In this document: piece after piece, positions 1 through 64,000 of the stretch
Numbering within the stretch: the stretch's first letter is position 1
How the letters are laid out: the number at the start of each line of letters is the position of its first letter
From: Porticoccaceae bacterium
GTDB lineage: Bacteria; Pseudomonadota; Gammaproteobacteria; Pseudomonadales; Porticoccaceae
Direction of reading: 5' to 3'
Assembly (NCBI GenBank): GCA_018664075.1
Contig: JABJOY010000070.1
Span: forward strand, 1 to 64,000
DNA length: 64,000 bases
Position numbers and translations under genes: made by a program
Notes under the pieces: model-generated
Told to the model about the DNA's origin: nothing
Database searches by the model: none
Seen by the model: only the letters and a program-made list of their open reading frames with translations

Positions 1-14
1 AATAGGCTTCAATC

Positions 15-530
15 ATGACAGAAGAAACAGCAGCTGCCGCCGAGGCGCCAGCACAGGGCACTGAGCAGAAATTCGCCATCCAAAGGGTTTACCTCAAAGA
101 CTTGTCCTTTGAAACACCCCAAGGTGCCTCCGCGTTCAACAAGCAATGGCAACCCAAGGTTAATCAAGACCTGAGCACTAAATCAGCAAAAATTGATGAG
201 GATCTTTTTGAGGTTTCCGTGAGAATGACTATCACTGTCAGCGACGGAGAAGAAACCCTCTACCTGATCGAAGTTGACCAGGCCGGTTTATTCAGCATTG
301 CCGGACTGGAAGACCAGCACGTTGCGCAGCTGTTAAATACCACCTGCGCCAGCATGCTGTTCCCCTATGCTCGCGAAGCGATAGATAATGTGCTGACCAA
401 AGGCTCGTTCCCTCCTCTGATGATCCCACCAATTAACTTTGACGCTCTGTATGCCAACGCTGTGCAGCAACAGGCTGCAGCCAAAGCTCAGGAAGGTGAT
501 ACGACAGAAGCAGAAGGCGCCAAGCACTAA
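15..530 (+). CDS. secB: Protein-export chaperone SecB
   Basis: 171-aa ORF with SecB-like sequence (FAIQRVYLKDLSFETPQ..., GLFSI, LFPYARE, FPPLMIPPINFDALY). Confidence 0.97.
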   Translation: MTEETAAAAEAPAQGTEQKFAIQRVYLKDLSFETPQGASAFNKQWQPKVNQDLSTKSAKIDEDLFEVSVRMTITVSDGEETLYLIEVDQAGLFSIAGLEDQHVAQLLNTTCASMLFPYAREAIDNVLTKGSFPPLMIPPINFDALYANAVQQQAAAKAQEGDTTEAEGAKH

Positions 531-545
531 GATCGATGGCTTGAG

Positions 546-586
546 AGATATAAAAAGCCCGCCTTTGGAGCGGGTTTTTTATATCT
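546..586. terminator. Bidirectional rho-independent terminator between convergent secB and ntrC
   Basis: Near-perfect dyad AGATATAAAAAGCCCGC-ctttgga-GCGGGTTTTTTATATCT with A/T tracts on both sides. Confidence 0.9.
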
Positions 587-638
587 CGTCTGTTTCCCTA
601 CCTGTAACCGAAGAGCTCTCACCACATGGCAATGGGCT

Positions 639-2060
639 TTAGAGCGCCTGATTTTCCATGCTGTATTCCTGCAGCTTTCTAGTTAGGGTGTTACGTCCCC
701 AACCAAGCAATTGCGCCGCGTCTTTTTTTCGCCCGCCGGTGTGAGCCAGAGCAGTCTCAATCATTGTGCGCTCAAATTCAGGCACTACCTGGGAAAGTAC
801 CTCCTGACGCCCCGCTTTCAATTCACGCTCTGTCCAGCGCCGCAACATATGCTGCCAGTCACCCTGGGAGCGGACCTCTTTATCCGCCTCTTCAGCACGC
901 AACTCCGGAGGCAGGTCCGAGAGCAATACCTCACGCCCGGCAGCCATAACCGTCAGCCAGCGACAGATATTCTCCAACTGTCTGACATTGCCTGGCCAGG
1001 GCAGATTAAACAGGAAATCCTCTGCTTCCTGAGAGAGTATTTTGGGCTCCATATCCAGCTCTTTTGCAGCGCGGTGGAAAAAGTGCTGCATCAGTTGGGG
1101 AATATCTTCTCGGCGATCGGATAATCGCGGCAAATGAACTCTGATCACATTGAGTCGGTGGAACAGATCCTCGCGAAAACGATTCTCGCCTACCAGAGAT
1201 TCAAGATCCTGATGGGTGGCAGTAATAATGCGCACATCGACCTTAACCGCTGTATGGCCGCCGACTCTATAGAACTCACCATCCGCCAGTACTCGCAACA
1301 GCCTGGTCTGGGCTTCAGGGGGCATATCGCCGATCTCGTCGAGGAACAATGTGCCACCGTCGGACTGCTCAAAACGTCCTGCACGGCGCTCCCCCGCGCC
1401 GGTAAAGGCGCCTTTCTCATGACCAAATAGCTCAGACTCAATAAGATCATTGGGAATTGCTGCCATATTCAGGGCAATAAATTTATTGTTGCGCCGCGGG
1501 CTATGCTTGTGCAGCGCCTGGGCGACCAGCTCTTTACCCGTACCGGACTCGCCATTGATCAACACGGTGATATTGGAATTGGACAGCCGACCTATGGCTC
1601 TAAACACTTCCTGCATGGCTGGAGCTTCACCGATAATCTCTTTGACCTGCTCAAGCTGCGCTGGGGGCGCAGGCTCAGATCTGTTTTCATGGGCAAATGA
1701 AAGGCCACGTCTGGCGACGTCCACCAGCTCTTCCAAATCGAACGGCTTGGGCAGATACTCAAAGGCTCCGCCCTGATAGGCAGCAACGGCACTGTCGAGG
1801 TCTGAATGGGCTGTGGTGATAATGACCGGTATATGGCTGTGGTTGGCATGAATTTCTTTCAGCAGCTCCAGGCCATCAATGCCGGGCATGCGAATATCTG
1901 AAATAATGATCTCTGGCTGGGCCATTTTAAGGGCCTGTAGCAGTTCGTCACCAGTCTCAAAGCTGCGCACCGCAATGCCGTCTCGTACTAGCGCTTTTTC
2001 CATTACCCAACGCAGGGAGCGATCATCTTCAGCAATCCATATTTGTGATGGGTTATTCAT
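639..2060 (-). CDS. ntrC: Nitrogen regulation response regulator NtrC (NR(I)), sigma-54 activator
   Basis: Receiver domain, AAA+ GESGTGKE / GAFTGA motifs, C-terminal Fis-type HTH ([23 protein letters not shown]). Confidence 0.97.
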
Positions 2061-2061
2061 A

Positions 2062-3138
2062 CTATGCCTTTATAGGTAGGTAGATAGAGAAACAGGTACG
2101 ACCTGATTCTGAGTCACATTCAATAATGCCCTGGTGGCTATTTACTGCCGTTTGAGCAATGGTCAGACCCAGCCCGGAGCCCTCGCTGCGGCCACTGATC
2201 ATAGGGAAAAAGATCCGCTCTTTGATCTCTTCAGAAACCCCTGGGCCATTATCAATAATATCCAGGCGACAGGTCACTCTGTGATACTGGCCTGCGATGG
2301 TAAAACTGCGCTTCACCCTGGTGCGAAATATAATGGTGCGGTCGGTCTGGACTGAGTCCATCACCGCCTGCATAGCATTGCGGGCAACATTGAGTACTGC
2401 CTGTATCAACTGTTCACGGTCGCCCTCGATATCTGGAATACTGGGGTCATAGTCCCGCACCAACCGCAGCTGGCCCTGCATCTCAGCTTCTATCAGGGCC
2501 GCTACATGCTCAGTCACCTCGTGAATACTTAGCGCGGCGACCTGGGGTAAATGGTTGGGGCCCAACAGGCGATCAACAAGGTTGCGCAAACGATCGGTTT
2601 CGGTGGTAATAATCTGGCACAGTTCTTTGGTCTCGCCGCCAATACATTGCTCATTAATTTCCTGGCCCAGCAACTGAGCCGCCCCGCGAATACCTCCCAG
2701 AGGGTTTTTGATTTCATGGGCAAGACCACGGATTAAGCTTTTGGAGGTGTCATGAACCGACAACAATGCCTCCTCCCGGTTAATCTTTAAAAACCGGTCA
2801 ATAGGCTGCATTTCCATAAGTAGCATCTGCCGTTCGCCAAGCTCCACCGGGGTAATACTGTAATCAACCTGAGAGCTTTCCAAACCCTGCATGCGCAAAT
2901 ACTCGTGGCGGCGGGTGTGGGGCCGGCCGCTTTCCAGCGCCTCACGAAGAGCGCTGAGAATTATGTCCCTGTCAGAAAAAACATCCGCAACAGGCATGCC
3001 GCGAAGGCGCGCAATGCTAACCTGAAGCAGGGCCTCAGCCGCTGGATTAATATAATCGATACTCAGCGTATCGTTGAGCAAAAGCACAGCGGTATTCAGG
3101 TTATCCAGCAATAAGCGATGTAACTGGTCAGAAGTCAT
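2062..3138 (-). CDS. ntrB: Nitrogen regulation sensor histidine kinase NtrB (NR(II))
   Basis: PAS domain, H-box HEIKNPLGGIRGAAQLL, GPGV / GSGLGLTIAQ ATPase motifs; adjacent to ntrC. Confidence 0.96.
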   Translation of the reverse strand: MTSDQLHRLLLDNLNTAVLLLNDTLSIDYINPAAEALLQVSIARLRGMPVADVFSDRDIILSALREALESGRPHTRRHEYLRMQGLESSQVDYSITPVELGERQMLLMEMQPIDRFLKINREEALLSVHDTSKSLIRGLAHEIKNPLGGIRGAAQLLGQEINEQCIGGETKELCQIITTETDRLRNLVDRLLGPNHLPQVAALSIHEVTEHVAALIEAEMQGQLRLVRDYDPSIPDIEGDREQLIQAVLNVARNAMQAVMDSVQTDRTIIFRTRVKRSFTIAGQYHRVTCRLDIIDNGPGVSEEIKERIFFPMISGRSEGSGLGLTIAQTAVNSHQGIIECDSESGRTCFSIYLPIKA

Positions 3139-3311
3139 AGGCTCTATAAATGGGCTCTGTAATCAGCAGTTTGGGTATTTCAGGTTTATCTATTACGTTA
3201 GTACTAGCAATAAGCGAGCCAAGTAATCCATCTGCGAACCACTAATTCAGGCCTGATAATGGGGCCTGCAGAGCAGTTTGAGGACTTAAACTCTATTGGT
3301 TCACAGCATAA

Positions 3312-3328
3312 TGCACCAGATTGGTGCA
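3312..3328. promoter_or_regulatory. NtrC-binding box upstream of ntrBC
   Basis: TGCACCA-GAT-TGGTGCA, perfect palindrome matching the NtrC consensus. Confidence 0.85.
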
Positions 3329-3341
3329 GGCAAGGTAGCAA

Positions 3342-3893
3342 TTATTTTTTGGGTCGCAACTGAAAACCTGACTGATTGCGTTTGAAGTGCCGTTTAACAT
3401 TCACGATTACTGGCTTGGCGACTATTAATGTCCGGTTTCTGCCGTCCACTACAGCAACACCAATGCGATGACTGCCGCGCTCAATATTATCCAGCTGATA
3501 GGCTGTTGCACTCACAGGCAACCCCTGGGCCACACCATTAACCGAAAACTGCACCAGATGGCCTGGCTGGAGTTGAGGCTCAAGGGCCAGCTGGACAATG
3601 ATATTGACCTGATTGTGCAAGATAACCGCCTGATCCTCAGGGGAGGAGATGCGCGCACTGGAGTAGCCAGCAAAATTGGCTTCAGTTTCTGTCGCCGGTT
3701 TATCCTCAGCTCTTTTGGCTGGCGCTGTAGTCTGGTTAATTTGGGGAAGATTCAGACGCTCAGCAGCACTGGCATCGGGCTGATCTGTATAGGTGATATT
3801 GCCATCGGCATCTACGATCTTATAGACCTCTGCAGCCTGAGACATGGCCGCTGCGACCCATAAGATAACAACCGCTGTTAGCTGCCCCGACAT
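3342..3893 (-). CDS. DUF4124 domain-containing periplasmic protein
   Basis: Signal peptide then AAEVYKIVDADGNITYTDQP (DUF4124 hallmark); start taken at MSGQLTAV within the 3342..3947 ORF. Confidence 0.85.
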   Translation of the reverse strand: MSGQLTAVVILWVAAAMSQAAEVYKIVDADGNITYTDQPDASAAERLNLPQINQTTAPAKRAEDKPATETEANFAGYSSARISSPEDQAVILHNQVNIIVQLALEPQLQPGHLVQFSVNGVAQGLPVSATAYQLDNIERGSHRIGVAVVDGRNRTLIVAKPVIVNVKRHFKRNQSGFQLRPKK

Positions 3894-4019
3894 CGTATCC
3901 TCCCATCCATATTTACGTTTGAGTGCTGAATATCTCAAGCGCCTCATATCTGAAGCCCTCTATCTCGAGCTAGCTGTATATAAAGATTAGACCTATTTTA
4001 GATTTATGGCCGGCAAAGA

Positions 4020-4052
4020 AAAAGCCCGCCATTCCAAGAATGACGGGCCTGT
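4020..4052 (-). terminator. Rho-independent terminator of glnA
   Basis: Inverted repeat GCCCGCCATTCC-aag-AATGACGGGC; on the minus strand it is followed by CTTTTTCTTT. Confidence 0.88.
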
Positions 4053-4086
4053 CCGATTTTGCTGTAGAACAGCCTGTACTAAAACC

Positions 4087-5493
4087 TTAGCAGCTGTAGT
4101 ACATATCAAACTCAACCGGGTGAGTGGTGTGCTCAACACGGTAGACTTCTTCCATCTTCAGCTCGATGTAGGCATCGATCATATCATCGGTGAATACACC
4201 ACCGGCTGTCAGGAACTCACGGTCCGCATCAAGAGCATCCAGTGCTTCACGCAGGCTGCCAGCAACCTGAGGGATAGCAGCAGCTTCTTCAGCAGGCAGA
4301 TCATAGAGATCTTTGTCCGCTGCATCGCCTGGGTGGATCTTGTTCTTAATGCCGTCCAAACCTGCCATCAGCATAGAGGCAAACATCAGGTATGGGTTAG
4401 CTGTAGGATCACCGAATCGTGCTTCGATACGCTTGCCTTTGGGGCTTGGCACGTACGGGATACGGATTGAAGCAGAGCGGTTGCGAGCAGAGTAGGCCAG
4501 CATTACAGGTGCTTCAAAGCCCGGGATCAGACGCTTATAGGAGTTAGTTGAAGCGTTGGCGAAGGCGTTGATTGCTTTGGCGTGCTTGATAATGCCGCCG
4601 ATGTAGAACAGAGCCATTTCGCTCAGGCCAGCATAGCCGTCTCCAGCGAACTGGTTTTCGCCATCTTTCCAGAAAGACTGGTGACAGTGCATGCCGGAAC
4701 CGTTGTCACCAACGATTGGCTTGGGCATGAAAGTCGCAGTCTTGCCATAGGCGTGGGCTACGTTGTGCACGCAGTACTTCATAATTTGCACCTGGTCAGC
4801 TTTCTTAACCAGAGTGTCAAAACGAATGCCGATCTCACACTGACCAGCAGTACCTACTTCGTGGTGATGTACCTCTACTTCGAGACCCATCTGCTCCATA
4901 GCACCACACATTGCGGCACGCAGATCGTGCAGGCTGTCGACTGGTGGTACGGGGAAGTAACCGCCTTTAACGCCAGGACGGTGGCCCATATTGCCGTCAG
5001 CCAGCTCCATGGATGAAGACCAGGCTGCTTCATCAGAATTGATTTTGTAAAAGGCACCGCTCATGTCGGCACCCCATTTGATATCGTCAAATACGAAGAA
5101 CTCTGGCTCCGGGCCAAAGAATGCTGTGTCGCCGAGACCAGTAGACTGCAGGTATTGCTCTGCACGCTCAGCGATGGAGCGTGGATCGCGCTCGTAGCCT
5201 TGCATTGTGGAAGGCTCAACGATTCCGCAACGGATAATTACTGTTGGCTCATCAGTGAAAGGATCCAGAATTGCAGTGCTGTCATCAGGCATCAGGATCA
5301 TGTCTGATTCGTTAATGCTCTTCCAACCGGCAATAGACGAACCGTCAAACATTTTACCTTCAACAAAAAAGTCATCGCCCACTTCACCGACCGGAATCGA
5401 TACGTGCTGCTCTTTACCTTTGGTGTCAGTGAATCGAAGGTCAACCCAACGAGCTTCGCTATCTTTAATCAGATTTAGAGTCTTCTCAGACAT
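4087..5493 (-). CDS. glnA: Type I glutamine synthetase
   Basis: Full-length GlnA motifs ([38 protein letters not shown]); start at [10 protein letters not shown]. Confidence 0.98.
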
Positions 5494-5597
5494 TGTTTCC
5501 TCCACTATGGAATCAGTAATGCTTTGTTTAAAAAATCAGCCGGCGCATTGAAACCGATCTGATCTGGTTACCATTTATTTTTCTCAGCAAAACATGG

Positions 5598-5613
5598 TGC
5601 AATAGTCGTGCCA
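5598..5613 (-). promoter_or_regulatory. Sigma-54 promoter of glnA
   Basis: Minus strand reads TGGCACGACTATTGCA, matching the -24/-12 consensus TGGCACG-N4-TTGCW; about 100 bp upstream of the glnA start. Confidence 0.9.
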
Positions 5614-5718
5614 ATGACTCTAACAATCCAACGGCGTAATTAACACCGCTGAAACCTACAGCAGCCCGAGGTTACTGATAACGAGCTGCTTTAATAAGGC
5701 AAGCAGAATCAATATCAG

Positions 5719-5735
5719 CGCACCTTTATGGTGCC
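5719..5735. promoter_or_regulatory. NtrC-binding box 1 (glnA enhancer)
   Basis: CGCACCTTTATGGTGCC; GCACC-N5-GGTGC palindrome. Confidence 0.85.
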
Positions 5736-5748
5736 GGCCTCTATGGGG

Positions 5749-5765
5749 TGCACCAAAATGGTGCT
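5749..5765. promoter_or_regulatory. NtrC-binding box 2 (glnA enhancer)
   Basis: TGCACCAAAATGGTGCT, 30 bp centre-to-centre from box 1. Confidence 0.9.
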
Positions 5766-5874
5766 AAATTTATTTAAATTAGATTTATTTTTCGCTGACT
5801 CGGTATAATGCCCACCTCCGAGACTTCTGTCACCTTTTAACGGGGTTTTTAGCAAGCCTCACAACCACAGGGCT

Positions 5875-6165
5875 GTGACTATCGATTCCTCATCAACCCA
5901 TATGCGCCATACATCCAGGGTCAGCGCCACAGATATCCTGATTGATGTGCGACATCCAGCTGACGCTGAACAGAAGCCATTGAGCATTCCTGATATCCAG
6001 ATACTCAACATTCCATTCTTTAATCTTGAGCAGCAGCTGGGCGCTTTGGATAAAACCTGCAGCTACCTGCTGTACTGCGACAAGGGCATTATGAGCCGCT
6101 TGCAGGCCCAGCTTATGCGCGACAAAGGCTTTGAACAGGTCGCCGTTTATAATCAGATTACCTAG
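5875..6165 (+). CDS. Stand-alone rhodanese domain homologous to the ThiI C-terminus
   Basis: LIDVRHPADAEQKPLSIPDIQILNIPFFNLEQQLG...YLLYCDKGIMSRLQAQLMRDKGFEQVAVYN resembles the ThiI C-terminal rhodanese domain, including the Cys-loop; GTG start, or ATG at 5902. Confidence 0.85.
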   Translation: MTIDSSSTHMRHTSRVSATDILIDVRHPADAEQKPLSIPDIQILNIPFFNLEQQLGALDKTCSYLLYCDKGIMSRLQAQLMRDKGFEQVAVYNQIT

Positions 6166-6295
6166 ACCAGCGCACAGTTCCACAGCCAAAGTAGGCGCTA
6201 AATCACAGTATTATTTTGAATCATGCCCACTTTTTTATATTAGCGGCTATATTTAAGTATCGAGAAACAGGTTAAGTCACAGAGTCAGCCGCAGG

Positions 6296-8656
6296 ATGCA
6301 GCCGATGACAAGCAGAGATTCAGATCTCAGTGGGAGCAAGGAAGCTAGAGAAATCAGCTCTTCCCCTCCAGATCCTTCCGTACAGCTTGAGTTAGACCAG
6401 CAGATCACAGCCGACCTGAAATCTGGTTTGGCGATTTTTGTGATTGCTGGCATTCTGCTGTTTTTGGTTGCCCAATATCATTCCAACAACCCCCTGAGCT
6501 ATCTATGGCTTGGCGGGCTCTTGATCACTAGTCTGTACCTCTGGGTCTGGCAGCATAGAAAGCCTCAGCAGCAGGCTACTGCCAAGATCACAGTGGTTAT
6601 CTGCGCCCTCTTTTGCTGCCTGGCGGTGCTGCTGTTTATCACTCCGGGCCAAGTGGCCTACAGCCTGACCATCAGTGCCATTATTATCGGGTTTAGCGCC
6701 CTGTGGCCCATATTGCAACTGCAATTGCCAATCTATCGCCACTTATTTCTGCTGAGCATATTTTTATCCACCGCAATCACTCTGCTGCTGCGACTGCCAG
6801 ACAGCAGCCTTATTCCTGTGGCCATGATTGTGATTGTTTATTTGGCGGTGAATCGCTCCTGCACAGTCTATCGCCGCGGATTTATTGCCAGTATCCACAG
6901 AGCTCAGCAGGCCAACGAACTGACTCGCCAGGCAGTCAATACCAGTAAAAAGATTACCAGCTTAATTGAGCAGACACCGCTGGGCTTTATTGAATGGAAT
7001 CAAAATCGGGAGATTATTAACTGGAATCCGGCCGCCACCACTATTTTTGGCTTTTCCAAAGATGAAGCCCTGAGTCGCACCACAGATTTTTTGTTCGAAG
7101 ACAAAAAAACCTTCCTTATGCAGCAGGCAGAGCACGACCTGTTTTTATTCGGCAAAGACTTTTCCGGCACCGCAGAAAATATCACCAGCGACGGCACCAG
7201 CATCATCTGCGAATGGAATGAAACGCCCTTATTTGACGATGATATGAATGTTATTGGTGCAGCTTCATTTGTCGAAGATGTCACTGACCGGGTGCGCATG
7301 CAGACCCGCATCAAACAGCAGGCATATTTTGACCCATTGACTGGCCTACCCAATCGCCATCGCTTGATGGAGGAGTTAAATCGGGTTATTTCACTAGCCC
7401 AGCGGACGCAAAATTTCTGTGCTCTGCTGTTTATCGATCTCGACCATTTCAAAGAGATCAATGACAGTCGCGGCCACCATTACGGTGATCTGGCCCTGAC
7501 CATGTTTGCCCAGAGACTGCGCAAGGTAATCCGTACCCAGGAGACCGTCGCCCGACTCGGCGGTGATGAGTTTGTGGTACTGCTGGAACGGCTCGGCACC
7601 GAGGGCGAGACTGCAAGACTACAAATTGCCCAGGTAGCCGAAAAAATAATCGACGCGGCCAATGAGCAATTTATTATTAAAGGGGAGAAATTCCAGATTA
7701 GCTGCAGCATAGGCATTGTGTTTTTTAATGATGGCAGCAGCGATGGCAACAGTATTCTCGAACAGGCGGACCAGGCCCTGTACACCATCAAGCGGGAGGG
7801 CAAGTCGAACTATTATTTCCACAACCGCGAGCTGTCCATTGAGATGCAAAAGCAGATGGAATTGCTGGAGCGTCTGCGGGATGAGTCTCAGGCCGAATCT
7901 TTCCTGCCTTTTTACCAGCCGGTGCTGAACACCCAGAGCAACCTGATCAGCGGCCTGCAAATCTTTTTACGCTGGCAGAACCCCAAAGGCGATATTGTCG
8001 AGGCCCATGAATTTATTCAGGTGCTGGAGTCTGGCTCAATGATCGTGGATATTACATTATCCCTGATCGAGCAGGTGTGCAAACAGGTCAATCTGTGGCG
8101 CAGCCAGGGAATCTGGCAGGACCAGCAGCGCATCTTTTTAACCCTCAGCTTGCGGGAACTGGGCCACCCGGCATTTATTCAGCAGCTCAAGGATATTACT
8201 CAGAGACACGGCATAAAACCGGGGGCCTTTATGTTTGGCTTGCACACTGAGATTCTGCCGAAACTGAATGCGTCTCTGGAATTGCAGCTCAGTCGTCTGG
8301 TTGAACTTGGCTGCGGGCTACTGGTGGACAATGTCGGCTACCAGAGCCTGCCTCTGCAAAAACTCCGCGAGCTGCAGATTGAAACCATTCGCATATCCCA
8401 TCGCCTTATGGCTGAATCCAGTGACATTGAAAGCTCCTGGAATCTGGTAAAAGGGCTGGTAGAACTCAGTAAATCCGTCGGTTTGAACTGCATTGCCCCC
8501 TGCGTTGAGGAGGCTGATATCCACCATCAACTACTGGATTTAGACTGCATTTTTCTGCAGGGAAACCTAATTGCACCCCCCTCGCCACCCACCTCAATCA
8601 CGCGAATGTTGATTGAGCGTAATTCAAGCCCCAGAGCAGAAGTCAGCCCCAGCTAA
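6296..8656 (+). CDS. Membrane PAS-GGDEF-EAL protein with degenerate EAL domain
   Basis: N-terminal TM helices, PAS ([13 protein letters not shown]), GGDEF motif [12 protein letters not shown], divergent EAL (GLQIFLRW). Confidence 0.92.
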
Positions 8657-8733
8657 AAAGATCGGTAGCAGTTCCTGTGGATTCTCGTATAATCGCGGGT
8701 TTTTCGCCCACTGCGGTAATCTTAGGTACCATC

Positions 8734-10545
8734 ATGTCCATTGAAAACTTGCGTAATATTGCGATCATCGCCCACGTTGACCACGGTAAAACTACTCTGG
8801 TTGATAAACTCCTGAGCCAGTCCGGGACTCTCGACCGCAAAGATGTCGGCTCCGAGCGTTTGATGGACTCCAATGACCAGGAAAAAGAGCGCGGCATCAC
8901 CATTCTGGCTAAAAATACCGCGATCAACTGGAATGACTACCGCATTAATATTGTAGATACACCAGGTCACGCCGATTTCGGTGGTGAGGTTGAGCGCGTT
9001 CTATCCATGGTCGACTCTGTGTTGCTGCTGGTTGATGCAGTTGACGGGCCAATGCCCCAGACGCGCTTTGTAACCTCCAAAGCTTTTGAGCAGGGCCTGC
9101 GACCCATTGTTGTTATCAACAAGGTTGACCGCCCGGGCGCCCGCCCGGACTGGGTTATGGATCAGGTATTTGATCTGTTCGACAGTCTCGGTGCTACAGA
9201 CGAACAACTGGATTTCCCGGTAATCTACGCCTCCGCATTAAATGGCATTGCCGGCCATGATGTAGACGATATGGCCGAAGATATGACGCCGCTCTACGAA
9301 ATGATTGTTGCCGATGTTCCTTCGCCCAAGGTTGATGTGGACGCGCCATTCCAGATGCAGGTATCAGCCCTGGCCTATGACAGCTATGTTGGTGTTATTG
9401 GTGTCGGTCGTATTACCAGAGGCAAGCTCAAACCTGGTCAGCAGGTAGTTGTGAAAGCTGCTGATGGCAACGAGCGCAAAGGCAAGGTGCTCAACGTAAA
9501 AGGCTATCTAGGTCTTGAACAGGTAGAAACGCAGCTGGCAACTGCTGGCGACATTGTTTGTATCAACGGTATTGACGGACTGGGCATATCAGACACTTTG
9601 TGCGACCCGGATAATATCGAAGCTCTGCCCGCACTGAGTGTAGATGAGCCGACGGTAAGCATGACCTTTATCGTTAACAACTCGCCATTTGCCGGCCTAG
9701 AAGGCAAGTTTGTCACCACCAGAAATATTAAAGACCGTCTGGAGCAAGAACTGATTCACAATGTTGCCCTGCGCGTTAAACAGGGTGATTCCCCGGATAA
9801 GTTTATTGTCTCCGGCCGCGGTGAATTGCACCTGTCGGTACTGATCGAAACCATGCGTCGGGAAGGTTTTGAAATGGGCGTGTCCCGTCCGGAAGTTGTC
9901 ACCAAAGAAGTGGATGGCGAAATCCAGGAGCCCTACGAGCAAGTGGTGATCGATGTAGAAGATCAGCATCAGGGCTCAGTGATGGAAGAGCTGGGCATGC
10001 GCAAAGGCGAGATGACCAATATGGAACCAGACGGCAAAGGTCGCGTGCGACTGGAGTTTATGATTCCTTCCCGGGGGCTGATTGGCTTCCGCGGTGCTTT
10101 TCTCACCTTGACCAGTGGCTCAGGCATTATGACCAGCGTATTTGATCATTATGGCCCTGTGAAAGGCGGCGAAGCTCACAGCCGCCAAAATGGCGCACTG
10201 ATCAGCATGGTTAAGGGCAAAACTGCTGCCTTCGCCCTGTTTAATATCCAGGCCCGAGGGCGTCTGTTCCTCGGCCATGCCATCGATGTTTACGAAGGCC
10301 AGATTGTCGGCATTCACTCCCGGGGCAATGATCTGGTGGTCAACCCGATCAAGGGCAAACAGCTGACCAATGTTCGTGCCTCAGGCACAGACGAAGCTCT
10401 GACACTGGTACCACCAATCAGGCATACCCTTGAGCAGGCTCTGGAATTTATCGAAGATGATGAGCTGGTAGAAGTAACCCCCCAGAGCATTCGCCTGCGT
10501 AAAAAGCTGCTAACTGAGAACCTGCGCAAACGCGCACCAAAATAA
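8734..10545 (+). CDS. typA: Ribosome-associated translational GTPase TypA/BipA
   Basis: [45 protein letters not shown]; start at [11 protein letters not shown] inside the ORF. Confidence 0.97.
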
Positions 10546-10626
10546 GCAGCTGACCCCAGGGTCTAAACTTCGATTTCTGTGTCATTGTGAGCTATTATTT
10601 AGTGAATAATGCATGGAAGTCGAAGT

Positions 10627-11658
10627 ATGTCCAAGAAGGATAACAAAGATCTAGTCACTGGCGGTTTTCTGTCTTTTTCTCTGATGGCCCAGGAAATTAT
10701 CGCCATCATGTTCGCCTTTTACTCCTACCGCCAGGGCGAAATGGGCCTGGCCACCTTCTACCTTGCCATTGCTGGCGTGCTTATCGTTGCAATGGGCATT
10801 TTCTATATTTTTGAACATCACAGCCTGGCCAGACTGCTGCTGGCCACCACATTGTTTGTCGGCTTTTTCTTTCTGCTGGTGGGAGCCTCTGATCCAACAT
10901 CGTTAATGTGGTGCCTGACCATTGTGCCTGTGCTGGTCGGGGCCTTTGGCCACCGCCAGAGCCTCACCATGCTGATCGCCCTGTTTACCGCATCCACCTG
11001 GATTCTCTGCGGCGGAACCATGCCGTTCCCGGTGCCTGAATACAGTGATATTCTGGTGGTTCGGTTTCTGTCGTCCTACGCCATTATCGCCGCCTTTGCG
11101 ATTGCCATGGACAACTCCCGCTTTGACAGCCTGAGCAAGTACCAGGACCTGTCATCGAGAGTGGATGAAATTACCCATCAGGATGTACTGACACAGCTCC
11201 CTAATCGCCACAGCATGGAAGGCCATTTAGCGCTTAAATACCAGCAGTACCGACTGGTTAATGAGCCATTTTCCATACTGCTGGCCGACCTGGATAACTT
11301 TAAATTTATCAATGACCGCTATGGCCATGATGTGGGGGATGAAATTCTCTATGCCATTGGTCAGATGCTGCAGGAACCGCTGCGGGACGAGGATATTGTT
11401 GCGCGCTGGGGGGGCAATGAGTTTATGGTGCTGTTGCCCACCGCCAACAGCGAGGCCGCTGTCAATATCGCCGAGCGCCTGCGCACCAAAGCCACAGAGA
11501 TTGAAATGCAGGCACAGGGGGACAGGTTGCGGATTTCTCTCAGTGTGGGTGTAGCCTCAATCGATAAGTGCACCGGCGTGGATGATTTAATGTCGACGGC
11601 GGAAAATGGCCTCTATCAGGCCAAGCATATGGGCCGGGATATGGTGGTGGTAGGCTAG
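10627..11658 (+). CDS. Membrane-bound GGDEF-family protein (GGNEF variant)
   Basis: Multiple TM helices, then HQDVLTQLPNRHSME...LADLDNFKFINDRYGHDVGDEIL...RWGGNEFMVLLP. Confidence 0.9.
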   Translation: MSKKDNKDLVTGGFLSFSLMAQEIIAIMFAFYSYRQGEMGLATFYLAIAGVLIVAMGIFYIFEHHSLARLLLATTLFVGFFFLLVGASDPTSLMWCLTIVPVLVGAFGHRQSLTMLIALFTASTWILCGGTMPFPVPEYSDILVVRFLSSYAIIAAFAIAMDNSRFDSLSKYQDLSSRVDEITHQDVLTQLPNRHSMEGHLALKYQQYRLVNEPFSILLADLDNFKFINDRYGHDVGDEILYAIGQMLQEPLRDEDIVARWGGNEFMVLLPTANSEAAVNIAERLRTKATEIEMQAQGDRLRISLSVGVASIDKCTGVDDLMSTAENGLYQAKHMGRDMVVVG

Positions 11659-11661
11659 CGT

Positions 11662-12240
11662 TTAACGGCACTGGGCGTGGCGATAGCAATCTGTCGTATG
11701 GTCATTGACCAGCCCCATAGCCTGCATATGGGCGTAGCAGATAGTGCTACCAAAAAATTTAAACCCACGCTTTTTCATATCTTTGCTAATGCTGTCTGAC
11801 AGCGCTGTTGAAGCAGGAATTTCAGCATGACTGGCCCAGTGATTGACGATAGGCGTGCCATCCACATAGTCCCAGAAATACTTACTAAAACTGCCGAATT
11901 CCGCCTGCACCTCCATAAAACAGCGCGCATTGGAGACAGCACTATTGATCTTTAATCGATTGCGCACAATGCCAGCGTCCGCGACACAGCGGTCAATATC
12001 ATGCTCGCTGAATGCAGCAACTTTTTCTACTTCAAAGTCGGCAAAAGCTCTGCGGTAATTTTCCCGTTTGCGCAAAATGGTGATCCAGGACAGTCCAGCC
12101 TGAGCCCCCTCCAGCAGCACAAATTCAAATAGCTTGTTATCATCCCTGCAGGGCACACCCCATTCCTGATCATGGTACTGTTGATAGAGTGGATCATCAC
12201 CGCACCAAGTACAACGAGTACAGCCAGTAACCTTATTCAT
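11662..12240 (-). CDS. tag: DNA-3-methyladenine glycosylase I
   Basis: RCTWCGDDPLYQQYHDQEWGVP, LLEGAQAGLSWITILRKRE, KFFGSTICYAHMQAMGLVNDH. Confidence 0.95.
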   Translation of the reverse strand: MNKVTGCTRCTWCGDDPLYQQYHDQEWGVPCRDDNKLFEFVLLEGAQAGLSWITILRKRENYRRAFADFEVEKVAAFSEHDIDRCVADAGIVRNRLKINSAVSNARCFMEVQAEFGSFSKYFWDYVDGTPIVNHWASHAEIPASTALSDSISKDMKKRGFKFFGSTICYAHMQAMGLVNDHTTDCYRHAQCR

Positions 12241-12350
12241 AACAAAGCCTTGTCCATAGGTATAAAGGGTAAAAAGTAATCTAGCCAGTCAGGATTGTCT
12301 ATATTAATCTGCACATACTCTGTGTCATCCGCCCAAGGAACTAAAGCCCC

Positions 12351-13313
12351 ATGCGCAAAGCATTTCCCGCCATCCGCCCCTATCAGACTCACCGCATCGC
12401 CGTAACCGCGCCCCATAAACTGCATGTGGAGGAGTCCGGCAATCCAGAGGGAATTCCCGTTCTGTTTGTGCATGGCGGGCCGGGAGGTGGCACCAGAGCA
12501 GCAGATCGCTGCTTTTTTGACCCGGATAAATATCGCATTATTTTGTTTGATCAGCGCGGCGCCGGGCAATCCACGCCCCATGCCGAACTCGAAAGCAACA
12601 ACACCAGTGCTCTGGTCGAGGATATTGAAACCATTCGAAAAGCGCTGAAGGTTGATCGCTGGGTGGTTTTCGGCGGTTCCTGGGGCTCAACCCTGGGACT
12701 GGTCTACGCGCAGACCTATCCTGAACTGGTGATAGGTCTAATTCTGCGTGGAATATTTTTGTGCCGCGACGAAGATATCCACTGGTTCTATCAGCAGGGT
12801 GCCAACCATGTGTTTCCCGAATACTGGCAGCAATATATCCAGGTGATTCCACCCCGGGAGCGCAACGATATGCTCGGCGCTTTTTATCGGCGACTAACCG
12901 GGGACAATGAGATTGAGCGCATGGCCGCAGCCAAAGCCTGGTCTATCTGGGAGGGCCGCTGCTCCACACTACATGCCAATGAAAATCTGGTTGATCATTT
13001 TTCCAACCCCCATCTGGCCATGGCAATGGCGCGCATCGAGGCACATTATTTTGTTCACAAGGCATTTCTTGAGCCCAACCAGATCCTCAACAATGCCCAG
13101 CGGCTAAAAGATATTCCCGGCACCATAATCCATGGACGCTACGATATGGTCTGTCCGGTTAATCAGGCTATCGCCCTGAGTGATGCTTGGCCAGAAGCCG
13201 AGCTAAAAATAATCGGTGATGCCGGCCATTCTTCTAGCGAACCAAGTACCACTGATGCTTTAATTGCAGCTACAGAAAAACTGGCATATCGGATTAATAC
13301 ACAGAGCGAGTGA
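12351..13313 (+). CDS. pip: Prolyl aminopeptidase (alpha/beta hydrolase)
   Basis: VLFVHGGPGGG, DQRGAGQSTPH, FGGSWGSTLGLVYAQTYP. Confidence 0.94.
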   Translation: MRKAFPAIRPYQTHRIAVTAPHKLHVEESGNPEGIPVLFVHGGPGGGTRAADRCFFDPDKYRIILFDQRGAGQSTPHAELESNNTSALVEDIETIRKALKVDRWVVFGGSWGSTLGLVYAQTYPELVIGLILRGIFLCRDEDIHWFYQQGANHVFPEYWQQYIQVIPPRERNDMLGAFYRRLTGDNEIERMAAAKAWSIWEGRCSTLHANENLVDHFSNPHLAMAMARIEAHYFVHKAFLEPNQILNNAQRLKDIPGTIIHGRYDMVCPVNQAIALSDAWPEAELKIIGDAGHSSSEPSTTDALIAATEKLAYRINTQSE

Positions 13314-13316
13314 CAT

Positions 13317-13754
13317 TTGTACGGACTTATTCAGCGGGTATCATCAGCCTCAGTAGCCATAGATCAGCAGATTAATGGTCAGATTGATCAGGGCGTGTTG
13401 CTGCTACTGGGCATTGAAAAAACCGATTCCCAAAGCACGGTCGACAAGCTGCTGCACAGAGTGCTGAACTACAGGTTATTTTCAGATGAGAAGGACAAGA
13501 TGAATCTTTCTCTGCTGGATATTAATGGCGGCCTGCTGGTTATTTCCCAGTTCACCCTGGCTGCAGATACCAACAAAGGGCTGCGCCCCAGCTTTTCTTC
13601 AGCGGCACCCCCAGAGCAAGCAGAGAGCCTGTACAACCACTTTTTAGCTCAGGCTCGGGCTCAGCACGGTAAGATTGAGAGCGGTATTTTTGCGGCTGAT
13701 ATGCAGGTATCACTGTGCAACGATGGGCCAGTGACCTTTAATTTAAGGGTCTAG
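13317..13754 (+). CDS. dtd: D-aminoacyl-tRNA deacylase
   Basis: LIQRVSSASVAID...LLVISQFTLAADTNKGLRPSF; TTG start. Confidence 0.95.
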   Translation: MYGLIQRVSSASVAIDQQINGQIDQGVLLLLGIEKTDSQSTVDKLLHRVLNYRLFSDEKDKMNLSLLDINGGLLVISQFTLAADTNKGLRPSFSSAAPPEQAESLYNHFLAQARAQHGKIESGIFAADMQVSLCNDGPVTFNLRV

Positions 13755-15106
13755 GAACCTGCCTCAAGGCATTTAGTCAGGCGGCTGTGAAAACCCTCAA
13801 AACCCCCATTGCTCATAATCACAATATGAGTCTTTGAATCTACTGCGGAAGTAGTAAGCGCTAACAAACTTTCAATGCTGTCGGTGGCCTCTGCAGGCAC
13901 AGGACAGGCCTCTGCAACTGCATTGATATCCCAGTCAATGCGCGGGTTTTGATACCACAGAACCTGGTCAGCCTCAGCCACAGCAGCACTGAGGCTGTCC
14001 TTGTGAATCCCCAGTCTCATGGTGGCCGAGCGGGGCTCAATTACAGCAATAATCCGCTCCGCCCTAACCTTGGAGCGCAACCCAGCAATTGTGGTTTTGA
14101 TGGCCGTCGGATGATGAGCAAAATCGTCGTAGACACTGACCTGAGAATCCTGGTAGATCAGTTCCATGCGCCGTTTAACCCCGACAAAATCACTCAGCCC
14201 GGCGCAGGCCTGGTCGAGACTGACCCCCACCTGACAGGCCGCAATCACAGCGGCAAGACCATTTGCAACATTGTGCAAGCCAGTTTGCTGCCAGCTCACT
14301 GTGCCCCGGGCAGCGCCATGGATAATGTCAAACTTCGAGCCATCTGCCGCTGACAGTTGATAGTGCCAATCCGAATGCTCACCAAATGGCTGCTGTTGGC
14401 TCCAGCAACCCCGCTCAATCACCCCGCGAACATTTTCATCCCCGCCAGGATATATCACAGTGCCAGTGCTGGGCACTGTGCGCACACAATGGTGGAACTG
14501 TCTCTGGATCGCAGCCAGATCGTCAAAAATATCTGCATGGTCAAATTCGAGATTATTAATCACCAGAGTATCGCTGTGGTAATGCACAAATTTAGAGCGC
14601 TTATCAAAGAAGGCGCTGTCGTATTCATCAGCTTCCACAACGAAGTAATCGCTGTCACTCAGGCGCGCCGATAGCCCTGTGTCCTGAGGCACGCCACCAA
14701 TCAGAAATCCAGGCTCCAGCCCAGCACTATCGAGAATTTTTACCAGCATGCTGCTGGTAGTAGTTTTGCCATGGGTGCCAGCCACAGAGAGCACATGTTT
14801 GTGCCGTAAAATAGTTTCTCCCAGCCACTGGGGGCCGGAGATATAGGGGAGCCGACGGTCGAGCATGGCTTCAACACAGGGATTTCCTCGGGACAGCGCA
14901 TTACCGACTACAATTAGGTCTGGAGCTGGCTGCAATTGCTCGGGGTCAAAGCCCTCAATAAGAACAATACCAGCCTTCTCCAGTTGGGTACTCATGGGCG
15001 GATAGACATTGGCATCGCAGCCAGAAACCGAATGCCCGGCAGCCTTGGCCAACTGTGCCAGACTGCCCATAAAAGTACCGCAGATACCAAGGATATGAAT
15101 ATGCAT
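13751..15106 (-). CDS. mpl: UDP-N-acetylmuramate:L-alanyl-gamma-D-glutamyl-meso-diaminopimelate ligase
   Basis: HILGICGTFMGSLAQLAK, AGTHGKTTTSSML, DDFAHHPTAI. Confidence 0.96.
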   Translation of the reverse strand: MHIHILGICGTFMGSLAQLAKAAGHSVSGCDANVYPPMSTQLEKAGIVLIEGFDPEQLQPAPDLIVVGNALSRGNPCVEAMLDRRLPYISGPQWLGETILRHKHVLSVAGTHGKTTTSSMLVKILDSAGLEPGFLIGGVPQDTGLSARLSDSDYFVVEADEYDSAFFDKRSKFVHYHSDTLVINNLEFDHADIFDDLAAIQRQFHHCVRTVPSTGTVIYPGGDENVRGVIERGCWSQQQPFGEHSDWHYQLSAADGSKFDIIHGAARGTVSWQQTGLHNVANGLAAVIAACQVGVSLDQACAGLSDFVGVKRRMELIYQDSQVSVYDDFAHHPTAIKTTIAGLRSKVRAERIIAVIEPRSATMRLGIHKDSLSAAVAEADQVLWYQNPRIDWDINAVAEACPVPAEATDSIESLLALTTSAVDSKTHIVIMSNGGFEGFHSRLTKCLEAGS

Positions 15107-15198
15107 ATCTGTGTTTTTCCTGTTTGCTCTCGCCCAGCTGATAATGCTGCTAATATAGCCTAAATAGGGATTGATTAGTCATTAAAACCGAGGCTCAG

Positions 15199-17745
15199 GT
15201 GAAAATGGATAATGTAGATTTTCCTCGCCATTCAATCAGCATAGCTGTGCTAACGGCCATTGCACTAGCAGCATCTGCCTGTGGTGGCGGTGGTGGCGGC
15301 ACAGTGCAGTCAACCGGCACAGCGACAGTGCCAGCCCCGACCACCAACAGCTCCCCCATCAGCGGCCCGCCCTATAGTAGTTTCAATGACCAGGATGAAG
15401 ATGCAGATAACTTTGCCGCTACCGCAGCTGGCTTTGAAACCGCCGAATACGAAGGCATGGGTGGTCTGGCGGCAATCCACGCCTCCAGTGCCTATGCCCG
15501 GGGAGCCACGGGAGAGGGGATAACTGTCGGAGTGATAGACTCAGGGGTCTACGAGGAGCATATTGAATTCAGCACTGGCAGCGGCAACAAAGTCAGCTAT
15601 GCAGGTTCTGATTATGGCGGCTCCAACCCCAGAACCGATGAAGCGGTTAGCCATGGCACCCTGGTTGCCGGGATAATCGCCGCCAACCGGGACAACAATC
15701 TCAACACCAACCTCAACATGCATGGTGTGGCCTACGAGGCGAATATTCTTGCCTTTGAAATCCCCCTTGGCTCAGGAGATGGTCCCTATGAGCCTCTTGA
15801 TGAAACCAGTCTCACATTTGGCGATGACAACTACTTTGCCGACCGCTTTACCACCATGGCCAACCAGGTGGATATTATTAATATGAGTTTTGGTTTCTCC
15901 GGCGTGGTGACTTCCTACAGCGCCGCCTCCATAGAAAACTCTCTGGGCAATACAGTAGATGCCCTCAGACAGCAGAATAAAGCCCAGGGGGATCGCGCTA
16001 TCTTTGTCATATCCGCCGGCAATGCATTTGGCGATCTGGACGAGTTTAATAGTGAAGTCGACGCCAGTTCACCAGAGTTACTGCCAGGGCTGCCCTATTT
16101 ATTTCCCGAATTGCAGAATCATATGCTCGCCGTTGCTGCGGTTGACAGATCCGGTGCTATCTCCTCCTACTCAAATCACTGTGGCGCAGCCGCCAGCTTC
16201 TGTCTTGCCGCGCCTGGCGGTGGCGATGCCAACGGCGATGGAGACTTTGCCGACAATGAATTAATACTGTCTCCCGTTTCACCTCCGACAGATGGCGAGA
16301 CCGGGGAGAGCTATTATGGTCGCACCATCGGCACCTCCTTTGCAGCACCATTGGTCAGCGGCTCGCTGGCCCTGCTAAAACAGCTTTTCCCCACTGTGGG
16401 CAATCACGAGCTGGTCAACCGGCTGCTGGAAACCGCCAACAAAAATGGCATCTATGCCGATAGCAGTATCTATGGTCAGGGGCTGCTGGATCTGGATGCA
16501 GCCACTAGGCCTGTTGGGGCAATAAGCAGTGCGACTGGTGCCAGCCTGGATAATGGTATGGTCAATCCAGGTCAAACCGGTATCGCTGTCTTCGGTGGCG
16601 CGCTTGGGCAAGGGCTGTCACAAAACCTCAGCCAGTTTAGGGTAACAATGTTCGACCAACTGGGCTTTCCCTTCCAGCAAAGTGCCAGCTCAATAGTTCA
16701 GTCCGTGCCTGCCACAGTTATCCCGACACCACTCAGCCATGGCAGTCAGAATATTGCCAGCGGTGGCAGACTACAGCTAGGAGTAGCCTCAGACCCATGG
16801 CAGCGGAGCTTCCGCACAACCGGCAACCCCAATGATCAGGTGCAGGCTGATTACTTTGCCCTGCATTTTCAAGATCAACAGGGCGGCGAACAGTTTGCCG
16901 GGCTAAATGCCAATCCGGGCTGGTTCTTTGGTGTTTACGGTGACGGCGTACTGACCCCGGGCTCTACCGAAGATGACAGTAGCTTTGCCGCACCCTGGTT
17001 GCGCTATGCGCGACAGGGCTGGAGCAGTGGCGGCGCCATAGCAATGGGCTCCAGCAACAGCAAACTGCGACTGGGATTATTTGACGGCACCGCCAGCTGG
17101 AGCCAGTGGCAACCCAGAAGCGACCAGCACAGCAGCGGCGCACTGCTGGAATATACATTGCTGTCCGGGGCTAACGGGCTCAGTATCCAGGCCGGATTTG
17201 TTGAGGAGCAGGACAGCTTCCTCGGCACCAGCATAGGTTCAGCCCTGGGTTCAGTGGAGAGTGGCGATACCTTTTTTACCGGCATTAATGGCTATATGCA
17301 GCTCGGTGGGCAGTGGCAGGCGATTGTTGCCCTTTATTCCGGCACCACTGACCCTGGGCTCAATAGTCAATTTATCAGTATTGATCGGAAAATCAGCAGT
17401 AATTCCTGGGCCCTTGGTCTCCAGGGCAATTCATTGCTGCGCAATAATGACCAGTTAAGCCTGTACCTGAGCCAGCCACTGCGCATTGAAAACGGCGCAG
17501 GCCAGCTTCGCGTCGCCAGTGGCCGCACCATTGATCGACAGGTTATCTATCAGGATCTGCACTTCGACCTGCAGCCCGAAGGCCGCGAGCAACAGCTGGA
17601 ACTAAGCTACCACAGGCCCTGGCAGCTATTACAAAAAGCAGCCTGGTTATCTGCCAGCGCGGGCTATATTTATCAACCTGAGCACAGTGATCTGAGGCCC
17701 AGCCAATTTGAAATGAGAGTTACTGTGAGTATCGCCATCGACTGA
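15199..17745 (+). CDS. Secreted, possibly lipidated subtilisin-like (S8) serine protease with C-terminal autotransporter-like region
   Basis: Signal/lipobox-like LAASACGGGGGG, triad motifs VIDSGVY / SHGTLVAGI / GTSFAAPLVSG, ~400-aa C-terminus rich in amphipathic beta segments. Confidence 0.85.
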   Translation: MKMDNVDFPRHSISIAVLTAIALAASACGGGGGGTVQSTGTATVPAPTTNSSPISGPPYSSFNDQDEDADNFAATAAGFETAEYEGMGGLAAIHASSAYARGATGEGITVGVIDSGVYEEHIEFSTGSGNKVSYAGSDYGGSNPRTDEAVSHGTLVAGIIAANRDNNLNTNLNMHGVAYEANILAFEIPLGSGDGPYEPLDETSLTFGDDNYFADRFTTMANQVDIINMSFGFSGVVTSYSAASIENSLGNTVDALRQQNKAQGDRAIFVISAGNAFGDLDEFNSEVDASSPELLPGLPYLFPELQNHMLAVAAVDRSGAISSYSNHCGAAASFCLAAPGGGDANGDGDFADNELILSPVSPPTDGETGESYYGRTIGTSFAAPLVSGSLALLKQLFPTVGNHELVNRLLETANKNGIYADSSIYGQGLLDLDAATRPVGAISSATGASLDNGMVNPGQTGIAVFGGALGQGLSQNLSQFRVTMFDQLGFPFQQSASSIVQSVPATVIPTPLSHGSQNIASGGRLQLGVASDPWQRSFRTTGNPNDQVQADYFALHFQDQQGGEQFAGLNANPGWFFGVYGDGVLTPGSTEDDSSFAAPWLRYARQGWSSGGAIAMGSSNSKLRLGLFDGTASWSQWQPRSDQHSSGALLEYTLLSGANGLSIQAGFVEEQDSFLGTSIGSALGSVESGDTFFTGINGYMQLGGQWQAIVALYSGTTDPGLNSQFISIDRKISSNSWALGLQGNSLLRNNDQLSLYLSQPLRIENGAGQLRVASGRTIDRQVIYQDLHFDLQPEGREQQLELSYHRPWQLLQKAAWLSASAGYIYQPEHSDLRPSQFEMRVTVSIAID

Positions 17746-17824
17746 TTGATTGCACTGTTACCAAGGTCGTCAGTGCAGTAAGATGGCGCCCATTCTAAAT
17801 GGACTATTGGGAAAACTGGATTTT

Positions 17825-19087
17825 ATGACTAAAAAAAATGCGTTTTATGCTCAATCAGGAGGGGTGACCGCTGTAATCAATGCATCGGCATCCGGTGTTA
17901 TTGAAGCCTGCCGGGAACACAGGGACAAGATTGGCACAGTCTATGCCGGCCAGAATGGCATCCTGGGTGCACTCCACGAAAACCTGATCGATACCAGCAA
18001 AGAAACCCCCACTGCCATTGCTGCACTCAAACACACCCCAGGTGGTGCCTTTGGCTCCTGCCGCTACAAAATGAAAAACCTGGAAGAAAGCAGTGCCGAA
18101 TACGAACGGCTGGTCGAGGTATTTAAAGCCCATAATATTGGCTACTTCTTTTACAATGGCGGTGGCGACTCTGCAGATACCTGCCTCAAGGTGTCACAGA
18201 TTTCAGCCAAGATGGGCTACCCTATTCAGGCCATCCATATTCCCAAAACCATCGACAATGATCTGCCCTTCACCGACTGCTCACCGGGCTTTGGTTCGGT
18301 GGCCAAATATGTCGCTGTATCCACCAGAGAGGCCAGTCTGGATATCGCCTCTATGGCGGCGTCCTCCACCAAAATTTTTATTCTTGAAGTGATGGGCCGC
18401 CACGCCGGATGGATTGCCGCTGCCGGAGGTTTGGCCGCTGAAGAAGCCGGTGACCCGCCACATATTATTGTCTTCCCTGAAATTCCCTTTGTCCGCGAGG
18501 ACTTTATTGCCCGGGTCGAAAAGACCGTCAATGAAAAGGGCTACTGTGTGGTGGTGGCCTCTGAAGGTGCCAGCTATGCCGACGGCGCGCTTATCTCTGG
18601 CTCATTGAATAAAGATGCCTTTGGCCACCAGCAGCTCGGCGGTGTGGCTCCCACATTAGCCAGCATGGTTAAACATTCTCTGGGCTACAAATACCATTAT
18701 GCCCTCGCCGATTACCTGCAGCGCTCGGCGCGCCATGTGGCCTCTAAAACTGATGTTGAGCAAGCCTATGCCGTGGGCCGCGCCGCAGTGGAAAAAGCTC
18801 TGGAAGGAAAAAATGCGATTATGGTGACCATAGAGCGCAAGGACAGTAAAAAATATTCCTGGGGGCTGGGGGACTCCCCACTGCTCAAAGTGGCCAATGT
18901 AGAAAAGAAAATGCCCAGATCATTTATCAGCAAAGATGGTTTTGGCATTACCCAGAAAGCGCGAGACTATCTGCAGCCCTTAATTGTAGGCGAGGATTAC
19001 CCACCCTATAAAAATGGCGTGCCCCATTATCCTAAACTCAAGAAAGTGCTGGCCCCCAGGAAACTGCCAACTGAATTTACCGGCTAA
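17825..19087 (+). CDS. pfp: 6-phosphofructokinase, probably diphosphate-dependent
   Basis: AQSGGVTAVINASASG, NGGGDSADT, PKTIDNDLPFTDCSPGFGS; start at MTKKNAFYAQ. Confidence 0.9.
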   Translation: MTKKNAFYAQSGGVTAVINASASGVIEACREHRDKIGTVYAGQNGILGALHENLIDTSKETPTAIAALKHTPGGAFGSCRYKMKNLEESSAEYERLVEVFKAHNIGYFFYNGGGDSADTCLKVSQISAKMGYPIQAIHIPKTIDNDLPFTDCSPGFGSVAKYVAVSTREASLDIASMAASSTKIFILEVMGRHAGWIAAAGGLAAEEAGDPPHIIVFPEIPFVREDFIARVEKTVNEKGYCVVVASEGASYADGALISGSLNKDAFGHQQLGGVAPTLASMVKHSLGYKYHYALADYLQRSARHVASKTDVEQAYAVGRAAVEKALEGKNAIMVTIERKDSKKYSWGLGDSPLLKVANVEKKMPRSFISKDGFGITQKARDYLQPLIVGEDYPPYKNGVPHYPKLKKVLAPRKLPTEFTG

Positions 19088-20043
19088 TTGACCTGACGCA
19101 GCGCCTTGCCATCGAGGAAGGCGCTGATATTGCCCACCATCTGCCCCACCAATCTCTGTCTGGCCTCTGCAGCAGCCCAGGCAGTATGAGGGGTAATAAT
19201 AAGATTGGGCACAGCCGGATCAATCAGCACATTGCCATTTACCGGTGGCTCCGCCGACAGCACATCCAAACCAGCCCCAGCTATTTCGCCATCGATTAAA
19301 GCCTGCCTGACCGCAGACTCATCAATAATTCCGCCCCGCGCTGTATTAATCAGTACAGCAGTATTTTTCATCAGCGCCAGCTCTGGTCTGGCAATAAGTC
19401 CCCGGGTTTGCTCGGTCAATGGACAGTGCAGGCTGACAACATCTGCCAAAGGCAACAGCTCCTGCAAAGGTAACCGAGGCAAATCATCGCTGTATTGTCG
19501 ATTCGGCAGAGCGGCAAAAATAACCTCCATACCAAAGGCCTGAGCAATTTTAGTTACCCCCTTGCCCAGATCACCGGCACCGATAATACCCAGGGTTTTA
19601 CCCTCCAGCTCCCGCACCGGGTGATCGAGCAGGCAGAACAGCTTACTCTCAGCCCAGGTGCCATCCACAGCAGTGCGGCTGTAGGGCAAAAGCTGAGTGG
19701 TGAGGGCCAGGATTAAACTCCAGACATGCTGTACCACAGAGGCGGTGCCATAGTTGACCGCATTGCACACAGTGACTGAATGGGCCCTTGCCGCTGGCAG
19801 ATCCACCATATTGGTCCCAGTGGCACAGAGACTGATCAGCTTTAACTGGGGCGCCTGACCCAGAATCGAGGCATCAATTGGAGTCTTGTTGGTCAGCACA
19901 ATATCGGCATCGGCTATACGCTCGACCACCAGATGGGGCTCGGAGTCCCCGTACACCGTCCATTGCACAGGCAAATCATAGAGTGCACTGAGATCGAGAT
20001 CATCTGAACCCAGGCTGTCGCAATCGAGAATAACTCCGCGCAT
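19084..20043 (-). CDS. D-2-hydroxyacid dehydrogenase (hydroxypyruvate/glycerate dehydrogenase type)
   Basis: Rossmann motif LGIIGAGDLGKGV, LHCPLTEQTRGLI, NTARGGIIDE. Confidence 0.93.
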   Translation of the reverse strand: MRGVILDCDSLGSDDLDLSALYDLPVQWTVYGDSEPHLVVERIADADIVLTNKTPIDASILGQAPQLKLISLCATGTNMVDLPAARAHSVTVCNAVNYGTASVVQHVWSLILALTTQLLPYSRTAVDGTWAESKLFCLLDHPVRELEGKTLGIIGAGDLGKGVTKIAQAFGMEVIFAALPNRQYSDDLPRLPLQELLPLADVVSLHCPLTEQTRGLIARPELALMKNTAVLINTARGGIIDESAVRQALIDGEIAGAGLDVLSAEPPVNGNVLIDPAVPNLIITPHTAWAAAEARQRLVGQMVGNISAFLDGKALRQVN

Positions 20044-20162
20044 AAGTAGCTACTGATTAGTGATTTAGAGCCGGGAAGTGTAATTGAAACCAGCCTTTGA
20101 GCAAACTACAGATGCTGATCGCAGGTCTATGATCTTGGCCCGTAAAACCCCATAATGGCGGA

Positions 20163-22763
20163 TTGTTTAAATTCGCCGCCGGGAAGCTCATTCTAATGTC
20201 ATCTCCATTAAGCCTTTACCAAAAAGTCATTCTCGACAATCCGGTCAAAGCACTGCTAGTTATGCTTGTATTGACCTTTGCCATGGCCATGGGCCTGCCC
20301 AATTTTAAGCTCGACGCCTCCGCCGACTCATTGACATTGGAGCATGATGAGGACCTTAATTTCTTCCGCGAAGTGGTGCAGCGCTACGGCAGTGACAATT
20401 TTCTGATTGTTACCTTTTCGCCCCTCCAAGGGGACCTGTTCGATCAGCAAAATCTCGACACCCTGGCCTCTCTGCGCACCGAACTCAGCAAAATTGATGG
20501 CGTTGAAAGCATGCTCTCCATGCTCGATGTCCCACTGCTGTACAGCCCCAAAATTGGCGTGGCCGACTTAAAGGACGAACTCAATACATTGCTCTCTGAG
20601 GGTGTCGACAAACAGGCGGCCAAACAGGAGTTCCTCAATAGCCCAATTTACAAAGATGTGCTGCTCAGCGCCGATGGCCAAACCACGGGTATTCTGGCAA
20701 CCATGGCACTGGATAAAACCTATCTGCGACTGGTCACTGAGCGCGATGCCCTGCGCCTGATTAGAAGCACCGAGGGCCTGAGCCCAGAGCAGGAAATGGA
20801 ACTGACCAATGTCAGTCAGGAATTTCTCGATTATCGCACCGAAAAAGCAGTCATAGACCACCGTCGTGTCGCCGAGGTCCGAGCGCTAATGGATGGCTAT
20901 CGCGATCGCGCCAGAATTTTCCTCGGTGGTGCCGATATGATCACTGCCGACATGGTGGACTTTATCAAGAGCGACCTGCTGATCTTTGGTACTGGCATAT
21001 TGCTGTTTATTATTGCCACTCTGGCACTGATCTTCCGCCAGCTGCGCTGGGTGGTTATACCTCTGGCAACCTGCACAATCTGTCTGGTGATGATTCTTGG
21101 GTTTTTAAGCTGGATCGACTGGCGACTGACCGTTATCTCATCCAACTTTGTCTCATTGCTGCTGATTATTACATTGGCTCTGTGTATCCACCTGATTGTC
21201 CGCTATCGGGAGCTGCAAGCCCTGCAGCCAGATGCAGACCAACGTCAGCTGGTTAGTGATACTGTCACATCAATGGCAAAACCCTGCCTCTATACAGTGC
21301 TAACCACCATTGTTGCCTTTACCTCATTGGTAGTGAGCAATATTCGTCCTGTGATTGATTTTGGCTGGATGATGACCATGGGTATCAGTCTGGCACTGGT
21401 TGTAGCCTTTGTGGTGATTCCGGCTGGCATGATGCTGTTTGGCAAAGGGGCCAATGCAGCGGACAAGGACAACAGTGTCGCCATCACCAGCAAATTCTCC
21501 TGGTTTACTGAACATTACGGCTCTGTAGTGCTGGTCGCTGCCCTGTTGCTGGGCATGCTGTCGGCCTACGGCATCTCGCGGCTTGAGGTTGAGAACCGCT
21601 TTATTGATTACTTCCGTGCCGATACCGAGATCTATCAGGGAATGGAGGTTATTGACACCTCTCTGGGTGGCACCACCCCACTGGATATTATTATCCAGGC
21701 GCCTACCTACGACGTCCCGGTCATTGAGGAAACATCAGTGGCGGATGACGAATATGGGTATGAAAAGGATGAATATGCGCAAGACGAGTATGCGGACGAT
21801 GAGTACGGCGATGAATACGCCGTTGAAGATGAAGCCAGCAGCTTAAAAGACAGCTATTGGTTCTCCTCTGCCGGTCTGGCTGACCTGGCCAGATTACAGG
21901 AATTCCTTGAAGCCCAGCCAGAGATTGGCAAAGTCAGCAGCCTGGTGCAGATCTATCAGGTAGCCACTGACCTTAGCGGCCACAAGCTTAATGATTTTGA
22001 GCTGGCCTTTATGCGCCAAAGTCTGGGGCCGGAAATATACCAGCAGATGGTAGCTCCCTACCTGCTCGAAGATATTGATGAGGCCCGTATCCAGCTGCGC
22101 GCCATGGAAACCGCAGGCTTGCGCCGCGCCGACCTGCTCGAAAAAATCAACGGTTTCGCGGTCAATGAGGTGGGCATAGCCCAGGCAGATATTCGCTACA
22201 CTGGCCTGCTGGTGCTGTATAACAATATGCTGCAGAGCCTTTACAAGTCCCAGATCGTTACATTGGGTGCAGTATTCGTCGGTATTATGCTGATGTTTCT
22301 GGTGCTGTTCCGCTCAGTCAAAATTTCAATTATCGCAATACTGCCTAACTTCCTCGCAGCAGGAGTGGTACTCGGGGGCATGGGCCTTGCCGGTATTCCT
22401 CTGGATATGATGACTATTACCATTGCCGCCATTACAGTAGGTATAGGCGTGGACCATGCGATTCATTACATCAGCAGGTTTAAGCGGGAATTTGCCCTCG
22501 ATGGCAACTACCTGGCCTCCATGCACCGCGCCCACGCCAGTATTGGCAAGGCGCTGTTTTATACCGCCATGACCATTATTGTTGGCTTTTCCATTCTGGC
22601 CCTGTCGAATTTTATTCCCTCGATCTACTTTGGCCTGCTGACTGGTCTGGCGATGACTGCCGCACTACTGGGCTCCATGACGTTACTGCCAAAATTGATT
22701 TTGATGACCCAGCCCTTGGGCAAAGACAACATTTCTGAGCAAACCTCAGCCTCAGGAAAATAG
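20163..22763 (+). CDS. MMPL/RND-superfamily transporter (SSD-like)
   Basis: 866 aa, two sets of TM helices with IAAITVGIGVDHAIHYISRFKRE; start may be MSSPLSLYQK (20196). Confidence 0.9.
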   Translation: MFKFAAGKLILMSSPLSLYQKVILDNPVKALLVMLVLTFAMAMGLPNFKLDASADSLTLEHDEDLNFFREVVQRYGSDNFLIVTFSPLQGDLFDQQNLDTLASLRTELSKIDGVESMLSMLDVPLLYSPKIGVADLKDELNTLLSEGVDKQAAKQEFLNSPIYKDVLLSADGQTTGILATMALDKTYLRLVTERDALRLIRSTEGLSPEQEMELTNVSQEFLDYRTEKAVIDHRRVAEVRALMDGYRDRARIFLGGADMITADMVDFIKSDLLIFGTGILLFIIATLALIFRQLRWVVIPLATCTICLVMILGFLSWIDWRLTVISSNFVSLLLIITLALCIHLIVRYRELQALQPDADQRQLVSDTVTSMAKPCLYTVLTTIVAFTSLVVSNIRPVIDFGWMMTMGISLALVVAFVVIPAGMMLFGKGANAADKDNSVAITSKFSWFTEHYGSVVLVAALLLGMLSAYGISRLEVENRFIDYFRADTEIYQGMEVIDTSLGGTTPLDIIIQAPTYDVPVIEETSVADDEYGYEKDEYAQDEYADDEYGDEYAVEDEASSLKDSYWFSSAGLADLARLQEFLEAQPEIGKVSSLVQIYQVATDLSGHKLNDFELAFMRQSLGPEIYQQMVAPYLLEDIDEARIQLRAMETAGLRRADLLEKINGFAVNEVGIAQADIRYTGLLVLYNNMLQSLYKSQIVTLGAVFVGIMLMFLVLFRSVKISIIAILPNFLAAGVVLGGMGLAGIPLDMMTITIAAITVGIGVDHAIHYISRFKREFALDGNYLASMHRAHASIGKALFYTAMTIIVGFSILALSNFIPSIYFGLLTGLAMTAALLGSMTLLPKLILMTQPLGKDNISEQTSASGK
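21741..21835 (+). repeat. In-frame acidic DEY-rich low-complexity insertion in the MMPL transporter
   Basis: Translation ADDEYGYEKDEYAQDEYADDEYGDEYAVEDEA; repeated GA(T/C)GA(A/G)TA(T/C)G units. Confidence 0.9.
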
Positions 22764-22767
22764 TTTT

Positions 22768-24651
22768 ATGCCACTGGTGACATTGCAGGATATTTATCTG
22801 AGCTATGGTCAGCCGCCGCTGATTGACCATATTAGTCTGGTTATTGAGCGCGGCGAACGGGTCTGCCTGATCGGGCGCAATGGCGCTGGCAAATCGACAT
22901 TATTAAAAATACTCAATGGCCAGATTGTTGCCGATGACGGTATATTAAAGCGCGCCTCCGGGGTCAAAATTGCCCAGCTTGAGCAGTCGGTGCCCCAGGA
23001 CGCCAAGGGCTCTGTATTTGATGTTATTACCCAGGGTCTGGGAGCCGAAGGTGAGCTGGCAAAACGCTACCATTATCTAATTGTAGAACTGGGCAATGAC
23101 CCCAGCGATCAGACCATGCGTGATTTGGAAGCCTGTCAGGCAGAACTGGATCGCGTCAATGGCTGGGATATCAACCAGCGCGTGGAATCCATTATTACCA
23201 AGATGGATCTCGATGCTGATGTGGATATTTCCAGCCTCTCCGGTGGCTACAAGCGTCGTGTGCTGCTGGCTCGAGCTCTAGTCTGCGACCCGGATCTGCT
23301 GTTGCTCGATGAGCCCACCAACCATCTGGACATAGACGCCATTCAATGGGTTGAGCAATTTCTGCTGAAATGGGAAGGCTCATTGTTATTTATCAGCCAC
23401 GACCGTCGCTTTATGGACAATCTGGCCAATCGCTTTATTGAGATTGATCGCGGCCAGTTGGCAGAATTTAACTGTGACTACGCCACCTACCTGCAGCGCA
23501 AAGAAGAGATCCTCGAAATCGAAGATCGCCAGAATGCACTGTTCGACAAGCGCCTGTCCCAGGAAGAAATCTGGATTCGCCAGGGCATCAAAGCCCGCCG
23601 TACCCGCAATGAAGGGCGGGTTAGAGCATTGGAATCCATGCGCAGAGAATATGCCGATCGGCGCAAACAGCTGGGCACCGCGCGCATGGATATTCAGCAG
23701 GCGGAAAGGTCCGGCAAGATTGTTGCCGAGGCCAGCAATATCAGCTTTGCCTTTGAAGGCGCAGATTCCAGTGACCAGGTTGTACGCAATTTTTCAACCC
23801 TGATTCAACGCGGTGACAAGGTTGGCCTGATTGGCCGCAATGGTGTTGGCAAGACCACATTAATCAAGCTATTGCTCGGTGAACTCAGTCCCCAGCAGGG
23901 CACTATTAAAACTGGCACCAATTTAAGCGTGGCTTATTTTGACCAGTATCGCTCCGCTCTGGATGAAGAAAAAACCGTACAGGACAATGTTTCCGGCGGT
24001 CGCGATATGCTCGACATTGGTGGCAAGCCTCGCCATGTCATCAGCTATCTGCAGGACTTCCTGTTTGCCCCAGACCGCTGCCGTCAGCCGGTAAAGGCGC
24101 TCTCCGGCGGAGAGCGCAACCGTCTGCTGTTAGCCAAGCTGTTTACCCAGCCATCAAATATACTGGTACTCGACGAACCGACCAACGATCTGGATATAGA
24201 CACTCTGGATCTACTTGAAGAGCTGCTTATTAATTACAATGGCACCATTATTCTGGTCAGCCACGACCGTGCCTTCCTCAATAATGTAGTGACCAGCACA
24301 TTAGTATTTGAAGGCAACGGCACCATCAACCAATATATCGGCGGCTACGACGACTGGCTGCGTCAACGCAAAATTGAGCAGCCAGCAAATGTGACCGCGA
24401 CTGCAGTGCCAAGCAAGCCAAAACCTGCGGCAAAAAAGCTGTCCTACAAAGACCAGCGGGAACTGGACAGTCTGCCCGCACAGATTGAAGATATGGAAAC
24501 TAAAATCGAGGAAATCTCCGAACATATTAGCCAGCCGGACTTTTATAAGTCTGAGCGAGCCGAAATCGAGAAAATCGAAAAGCAGCTGGCTGATATGCAA
24601 CAGCAACTCAGCCACAGCTACCAGCGCTGGGAACAGCTGGATGCACTATAG
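22768..24651 (+). CDS. uup: ABC-F family ATPase (Uup-like)
   Basis: Two ABC domains (GRNGAGKSTLLK, LSGGYKRRVLLARAL, GRNGVGKTTLIK, LSGGERNRLLLAKLF), C-terminal coiled coil. Confidence 0.9.
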   Translation: MPLVTLQDIYLSYGQPPLIDHISLVIERGERVCLIGRNGAGKSTLLKILNGQIVADDGILKRASGVKIAQLEQSVPQDAKGSVFDVITQGLGAEGELAKRYHYLIVELGNDPSDQTMRDLEACQAELDRVNGWDINQRVESIITKMDLDADVDISSLSGGYKRRVLLARALVCDPDLLLLDEPTNHLDIDAIQWVEQFLLKWEGSLLFISHDRRFMDNLANRFIEIDRGQLAEFNCDYATYLQRKEEILEIEDRQNALFDKRLSQEEIWIRQGIKARRTRNEGRVRALESMRREYADRRKQLGTARMDIQQAERSGKIVAEASNISFAFEGADSSDQVVRNFSTLIQRGDKVGLIGRNGVGKTTLIKLLLGELSPQQGTIKTGTNLSVAYFDQYRSALDEEKTVQDNVSGGRDMLDIGGKPRHVISYLQDFLFAPDRCRQPVKALSGGERNRLLLAKLFTQPSNILVLDEPTNDLDIDTLDLLEELLINYNGTIILVSHDRAFLNNVVTSTLVFEGNGTINQYIGGYDDWLRQRKIEQPANVTATAVPSKPKPAAKKLSYKDQRELDSLPAQIEDMETKIEEISEHISQPDFYKSERAEIEKIEKQLADMQQQLSHSYQRWEQLDAL

Positions 24652-24742
24652 TGCAATATTTTTATTGTCCTCTCAGCATAGCGAAAACCCTGACTTAGCT
24701 TTAGAATCATCAACTTAATCAACTGAGTATCCACAGAGCCCT

Positions 24743-26284
24743 ATGAGCACAGAGAAATCTCCATTAGTACTGCTAATCCTTGATGGTTTTGGCTACAGCG
24801 ATGACGCAAAATACAATGCTGTTGCTACCGCCAAAGCGCCAGTATGGGAAAAGCTGTGGAACCACAATCCCAAAACATTGATTCATACATCAGGCCTTGC
24901 TGTCGGGCTGCCTGAGGGACAGATGGGCAACTCTGAAGTAGGTCATATGACATTGGGTGCCGGCCGCGTGGTCTATCAGAACTTTACCCGCATCAATAAG
25001 GCCATTACAGATGGCGATTTCTACACCAACAATGTTTACTGCGATGCCATAGACAAAGCCGTAGCCACAGGTAAAGCAGTGCATATTATTGGCCTGTTAT
25101 CCCCAGGCGGTGTGCACAGCCATGAAGACCATATTAATGCCATGCTCGAAATGGCCGCTCAGCGGGGCGCCAGCAAAATCTATATCCACGCCTCACTGGA
25201 TGGCCGCGACTGCCCCCCGCGCAGTGCCATGCCGTCCCTGCAAAAGACCCAAGCACTGTGCGGCCAGCTCGGTGTTGGACGCATTGCCTCAGTGATTGGC
25301 CGCTTTTACTCCATGGACCGGGACAATCGCTGGGACCGCGTGGAGCAGGCCTACAGATTGATGACCGATGGTGCAGCAGCATTTACTGCCAGCGATGCAG
25401 AGACGGCTCTTAAGGCTGCCTATGAGCGCGATGAGAATGATGAATTTGTGCAGGCCACCAGCATTGTTGGCGATGGCCAGCAGGCAGTCGCAATCGAGGA
25501 TGGGGATGTGGTTATCTCCATGAACTTCCGCCCGGATCGGGCTCGGGAAATCAGCCATGCCCTGGTGGATGAAGACTTTTCCGGGTTTGAACGGGCTTCA
25601 GTGCCCAAGCTGGCATGCTTTGTCATGACCACAGAGTACGAAGCCAATCTGGATGTCCCCTGCGCCTATCCACCGGAAACCCTAGTGAATTCTCTGGGAG
25701 AGTACCTGGCCAAACAGAACAAGCAGCAGCTGCGTATTGCGGAAACCGAGAAGTACGCCCATGTCACCTTCTTTTTTAGTGGTGGCCGCGAATCCCTCTA
25801 TTCTGGCGAAGAGCGACAGCTGATTCCCTCACCTGATGTGAGCACCTATGATCAGCAGCCGGAGATGAGTGCGCCAGAGGTGACAGAAAAACTGGTCGCC
25901 GCTATTGGCAGTGGCCAGTTCGATACGATTATCTGCAACTATGCCAATTGCGACCAGGTTGGCCATACCGGGGATTTCGACGCCTCGGTAAAAGCCGTGG
26001 AAGCCGTTGATATCTGTCTGGCCCAGATACTGGAGGCGGTTACCGCAGCTAATGGCGAACTGTTGATCACCGCAGACCACGGTAATGTCGAGGAAATGTT
26101 CGACGAGTCGAGCAACCAGCCCCACACCCAACACACCACATTGCCAGTGCCTCTGGTCTATGCCGGACACCGCCAGATAAGCCTGGATGCTGGTGGCTCA
26201 CTGGCAGATATTGCCCCGACCATGTTGGCGCTGATGGATCTGCCACAACCAGCCGAGATGACCGGCCGATCGTTAATAATCTAA
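24743..26284 (+). CDS. gpmI: 2,3-bisphosphoglycerate-independent phosphoglycerate mutase
   Basis: [41 protein letters not shown]. Confidence 0.97.
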
Positions 26285-27459
26285 TGATTGGCCGAGCGTT
26301 AAGACAGGTATTTATCGGCACACAGACCCAGCTGATCAATCTTGCTTTAACCTGCGCGCTGCTGCTGTTTGGCCATGTCAGTAGCGCCGATGACATTCAG
26401 CAAAAGGAACTGAATAGTCTTAAACGCTCAATCTCCAATCTGGAAAAGCAACTTCAGGACCGCGGTAAACAGCGCAATAGCCTGCAGTCGGCCCTTAAAA
26501 AGGTCGAGCTGGAAAGGAGCGCAATCAATAAAAATGTGCGCCGCCTGCGCAGCAAAATCAATAAGCTGGAAAATACTCTGGGACAACTTACTCAGCGGGA
26601 AAAAAAGTTAGAGCAAAATATTCGCCAGCAGAGCGAAGCCATTACTGAGCAAATTTCCGCTGCCCACAAGCTCGGTGACCAGGAGCCTGTAAAGCTGCTA
26701 TTAAATCAGGAAGACCCCCAGCAACTAGCCAGAGTTTTTAAGTACTACGACTATTTTTTAAAGGCCCGTGCGGAGAAGATTCAACGATACAAACAGGATA
26801 TCAATGAGCTGAATGAGACTATTGCCGAGATCAGCAGCCAAAAACTAGCCCTCAACCAATCCAAAGCGGCACTGGAAGCCGATAAAAAGAAATTGTCCAG
26901 CCGCGCAGAAATGCGTAAAAAGACATTGGACAAACTGCAGCTGTCTCTGCGCAGCGACACCAAAAAACTCAATAAACTGCAAAAAGAGCGCACCGCGCTG
27001 GAAAAGATTATCAAGGCTGTCGAAGAAGCGGCAGCTGAACTGGTACTGCCCTCAAATTACGAATCCTTTGTCTCCCGCAAAGGCCGACTAGCCTGGCCTA
27101 TCAAGGGCAGAGTTGCCCATAGCTTTGGCAGCACCCGCAGCGGCTCGTTGCGCTGGGAGGGCTGGCTGATCAGTGCCAGCGCCGGAGACAATGTGAAAAC
27201 AGTGCATCATGGACGCGTGGTGTTTTCCAATTATCTTCGCGGCTTTGGCCTGCTCGTTATTGTCGATCATGGTGAGGGCTACATGACATTGTATGCCCAT
27301 AATCAGGAACTGCTGAAAGAAACCGGCGACTGGGTACAGAGCAATGAGGTGGTTTCTCGAGCCGGAGACACCGGCGGACTCAACAAACCTGCTCTATACT
27401 TTGAGATTCGCAAGCAGGGCAAACCAGCCGACCCTAAGTCCTGGTTAGGCAAGCGATAA
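26284..27459 (+). CDS. envC: Murein hydrolase activator EnvC (coiled coil plus degenerate LytM)
   Basis: Long coiled coil, then LytM-like VDHGEGYMTLYAHN...LYFEIRKQGKPADPKSWL. Confidence 0.92.
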   Translation: MIGRALRQVFIGTQTQLINLALTCALLLFGHVSSADDIQQKELNSLKRSISNLEKQLQDRGKQRNSLQSALKKVELERSAINKNVRRLRSKINKLENTLGQLTQREKKLEQNIRQQSEAITEQISAAHKLGDQEPVKLLLNQEDPQQLARVFKYYDYFLKARAEKIQRYKQDINELNETIAEISSQKLALNQSKAALEADKKKLSSRAEMRKKTLDKLQLSLRSDTKKLNKLQKERTALEKIIKAVEEAAAELVLPSNYESFVSRKGRLAWPIKGRVAHSFGSTRSGSLRWEGWLISASAGDNVKTVHHGRVVFSNYLRGFGLLVIVDHGEGYMTLYAHNQELLKETGDWVQSNEVVSRAGDTGGLNKPALYFEIRKQGKPADPKSWLGKR

Positions 27460-27544
27460 TCTCTGCCTGACACAGTGCAACCAAGCTGGGTTTTAACAAT
27501 CCAAGCTAGGGTTAAATGCTAGGTTTAAAAAAAGGAACCGACCT

Positions 27545-28816
27545 ATGTTGAAAGTCATATTGAGTCTCTGGCTGCTATCTCTCAGCCTGTTACCCCTGGC
27601 CCAGGAGACTGAGCCAAAAGCGGACACAGAACAGCAGCGCCTGCCCCTGCGAGAGCTGCGCCTGTTTACCCAGGTCTTTGAGCAAATACGCCTCGGCTAT
27701 GTAGAAGAAGTCAGCGATACAGAGCTATTAGATAATGCCATTGCCGGGCTACTAACAGAGCTGGACCCCCATTCGGTCTACCTCAACAGAGAAGACTATG
27801 GTGAACTGCAGGAACATGCCAATGGTGAGTATGGCGGCCTGGGTCTGGAGGTAGGCACCGACAATGGCGCTATTAGGGTAGTCTCTCCCATAGATGACAC
27901 CCCTGCCGCCAAGGCCGGCATTCAGGCTGGCGATCTGATTGTCAAAATGAATGACAACCCGGTGCGTGGCATGAGTCTGCAAAAGGCCGTGGATAAATTG
28001 CGTGGTGAAAAGGGCACCAGCATTAAACTTACCCTGTACCGGGAAGGTGAGAAAGGGCCACTGGATATTGAAGTGGTGCGGGATATTATTCAGGTCAGTG
28101 CTGTGCGCAGCCGCCTGCTGGAACCAGGCTATGGCTATATTAGAGTTTCCCAATTTCAAACCAAGGCTGGCGCTGACTTTATTGCCGCACTTGAAGAGCT
28201 TATTGCACAGCAGCCCATTAAAGGTCTGGTGATTGACCTGCGCAATAACCCTGGCGGGCTGGTACCAGCCTCGATTGAAATATCCGATGCACTACTGGAT
28301 GGTGGAACAGTGGTCTACACCGAGGGTCGACTGCCCAGTGCTAACCGCAGCTTTGAAGCCAGCCCAGGGGATCTACTCAATGGTCTGCCAGTGGTAGTGC
28401 TAATTAATGGGGGCAGTGCCTCGGCCTCGGAAATTGTAGCTGGTGCCCTTCAGGATCACGGGCGGGCCGCTATTTTGGGCACCCAGAGCTTTGGCAAAGG
28501 CTCGGTTCAAACCGTTATTCCACTGGGTGATGGCCGGGCAGTCAAGCTCACCACCGCCCGCTACTTCACTCCCAATGGCCGCTCTATTCAAGCCGAGGGA
28601 ATTGTGCCGGATATAGTGGTTGAGCGAGCTGAGATCCGCCCCTATGCTACACGTGTAAGGGTTCGCGAAGCCGATCTTGAAGGCCACCTTGAAACGGCGG
28701 GCGGATCAGACTCAGACAATGATGAAGCTGCAGGGGAAGATTACAGTGCCGACAATCAGCTCTATGAAGCGGTGAATCTGCTTAAAGGTTATCATCTCCT
28801 GAGCAACAATCAGTAA
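27545..28816 (+). CDS. S41 family carboxy-terminal processing protease (PDZ)
   Basis: PDZ GGLGLEVG, NNPGGLVPASIEISDALL, SASASEIVAGAL, GTQSFGKGSVQTV. Confidence 0.95.
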   Translation: MLKVILSLWLLSLSLLPLAQETEPKADTEQQRLPLRELRLFTQVFEQIRLGYVEEVSDTELLDNAIAGLLTELDPHSVYLNREDYGELQEHANGEYGGLGLEVGTDNGAIRVVSPIDDTPAAKAGIQAGDLIVKMNDNPVRGMSLQKAVDKLRGEKGTSIKLTLYREGEKGPLDIEVVRDIIQVSAVRSRLLEPGYGYIRVSQFQTKAGADFIAALEELIAQQPIKGLVIDLRNNPGGLVPASIEISDALLDGGTVVYTEGRLPSANRSFEASPGDLLNGLPVVVLINGGSASASEIVAGALQDHGRAAILGTQSFGKGSVQTVIPLGDGRAVKLTTARYFTPNGRSIQAEGIVPDIVVERAEIRPYATRVRVREADLEGHLETAGGSDSDNDEAAGEDYSADNQLYEAVNLLKGYHLLSNNQ

Positions 28817-28831
28817 CCAATAGTCAATAAG

Positions 28832-28862
28832 CAAAAAAAACGCCGCCTCTGCGGCGTTTTTC
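28832..28862. terminator. Bidirectional terminator
   Basis: AAAAAAAACGCCGC-ctct-GCGGCGTTTTT between convergent genes. Confidence 0.92.
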
Positions 28863-28873
28863 ATTTTCAATCA

Positions 28874-29122
28874 TTATTTTTTAAAGGTGCGATAGACAAA
28901 CAATAATACAAGTGCACCAACCACTGCGGTCAGCAGGCTGCCCAGACTAAACTCACCAACGGTGCCAAGACCAACCAATGAGCCAATCCAACCGCCGATA
29001 AAGGCACCAGCTATACCCAGTAATGTGGTCATTACAAAGCCACCGCCGTCCTTGCCTGGCATTATATATTTAGCCAATACACCTGCAAGCAGGCCTAACA
29101 AAATCCATGAAAAAATACCCAT
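28874..29122 (-). CDS. GlsB/YeaQ/YmgE family stress-response membrane protein
   Basis: MGIFSWILLGLLAGVLAKYIMPGKDGGGFVMTTLLGIAGAFIGGWIG. Confidence 0.93.
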   Translation of the reverse strand: MGIFSWILLGLLAGVLAKYIMPGKDGGGFVMTTLLGIAGAFIGGWIGSLVGLGTVGEFSLGSLLTAVVGALVLLFVYRTFKK

Positions 29123-29160
29123 GTTATCTCTCCTCGTTAGTTAGTCGTTATCTCTTCTAT

Positions 29161-30009
29161 TCAGGCTATTGATGTTTTAGCCTGGGGTTGTTGAACCAGT
29201 GCCCCAACATTGTGTAAATGCAGATCGCGCTGGGGAAATGGAATCGAAATACCTTTGGCATCCAGGGCTTTTTTAGCCGCTTCTGTGATATTGAAATAGA
29301 CATCCCAATAGTCTGCAGTATTGACCCAGGGGCGACAGACCAGGTTGACACTGCTGTCAGCCAATTCGACCACTGCTACGGTGGGGGCTGGATCAGTAAG
29401 AACTCTTGCCTCGGCAGCCACCACAGATTCAAGCACTGCCTTGGCTGCATCTATATCATCGCCATAGCCAATACCAAACACCAGATCCACACGTCTGGTG
29501 TCATTGGCTGAATAGTTTGTGATATTGCCACTGATAATGCCGCCATTGGGCACGATAATTTTTTTATTGTCTGGAGAATGTAGCTCTGTGGTGAATATCT
29601 GAATCCTTTGCACTACACCTGAGACACCGGCTACCTCAACAAAATCGCCGACTTTGAAGGGGCGGAAAATAAGGATCAACACTCCGGCGGCAAAATTGGC
29701 CAGTGACCCCTGCAGTGCCAAGCCTACGGCCAGACCAGCAGCACCCACAATAGCGACAAAAGAAGCGGTTTGAATACCCAGCTGCCCAAGTGCGGCAATC
29801 ACCACAAACATCAGCAACACCCATGACACCAGACTGCCAACAAAATGCTGAATTGCTGGATCAACCGCATTTTTAGCGAGCAGCTTTTGTACTACAGCAG
29901 ATATTTTTTTCGCCAGCCATCTGCCGATAATAAAAATCGCCAGCGCGGTAATAACCTTGGCACCGTAGAGCAGTGCCAGATCCTGAATTACTGCAATCGT
30001 CTCACCCAT
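29161..30009 (-). CDS. mscS: Small-conductance mechanosensitive channel (MscS family)
   Basis: AIVGAAGLAVGLALQGSLANFAAGVLILIFRPFKVGDFVEV. Confidence 0.95.
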   Translation of the reverse strand: MGETIAVIQDLALLYGAKVITALAIFIIGRWLAKKISAVVQKLLAKNAVDPAIQHFVGSLVSWVLLMFVVIAALGQLGIQTASFVAIVGAAGLAVGLALQGSLANFAAGVLILIFRPFKVGDFVEVAGVSGVVQRIQIFTTELHSPDNKKIIVPNGGIISGNITNYSANDTRRVDLVFGIGYGDDIDAAKAVLESVVAAEARVLTDPAPTVAVVELADSSVNLVCRPWVNTADYWDVYFNITEAAKKALDAKGISIPFPQRDLHLHNVGALVQQPQAKTSIA

Positions 30010-30033
30010 ATCTAAATCCTTTTAATCGTTATA

Positions 30034-30060
30034 AAACTGCCTGATCTGGACGATCAGGCA
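30034..30060 (-). terminator. Rho-independent terminator downstream of parC
   Basis: TGCCTGATC/GATCAGGCA stem; minus strand followed by GTTTTAT. Confidence 0.75.
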
Positions 30061-30107
30061 TTCTTATTAAGCGTAGTTGATTAAAAGGATTTTTTCGAAA
30101 GATCGAT

Positions 30108-32360
30108 TTAGTTGGCTTCGACATCCAGTTTGTCGACCTTCTGGAAGCCGCGGGGCAATTTGTGCCCGCGCCGTCCACGCTCACCGCGATAATGCTCGAG
30201 GTCTTTTTCTTTCATCACCAGATAGCGCTTGCCGGAATGCACAACAAGAGAGCCGCCGACAGGGATAATGCCGAAGTCGATCACATATTCCTCGCGGGAT
30301 TGCAGTCTGGAGCCTGGAATATTAATGATCTTATTGCCTTTGCCTCGGGCCAGTTGTGGCAATTCAGTAACCGGGAACACCAGCATGCGGCCCTCATTGC
30401 TCACTGCCGCGATCAGGGCGTTTTCATCACTGAGCATTTTCGGCGATAGGATGCGTCCTCCCTTGGGAATCGACACCACCGCTTTACCGGCTTTATTCTT
30501 GGTGAACAGATCACCAATGGTGCCAATAAACCCATAGCCCGCATCTGTACCCAGCAAAATTTTCTGCTCGTCGGCTCCCATCACCACGTCGGTAAACAGT
30601 GCGCCGGGCGCTATTTTAAGACGCCCGGTGGCAGGCTCGCCCTGGCCTCGCGCTGAGGGCAGGGTATGCCCGGGCAACGCATAGTAGCGGCCCGTGGTGT
30701 CCTGCAAAAAGACATTCTGGTTACTTTTGCCTTTGGCGGCGGAGAGGAATTTATCACCGGATTTATAGCTTAGGCTGCCGGGGTCAATCTCATGACCCTT
30801 GGCTGCCCGCAGCCAGCCTTTGTCTGACAGCACTGCTGTGATTGGCTCGGCAGTCATCAGGTCTTTTTCATTAAAGGCCTGGGCTTCGCCGCGCTCATTC
30901 AGAGGCGAGCGACGCTTATCACCAAATTCTTCGGCGGTGGCTTTGAGTTCTTTTTTAACCAGTGTTTTCAGTCGCGCATCGGAGCCCAGTAACAGTTCGA
31001 GCTCAGCCTTTTCCCGTGCCAGCTCATCCTGCTCAGCACGAATTTTGACTTCTTCAAGACGGGCCAGCTGACGCAACTTGGTGTCGAGAATATATTCTGC
31101 CTGAGTGTCCGACAGATCAAACCTGGCAATCAATGCAGGCTTGGGTTCATCCTCCGTGCGAATAATATGGATAACTTCATCGATATTTAAAAACGCAATC
31201 AACAAACCATCCAACAGGTGCAGCCGCTTCTCAACTTTCTGCAGCCTGTAGTCGAGGCGGCGGCGAGTCACATCAATACGGAAGCTCAGCCAGTCCTTGA
31301 GGATACGGCGCAGATTCATCACTGCGGGCCGCCCATCAATACCAATAATATTCATATTGATGCGGTAGCTGCGCTCAAGATCTGTGGTGGCGAACAGATG
31401 ATCCATCAGTGCACTGATATCCACTCGGTTGGAACGGGGAGTAATAACCAATCTGGTGGGATTCTCATGATCTGATTCATCGCGCAGATCCTCCACCATG
31501 GGCAGCTTTTTATTGCGCATCTGCGCCGCTATCTGCTCCAGTATCTTCGATCCAGATGACTGAAACGGCAGGGCGGTGACAATTACATCGCCATCTTCTT
31601 TAGTCCAGATGGCGCGCATCTTCACCGAGCCACGGCCGGTCTCATAGGTATTGAGAATATCGCTCTGGGAGGTAATGATTTCTGCATCTGTGGGGAAGTC
31701 CGGAGCGGCAATATACGCCATCAACTCAGGCACTGTAGCCTTGGGATGATCCAGCAGATGCAGGCAGGCATTAACCACTTCATTTAGATTGTGGGGCGGA
31801 ATATCCGTGGCCATGCCCACGGCAATACCTGTGGTGCCATTGAGCAGCACATTGGGCACTCGGGCGGGCAGTATCTCAGGCTCATCCATGGTGGCATCAA
31901 AGTTCGGACGCCAGTTGGCGGTGCCCTGTCCCAATTCAGAGAGCAGTACATCGGCATATTTTGACAGTTTAGATTCTGTGTAACGCATGGCGGCAAAAGA
32001 TTTGGGGTCATCCGGAGAACCCCAGTTGCCCTGTCCGTCGACCAGCGGATAGCGATAGGAGAATGGCTGAGCCATCAACACCATGGCTTCGTAGGCGGCA
32101 CTGTCGCCATGGGGATGGAATTTACCAATCACATCACCCACGGTACGTGCGGATTTTTTGTACTTGGCACTGGCTTTTAGTCCCAGTTCGCTCATGGCGT
32201 AAACAATACGCCGCTGTACCGGCTTGAGGCCATCGCCAATATGGGGCAGTGCGCGATCGAGAATAACGTACATGGAATAATCCAGGTAGGCTTGCTCGGC
32301 ATAGCTACTCAGGGATCGGCTCTCATTGCCCTGGTCGTTAAAGGTGACGATATCGTTCAT
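30108..32360 (-). CDS. parC: DNA topoisomerase IV subunit A
   Basis: [42 protein letters not shown]. Confidence 0.97.
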
Positions 32361-32384
32361 CGTTTTTCCTGTGATAAATTCTGA

Positions 32385-34277
32385 TTAAAGATTGGCTGCA
32401 TCAGCCAGGTTGCCTTTACTTTCCAGCCATGAACGACGATCCGGCGCGCGCTTTTTGGCCAGTAACATATCGAGGATACTGTTGGTGTCATCCCCGGGTT
32501 CGAGGGTGAGCTGCACCAGTCGGCGGGTATCCGGATCCATCGTGGTTTCCCGCAACTGCAGCGGATTCATCTCGCCCAGCCCTTTAAAGCGCTGCACATT
32601 GACCTTGCCACGCTTGCCCTCGGCCTGAATGCGGTCGAGTATACCCTGGCGCTCCGCATCATCCAGCGCGTAGTAAACCTCTTTGCCCACATCAATTCTA
32701 AACAGTGGCGGCATGGCCACATACACATGACCGGCACTGACCAGTGGCCGGAAATGACGTACAAACAGCGCACAGAGCAATGTGGCGATATGCAGGCCGT
32801 CGGAGTCCGCATCGGCGAGAATACAAATCTTGTGATAGCGCAGTGAATCAACAGATTCCAGACCTGGATCCACACCCAGTGCTACGGAGATATCATGAAC
32901 TTCCTGAGAGCCGAGAATTTCCTGGGACTCAACCTCCCAGGTATTTAGAATCTTGCCGCGCAGGGGCATAATCGCCTGATTCTCGCGGTTGCGTGCCTGC
33001 TTGGCTGAACCACCAGCGGAATCACCCTCGACCAGAAATATTTCACATTGCTCAGGTTCACCACTGGAACAGTCCGCCAGCTTTCCTGGCAATGCGGGAC
33101 CCTGGGTAATCTTTTTGCGCACCACTTTTTTGCTCGCGCGCATACGGCGCTGGGCATTAAAGATACAGAGTTCGGCCAGTTTCTCCGCTTCTTCTGTATG
33201 TTGGTTCAGCCACAGACTAAAGGAATCTTTCACCACACCGGAGACAAAGGCCGCCACTTCCCTTGAAGACAGGCGATCTTTAGTCTGACCGGAAAACTGT
33301 GGGTCAGCTAATTTGGATGAGAGCACAAAACTACAGCGATCCCAGATATCGTCCGGCGTCAGTTTGACACCCCTGGGCAGCAGATTTCTAAATTCACAAA
33401 ACTCGCGCATCGCGTCCAGCAGGCCACTGCGCAGACCATTCACATGGGTGCCGCCCTGGGGCGTGGGAATCAGATTAACGTAGCTTTCCTGAACCAGTTC
33501 ACCACCTTCAGGCAGCCATTGCACCGCCCAGTCAGCCGCTTCATTTTCTGAACTAAAGGCTCCTATAAATGGCTCTGCGGGCAGCACTTCCCAGCCATGT
33601 AATGAACCTGCCAGATAGTCCTTGAGGCCATCTTCATAGAACCATTCTTCACTCTCGTTGGTGTTTTCATCATGAAAGCTCATGGTCAGGCCGCCACAGA
33701 GTACCGCTTTGGCGCGCAATACATGGCGCAGTCGCGAGACGCTGAACTTGGCTGAGTCAAAATAGGATGCATCTGGCCAGAAGCGCAGTATGGTGCCGGT
33801 ATTGCGCTGACCACAGCTATCAATCACCGCCAGATCAGAGGTTTTGTTGCCATCGGCAAACAATATCTGATGGACCTTGCCCTCGCGCTTAACAATCAGA
33901 TCCAGCTTGCTCGACAATGCATTGACCACTGACACACCTACACCGTGCAGACCACCGGAAAACTGATAATTGTCATTGGAGAACTTGCCTCCGGCATGCA
34001 GCGTCGAGAGAATCACCTCCACCCCCGGCAGGCCCTGTTCCGGGTGAATGTCAACTGGCATACCGCGGCCATCATCACACACTGACAATGAGCCATCTTT
34101 GTGCAATGTGACATCGATACGGCGGGCATGACCAGCAAGGGCCTCATCGACACTGTTATCTATGACCTCCTGGGCCAGATGATTGGGGCGACTGGTATCT
34201 GTATACATGCCGGGGCGCTTGCGCACCGGATCCAGGCCAGTCAGGACTTCGATATCTTTTGCGTTATAGTTGCTCAT
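32385..34277 (-). CDS. parE: DNA topoisomerase IV subunit B
   Basis: VRKRPGMYTDTSRPNHLAQEVIDNSVDEALAG, EGDSAGGSAKQARNRENQAIMPLRGKILN. Confidence 0.97.
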   Translation of the reverse strand: MSNYNAKDIEVLTGLDPVRKRPGMYTDTSRPNHLAQEVIDNSVDEALAGHARRIDVTLHKDGSLSVCDDGRGMPVDIHPEQGLPGVEVILSTLHAGGKFSNDNYQFSGGLHGVGVSVVNALSSKLDLIVKREGKVHQILFADGNKTSDLAVIDSCGQRNTGTILRFWPDASYFDSAKFSVSRLRHVLRAKAVLCGGLTMSFHDENTNESEEWFYEDGLKDYLAGSLHGWEVLPAEPFIGAFSSENEAADWAVQWLPEGGELVQESYVNLIPTPQGGTHVNGLRSGLLDAMREFCEFRNLLPRGVKLTPDDIWDRCSFVLSSKLADPQFSGQTKDRLSSREVAAFVSGVVKDSFSLWLNQHTEEAEKLAELCIFNAQRRMRASKKVVRKKITQGPALPGKLADCSSGEPEQCEIFLVEGDSAGGSAKQARNRENQAIMPLRGKILNTWEVESQEILGSQEVHDISVALGVDPGLESVDSLRYHKICILADADSDGLHIATLLCALFVRHFRPLVSAGHVYVAMPPLFRIDVGKEVYYALDDAERQGILDRIQAEGKRGKVNVQRFKGLGEMNPLQLRETTMDPDTRRLVQLTLEPGDDTNSILDMLLAKKRAPDRRSWLESKGNLADAANL

Positions 34278-34310
34278 CTGCTCTTTAGATCAATTTAGTT
34301 GTTTGCTGCG

Positions 34311-34886
34311 CTAGGCGGAAATCAGAAACTGGTGCATAGATGCCAGATGCTGATGGTAATTTATAAAGCTGTGATCTCCCTGCTGTTCAATAATAACGTC
34401 GCATCCCTGATAACGCCTCTGTGCGTCGCGGTAATCTAAAACCTCATCCCCGGTTTGCAACAGTACTCTGTAATTATTCTTATACTCTATCTCGGCAGGG
34501 TCCAATGCCAAATACTCTTCTATATGCTGTGGCTCAAAAACCCATTTCTCGCCAGTGATATAGTTGCTGTTTTCTCCCAGCCAATTGTGCAGCCCTCGAC
34601 CGGGACTGACTGCCGGATTAATAAGCACCGCCCGCAGGTTGTACTGCTCTGTCAGGCAGGTGGCAAAAAAACCGCCCATGGAGCTTCCCACAACATAAAC
34701 CTGCTCGGGCAGCTCTGCTTCAACCAGCCTCTGCAACAGGACCATGGCCTGATTGGCAAACGGTGGTAGCGCGGGGCAGACAAATTTTATTTGTGGTGCA
34801 TTCTCAGTACACCAGCGCTGGGTCTCCAAGGCCTTTTTCGACTGAGGCGAGCTGTTAAACCCATGGAGATAAAGCAGCGTTGGCAT
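34311..34886 (-). CDS. yqiA: YqiA family esterase
   Basis: LLYLHGFNSSPQSKKA, VGSSMGGFFATCLTEQY, QGDHSFINY; syntenic with parE/cpdA. Confidence 0.93.
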   Translation of the reverse strand: MPTLLYLHGFNSSPQSKKALETQRWCTENAPQIKFVCPALPPFANQAMVLLQRLVEAELPEQVYVVGSSMGGFFATCLTEQYNLRAVLINPAVSPGRGLHNWLGENSNYITGEKWVFEPQHIEEYLALDPAEIEYKNNYRVLLQTGDEVLDYRDAQRRYQGCDVIIEQQGDHSFINYHQHLASMHQFLISA

Positions 34887-34955
34887 ATTTAGAGAACCTG
34901 AAAATCAAGCTCCATTATAGCCAAAGCAGCGGTATTGTCAGCGACTGATTTGCGC

Positions 34956-35744
34956 TTAATAACCGGCGCAGCCAAGATCTGGCCGCGGAGAAAAGTCCGA
35001 CAAAAATTCTACCCCTGTCACAACCTGGCCATCGGGATGCAGATCCAGCCATCTGTAACCTGGGGGCTGATCGGAGAGGGTAAAATCATCTGACTGGGCT
35101 TTAAACTGAACACAGCTTGAAGGGGTAGAGTAGACCGGGATATCACCCCAGCGACCTTCAAACTGCTGATGCACATGACCTGTGATCACCGCTTTAACAT
35201 TGCCCGATGACTGTAACAGTTCATAGAGCCTGTCCCGGTTGTCAATTTGCTGGCTGTCCAGCCAAGCTGAGTTCAATAGTACTGGACTGTGATGCATCGC
35301 CAACAGAATATGTGGTTTGCATGCCAGTGTTTGCAGGCCCTGCTCTACATGCAGCAACTGCTCGTCACTAATATGACCGCCAGGCTTATGGGGCTGAGAG
35401 CTGTCTAATGTCAACAGGCCCCAGGGGCCGAGGTCGACTATTTTTTGGTCAGGAAAATCCACTAAATGCTCAGCCATTATCCCGGCATCATCATGGTTGC
35501 CGGGCAACCAGAATGCTTGCTTGTTATGGGATGTTAAAATGCGATTAAGTATTTGATAAGCTTCAGGCTGACAGTCACTGGCAAGATCTCCAGTCAGCAG
35601 CAGCCGATCATCACCCCGCCCCTGAGTGGCAACAGCCGCAAGAACCGCCTCAAAGCTAGCCTTGGTGGGCACACCTCCAAGGGTAGCCGCCCCATCAGCC
35701 CCAAGATGAAGATCGGTAATTTGAGTAAGGCGAAGAATATCCAT
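34956..35744 (-). CDS. cpdA: 3',5'-cyclic-AMP phosphodiesterase
   Basis: QITDLHLGADG, LTGDLASD, LPGNHDD, ITGHVHQQFEG. Confidence 0.94.
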   Translation of the reverse strand: MDILRLTQITDLHLGADGAATLGGVPTKASFEAVLAAVATQGRGDDRLLLTGDLASDCQPEAYQILNRILTSHNKQAFWLPGNHDDAGIMAEHLVDFPDQKIVDLGPWGLLTLDSSQPHKPGGHISDEQLLHVEQGLQTLACKPHILLAMHHSPVLLNSAWLDSQQIDNRDRLYELLQSSGNVKAVITGHVHQQFEGRWGDIPVYSTPSSCVQFKAQSDDFTLSDQPPGYRWLDLHPDGQVVTGVEFLSDFSPRPDLGCAGY

Positions 35745-35750
35745 TAACAG

Positions 35751-36191
35751 CTAGGCTTCCAGCTCGGTAATTCCGTGACGCAAACCATGGCATAACAACT
35801 CACTAAGAAACATATTCCACTGCCATTTTTCGTCTCTTGCCTGCATGCCATTCTTCTCAACCATCGCCCAGGGGATCGTTCGATCAGTGCACCATTCAAT
35901 AACCTCAGCCATTTTGGCGTCCCGGTAGATACGCACCTTGATCTCGATCTCGGGAAGCCACATGGGCCCGGCGCGGTCAGCCACTATCTGCACAGTGCTG
36001 GTGTACTTTGAGACCTCTATAATTTTAAGCTCTATGCCAGCCCGAGGCTCGTCTTTGTAGCGCAGCGAGAAGCAGGCACCCAGTAGTTTGCTGTCGGTGA
36101 TCACGCGACGCAGGCGCTGATAATTGTGCTCGCATTCTCTATGCAAGCGGGCTAAATCAAGCTGCTGTGTGCGCGATTCAAATACTGACAA
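35751..36191 (-). CDS. DUF1249 domain-containing protein (YqiB)
   Basis: 146 aa, position between cpdA and nudF; RVYRDAKMAEV-type DUF1249 sequence. Confidence 0.85.
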   Translation of the reverse strand: MSVFESRTQQLDLARLHRECEHNYQRLRRVITDSKLLGACFSLRYKDEPRAGIELKIIEVSKYTSTVQIVADRAGPMWLPEIEIKVRIYRDAKMAEVIEWCTDRTIPWAMVEKNGMQARDEKWQWNMFLSELLCHGLRHGITELEA

Positions 36192-36245
36192 CGTTTTGAT
36201 TTCCTTTTTATTCAGTCGATTATTTTCATTTTAGACGGTGCAAGG

Positions 36246-36893
36246 CTATTGATCCCGCAAATTGGCGATATTTAGCTGTAGCCACTGTAGTGCAATGGTA
36301 ACAGCGGCGCTGTTGAGCAGACCTCGGCTGTGGGCTTCGATAACCTCAGCATAGGACCATACCTGGAAAAGAATATCTTCAGCTTCTCCCTCGAGACCAA
36401 ACACGCCGCCATGCTCACGGAGGTCACAGAGACCGCAATACAGGTGCATCTTCTCATCTGTACCGCCAGCACTGACCAGATAATCGCAGATGGGCAACAA
36501 TTTTTCCACATCTAATCCCGCCTCTTCCTGCAGCTCTCGCACTGCCACCTTTTCTGGCGTTTCGCCCGATTCAATCATGCCGGCCACCACCTCATACTGC
36601 CAGGGGCCATGCTGGTCTTTCAACGCGCCAACGCGAAACTGTTCAACCAGGCCCACTAGATTGTTAACCGGGTCATAGAGCAGGACACCAACCGCATCGC
36701 CCCGCTGAAACAGTTCTCTGGATAATGTCTCACTCCAACCGCCAGCGAACAGGCGATGGCGCACCATCAGTTTGGTAATCTTGAAAAACCCTTTAAACAG
36801 GGTTTGCTCTGACTCAACCTGATAATCCGCGGCGCCAAAACGATGATTTTTAATCAAATTATTGCTCCCATCCGTAATAGTCGATATCCACAA
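36246..36893 (-). CDS. nudF: ADP-ribose pyrophosphatase
   Basis: Nudix box GMIESGETPEKVAVRELQEEAGLDVEKL; divergent from tolC. Confidence 0.94.
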   Translation of the reverse strand: MWISTITDGSNNLIKNHRFGAADYQVESEQTLFKGFFKITKLMVRHRLFAGGWSETLSRELFQRGDAVGVLLYDPVNNLVGLVEQFRVGALKDQHGPWQYEVVAGMIESGETPEKVAVRELQEEAGLDVEKLLPICDYLVSAGGTDEKMHLYCGLCDLREHGGVFGLEGEAEDILFQVWSYAEVIEAHSRGLLNSAAVTIALQWLQLNIANLRDQ

Positions 36894-36929
36894 TCAATTA
36901 ATTATTATGACCATAAGCCCAAGCCAAGT

Positions 36930-36945
36930 CTGCTAAACTTAGCAG
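36930..36945. promoter_or_regulatory. Perfect inverted repeat in the nudF/tolC divergent region
   Basis: CTGCTAA-AC-TTAGCAG. Confidence 0.5.
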
Positions 36946-36977
36946 CAAATAATAATAGCGTTAACACCGGAGATTTT

Positions 36978-38339
36978 ATGCCCTTGATAAACCCTATCTC
37001 AAAGAAGAGACTGGCACTGCTATGTACTGCATTCCTTACGATACAGACTACCTGGGCAGACTCCCTGAACGATATTTATCAAAGCGCATTGCAAAATGAC
37101 CCGGTGCTTCGGGCTGCTCGAGCCAGTTTTAATGCCGAGCGTGAAAATAAAAATATCAGCCGCGCTGCGCTGCTGCCGCGAATCGCTATCTCTGGCGACT
37201 ACACAGAACAAGAAAATACTGAAGACTCATTGCTAGCCATACGGCAGGGATTAACCGACACCACCACCACTGCCTATAGCGCTACTCTGAGCCAGGCGAT
37301 TTTTGATATGCCTTCATGGTATCGCTTTAAAGGTGGCAAGGCCCTGAGCCAGAGCGCCAGAGCCCAGTTTTCTGCGGATCAACAGGCGCTGATTATTCGC
37401 GTTAGCCAGGCCTACTTCAATGTTCTGCGCGCCTACGACAATAGAGAAACCCGCAATGCTGAAGAGCTGGCCATTCAGCGACAGCTTGAGCAGACCAGAG
37501 AGCGCTTCGAAGTGGGACTGCTGCCAGTGACCGATGTCCATGAAGCCCAGGCTGCATTTGATAATGCCGCGGTCAACAGCCTTGAGGCCAGAGGAGCATT
37601 AAATATCGCCTTTGAGGGTCTCGAAGTACTCACAGGCCAAAACCACGGCGCACTGGCCGGCCTGAAAGATAACTTTAGCGCTGACGCGCCAGTCCCGGTA
37701 ACCAGTGAAGACTGGGTTGATCTGGCCCTGGGCAATAATTTTCAACTCAAGGTCGCAGAGCTCGGCAAAGATGCCGCCTACAACCAAGCTAAAGCGGCGG
37801 CCGCGGAGCGCCTGCCTAAAATTTCTGGTCGAGCAAGTTATTATGACTCAGATGTCGATGGCACCTTCAACGGCTTACCAACTGAATCATTGCAAGACGG
37901 TCATCAATTTGTAATCTCGGTGAATATGCCAATCTGGGGTGGGGGCGTAGATGCCCAGCGCCGTCAGGCCAAGCAGCGCTCTATTCAATCAGCCGAGAGC
38001 TACAGTGCGGCCAAACGCAATACGGTCCAGGCCGCTCGCTCCCAGCACCAGCTGGTTATTACCAATGCTGCTCGGGTCAAAGCGCGCAAGCAGGCCATTG
38101 TCTCAGCAACTAGTGCACTGGGGGCCACACAGGCTGGCTATGAAGTGGGCACTAGAAATATTATTGATGTGCTGGTCGCACAACGCACGCTATTCCAGGC
38201 AAAACGCAACTACGCCAATGCCCGCTATGATTATATTTTGTCGATGATGGGGCTTAAGGAAGTGGCTGGTCAGCTGTCACCAGATGATATTGCCGCACTC
38301 AATGCCTGGCTGGATCCGCAGCTGGTTATTGCCAAATAA
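36978..38339 (+). CDS. tolC: TolC family outer-membrane efflux protein
   Basis: DSLNDIYQSALQNDPVLRAARA, ALIIRVSQAYFNVLRAYD, VGTRNIIDVLVAQRTLFQAKRNYANARYDY; start at MPLINPISKKRL. Confidence 0.95.
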   Translation: MPLINPISKKRLALLCTAFLTIQTTWADSLNDIYQSALQNDPVLRAARASFNAERENKNISRAALLPRIAISGDYTEQENTEDSLLAIRQGLTDTTTTAYSATLSQAIFDMPSWYRFKGGKALSQSARAQFSADQQALIIRVSQAYFNVLRAYDNRETRNAEELAIQRQLEQTRERFEVGLLPVTDVHEAQAAFDNAAVNSLEARGALNIAFEGLEVLTGQNHGALAGLKDNFSADAPVPVTSEDWVDLALGNNFQLKVAELGKDAAYNQAKAAAAERLPKISGRASYYDSDVDGTFNGLPTESLQDGHQFVISVNMPIWGGGVDAQRRQAKQRSIQSAESYSAAKRNTVQAARSQHQLVITNAARVKARKQAIVSATSALGATQAGYEVGTRNIIDVLVAQRTLFQAKRNYANARYDYILSMMGLKEVAGQLSPDDIAALNAWLDPQLVIAK

Positions 38340-38360
38340 GCTGTTATTTTCAGCTCCTTT

Positions 38361-39629
38361 TTAAAGGCTGTTAGCAATCACGGCTAGTAGCCTGTCCAGG
38401 GCGCCCCGATTGTCTTCTGCCACATTAACCCCTGCATCACCCATGGTCTGCCGCTGCTGTTGATTGTTTAACAGGTCAATACAATGCTGCGCCAGACTAT
38501 CGGCATTATCGCAGACCTGCATAGCCTCAGCCTCCAGCAATAGTCTTGACGCTTCGGCAAAATTGAACAGGTGGGGACCGGTCAGGATTGGGACACCCCA
38601 GGCCGCTGGCTCGATCATATTGTGACCGCCGGTTGGCACCAGGCTGCCCCCGACAAAGGCGATATCACAGGCGCCGTAAAAGGCCATCAGCTCACCCATG
38701 GTATCGCCCAATAAAATATCCACCCCCGCTGTTGCATCGGCCTTGCTGTGCCGCGCCAGGGTATAGCCTGCGCTGGTGCAAAGCTCCGCCACCTGGTCAA
38801 AGCGCTCCGGATGTCTTGGTACCAACACCAGCAGCGGAGGCACCTCCATACCGGCTTTAATCTGAGACATTGCCTGCAGAATAATTTCATCCTCACCCCT
38901 GTGGGTGCTTGCTGCCAACCAAATAAGTCGACCCTCAGCGCCGCGCCACTGAGTACCTAGCTGCTGTGCATATTGCTTTAGTGGGGCATCCAGAGTCAGG
39001 TCGAATTTTATATTGCCACTGATACTCAGCACGGAGTCTGGCAGACCAAGATCAATAAACCTTGCGCCATCATCATGGTGCTGGGCTACTACTGCGGTCA
39101 TGGACTCAAGCATAGGCTTGACCAGAGGCTTAACCCTGCTGTAGCCCAGAGCAGATTTTTGCGACAGGCGAGCGTTGGCCAGCACCACGGGGATATTTCG
39201 TTTGTGGCAGGCTGCAATGGTATTAGGCCACAGTTCGGTTTCCATAATAATCAGAATTTCCGGGTTAACAGTGGCTAGAAACCGCGACAGGGCATCGGGC
39301 ATATCATAGGGCGCATAACAATGTTCGACTGAATCGCCAAAGACAGCCTGAATGCGCTCCGAGCCGGTGGGAGTCATGCAGGTTACCAGCAGGCGATGTT
39401 GCGGATATTGCTCCTGAAGGGCACGGACCAATGGCGCGGCGGCAAGGGTTTCCCCTACAGAAACCGCATGCAGCCAGATAATTCTTTTGTCTGCAGTGCT
39501 GGCAACCAGACCAAATCTCTCGGCCCAGCGACTTCGGTAGCCCGACGACTTCAACCCGCGAAACAACAGCCGCAAAATAATTAGCGGCAGTAGCAGGTAA
39601 AATAAAACTGAGTAGATCAATCTCGCCAT
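38361..39629 (-). CDS. waaA: 3-deoxy-D-manno-octulosonic acid transferase
   Basis: RFGL..IIWLHAVSVGETLAAAPLVRAL, AASTHRGEDEI, FVGGSLVPTGGHNMIEPAAWGVPILTGPH. Confidence 0.96.
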   Translation of the reverse strand: MARLIYSVLFYLLLPLIILRLLFRGLKSSGYRSRWAERFGLVASTADKRIIWLHAVSVGETLAAAPLVRALQEQYPQHRLLVTCMTPTGSERIQAVFGDSVEHCYAPYDMPDALSRFLATVNPEILIIMETELWPNTIAACHKRNIPVVLANARLSQKSALGYSRVKPLVKPMLESMTAVVAQHHDDGARFIDLGLPDSVLSISGNIKFDLTLDAPLKQYAQQLGTQWRGAEGRLIWLAASTHRGEDEIILQAMSQIKAGMEVPPLLVLVPRHPERFDQVAELCTSAGYTLARHSKADATAGVDILLGDTMGELMAFYGACDIAFVGGSLVPTGGHNMIEPAAWGVPILTGPHLFNFAEASRLLLEAEAMQVCDNADSLAQHCIDLLNNQQQRQTMGDAGVNVAEDNRGALDRLLAVIANSL

Positions 39630-39674
39630 AGTGCTATCTGTTGAGTGCTATCTGTTATTTGCAGAGCAATATTA

Positions 39675-40880
39675 TCAATTGCATCTTGTTTCAATAAAAG
39701 TTTTCATCTGATCACCGAGAATGGCCCGCATTGTTTCGACCGTTTCCAGTGCATTGTCGGTGGCATGTATGGCAACCCTGTCATGCTCAAGGGGCGCAAT
39801 TTTATTACTATGATCACGAATAACACGTTTGATTAACACATCGGTGTTGTCCAAATGGGGGTAGCGCTTTGCCAGCTTGGCTGCAGACATGGCAATGGGC
39901 AGCGGGCCAGCTTCGACAGCCTGGCGACAAATAATGGCCATAATGGGCTGCACTGGTTCAGGGCGGTATTTTTCAATCCAGTTGCCACCTCTGGTCTGAC
40001 TCATAATGCGATTTTTGGTCTCAGTGTCCAGACTGATTTCCTCGAGAATCGTAAAGCGCTCAGCGATCATATCAAGCGCACTTTGCTGTAGCTCAACGCT
40101 GTCGCAGTCATCTCGCAAGATAAATACGGTCAGGCGCTGGGCCGCTTCAATATATTCCCCGGCCGCCTGCTCCTCCAGATCAATCAGCGCCTTGATAAAC
40201 GGATGCTGATCAGGCCAGCGCAACATCAGATCATTGGACATGCTCCAGCCATGTTCGGCGAGCAGGCCATGGAGCTGCAGCAATGTAATGTCGGGGGAAA
40301 CGGCAATACCTGCAGTCTTCGCCATGGCACGCAGTCCCGCCAGATAATCCCGCTGGGGAGATATTTCATGGGATACATCCACACCGGTTGCAATGCCACA
40401 CCGATGTCCTTTGTGATAGCAGAGATGAAAAGCAAAGGCGAAAAACTCATCCTCCGGGCTGGGGCGGAAAAAGCCCCGCGGATCTTTAACCCGTCGACTC
40501 AAAATACGATGAGCATGCACAGGCATATAGTAGGGCATGCCATTATATGTAGTGCCAGACTGTCCTGAGGCCGAATAAAAATCACATTTCGATCTACCCG
40601 GCCGCACAGAAGCAAACTCCAGAGCGGTCCTGATCTGATGATCTGCTATTAGGTGGTCTATATCATGCTTATTGGTGAGCTCCTGCTCTGCTGTCATGGG
40701 CACATCATCGGCCCAACGCAATACAACATAGGGAATATCTGCTCTGTGCATCTGCTGATAGAAGCCGGTCAAATCAGTTATTTTGAAACGCACAGTACCT
40801 TTTTTAATTCTTGCATGTGCCAGACGGACATTAAATTCCAGCCTTGCCCAAAGGATTTCAAACTTGCTGACTAAGCTCAT
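39675..40880 (-). CDS. Uncharacterised protein, possible nucleotidyltransferase-like, LPS locus
   Basis: 401 aa, single open frame, TAATG coupling with the upstream kinase gene; IPYVVLRWADDVP...NKHDIDHLIADH resembles NTP_transf_5-type motifs. Confidence 0.6.
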   Translation of the reverse strand: MSLVSKFEILWARLEFNVRLAHARIKKGTVRFKITDLTGFYQQMHRADIPYVVLRWADDVPMTAEQELTNKHDIDHLIADHQIRTALEFASVRPGRSKCDFYSASGQSGTTYNGMPYYMPVHAHRILSRRVKDPRGFFRPSPEDEFFAFAFHLCYHKGHRCGIATGVDVSHEISPQRDYLAGLRAMAKTAGIAVSPDITLLQLHGLLAEHGWSMSNDLMLRWPDQHPFIKALIDLEEQAAGEYIEAAQRLTVFILRDDCDSVELQQSALDMIAERFTILEEISLDTETKNRIMSQTRGGNWIEKYRPEPVQPIMAIICRQAVEAGPLPIAMSAAKLAKRYPHLDNTDVLIKRVIRDHSNKIAPLEHDRVAIHATDNALETVETMRAILGDQMKTFIETRCN

Positions 40881-41746
40881 TACAGATCCCCAATATTTTT
40901 GGCGGGTCGCAAATTCAACCGCGCTCGCACCGACTGACGAGCGCTCAGCAATGCTTTCACCCTTAACAAAAAGGTCTCAAATGTGGTGCTGTGACCTGCC
41001 TGAGTATGCAACTCCAGCAGCCATTCTCCGCACAGAGCATCAGATTCAGTTGCTGGAGCATTGCGAATATAATAGGCCGCCAGATGCTCTAACATCCATT
41101 CAGAGCGAGGGGAGTGGAAGCTAGCATATTGCCAGTCAATAACACAAAAGTCGGTTGAGGCGTTGTCAGCAGATAAAAAGATATTCTCATCTCTGGCATC
41201 AATATGCATGGCGCCTGCATTATAAAGGGCAACCAGCGCCGGAATACCAAGCTTCGCCGCGGACGCATAACCTTTGGCGCTGTGACTGGCAATATCCTTC
41301 AGGTCCCGCTGACCCTCCAGCCATTCAATAATGATGCCCGAGCCCGTAACAAAGCCAAAGCGACGTTTCTCGAGATACGCATAGATTTTTGGCACCGGCA
41401 CATTTTTTTGCCGGGCCTTGTGATAATTGATAAATTCACGCCGAGCATACTTTCGATATCTCAACATGGAAGAGGGGTTCTTCAGGGGAAACATTTTTAG
41501 CACAGCTTTGTCATTCGGCAGGCCGAGGGCCTCAGCCTGGAAAACCAAACGCTGGCCAGCCTGTTTTAACAGCTTGGTACCCTGCATTAATATTTCCGAG
41601 GAAGGGTCGGGCATCTCTGGGAATAAAGCTCTTATATCCTCAACTGCAATCCCATCTGTGACCCAGACAGAGACGCCATTTGATCTTAAGACCCTGTGAT
41701 CTTCGCGAAATAGCTGCAACTTTTCTAGGCTCCTTTTCTCGTTCAT
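40880..41746 (-). CDS. Lipopolysaccharide kinase-like (WaaP/RIO/APH fold) protein
   Basis: Catalytic-loop-like AGAMHIDARDENIFL followed by VIDWQYA; EWLEGQRDLKDI hinge-like segment. Confidence 0.7.
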   Translation of the reverse strand: MNEKRSLEKLQLFREDHRVLRSNGVSVWVTDGIAVEDIRALFPEMPDPSSEILMQGTKLLKQAGQRLVFQAEALGLPNDKAVLKMFPLKNPSSMLRYRKYARREFINYHKARQKNVPVPKIYAYLEKRRFGFVTGSGIIIEWLEGQRDLKDIASHSAKGYASAAKLGIPALVALYNAGAMHIDARDENIFLSADNASTDFCVIDWQYASFHSPRSEWMLEHLAAYYIRNAPATESDALCGEWLLELHTQAGHSTTFETFLLRVKALLSARQSVRARLNLRPAKNIGDL

Positions 41747-41837
41747 TCCACCGAATGGTTAACCTTCAAAAATGGGATAGGCTGTCTGTCAGCAACGCAC
41801 TCTATCTTTGCAATAAAGCTATCCGTTGCTCAATTTC

Positions 41838-42575
41838 TTAGTGCCAGTGCGCTGATACCCAGGTGGCAGGTTTAAAGCGACGATACCATTTACCACTGGT
41901 TCCAGAGATAGCCTCATGAGGATCGGGCTTGCCATGGAAAACCAACACTCTGGTGTCCTCTGGCATTTCTGTTTCCCGGGCAATCAGGAAAGAAAATGGC
42001 TTAATGCAGTGCCGCTTAAAACTGCGACACCAGCTGTCTGGCCAATAGACAAGTGCATCTTTGGCCATCATTGCAGCAGACAGATATTCCTGTTCATTGC
42101 GATGAGTATTTTTAATCTGCTCAAATGACCCCTCAAACTCGTTCAGAATCTCGGCATGGGCACCCACTTCAAAACGGTACACTGAGGAGTTGCCGGTGCC
42201 GTCTTTTTTAATCCAGTCCCGGATAATCATTACCTCACCAGGATAATCAAACAGATCATCGAGACTGCCAGTAATAATAAGATCCAAATCAAGACAAAGA
42301 ACCTTACCTTTGAGGTCGTAGAGAGTCTCGGCAAACACCGCCAGTTTGTTCCAGCCACGCTCGGGGCCGCCCAGATCAACGGACAGTTCAGGCAGAGGGA
42401 AAACCTCAACCTGATCATCCAGTCCGACGCCATCTTCTGTCAGGCAAACAAAACGAAATTCCCGGCTCAGATTTCGAGCGACCATGGAATACAGGGTGTT
42501 AACATATTCCGCGGAATACTTGGTACCCCACTTCATACATAGAACATTAACCACTTCGCTTGCTACTGCCATCAA
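41838..42575 (-). CDS. Glycosyltransferase (GT-A-like)
   Basis: GWNKLAVFAETLYDLKGKVLCLDLDLIITGSLDDLF (DxD motif), HGKPDPHE near the C-terminus. Confidence 0.8.
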   Translation of the reverse strand: MMAVASEVVNVLCMKWGTKYSAEYVNTLYSMVARNLSREFRFVCLTEDGVGLDDQVEVFPLPELSVDLGGPERGWNKLAVFAETLYDLKGKVLCLDLDLIITGSLDDLFDYPGEVMIIRDWIKKDGTGNSSVYRFEVGAHAEILNEFEGSFEQIKNTHRNEQEYLSAAMMAKDALVYWPDSWCRSFKRHCIKPFSFLIARETEMPEDTRVLVFHGKPDPHEAISGTSGKWYRRFKPATWVSAHWH

Positions 42576-42614
42576 TCAAACCCCGGATAAACTTTATTAT
42601 TCTGGCGCAAGCGC

Positions 42615-43544
42615 CTATTCAGCGACTGGCGCCAGCCATTCGTGATATTTCCCACTCTTGCCACGCACCAAATCAAAATAGGCCGCCTGCAGTGCTGTGG
42701 CGACTGGTCCGCGCTTTCCGGAGCCTATAATACGGCTGTCATATTCACGAATGGGCACCACCTCTGCTGCCGTACCGGTAAAGAATGCTTCGTCAGAGAT
42801 ATACACTTCATCTCTGGAGATACGCTTCTCGCAGACCTCGATACCCAGGTCTGCGGCCAACTTAAAGATTGTATCTCTGGTAATACCATCGAGGCAGGAG
42901 GTCAGGTCCGGTGTGTAAATAACACCGTTGCGCACGGTAAAGAAGTTCTCCGCACTGCCCTCGGCCACGTAGCCTTCCGGGTCGAGCATAATGGCTTCGT
43001 CACATCCGGAATCCAGCGCCTCTCGCAGAGCCAGCATAGAGTTGATGTAATTACCGCTGGCCTTGGCTTTTACCATGGTGATATTAACATGGTGTCTGGT
43101 GTAGGAGGATGTGCGTACCTTAAGCCCAGTCTCCAGAGTTTCCGGTGACATATATGAAGGCCAGTCCCAGGCGGCAATACCGACATGAACTTTGAGTCCC
43201 TCTGCGCGCAGACCCATGCCCTCAGAACCTAAAAACACCAGAGGCCGAATGTAGGCGGCGTCGAGGTTGTTGACGCGAACAACTTCGCGATGGGCCGCAC
43301 AGATCTCTTCCTCGGTAAAGGGAATCTGGAGGTGGAGAATCTTCGCAGAATTAAACAGACGTTTAATATGATCTTCGAGACGGAATATGCAGGTGCCATT
43401 GTTGGCTGTTTCATAGGCGCGAATGCCCTCAAAAACAGCATTGCCATAATGCAGAGAGGAAGTCAGAAAATGCGTCTGCGCATCTCTCCAATCAACCATC
43501 TCACCATCCATCCAAATAAATCCATCGCGGTCTGAAAATGACAT
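42615..43544 (-). CDS. ilvE: Branched-chain amino acid aminotransferase
   Basis: MSFSDRDGFIWMDGEMVDWRDA...HYGNAVFEGIRAYET, EGSAENFF; internal ATG at 43544. Confidence 0.96.
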   Translation of the reverse strand: MSFSDRDGFIWMDGEMVDWRDAQTHFLTSSLHYGNAVFEGIRAYETANNGTCIFRLEDHIKRLFNSAKILHLQIPFTEEEICAAHREVVRVNNLDAAYIRPLVFLGSEGMGLRAEGLKVHVGIAAWDWPSYMSPETLETGLKVRTSSYTRHHVNITMVKAKASGNYINSMLALREALDSGCDEAIMLDPEGYVAEGSAENFFTVRNGVIYTPDLTSCLDGITRDTIFKLAADLGIEVCEKRISRDEVYISDEAFFTGTAAEVVPIREYDSRIIGSGKRGPVATALQAAYFDLVRGKSGKYHEWLAPVAE

Positions 43545-43566
43545 CGACCCTAACCTCTCTATAAAA

Positions 43567-46449
43567 TTAACTAATATCAAATAATACGTGCCACTGGCCT
43601 GTGACCATTTCGCGGCATTCAACAAACTCCGTCGCAGGCACTTCTGCCCGCTGATTTTGCAGCTGTAAGCGGTGTCCTGCGGAACGATATAGCTTGTAAG
43701 CGTCTATTAACTGCTGTGATTTCTGCTCTGTAATCAAACCCACTTGAGCCAGTACTTCCAGTATGCGGATGGTATCAGTCCAATGAGTCAGCTGGTGAAA
43801 TTCACAGGACCAAGCCAAGACCGCAAATTGAACCATAAATTCAATATCGACGATACCTCCACTGCCCTGCTTAAGGGAGAATTTGCCATCTTTGCCCTTT
43901 TGTCCCAGATGTTTGCGCATTTTTTCGCGCATTTCCTGCACTTCTGTAGCCAGAACCTGTATATCTCGTTTTTGCTGTAATCTATTTTCCCGCACCTGGG
44001 CAAACTGAGCGGCCAGATCAATATCCCCTGCGATCACTCTGGCGCGCACTAGTGCCTGATGCTCCCAGGTCCAGGCATGGGACTGCTGATATTTGTCAAA
44101 GGCACCGAGACTTGACACCAGCATGCCAGAATTTCCCGAGGGCCTCAGCCGCATATCAATCTCATAGGCAATCCCCGACACTGTCGACGTGGAGAGCAGA
44201 TGAATAATGCGCTGACCGAGTCGGATAAAAAACGTACTGGCATCAATACTGCGGGAACCATCAGTAACCTGACCGGACTGGGCATTGTGCAGGAACACGA
44301 GGTCGAGATCTGACCTGTAACCCATTTCTATACCACCCATCTTGCCGTAGGCAACCACAATAAATCCCGGGGTCTGAGTAGCCACAGCACTGCTCAGGGG
44401 CGGGATGCCATAGGTTCCCTGCAACTGATCCCAGGCCACATTGGTGACATGCTCAACCACTACTTCAGCAATCCAGGTCAAATAATCACTGACCTGCATT
44501 AATGGCAGGGCCCCGGTCACCTCACAGGCAGCTGCCCGCAGGGTAAACGAGCGGCGGAAGTACCGAATCACCTCCATCTGCTGCTCTGTATCCTCGCTGG
44601 CTATGCGCATAGTTTGCTGCCGCAACTGGTCCCGCAAAAAAGGTTTTTCCGGTGCCGTATACAGGGCTCGCGAATCCAGTAGCTCGTCTAAAAGTGCCGG
44701 GTAGGCGGTGAGCTCGTCAGCAATCCAGCTGCTGCGCTCACAGAGTAAACAGAGCTCCTCGAGGGCCTGAGTATTTTCCACCAGCAGGGCAAGATAGGCA
44801 CTGCGGCGCAGTATTTCCTGAATCAGCCCCAGCACTCTGGACAATGTGCCGGTCTCCCGTCCGACACAGGCTTGCAACAGTCTGGGCATTAATTTATCCA
44901 GCCTGGTTCGGGGCAAATTATCCAATGTCTGAACAGCTCTTGACTGATAAAAACCAATCAACTTGTCAGCTATGTGCTGTGCCTGCTCATAACCCAAATG
45001 CTGCAGGTATTGGTGGATTTCGTCGAACTCAGGATTCTGCGGCCAATCTGACTGCTGCTCTGTACTGGGTTGGGTCAGTTCATCTGAGGCACCGGGCTCA
45101 CTGATAATCGCGGCGAAGCTATGGCTGACCTGCTCCCGATGCTGCTGCAACTGCTCGTAAAACTCAGTCCAGTCAGCGCAGTTCATAATTGTAGACAGGC
45201 GCGCCTGGGCCAGAGGATCCCCGGGCAGCTGTTGGGTCTGCTTATCCGCTATTCCCTGCAAGCCATGCTCGGTGTTGCGCAAAAACTCATAGGCCCTGTA
45301 AAGTCCCTGCTGCTCACTGCGGTCCATTAACCCCTCTGCCACCAGCACCTCTAACACCGAATGCAGAGATTGTGTTTGCAGCGCTTTAGTGCGGCCACCC
45401 CGGATCAGCTGGAAGGTCTGGGCAATAAACTCAACCTCCCGAATCCCGCCGGAACCCAGCTTGATATTGTCCTGCATACCTCTGCGGGTAACTTCCCGGG
45501 CAATGCCGCGCTTTAAATCCCGCAGAGATTCAATCGAGCCGTAATCCAGATATTTGCGATAGACAAAAGGTCTGAGCATTTGCTGTAGATGATTCGCTGC
45601 TTCGTTGTCTCCAGCTACCACCCGCGCTTTTATCATGGCGTAGCGCTCCCAGTCACGACCCTGACTTAGGTAATATTCTTCAAGGGAAGCGAAGTTCATT
45701 ACCAGGGGGCCACTCTGACCATAGGGACGCAGGCGCATATCCACCCGAAAGACAAAGCCCTCTGCGCTGTGTTTATCAAGAGCTGCAATCAACTTTTGTC
45801 CGAGTCTGATAAAAAACGCCTGATTGTCGATACTCCTGGTGCCTCCCACTGTCTGTCCGGCCTCTGGGTAGGCAAAAATCAGGTCGATATCTGAGGAGAT
45901 ATTCAGTTCGTAGGCACCCATCTTGCCCATGGCTATCACCAGCAGCCGCTGCTCTTGGCCAGATGCATTTACCGGTGTACCCAATTCCCCAACAGTCAGC
46001 CTGTGCAGGCAATCAAGGGCGGATATAACACAGGCTTCAGCCAGCAATGTGGCATCTCTGGTGGTTTCAAGCATGGAGGCCCGGCGGCTGAAATCGCGCC
46101 AGATAATGCGTATCATTTCCCGTCTGCGGAAACGCCGAAGCCACACATTGAGTTGCTCTTCTGTGCAATCATCGCCCAACTGGCTGTTCAGGGAATCGAG
46201 ATACTGATCTGTGCTGTAGCTGCGCCAAAGATCGCCAGACTCAACCAGCTGCTGAAATAGAGCCGGGTCCATAATCGCCTGAGAGGCAACAAAGTCACTG
46301 CAGCTCCACAGCAGTTTTAGCTCTGCAGCAAAATCCTGGTCGGCCAGACGCCGCTGCAACCAGTCTGAGTTGGAAGTCCCTTGCTGATACTGCTCGAGAT
46401 GACGCTGATAGGCTTTTTCTAATAATTCTGTTTTAGCTTCTGTCATCAC
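43567..46449 (-). CDS. glnE: Bifunctional glutamine synthetase adenylyltransferase/adenylyl-removing enzyme
   Basis: Two GlnE nucleotidyltransferase modules (MGKMGAYELNISSDIDLIFAYP; YGKMGGIEMGYRSDLDLVFLHN). Confidence 0.97.
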   Translation of the reverse strand: MMTEAKTELLEKAYQRHLEQYQQGTSNSDWLQRRLADQDFAAELKLLWSCSDFVASQAIMDPALFQQLVESGDLWRSYSTDQYLDSLNSQLGDDCTEEQLNVWLRRFRRREMIRIIWRDFSRRASMLETTRDATLLAEACVISALDCLHRLTVGELGTPVNASGQEQRLLVIAMGKMGAYELNISSDIDLIFAYPEAGQTVGGTRSIDNQAFFIRLGQKLIAALDKHSAEGFVFRVDMRLRPYGQSGPLVMNFASLEEYYLSQGRDWERYAMIKARVVAGDNEAANHLQQMLRPFVYRKYLDYGSIESLRDLKRGIAREVTRRGMQDNIKLGSGGIREVEFIAQTFQLIRGGRTKALQTQSLHSVLEVLVAEGLMDRSEQQGLYRAYEFLRNTEHGLQGIADKQTQQLPGDPLAQARLSTIMNCADWTEFYEQLQQHREQVSHSFAAIISEPGASDELTQPSTEQQSDWPQNPEFDEIHQYLQHLGYEQAQHIADKLIGFYQSRAVQTLDNLPRTRLDKLMPRLLQACVGRETGTLSRVLGLIQEILRRSAYLALLVENTQALEELCLLCERSSWIADELTAYPALLDELLDSRALYTAPEKPFLRDQLRQQTMRIASEDTEQQMEVIRYFRRSFTLRAAACEVTGALPLMQVSDYLTWIAEVVVEHVTNVAWDQLQGTYGIPPLSSAVATQTPGFIVVAYGKMGGIEMGYRSDLDLVFLHNAQSGQVTDGSRSIDASTFFIRLGQRIIHLLSTSTVSGIAYEIDMRLRPSGNSGMLVSSLGAFDKYQQSHAWTWEHQALVRARVIAGDIDLAAQFAQVRENRLQQKRDIQVLATEVQEMREKMRKHLGQKGKDGKFSLKQGSGGIVDIEFMVQFAVLAWSCEFHQLTHWTDTIRILEVLAQVGLITEQKSQQLIDAYKLYRSAGHRLQLQNQRAEVPATEFVECREMVTGQWHVLFDIS

Positions 46450-46464
46450 CTGCCCATAGTTAAA

Positions 46465-48231
46465 TTAACGCCCCGACTCTGGTGTCACACGCATCACTTC
46501 GGCAATGGAAGTAATACCTGCCGCGACTTTTTCTGCCCCGGCGAGCCGCAATGTATTCACGCCCAGCTTACCAGCAACCTCACGAATAGATTGAATATCA
46601 CCGTGCCCGCTAATCTCGGCGAGCAATGGTTTACTGAGGGGCATTATTTCATAAACACCCTGCCGACCTGAATAGCCAGTGTTGCGACATTCTAAACAGC
46701 CCCCCGGCTGGTAGATAACCTCTGGTATTGACACTGTCATAGGCTGCACTAATTCCTGCCAAGCGGCCGCATCCGGAATCACTTCCAGCCGACAGTTGGT
46801 ACACAGGGTTCGCACCAATCGTTGGGCCATCACGCCATTGAGGGTGGCCTTGAGCAAATGGGCAGGCAGTCCCAGATCCAGCAAACGGCTAATGGCGCTC
46901 GGGGCATCATTAGTGTGCAGGGTAAAGAGTACTAGATGCCCGGTCAGGGCTGCCTGCACTGCCATCTCCGCAGTTTCCTGATCGCGGATTTCCCCGACCA
47001 TAATAATATCGGGGTCCTGGCGCATTAACGTGCGAATGCCCGCGGCAAAATCAAACTCGATAGCAGGCTGGATTTGGCTCTGATTAAAGTCGTCGACCAC
47101 CATTTCGATAGGATCTTCTATGGTGCTGACATTCACGGTGTCCGTAGCCAGACTCTTTAAGGTTGAATACAGAGTCGTAGTTTTGCCCGAACCTGTGGGG
47201 CCAGTGACCAGCACAATGCCATTGCCGCGCTGAGTCATAGCTTGCCAGTGCTGATGGTCTTTATCGACTAAACCCAGCTGAGTAAAGCTGCGCAGCAGCA
47301 CATCCGGATCAAAGATGCGCATCACCAGTTTTTCGCCAAAGGCGGTAGGCATGGTGGACAGGCGCAATTCTACTTCTCTGGTATTGGGAGCCACTGTTTT
47401 GATACGACCATCCTGGGGGCGGCGCTTTTCGGCCACATCCATGCGCCCAAGTATCTTGAGACGACTGAGCATGGCGGTCATAACATTGTCGGGCAGCTCA
47501 TACACCAGATGCAGAATACCATCGATACGAAAGCGGACCTTGCCTTTGTCCCGGCGTGGCTCCAGGTGAATATCACTGGCGCGCTGCTCAAAGGCATATT
47601 GCAGCAGCCAGTCGACAATATTGACGATATGCTGATCCTGGGCATCCGGATCTTTGAGCTTGCCCACTTCCAGCAGTTGCTCAAAATTGGCTATGCCTTT
47701 TGCCGAATCGGCGGCCCCAGCACCAAATACAGATTTGGCCAGGGAATAAAATTCTACGGTGTATTTTTTAATGTCGGCGGGGCTAGCAAATACGCGGCGT
47801 ATATTGCGTCTAGAGGTCTGCTCGAGGCTCTCGACCCAGCTGCAGTCAAAGGGCTCCATGGAGGCTATGACCAGCTCCTGGGGACTGATCTCAATGCACA
47901 GAATGCCATAGCGCTGGGCATAGGCGAATGACATGGCTCCGGTCACTGCTGGCACATTGATCCTTAGCGGGTCTATGTGAGCCAGTTGCAGCTGGGCTTT
48001 ATCCGCCAGCCATTGGCTCAATGCTTGCAGAGTCAGGGGACTGTTGGTCTGGGGATGGCTATATTGTCTGGCGGCAATAATTTCCAGTGGATGAAGAAGA
48101 GCTTCATCCTGCCCGCGCTGGGCAGCAGCCAGGCTGTTGGCGTCGGCCTGACTGAGAAGGCCATCTGCGACTAGATCTTTTAATAATCCACTGAGGCTAA
48201 GATAGAGCCCAGCTAGTTTAATCTTGTTCAT
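46465..48231 (-). CDS. GspE/PilB-family secretion or pilus assembly ATPase
   Basis: GPTGSGKTTTLYSTL Walker A, RQDPDIIMVGEIRDQETAEMA, CTNC/CLEC zinc motif. Confidence 0.93.
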   Translation of the reverse strand: MNKIKLAGLYLSLSGLLKDLVADGLLSQADANSLAAAQRGQDEALLHPLEIIAARQYSHPQTNSPLTLQALSQWLADKAQLQLAHIDPLRINVPAVTGAMSFAYAQRYGILCIEISPQELVIASMEPFDCSWVESLEQTSRRNIRRVFASPADIKKYTVEFYSLAKSVFGAGAADSAKGIANFEQLLEVGKLKDPDAQDQHIVNIVDWLLQYAFEQRASDIHLEPRRDKGKVRFRIDGILHLVYELPDNVMTAMLSRLKILGRMDVAEKRRPQDGRIKTVAPNTREVELRLSTMPTAFGEKLVMRIFDPDVLLRSFTQLGLVDKDHQHWQAMTQRGNGIVLVTGPTGSGKTTTLYSTLKSLATDTVNVSTIEDPIEMVVDDFNQSQIQPAIEFDFAAGIRTLMRQDPDIIMVGEIRDQETAEMAVQAALTGHLVLFTLHTNDAPSAISRLLDLGLPAHLLKATLNGVMAQRLVRTLCTNCRLEVIPDAAAWQELVQPMTVSIPEVIYQPGGCLECRNTGYSGRQGVYEIMPLSKPLLAEISGHGDIQSIREVAGKLGVNTLRLAGAEKVAAGITSIAEVMRVTPESGR

Positions 48232-48372
48232 TGCACAACTCCCTATGCCCTGCTTGTCAAAGCCATCGATTCCTAACTACAGATTCATAGCCTTAAGTAT
48301 GGTCGGGCAATATCCTCAGCGCAATGTCATCTCCGGGGCTGTTTGTGAGGCAACGCATGGTATAATCGCCGG

Positions 48373-49674
48373 ATGAATAAAAACACCTATGTAGAGTTCT
48401 TTCGCCAGACCTCTCCCTATATCCATGCCCACAGAGGCAAGACCTTTGTTATCGCTCTCGGCGGTGATGCGGTTTTGCATGGCAACTTTCACAGTACGGT
48501 GCATGATATTGCCCTGCTGCAAAGTCTGGGTATCCGCGTGGTGCTGGTGCATGGTGCTCGCCCACAGATTGATAAACGCCTGCAGCTGTCGGATATAGAA
48601 TCAGAATTTCACGGGTCAAAGCGTATTACCAGCGCAGAAATAATGGCCTGTGTAAAAGAAGCAGTCGGCAGCACCAGGCTGCAGATTGAATCAGAGTTGA
48701 GTATGGGCCTGCCCAACTCACCTATGCACGGCGCGCAGATTCGTGTAATTGGTGGCAATTTTATTACTGCCAAGCCTGTGGGTATTCGCGACGGTATTGA
48801 TTTTCAGCGCAGTGGTGAAATCCGTCGTATCAATGCTCTAGCTATTGAGCAGCAACTGGCTGATGGTGCCCTGGTCCTTATGTCTCCGGTGGGCTTTTCG
48901 CCGACGGGAGAGGCCTTTAACCTCAGCCACCAGGAGGTGGCTGCCCAGACGGCTATTGCCCTTAACGCGGAAAAGCTTATTTTAGTCAGTGAAGCTGAAG
49001 GCATTTTTAATGGGCCTGAGCTACTGCGAAATTTATCGCTCCCGGAAGTACAGGATTTAATGTCCAAATCAGACGCCCCAGAGCAGCAGCTGCTCGACTG
49101 TGCCTACAGGGCCTGTCGCAACGGCGTGGATCGAGTGCATCTGGTTGGCTGTGCAGAGGATGGCGGGCTGCTGTCGGAGCTGTTTACCAGAGACGGCAGC
49201 GGAACCCTAGTGATGAAAGATTATTCCGAGGTAATCAGGCCCGCAACCATTGATGATGTAGGCGGCATACTCAACCTGATTGCGCCGCTGGAAGACCAGC
49301 AAATTCTGGTCAAGCGCTCCCGGGAATTGCTGGAGACAGAGATCTCACGCTTTATGCTAGTCGTACATCCCGAGGGATTACTGCTGGGCTGCGCAGCCCT
49401 CTACCCAACCTCGGACCAATCCGTTGGCGAACTGGCCTGTGTGGCTACCCACCCGGAGTTTCACGGTCAGGGAATTGCCTCTAGATTATTCGACGCTATC
49501 GCCGACAATGCTCAGCAAAATGGTGTAAACAAACTGTTTGTACTGACCACCCAGACCGCCCATTGGTTTTTGGAGAAGGGCTTTATTGAGGCTGAGGTCA
49601 ATGACCTGCCGGCGCAGAAGCAGTCGCTGTATAATTATCAGCGCAATTCGAGAATTTTTAGCAAAGCCATTTAG
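48373..49674 (+). CDS. argA: Amino-acid N-acetyltransferase (N-acetylglutamate synthase)
   Basis: AAK domain (VVLVHGARPQIDKRL) plus GNAT domain (GELACVATHPEFHGQGIASRLFD). Confidence 0.96.
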   Translation: MNKNTYVEFFRQTSPYIHAHRGKTFVIALGGDAVLHGNFHSTVHDIALLQSLGIRVVLVHGARPQIDKRLQLSDIESEFHGSKRITSAEIMACVKEAVGSTRLQIESELSMGLPNSPMHGAQIRVIGGNFITAKPVGIRDGIDFQRSGEIRRINALAIEQQLADGALVLMSPVGFSPTGEAFNLSHQEVAAQTAIALNAEKLILVSEAEGIFNGPELLRNLSLPEVQDLMSKSDAPEQQLLDCAYRACRNGVDRVHLVGCAEDGGLLSELFTRDGSGTLVMKDYSEVIRPATIDDVGGILNLIAPLEDQQILVKRSRELLETEISRFMLVVHPEGLLLGCAALYPTSDQSVGELACVATHPEFHGQGIASRLFDAIADNAQQNGVNKLFVLTTQTAHWFLEKGFIEAEVNDLPAQKQSLYNYQRNSRIFSKAI

Positions 49675-49720
49675 GCGCAGCAGTTGCGCCTAACCACAGT
49701 ATCTTAACAAGGGAAATTCG

Positions 49721-51556
49721 ATGCCCAAGTATCGCTCACACACTACCACCCAGGGCCGTAATATGGCTGGTGCCCGCGCCCTTTGGCGTGCCACTGGCAT
49801 GAAAGACGATGACTTTAACAAGCCGATGATTGCTATTGCCAACTCCTATACCCAGTTTGTGCCCGGTCATGTGCACCTTAAGGATATGGGCGACCTGGTG
49901 GCCGCAGAGATTGCCAAAGTCGGCGGTATTGCCCGTGAATTCCACACTATTGCGGTAGACGACGGTATTGCTATGGGTCATGACGGCATGCTCTATTCAC
50001 TGCCTTCCAGGGATGTGATTGCTGACTCTGTTGAATATATGGTCAATGCCCACTGCGCCGATGCGCTGGTGTGTATTTCCAACTGCGACAAAATTACCCC
50101 GGGAATGTTGATGGCCGCAATGCGCCTTAACATTCCGGTGATCTTTGTCTCCGGTGGCCCCATGGAAGCCGGCAAAACTAAGCTTGCAGACCACAAGTTG
50201 GATCTGGTTGATGCCATGGTGATTGCTGTGGATGACTCTGCCAGTGATGAAAAAGTGGCTGAATACGAGCGTTCAGCCTGCCCCACCTGTGGGTCCTGTT
50301 CCGGCATGTTTACCGCCAACAGCATGAACTGTCTGACCGAGGCTCTGGGACTTTCCCTGCCGGGCAATGGCACAGTACTGGCAACCCATTCCGACCGCCG
50401 TGAGCTATTCCAAGAAGCAGGCCGCACTATCGTCAAGATGGCTCGCCAACATTATGAACAGGATGACTACTCTGTGCTGCCGCGCTCAATCGCCAACTTT
50501 AAGGCGTTTGAAAATGCCATGACATTGGATATCTGCATGGGTGGCTCAACCAATACTATTCTGCATTTGCTGGCTGCAGTTCAGGAAGCGGGTATTGAAT
50601 TTGATATGGCGGATATTGATCGCCTGTCTCGAGTGGTTCCCCAACTGTGCAAGGTGGCGCCCAATACACCTGAATATCATATTGAAGATGTGCATCGTGC
50701 CGGCGGTATTATGGGCATTCTGGCTGAGCTGAGTCGCGCCGGATTAATTCATGGTGATCTGCCAACGGTACATTCGGCAAGCATGCAAGAGGCTCTGGAT
50801 AAATGGGATATTGTCAGCGGCCATGTTAGCGACGAGGTAAAAACCTTCTATAAAGCTGGCCCTGCAGGTATTCCAACCCAGACTGCCTTTAGCCAGAGTA
50901 CCAGATGGCCATCTCTGGATGCAGATCGGGAGCAAGGGTGTATTCGCAATCTCGAAAATGCCTTTAGCCTCGAGGGTGGGCTTGCTGTATTAACTGGCAA
51001 TCTTGCGCCGGACGGCTGTGTGGTTAAGACCTCCGGCGTGGATGAGTCTATTCATGTGTTTGAAGGACCTGCCTTTATTACCGAAAGTCAGGATGAGGCT
51101 GTTGCCTGTATTCTCAATGATGAGGTTAAAGCCGGAGATGTCGTGATTGTGCGCTATGAGGGCCCCCGCGGCGGACCTGGAATGCAGGAGATGCTCTATC
51201 CCACCAGTTATATCAAGTCGAAGAATCTGGGCAAGGCCTGTGCACTGATTACCGATGGTCGTTTTTCTGGCGGTACCTCGGGCCTTTCCATTGGTCATGT
51301 CTCTCCAGAAGCTGGTGCCGGTGGCAATATTGGTCTGGTGCGTAAAGGAGATACCATTCGCATTGATATTCCCAACCGCAGTATCGATGTGATGGTATCT
51401 GATGAAGAGCTTGAAGCTCGCCGCGCGGAGCAGGATAAGCTCGGCTGGAAGCCCGTCGAGGAGCGCCCGCGCAAGGTAACAGCTTCGCTGAAGGCCTATG
51501 CCAAACTGGCTACCAGTGCTGATAAAGGAGCTGTGAGAGATCTGTCCCAGCTATAA
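49721..51556 (+). CDS. ilvD: Dihydroxy-acid dehydratase
   Basis: [63 protein letters not shown]. Confidence 0.98.
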
Positions 51557-51589
51557 TCGAGTGTCAATCTAGGGATATTTCACAGACAT

Positions 51590-51622
51590 AAAAAAGCCCA
51601 GTGTTAAAACTGGGCTTTTTTA
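51590..51622. terminator. Bidirectional terminator between ilvD and the TPR gene
   Basis: AAAAAAGCCCAGT-gttaaa-ACTGGGCTTTTTT. Confidence 0.93.
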
Positions 51623-51634
51623 AGTTCTGAACAA

Positions 51635-52999
51635 TTACTTCTTGCTGCAACCAGGCACTGTAGCACCTACATCACGAAGTTTGCCCAGGCGAGTACCTTC
51701 GGCATCCGCATACTTGATCCACTGTGTGGGATAGCGCTTACTCTTTTTGTCCTTGGCTGCTTTCAAGGATTTCTGGAAAGCAGAGATCGCATCTTTGTAG
51801 CAGTGCAGATTAATCAGCGCATTGCCCATCACCAGATAGTTGGCTTCAGGACGTTTCACACCGCCTTTCTTTGCTGCTTTAGTTGCGGCTCTATAGGCTT
51901 CTTTGTCGCGACCCAGATCCAGGTAGATACCAGCCAGTCGAGACTGCAGGTTTCCTGTATCCGAATACTTTGACGCAGACTCAAGCGCCTTAAGGGCTTT
52001 GACCAGGTCTTTGGACTGATACCAGGCAGTACCCAGAATTTCAAGATTCTTGGCATTGCGCTCAATGATCTTGTCTTTCATACCCTTTTCGATAATACGA
52101 GCAGCACGGTAAGGTACTTCTGCACCAAGATACATGTAAGCCATGCTCATTACCTGGCTCTCTTTATCCAACTGGTCGTTTAAATAAACGACTTCTGTAG
52201 CCACCAGACGATCAGATTCCCGCTCAAGCTCACCATACATACCACCTACCTGCTTCCAGTAGGTCCATTTTGGATAGTGCTTGATCAGCTTTTCAAGAAT
52301 GCTGACAACGCGCTTGTAATCGCCTTTCTCATAGTAGAGAACCCGCTGCAGTGACCACCAACCCTCTTTGGGCAGAATACCTTTGGATTCGACGTCAGTA
52401 ATTGCCTCTTCCAGCATTCTCAGTGAATCCGCCTTGCGCTCTAGCTGATAGTAAATCTGTGCCAGGAGCACTTTTGCATCGGCACCAACAATGGTGGACT
52501 CCTGCATATAGATCTCTAGCTCTTTAGCCGCTTCCGCATAACGCTCTTCAACGGTAAATAGCTGAGCCAGTGTGTAGCGGGTATCCAGACGCAATTCCGG
52601 AGGAGTGCCAGCGCCATTAATCACTCTACGGTAGGCGCCAATGGCACTGCCGAAGTCCTCTAATGAATAGTGGACATAGCCCTGAAACTTCCAGATCTGA
52701 GTCTGCTCATAGTCAGAAGCACAGGTCTTTGGATTGGTTTCAATGTTGGTCAGCATCGCCAGAGACTCAACCCATTGCTCTTCTTCAAGAACAACCTGAA
52801 CCTTCTCCAGTGCCTTGGCGCACTTCGCCCCTACAGACTGACGCTGACGGGTCTTTACGTCTTTATACTTTGGCTGTTTCTTTTCTTCTGCCGCCACAGC
52901 TGCGGTGCTAAGCACCGACTGCGGGTCTGCCACTGTTGCCAGCAAGGGCAACATAAAAGCAGCGCCGAATACGGCTAATATTTTGGTGCTTCTAAACAT
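51635..52999 (-). CDS. Tetratricopeptide-repeat periplasmic protein of the TonB operon
   Basis: TPR-like repeats; signal peptide from MFRSTKILAVFGAAFMLPLLATVA; co-oriented with tonB/exbD/exbB. Confidence 0.85.
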   Translation of the reverse strand: MFRSTKILAVFGAAFMLPLLATVADPQSVLSTAAVAAEEKKQPKYKDVKTRQRQSVGAKCAKALEKVQVVLEEEQWVESLAMLTNIETNPKTCASDYEQTQIWKFQGYVHYSLEDFGSAIGAYRRVINGAGTPPELRLDTRYTLAQLFTVEERYAEAAKELEIYMQESTIVGADAKVLLAQIYYQLERKADSLRMLEEAITDVESKGILPKEGWWSLQRVLYYEKGDYKRVVSILEKLIKHYPKWTYWKQVGGMYGELERESDRLVATEVVYLNDQLDKESQVMSMAYMYLGAEVPYRAARIIEKGMKDKIIERNAKNLEILGTAWYQSKDLVKALKALESASKYSDTGNLQSRLAGIYLDLGRDKEAYRAATKAAKKGGVKRPEANYLVMGNALINLHCYKDAISAFQKSLKAAKDKKSKRYPTQWIKYADAEGTRLGKLRDVGATVPGCSKK

Positions 53000-53009
53000 C
53001 AGATACCCC

Positions 53010-53615
53010 TTATTTAGCCATCTGGAAGGTGAATTTATACAGCACACCAGGAACTTCCTGCGCCGTGCCATCAATCACTCTTGGGTTATATTTCAGCTTG
53101 TTGGCTGCCTTGATAGCCGCTCGGCCAAAACCCCAGCCCTCTGGCCATTCTTCAACCATAACGGGATCGCGAACGCCACCAGTGGTGGTAATAATCACTT
53201 CCACTACAGCGTAGCCTTCTTTACCACGGGTCTGTGCCCGGCGAGGATACTGTGGCTGTGGCACATACACAGGGATGTAGTCAGAATCTCGGGCAAAGCC
53301 TGAGTTACCAATGCTGAGGTTACCGCCGGCTCTCGGTGCCGCCATGTTGACAGCATTATCTGGCACTTCGAACTCCAGGTTTTCTTCTGGAATATCTGGT
53401 GGAGGTGTCTCAGGATCTTCTGGTTTTTCAACCTCGGAAGATTTGGAGTTCTCGGTCAATTGCCTGTCGACATGGAGGAAATCTGGAATTTTAAACGCTT
53501 CTTTTTCATCCAGATCCTTGTTACCAGAGTCAATTAGCTTGTACATCAAGATAATCAACGCAAAAGTAACAAGAATGCCAAGTGCGGCAGAAGCAGCAAC
53601 TCTGATTGCAGTCAT
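53010..53615 (-). CDS. tonB: Energy transducer TonB
   Basis: N-terminal TM, Pro/Glu-rich linker, C-terminal PQYPRRAQTRGKEGYAVVEVIITTTGGV. Confidence 0.92.
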   Translation of the reverse strand: MTAIRVAASAALGILVTFALIILMYKLIDSGNKDLDEKEAFKIPDFLHVDRQLTENSKSSEVEKPEDPETPPPDIPEENLEFEVPDNAVNMAAPRAGGNLSIGNSGFARDSDYIPVYVPQPQYPRRAQTRGKEGYAVVEVIITTTGGVRDPVMVEEWPEGWGFGRAAIKAANKLKYNPRVIDGTAQEVPGVLYKFTFQMAK

Positions 53616-53624
53616 CTTATTAAC

Positions 53625-54029
53625 TCAGTCGTTTTCTACAGAAATAGCCACTGGATTAATACCAATATCGCGGGCGATATCAGCTACCTTAGCAACTGTT
53701 TCAATGTTTGACTCATTATCGGCCTGGATCACCATGCCGCCCTTTGGATTGTCATTAAATAATCTAGTTAGATTAATTTTTAGTGCGGTAGTTTCAACCC
53801 GCTTCTTATCAATCCAGTATTCATTGTTCTCGCTGATCGCGACCAGAATACCTACCTTCTTATAAGACTGGGCCGTGTTTGCGTCAATCTTGTCAACTTC
53901 TACACCCGGCAGCTTGATAAAAGATGCTGTCACAATGAAAAAGATCAGCATGATAAAAACCACATCAAGCATAGGGGTCAGATCGATAGTCTCGCCCTGG
54001 GGACTTGCTTTACTTGTTCTGTTACGCAT
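53625..54029 (-). CDS. exbD: ExbD/TolR family biopolymer transporter
   Basis: IDLTPMLDVVFIMLIFFIVTASFIK. Confidence 0.95.
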   Translation of the reverse strand: MRNRTSKASPQGETIDLTPMLDVVFIMLIFFIVTASFIKLPGVEVDKIDANTAQSYKKVGILVAISENNEYWIDKKRVETTALKINLTRLFNDNPKGGMVIQADNESNIETVAKVADIARDIGINPVAISVEND

Positions 54030-54074
54030 AGTTCTCTCTCACAGGATGCCCGCCATAAAGCTGGCGGGCTCCAA

Positions 54075-54599
54075 TTAGTGATCCATGGTCAAATGGTCTT
54101 CCAAAAGGTGCTTTTCGCGCTCTGCATTACGTTCGATGTAGGTCAAACCAAATACACCGGAAAGAGCAGCAACCATTCCTGACATTGTCGGAACAGTTGC
54201 CTGAGAAACACCACCAGCCATTGCCTTGGCATCACCACCACCAGTAAATGCCATCACATCAAATACTACGATCATCCCGGTCACTGTTCCCAGCAGACCA
54301 AACAATGGAGCCAGAGCTACCAATGTTTTAATCATCATAATATTCTCGTCGATTTTTATACTCACCTCAGAGATCAACTTCTCTCGAATCTGGTGAGCAT
54401 GTTTGGACTTGCGCTCAGAGCGCTGCTCCCAAACATCTAGGGCACCTTGAACATCAAGGACAACACTGGATCGGAGATACCACGCACGTTCGAAGATGAG
54501 AGTCCACATAACGAACAGCAGAACGACAATGGCCCAAAGAACCATGCCGCCTGAATCCATAAACTTCCCAACTTCCGCCATCGTATCAACGAAAAACAT
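54075..54599 (-). CDS. exbB: MotA/TolQ/ExbB proton channel family protein
   Basis: LVALAPLFGLLGTVTGMIVVFDVMAFTGGGDAKAMAGGVSQA. Confidence 0.95.
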   Translation of the reverse strand: MFFVDTMAEVGKFMDSGGMVLWAIVVLLFVMWTLIFERAWYLRSSVVLDVQGALDVWEQRSERKSKHAHQIREKLISEVSIKIDENIMMIKTLVALAPLFGLLGTVTGMIVVFDVMAFTGGGDAKAMAGGVSQATVPTMSGMVAALSGVFGLTYIERNAEREKHLLEDHLTMDH

Positions 54600-54600
54600 G

Positions 54601-55965
54601 TTATTTACCCTCTACGGAACCAGCAACAATGCCCGCGCTCTGCTCTTCCAGAACATGCAGAATGCGTTGTGCTTTACCATTCACCAATGTGTGCATCAGT
54701 ACGGTAGGAATAGCTACCACAAGACCCAGTACGGTGGTGATCAGTGCCTGAGAAATACCGCCGGCCATTGCCTTGGGATCACCAGCACCAAACAGAGTAA
54801 TCATCTGGAAGGTAATAATCATACCGGTTACTGTACCCAGCAGACCCAACAGAGGCGCTACCATAGAGATAATCTTGAGCAGGTTCAGACCTGATTCAAT
54901 CTCTGGGCGTTCCTTGAGTACAGCTTCGTGCAGCTTCAGTTCCAGGGACTCTGGATCCAAACCTGGGTTGTCTGCAGCTACTTTGAGTACGCGACCAAGT
55001 GGGTTGTCACCAGTAGCGGTACCAGACTTAAGCTGTGAAGTAACCTTGCTGGACATGCCCGACAGTACAACAAAGCGCCAGATAGCCAGACCAATTGCGA
55101 CGGCAAATACTGCAGTGATCACATAACCAACGATACCACCAAAGTGCCAGCGCTCTACCAGCGTTGGAGTGTTGATCAGAGCACGCAGCAAGCCGCCACC
55201 CAGTGGACCAGTAGGATCCAGACCAACTTTAGTGAAACCAGAAGTTGCCTCTTGCAGATCTTCAGCACTGCCTTGATGAGCAGATGGCTGACGTGCTAAC
55301 TCAGAAACCAGACCGTTCTCAGTGCTGTACTCAAGGTACATGCCATCAGACAGCAGGTTATAGGTACCGACACGAACCACTTCCATCTCTTCCTGCTCGC
55401 CATTGGCTCTCAGAACGGTTCTGTTGAACTTAACAATACGGGCACTTTCAACCATCTCGCGCTGCTGCTCATACCACAGCTTCTCGATATCTTCGATTGA
55501 AGGCAGACGGGTATCACTACTCATTTTTTCAATCAGGCTATCGAGGAACTCAGTACGGCCAGGAATCTGCGCGCTGACAATTGACTGATCAAGATTAGCG
55601 CGGATATCACCAGCAGCACCAGTGAGGTGACCAAACAATTCTTTCAGTGAACCCAGGCGCTTGTCACGCTGCTCGCGCAGTCCGGCAAGAACCTGATCAT
55701 TGTCACGGATAGTTTGCTCGAGACGGTCAGAGCGACGCTCTTCAGCAGCCTTAGTGTTTTGAGCCTGCTTTAACAGCTGAGCCTGCTTGCGCTGGTCGCG
55801 TTTAAAGGCGGCTTCACGGTTGCGGTAGTCAGCGGATTCAGAAAGCTTGGCGCTTTCAATCATTTGCAGAAGCTCGTCGAGAGTCTTTGCATCCTGTGCC
55901 AGGGCTGGAGTGCTAAAAGCAACAGCAGCTACAAAAGCGGCACAAACTTTAACAAATTTATTCAT
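54601..55965 (-). CDS. MotA/TolQ/ExbB protein with long N-terminal periplasmic coiled coil (TtpC-like)
   Basis: Signal peptide, ~250-aa coiled coil, then ISMVAPLLGLLGTVTGMIITFQMITLFGAGDPKAMAGGISQAL. Confidence 0.93.
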   Translation of the reverse strand: MNKFVKVCAAFVAAVAFSTPALAQDAKTLDELLQMIESAKLSESADYRNREAAFKRDQRKQAQLLKQAQNTKAAEERRSDRLEQTIRDNDQVLAGLREQRDKRLGSLKELFGHLTGAAGDIRANLDQSIVSAQIPGRTEFLDSLIEKMSSDTRLPSIEDIEKLWYEQQREMVESARIVKFNRTVLRANGEQEEMEVVRVGTYNLLSDGMYLEYSTENGLVSELARQPSAHQGSAEDLQEATSGFTKVGLDPTGPLGGGLLRALINTPTLVERWHFGGIVGYVITAVFAVAIGLAIWRFVVLSGMSSKVTSQLKSGTATGDNPLGRVLKVAADNPGLDPESLELKLHEAVLKERPEIESGLNLLKIISMVAPLLGLLGTVTGMIITFQMITLFGAGDPKAMAGGISQALITTVLGLVVAIPTVLMHTLVNGKAQRILHVLEEQSAGIVAGSVEGK

Positions 55966-56744
55966 TGTGCAGTCTCCGGAGCAGTAATTGGCATTTGCAT
56001 TACATCCTGAGGCGAAAGCTTCTTCGCGATACGGATGCCCTGATCAACTGGGCGACGGTACTCGGAGCCCAATGTCTCCCAGGAACCAGTCTCTTTGTTC
56101 CAAGCGCCAGTCTGTGATTTATCTTTGGTCTGATACATCAAAGCAACACGGCCGATGCGAAGCATTTCTACTTCAACTTCCGAACCGTTGGCATCAATAT
56201 CAACCAGATCGCGGTAAGACTCCAGCGATGAGCTGTACTCAGATTCAATATCATAGACTTCAAGAATCTGGCGGAACTTCTCAGCGGCAGAGAACTTGGC
56301 ACTGTCCATGTTGACATAGAGGTCAGCAATGGCATTTTCACGCTGCTCTTTCTTGAACGGAATGTCCAGAGCAACGAACTCTTCGAGGCCTTTGAGCATG
56401 CTCATCATCAGCGGCGAAATGCCACGTTCGATAATAGTAGCGTTCTCAATCGACTCTCTCAGTTCGGCCATCATTTGCTTTTGGCTGGCAATCTGACGCT
56501 CTAGCTGAGAGTTGTACACTCGCAGAGATTCAATTTGCTTATTGACCTGTTTGAATTCTTGCAAAAGACCATCAGTTTGATCAGCAATACGATCAACTTT
56601 GGTTTGCGCGGTTTTAGCGTTCTGGACCTTTACGGCACCAGCTTTGAGTACGTCACTTACTTCTGAAGCCTGAACTGCACTAACAGTCAGACCACTAGCA
56701 AGAACGGCAACAAAGGCCAATACTTTTAGTGGTTGCTTATTCAT
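55962..56744 (-). CDS. DUF3450 domain-containing protein
   Basis: Signal peptide, coiled coil, MSMLKGLEEFVALDIPFKKEQRENAIADL; start of TtpC-ExbB-ExbD-TonB operon. Confidence 0.93.
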   Translation of the reverse strand: MNKQPLKVLAFVAVLASGLTVSAVQASEVSDVLKAGAVKVQNAKTAQTKVDRIADQTDGLLQEFKQVNKQIESLRVYNSQLERQIASQKQMMAELRESIENATIIERGISPLMMSMLKGLEEFVALDIPFKKEQRENAIADLYVNMDSAKFSAAEKFRQILEVYDIESEYSSSLESYRDLVDIDANGSEVEVEMLRIGRVALMYQTKDKSQTGAWNKETGSWETLGSEYRRPVDQGIRIAKKLSPQDVMQMPITAPETAQ

Positions 56745-56973
56745 AGTTCCCTCAATTTGGGTCTACCGGTTTAATTATGTGTCACTGCCTAAAGTCGACT
56801 TATCCAACATTTAATATCAGACAAGCTTTGTTTCGGGGCATCTTTGTAACAGTCTCGTGATCAAGAAGCAATTTGGTAGCGGAGAATTCAGCCTTATAAA
56901 AGAGAGAAAATAAACTGTTGTTACCTTCAGTAACATCTCAGGCAATGAGCGCTGGATTTATAACTTTTGCCAA

Positions 56974-57471
56974 CTAGGCCCGATCGAGAGTGAGAAACCT
57001 GTAGGGATGAGTATCGGTTTTCTCTGGCAGCAGCTCATCGACCTGAGTCCAACAGGCTGAATCCACTTCCGGGAAGTAGGCATCACCCTCAACCTCAGCA
57101 TCGACCTGAGTGAGATAGAGCCGGTCAGCCACCGGCAATGTCATACGATAAATCTGCTCACCACCAATTACCATAATCTCCTCCGCGCCAGCTGAGGCAC
57201 ATGCCTGCTCAGCCAGAGTCATAGCGCCCTGCAGGCTGCCAGCAACCTCCACGCCATCTGCTCGCCAATCGGGATCTCTGGTAATAACAATATTGGTTCT
57301 GCCAGGCAGTGGTCGGCCAATACTGTCATAGGTCTTGCGGCCCATCAGAATCGGCTTGCCCATGGTCACGGACTTAAAGTACTTGAGGTCTTCAGGCAGA
57401 TGCCAGGGCAACTGATTATCTCGACCAATAACACCATTGCGGCTGACTGCCACTATTAACGAAATTTTCAT
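56974..57471 (-). CDS. folA: Dihydrofolate reductase
   Basis: SLIVAVSRNGVIGRDNQLPWHLPEDLKYFKSVTMGKPILMGRKTYDSIGRPLPGR. Confidence 0.97.
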   Translation of the reverse strand: MKISLIVAVSRNGVIGRDNQLPWHLPEDLKYFKSVTMGKPILMGRKTYDSIGRPLPGRTNIVITRDPDWRADGVEVAGSLQGAMTLAEQACASAGAEEIMVIGGEQIYRMTLPVADRLYLTQVDAEVEGDAYFPEVDSACWTQVDELLPEKTDTHPYRFLTLDRA

Positions 57472-57474
57472 TGA

Positions 57475-58380
57475 TTAAACCGCCACTGGTGCAGAGATTG
57501 GGTCGTGGGACTCATAGCCCTGCAACTCAAAATCGTCGTAAACAAAGTCAAACAGATTATCCACCGCCGGGTTTATCACCAGCTGAGGCAGTGGGAAGGT
57601 GGTGCGGGATAACTGCTCTTCCACCTGGTCCATATGATTGCTGTAGAGATGAGCATCACCAAAAGTATGCACAAAGTCGCCGGGCTTAAGGCCGGTCACC
57701 TGAGCGATCATCAATGTCAGAATGGCATAGGAGGCAATATTAAATGGCACGCCCAGGAACACATCGGCGCTGCGCTGATAGAGCTGGCAGGACAGCCGCC
57801 CCTCGGTCACATAAAACTGAAACAGACTGTGGCAGGGGGGCAGTCCAGACTTGACCATAATAGGGATATCTTTGGGATTCCAGGCCGACACAATCAGACG
57901 CCGGGAATCGGGGTTGGATTTTATATCGTCCACCAGCTGGGCAAGCTGGTCCACACCTTCGAAATTGCGCCACTGGTGGCCATACACCGGCCCCAAATCC
58001 CCATACTGCTGGGCAAATGCCTGGTCGGTTTTGATGCGCTCGACAAACTCTTTCATACCCGCTTTCCAGGCTTCGGAATACATCGGCAGGTCATCCTCCT
58101 GCCCAGTCTCACGCAGCCAGCTCTGGTAGGGCCAGTCATTCCAGATACCCACACCATTCTCAACCAGATAGCGGATATTGGTATCGCCGCGAATAAACCA
58201 CAGCAACTCATGGAGAATGGATTTTAGATGAACCTTTTTACTGGTCACCAGCGGAAAGCCCTCCGCCAGATCAAAGCGCATCTGGTAGCCAAAAATACTG
58301 CGCGTGCCAGTGCCGGTGCGATCTTCTTTGGCAATACCATGATCACGAATATGACGAACCAAATCTAAATACTGTTTCAT
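57475..58380 (-). CDS. thyA: Thymidylate synthase
   Basis: [40 protein letters not shown]. Confidence 0.98.
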
Positions 58381-58403
58381 TGTCTAATCTCTGTACGCAA
58401 CTG

Positions 58404-59219
58404 CTAGTTAGCTTGCGGGCTGGTCTGGCGCAGTACGGTTTTGCGCATAAACCAAAGTCCCAGCAGGATCATGGGAATACACAGGGTCTGACCGCGAGTT
58501 ATCCAGTCAAATGACTCAAGCAGGGCGGATTGCCCGGCGAACTGTGCATCTGGCTCGCGAACAAATTCAACCATAAAGCGGAAGACGCCATACAGCACCA
58601 GGAACAATCCAGTGACCTCGCCATAGAGCCGCGGCTTGCGAGCAAACCAGTTAATAATCAGGAACAACACTAACCCCTCCAGGAATGCTTCGTAGAGCTG
58701 CGAAGGATGGCGAGGCAGCTGAGTTGGGTCGGAGGGGAACAACATCGCCCAGGGCACATCTGTGGCCCGGCCATAGAGCTCCTGACCTATAAAGTTGCCG
58801 ATACGGCCAAAGAACAATCCAGCAGGCACCAGTGGTACAGCAAAATCCGTCAGGGCTAAAAATGACAGTCGATATTTGCGGGCATAGATAAACATGGCAA
58901 TGGCCACGCCAATCAAACCGCCGTGGAACGACATGCCGCCCTCCCAGATACGAAGCAACATGGCCGGATCAGCCAGCCATTTCTCGGTATTGTAGAAAAA
59001 CATGTAACCCAGACGCCCACCCAGAATCACGCCCCAAGCACCATAGACAATTAAATCTTCGACCTGGGTTTTCTTGATCGGAGACCATGGCCTCTGACTA
59101 TTGCGCATGGCCAGAAACCAGGCACCGGCAAAGGCAACCATATACATAATGCCGTACCAATGGATCTGAAGAGGACCCAGGTAAATGGCGACCGGGTCTA
59201 TATTCGGGTGCATGATCAT
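58404..59219 (-). CDS. lgt: Prolipoprotein diacylglyceryl transferase
   Basis: GARLGY-like GGRLGYMFFYN, GGMSFHGGLIGV, GRIGNFIGQELYGRATDVPW. Confidence 0.97.
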   Translation of the reverse strand: MIMHPNIDPVAIYLGPLQIHWYGIMYMVAFAGAWFLAMRNSQRPWSPIKKTQVEDLIVYGAWGVILGGRLGYMFFYNTEKWLADPAMLLRIWEGGMSFHGGLIGVAIAMFIYARKYRLSFLALTDFAVPLVPAGLFFGRIGNFIGQELYGRATDVPWAMLFPSDPTQLPRHPSQLYEAFLEGLVLFLIINWFARKPRLYGEVTGLFLVLYGVFRFMVEFVREPDAQFAGQSALLESFDWITRGQTLCIPMILLGLWFMRKTVLRQTSPQAN

Positions 59220-59323
59220 GAGCGGGTTTATCCGTAGGATTTAATGGCTCGATAATAGCGGGTTCTTCGATTATCTGCCATGGAGGATATCGGCTGTGGC
59301 GAGAAAAAGTTACACTGGCCAGC

Positions 59324-60109
59324 ATGTGCTTACTTGCTATTGCCTTTAATCAACATCCCAACGCGGCTTTAATAGTAGCGTCTAACCGCGATGAGTTTTA
59401 TGCCCGGCCCACATTGCCCATGCATTGGTGGCAGGATGCTCCTATTCTGGCCGGCAGAGATCAGCAGGCCAACGGCACCTGGATGGGCCTGTCGCGCAAT
59501 GGACGTTTTGCCGCAGTCACCAACTATCGCTATGTGCCGGAGGGGGGCGCAATTGAGACCGCACCATTATCCCGCGGTGATCTGGTCACAGGGTTTTTAT
59601 CTTCCTCCCAAAACGCCAGCCAATGGGCCCAAAGCCTTGCTGCTACAGCCAAAGACTTTGGTGGCTTTAATCTGCTGATCTATGACGGCATTGAGCTGGT
59701 CTATCTAAATAATCACAATGATGAGCAGCCTAAAATTTTGCCTCCCGGCCTCTATGCCCTGAGCAATGGCACACTGGACAGCTCCTGGCCAAAAGTTGAG
59801 CATGCCCGCGACCAGATGCGAACCGTAATCGACCAGCCTGAGATGGGTTCAGCCCAGCTCGGGCAAATTATGGCGACATTATCATTAGAAAAAACCTATG
59901 CCCCAGAATTGCTGCCCAATACCGGAGTACCAGAAGACTGGGAAAAGCTGCTGTCATCGCCCTTTATTGTCGCCGACGGCTATGGCACAAGAGCTTCAGC
60001 AGCAGTAATTGTCTCATCTGCAGGGGATATTGATGTGGCAGAGCAAAACTACCAGGCTGGGGAGACCCTGGGCGGTCAGACGTTTCGCTTTAACGCCTCT
60101 GAACGCTGA
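59324..60109 (+). CDS. NRDE family protein (TANGO2-like)
   Basis: MCLLAIAFNQHPNAALIVASNRDEFYARPT (NRDE motif). Confidence 0.95.
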   Translation: MCLLAIAFNQHPNAALIVASNRDEFYARPTLPMHWWQDAPILAGRDQQANGTWMGLSRNGRFAAVTNYRYVPEGGAIETAPLSRGDLVTGFLSSSQNASQWAQSLAATAKDFGGFNLLIYDGIELVYLNNHNDEQPKILPPGLYALSNGTLDSSWPKVEHARDQMRTVIDQPEMGSAQLGQIMATLSLEKTYAPELLPNTGVPEDWEKLLSSPFIVADGYGTRASAAVIVSSAGDIDVAEQNYQAGETLGGQTFRFNASER

Positions 60110-62391
60110 TTAGGTCTGGTGGGGCGGATCAGCTTGGCCACTTCCGGCTGGTGCAGGGAAGCCGAAATAAACTCTGTCACCGAAGCCGCATCAGTCAGCC
60201 GCAGAGCCCGCTTCACCAGCTCTCGAGCCTCCTTGCGAGTAATATTCAGCAGCACCGACTTGACCCGTAGCAAGGTGCTCGCACTCATGGAAAAATTCTC
60301 GTAGCCCAGCCCCAACAGCACCACAGCACTCAGGGGATCACCGGCCATTTCGCCACAGACACTGAGCTGACAATTAACCGACGAGGCCTGCTCATAGATC
60401 GCTTTTAACGCCCGCAGCACCGCCGGATGCAAGGTGTGATACAGGTCAGCCACCCGAGGATTATTGCGATCTACCGCCAGCAGATACTGAGTCAAATCAT
60501 TGGTGCCCACAGACAAGAAGTCCACCCGGCGACCAATTTCCTTGACCTGGTATACAGCAGCAGGCACTTCAATCATAGCCCCCACTGGTGGGCGTTCAAT
60601 CTCATAGCCCTCTTCCTGGGTTAGCTCTCGATAAGCCCGGTCAATCAGTTCCAATGCCCGATCCAGCTCAGGCACATTGCTGATCATTGGCAGCATAATA
60701 CGCAAATTATTAGTGCCCTGGCTGGCCCGCAACAGCGCGCGAATCTGTACCAGAAAGATCTCCGGATGATCCAGAGAGATGCGAATTCCACGCCAGCCCA
60801 AAAACGGATTTTCCTCTTCGATAGGGAAGTAGGGCAGATCCTTATCGCCACCTATATCCAATGTTCTCATGGTCACTGGCCGCGGTGAAAAAGCCACCAA
60901 CTGCTCTCGATATATAGCCACCTGCTCGTCTTCCGTGGGGAAACTTGAGCGCAATAAAAAAGGAATCTCGGTACGGAACAGGCCAACGGCTTCGGCACCA
61001 CTTTTTAGTGACATCATGGTGTCCTGGCGCAGACCTGTATTGACCCACAGGGAAAAGCGAAAACCATCTGGTGTGATGCAGGGAATATCTCGCAGCTTCT
61101 GCAGGTCTTTATTGAGTATCTTTTCTTCGCGCTGGCGCTGTAAATAGGAGCGCCGCAATGTGCGGGTCGCACTGCTGACCACATCCCCGGTAAATCCATC
61201 GACAATCAATTCCTGACCATCAAGCTCTGCCCAGGGTAAATCAATGGCCCCCATTACTGTGGGAATGCCAAGGGCCCGACCAACAATAGCCATATGTGAG
61301 TTGCTGGATCCCTTGAGAGAAATAATACCGACCAGCCGATTGACCGGAATATCTGCCAGTGCGGTGGCAGACAAATCCTCACCCACCAGCACCACTCGGC
61401 GGGGCATGGGCATTTCTTTCTTGTCTCTGCTCTGCAGATAGCCAAGCACACGCTTGCCCAGATCGTTTACATCTGCAGCTCTCTCGCGCAGATAGGGGTC
61501 ATCCATCTGGCGGAAGGTCCGCACATGTTTGAGAATCACCGAGCTCCAGGCACTCTGAGCAGTCTGGCCCGCAGTAATTGCCGCGATAACCTCACCACCC
61601 AGGGAGCTGTCATCCAGCATGCGGATATAGACATCAAATAACGCCAGCTCCTCAGAACTGAGCTTATTGACCAGACCATCCCCCAGATCGCGCATATCTT
61701 TTTTCGCCGCCGCCAGCGCCAGACGAAAAGTTTCGACCTCCGCTGCAGGGTTATTGGTAAAGCGCTCAGGCACAGAGGACAGATCGGTGTTGGAGGCAAC
61801 CAACACTACTCGACCGATACCCACCCCAGGAGAGCTTGGAATACCCCGGAAAGTGGCTTCGCGACTTTTACCACGGCCCGCAGACGCGAGCTTGCGCAGG
61901 GCCCCAGTGGCCTCGGCATGGGCAATGGCACCAGATAACTGGGCGCACACAGTGACAACAAAGGCTTCCTCTTCCGTGGCAAAACGCCGCTGAGTCTGCT
62001 GCTGTAATACCAGTACCCCCAGTACTTTGCGGTGGTGGATAATGGGAACACCCAGGAACGAGTGGAATGGCGACTCACCAGTCTCTTCAAAGTAGGCAAA
62101 GTTTGGGTGCTGGTCTGCATCTTCAAGATTGAGGGGCTCTTCTTTGGCCGCCACCAAACCCACAAGACCTTCACGCATAGCCAGCCGCACCTTGCCAATG
62201 GACTCCTCCCGCAACCCTTTGGTAGCGGTCAGCACATAGCGCTGATCGGTTTCGTCAAACAGATAGACTGAACAGACGCCGGCCTGCATTGCAGCCCGCA
62301 CTTCGGTGACGATAATCCTCAGCACCTCAGGCAAGTTCCGGGCGCTATTAACTTCCTGGACTATGGTCCGCAGGGAGCCGAGCATATTCAT
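60076..62391 (-). CDS. ptsP: Phosphoenolpyruvate-protein phosphotransferase PtsP (EI-Ntr, GAF domain)
   Basis: N-terminal GAF, GSSNSHMAIVGRALGIPTVMG, FLSVGTNDLTQYLLAVDRNN, SVCGEMAGDP. Confidence 0.97.
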   Translation of the reverse strand: MNMLGSLRTIVQEVNSARNLPEVLRIIVTEVRAAMQAGVCSVYLFDETDQRYVLTATKGLREESIGKVRLAMREGLVGLVAAKEEPLNLEDADQHPNFAYFEETGESPFHSFLGVPIIHHRKVLGVLVLQQQTQRRFATEEEAFVVTVCAQLSGAIAHAEATGALRKLASAGRGKSREATFRGIPSSPGVGIGRVVLVASNTDLSSVPERFTNNPAAEVETFRLALAAAKKDMRDLGDGLVNKLSSEELALFDVYIRMLDDSSLGGEVIAAITAGQTAQSAWSSVILKHVRTFRQMDDPYLRERAADVNDLGKRVLGYLQSRDKKEMPMPRRVVLVGEDLSATALADIPVNRLVGIISLKGSSNSHMAIVGRALGIPTVMGAIDLPWAELDGQELIVDGFTGDVVSSATRTLRRSYLQRQREEKILNKDLQKLRDIPCITPDGFRFSLWVNTGLRQDTMMSLKSGAEAVGLFRTEIPFLLRSSFPTEDEQVAIYREQLVAFSPRPVTMRTLDIGGDKDLPYFPIEEENPFLGWRGIRISLDHPEIFLVQIRALLRASQGTNNLRIMLPMISNVPELDRALELIDRAYRELTQEEGYEIERPPVGAMIEVPAAVYQVKEIGRRVDFLSVGTNDLTQYLLAVDRNNPRVADLYHTLHPAVLRALKAIYEQASSVNCQLSVCGEMAGDPLSAVVLLGLGYENFSMSASTLLRVKSVLLNITRKEARELVKRALRLTDAASVTEFISASLHQPEVAKLIRPTRPNQRSEALKRNV

Positions 62392-62888
62392 TAGCTGCTC
62401 CGGCTATTTTTTTCGAAGCGCGCATTGGCCGGAGCAAACTCAGTCAGAGCATTGCGATAGACATTGCGCTTGAAGGTCACCACAGATTCAATCGGATACC
62501 AATAATTGACCCATTGCCAGCCATCGAACTCGGGGCTGCCAGTGGCATCAAAGCAAACCTTGCTGGCATCGCCGATTAACTGGAGATAAAACCACTTCTG
62601 TTTTTGCCCTATACAAAGGGGCTTAGAATGCTTGCGCTGCATCTGCACAGGAATATGGTAGCGCAGCCATTTTTTCGAGCGCTGGATGATTTTCACATCA
62701 GTTGATTCAAGCCCCACCTCTTCGTAGAGCTCTCGATACAGGGCCTGCTCAGCAGACTCGCCAGCATTGACGCCACCCTGAGGGAACTGCCAGGCATTCT
62801 GACCCAGTCGCTTGGCCCAAAATACCTTGCCCTGACCATCGCCAATGACGATAGCAACATTCGAGCGAAAACCATCCTTATCAACCAC
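62391..62888 (-). CDS. rppH: RNA pyrophosphohydrolase
   Basis: [56 protein letters not shown]. Confidence 0.96.
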
Positions 62889-63033
62889 TGCATCTACCCT
62901 GCTTTAATTATGTATGTACCAAACTATTGTTCCATAGTCTTTACGGACCAGCAATTTTCTCTTGAGGCCATCTTACATCATCGCTATCCTGCCACGTCGA
63001 TTAATCATAACTTTATTTCCACAGGATTCCCCT

Positions 63034-63690
63034 ATGGCCCTCGCTATTTTCGATCTGGATAACACATTAATAGCTGGTGACAGCGACCATGGCTGGGGGG
63101 AATTTTTAGTCGCCAAAAACAGAGTAGATAGCGACCATTATCAGTCCATGAATGATCGCTTCTATGCCGACTATGAAGCCGGTCGGCTGGATATATTCGC
63201 CTATCTGGAATTTTCTCTGGCGCCACTGGCGGCGATAGAACCTCAACAACTAGCCGAGCTGCACAGAGAATTTATGCAGCAGGTTATTGCTCCTATGAGA
63301 TTGCCCCAGGCAGAGGCTCTGATCGAAAAGCATCGCAATGCCGGAGATCAGCTTCTGGTTATCACCTCGACCAACCGTTTTATTGTTGAGCCCATCTGCC
63401 AGTCTCTGGGGATTAATGAACTGCTGGCAACGGACCCGGAAATGATCGATGGCCGCTATACCGGCAAGGTTGTCGGCACACCCACCTATCAGGAGGGGAA
63501 AGTCGAGCGTTTTGATCAATGGCTGCACCAGAATAATGTCAGTAAGGCGGGTAGTTATTTTTATTCTGACTCAATCAATGACCTGCCCCTGTTGCTGGAA
63601 GTGAGCCATCCTGTAGCAGTGGATCCAGACGAGGCTTTGCGCAACGCCGCCAATGAAAGGGGCTGGGATATTATTTCACTGCGAGATTAG
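63034..63690 (+). CDS. HAD-IB family hydrolase (SerB-like phosphatase)
   Basis: MALAIFDLDNTLIAGDSDHGWG, ITSTNRFIVEPICQSLGI, YSDSINDLPLL; start chosen at 63034. Confidence 0.92.
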   Translation: MALAIFDLDNTLIAGDSDHGWGEFLVAKNRVDSDHYQSMNDRFYADYEAGRLDIFAYLEFSLAPLAAIEPQQLAELHREFMQQVIAPMRLPQAEALIEKHRNAGDQLLVITSTNRFIVEPICQSLGINELLATDPEMIDGRYTGKVVGTPTYQEGKVERFDQWLHQNNVSKAGSYFYSDSINDLPLLLEVSHPVAVDPDEALRNAANERGWDIISLRD

Positions 63691-63743
63691 TTTTGCGATA
63701 AAAAGCTCTGGGATAAAATATTCTGGAATAAAAAACACAGATA

Positions 63744-63777
63744 TAAAAAAGCCCCGGCACAGACCAGGGCTTTTTAT
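63744..63777. terminator. Bidirectional terminator between the HAD gene and gcvH
   Basis: AAAAAGCCC-cggcacagacca-GGGCTTTTT. Confidence 0.85.
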
Positions 63778-63788
63778 CAGCGCCTCAT

Positions 63789-64000
63789 TCAGGACTCGTC
63801 AACAGCCGCCTGATAACCATCGGCGTCCATCATCTCTTCCAGTTCTTCAGTGCCGCTAACCTTGACGCGGAACAACCAGCCATCTGCATAGGGGCTGCTG
63901 TTAACCGTCTCTGGCTCGTCTTCCAGAGCAGGGTTTATCTCTACCACTTCACCGGTAATCGGCGAATAAATATCCGAGGCTGCCTTCACAGACTCAACCA
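63789..64000 (-). CDS. gcvH: Glycine cleavage system H protein (C-terminal part; gene continues past right edge)
   Basis: [47 protein letters not shown]; frame remains open to the window end. Confidence 0.96.

Follow-up and report, generated by a model that had tools for sequence, protein, structure and literature searches.

A stand-alone ThiI-type rhodanese domain retained in the SAR92 genus without the ThiI tRNA-thiolation module or a thiazole pathway

What is a rhodanese domain of the ThiI type kept for when it stands alone? Stand-alone ThiI rhodanese domains have so far been interpreted as remnants retained for vitamin B1. SAR92, an abundant marine clade, keeps such a domain without the B1 pathway, and the window (the whole stretch of 64,000 nucleotides that was analysed) carries one example next to glnA. 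The domain is conserved, is under purifying selection and retains its catalytic cysteine, and neither of the known ThiI clients occurs in the source genome. The new point is that a stand-alone ThiI rhodanese domain has been retained across a free-living genus after the loss of both known ThiI functions; no paper on such retention was found in the open-access literature. The case makes an old question testable, namely whether MoeB proteins lacking a rhodanese domain use a separate one, and the same holds for the source of sulfur for molybdopterin and tRNA in lineages that lack TusA.

Identity of the open reading frame and its locus

The open reading frame (ORF) at 5875..6165 (+ strand; GTG start, 96 residues plus stop) was assigned as a stand-alone ThiI-type rhodanese domain, a predicted persulfide carrier, using TIGR04271, alignment, dN/dS and AlphaFold2. 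It scored 106.1 bits against NCBIfam TIGR04271 (ThiI_C_thiazole; cut-off 70), with residues 6–93 of the ORF matched to positions 13–100 of the 101-position profile, and 28.1 bits against the Pfam Rhodanese model (cut-off 22.2). Rhodanese was the sole domain returned by the Pfam scan of the ORF, which gave no TusA domain (PF01206). The AlphaFold2 model, calculated with an alignment of 41 relatives, has a mean pLDDT of 87.7, and its best matches in the PDB are rhodanese domains. The catalytic cysteine is C68 (YLLYCDKGIMSRL) in the loop YCDKGIMSRL; the segment C-D-K-G-I-M-S-R is encoded at 6076..6099 (+ strand), and C68 is the predicted persulfide cysteine, equivalent to Cys456 of E. coli ThiI. 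The loop has the form C-x-x-G-x-x-S (C68-D-K-G71-I-M-S74), and its C, G, M and S are invariant in 41 of 41 aligned copies. Twelve residues are invariant in this alignment (D24, R26, H27, P28, L58, Y64, C68, G71, M73, S74, G85 and F86). The identification made in the preliminary description, that of a ThiI C-terminal rhodanese domain with its catalytic cysteine, is thus upheld, and the cysteine is kept in the relatives as well.

The divergent upstream neighbour is glnA (4087..5493, − strand; from the ORF list, with an ATG start assumed), at 370–380 bp from the rhodanese ORF and kept in this position in most relatives. The downstream neighbour typA (8677..10545, + strand; ORF list) also keeps its position in relatives, and the order ntrC-ntrB-glnA, domain, typA is found in most of them. 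In genome G039, a full thiI occupies the slot between glnA and typA that is held elsewhere by the stand-alone domain. A GGDEF-EAL type protein of 786 residues, called by sequence features, is encoded at 6296–8656 between the rhodanese gene and typA; its gene is found at the locus in many congeners and is absent or shortened there in others. In several SAR92 genomes the glnA match beside the rhodanese ORF has 26–28% identity over about 180–230 residues, or glnA was not seen, which suggests that the usual glnA has been replaced at the locus.

A predicted −10 box, TATAAT (GGTATAATGCCC; 5804..5809, + strand), called from sequence only, would belong to the gene's own promoter, and most relatives have a comparable GTATAATG or CTATAATG motif ahead of the ORF. 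A CACAG-GG-CTGTG dyad (5866..5877, unstranded) had also been pointed out and is present in the sequence. By a simple estimate (64000/4^5), chance alone would give about 60 five-base dyads of this form in 64 kb. In G011, the closest relative (75% protein identity), the dyad is imperfect and reads CATAGGGCTGTG; the dyad of the window is therefore probably due to chance and carries no weight. In G065, G066 and G067, no ATG, GTG or TTG was found from the upstream in-frame stop to the conserved domain of the rhodanese ORF. Use of ATT, ATC or ATA as start codons is possible in such ORFs. In G012 and G050 a strong ribosome site, GGAGGA, directly precedes an ATC.

Retention of the domain and loss of the two ThiI functions

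The stand-alone domain was found in 43 of the 50 members of the genus (SAR92 clade, Porticoccaceae), including the isolates HTCC2207 (CH672396.1), H231, H921 and MOLA455. The copy in G051 is cut by a contig end, and that in G017 has a frameshift, which may be a sequencing error. Within the family genera searched, the short form is confined to the source genus (g1) and a second genus (g15), the latter with three such genomes. The ThiI domain is fused in g16–g20 and g22–g26, mostly in frames of about 490–575 residues, single genomes excepted, and no ThiI-type domain was found in g21 and g27. In a tree of 83 columns the stand-alone domains of the genus form a single group (94/91), as one truncation event would predict, and joining g15 to this group was not rejected (AU p = 0.28). 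The viral contigs searched held no relative.

A decaying remnant of thiI without function had been named as the alternative to retention. Such decay is in keeping with the damaged copies of two congeners, G017 with its doubtful frameshift and G062, which has lost the invariant Arg26, and with the lack of the domain in several small genomes. Against it, dN/dS values (Nei–Gojobori) across close pairs are 0.06–0.28, with no relaxed selection, and most congeners carry the domain. Because of these values, the invariant active-site residues of the 41 aligned sequences, the conserved position and the conserved promoter-like box, the domain, judged by comparison of its copies, is kept under purifying selection and is not a decaying remnant; decay is a highly improbable explanation.

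The THUMP and PP-loop parts of ThiI were searched for in the source genome with the PF02568 and TIGR00342 models, which returned short MnmA-like partial matches only; no separate THUMP/PP-loop ThiI was found elsewhere in that genome. The TIGR00342 cut-off was passed by 0 of 23 genus members and by eight other genomes of the order. The first 390 residues of E. coli ThiI gave no match in the flanks of the stand-alone relatives, including the short gap to glnA, and the same query finds the full gene in G039. A 372-residue PP-loop protein of the source genome was considered as ThiI and rejected, being MnmA-sized and matching at only 38–40 positions. The searches support the view of the preliminary description that the tRNA-thiolation module of ThiI is gone and the rhodanese half kept. 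As the ThiI THUMP/PP-loop was not found, s4U8 is predicted to be absent from the tRNA.

The earlier proposal that the domain was retained for thiazole, and so for thiamine, fared differently. In Salmonella the ThiI rhodanese domain reportedly supports thiazole synthesis, and the family model TIGR04271 is named for that role. Retention for this purpose has also been proposed for insect symbionts: truncated thiI with the rhodanese part only is known from symbionts that keep a thiamine pathway (PMC10654098), and a Wigglesworthia genome has a stand-alone ORF of like kind. In the source genome, no ThiC, ThiE, ThiD, ThiM, ThiG, ThiH, ThiS or Thi4 was found, and ThiL is the only thiamine protein detected. 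When E. coli ThiC, ThiE, ThiD, ThiM, ThiL, ThiH and ThiS were run as a chained query against the source genome and ten congeners, ThiL alone was found in ten of the 11 genomes (the source and nine congeners) and the remaining pathway only in G001. ThiG is absent from 48 of the 50 congeners, the source genome among them. The source genome is 93% complete, and the single-contig genomes G018 and G022 agree on the missing thiamine genes. Thi4 was considered as an alternative thiazole enzyme and discarded, its matches being short, located at the nucleotide-binding motif and of at most 37 bits. ThiG-like matches of 23–28 bits, seen in the source genome and in four of the congeners, are pieces of other proteins, about 325 residues long, and were not counted.

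The thiG carriers in SAR92 are G001 (contig C232) and G071 (contig C59), which probably regained the gene by transfer in a lineage otherwise without the pathway. The G001 thi cluster comprises thiC (the product 85% identical to E. coli ThiC over 271 residues), thiO, thiS, thiG, a fused thiD-thiE and a ThiF that carries a rhodanese domain of its own; because of this ThiF-rhodanese, the stand-alone domain is not obviously needed for thiazole in G001. Unless a non-homologous thiazole pathway exists, retention for thiazole is already refuted by the gene content, and we give it next to no credence. With the thiazole and thiamine genes missing, the domain must be retained for something else. As the clade has no B1 pathway, the thiazole-biosynthesis annotation misleads and the domain is no evidence of thiamine synthesis; the strain most likely depends on an external supply of thiamine or thiamine phosphate.

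Candidate clients of the sulfur carrier

In E. coli, TusA feeds MoaD and TusD (the latter in the TusBCD–TusE–MnmA relay), whereas in humans MOCS2A is supplied by the rhodanese domain of MOCS3 (PMC5372717); the footprints of ThiI and TusA on IscS overlap (PMC2854127). None of the 50 genus members has TusA (PF01206), nor does any of the three g15 members with the stand-alone form. In the family TusA is restricted to g18, g19, g24 and g25, all genera with fused ThiI, and because several other fused-ThiI genera also lack it, the loss of TusA seems to be older than the truncation of ThiI. The sulfur acceptors left in the source genome are TtcA, TusE, the MnmA-sized PP-loop protein and MoaD/MoaE/MoeB; TtcA and TusE are found with or without the stand-alone domain. 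Most genera of the family lack TusA, yet the SAR92 genus keeps TusE. E. coli queries for TusB, TusC and TusD, a search of low sensitivity, gave no match, and no tusB, tusC or tusD lies beside TusE in G000 and G018. We also considered that tusBCD might have been deleted from the interval between yccA and tusE, and rejected this because the two genes are neighbours in E. coli too, where tusBCD lies elsewhere.

The source genome has a complete moaC-moaD-moaE-mobA-moeB-moaB-moeA-moaA operon. Its MoaD ends in GG (...PPVTGG), and its MoeB (257 residues) consists of a ThiF domain only, with no rhodanese. For MoeB proteins that lack a rhodanese domain, a requirement for a stand-alone rhodanese has been proposed, with GlpE and PspE ruled out in E. 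coli (PMC2593051). Within the genus, 37 genomes have both the domain and the short-MoeB molybdenum cofactor (Moco) operon, five have neither, six the domain only and two the operon only (Fisher p = 0.0036, a value that ignores phylogeny); for genomes at least 90% complete the counts are 25 both, three neither, one and one (Fisher p = 0.0038, phylogeny likewise ignored). The six domain-only genomes are 74–90% complete, and G053 and G052 (92% and 74% complete) are exceptions inside the genus. Among the genomes without the domain, G005 and G010 have a different Moco operon; MoeB of G005 (contig C68, 5880-6911) is fused to a divergent rhodanese domain, and the matching operon of G010 (contig C13) is cut by a contig end. 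G008, G014 and G073, also without the domain, gave no MoaE or MoeB match, G062 with its lost Arg26 gave no Moco match, and ThiI, TusA and Moco are all lacking in two genomes of g21 and in the two smallest of g23. The Moco operon of the source genome, with a short MoeB, is also present in g27 (G111, G112, G118 and G119) and in G082, which lack both TusA and a ThiI-type domain and in which no further rhodanese gene was found within or next to that operon, so that MoeB can manage without the stand-alone domain. In no case was the stand-alone gene seen next to Moco or tus genes, and domain absences cluster in small genomes. As a pattern of gene content the co-occurrence of the domain with Moco genes is suggestive, and shared descent and streamlining may explain it.

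By analogy with the known carriers, the stand-alone domain could be a stand-in for TusA that feeds MoeB–MoaD and perhaps TusE–MnmA. The THUMP/PP-loop part of ThiI would have been lost in the ancestor of the SAR92 genus, leaving a free-standing persulfide carrier that, like the ThiI domain, would still receive its sulfur from IscS, a cysteine desulfurase. TusA would already have been lost in the lineage, and the stand-alone domain would have taken over its delivery. The most likely client would be MoaD bound to MoeB in molybdopterin synthesis, as for the fused rhodanese half of human MOCS3, with TusE–MnmA (2-thiouridine in tRNA) as a possible second. We hold the TusA stand-in only tentatively, and a client of another kind is equally likely, because completeness, genome size and descent confound the co-occurrence. 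Put more broadly, and with slightly more reserve, ThiI might have been rewired so that its rhodanese domain became a general IscS-fed carrier replacing TusA, serving molybdopterin synthase and perhaps tRNA 2-thiolation.

The main client could instead be the 2-thiouridine relay, with sulfur passing from IscS to the domain, on to TusE (TusABCD having been lost) and then to MnmA. The presence of TusE and an MnmA-sized PP-loop protein, together with the lack of TusA and of detectable TusBCD, speaks for this route. TusE persists, however, in the domain-less genomes G005, G008, G010 and G014 and so does not need the stand-alone domain; the TusBCD result has the low sensitivity given above, and in Gram-positive bacteria MnmA can receive sulfur straight from a desulfurase. 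We regard this relay as an unlikely main client. Another client altogether, for example one that handles persulfide or cyanide, or a sulfurated product as yet unknown, has the same tentative standing as the TusA stand-in: no tested partner tracks the domain perfectly, and many single-domain rhodaneses lack an assigned role (PMC2593051), whereas retention of the ThiI-specific sequence suggests that interactions, for example with IscS, are conserved.

Comparison with known systems

The SAR92 domain shares its family (TIGR04271) and loop type (C-x-x-G-x-M-S) with the C-terminal rhodanese domain of E. coli and Salmonella ThiI. It differs in that the THUMP and PP-loop parts are missing from the protein, and the source genome has neither the s4U enzyme nor the thiazole pathway. 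In the insect symbionts (Wigglesworthia, Arsenophonus of Ornithoica and Candidatus Pantoea) the truncated thiI is tied to a retained thiamine pathway, whereas SAR92 is free-living, has lost that pathway and keeps the domain across a genus. With respect to TusA, the SAR92 domain would fill the place between IscS and MoaD or TusE; the two families are unrelated, and the replacement is proposed from the absence of TusA alone. The function would be that of MOCS3 and the MoeB–rhodanese fusions (Moco and Urm1 sulfuration), in which a persulfide donor serves a MoaD-type carrier activated by a MoeB-type enzyme. In contrast to these fusions, the SAR92 domain is encoded on its own and belongs to the ThiI type of rhodanese, not to that of MOCS3; its gene has no genomic link to moeB, and its client role is predicted.
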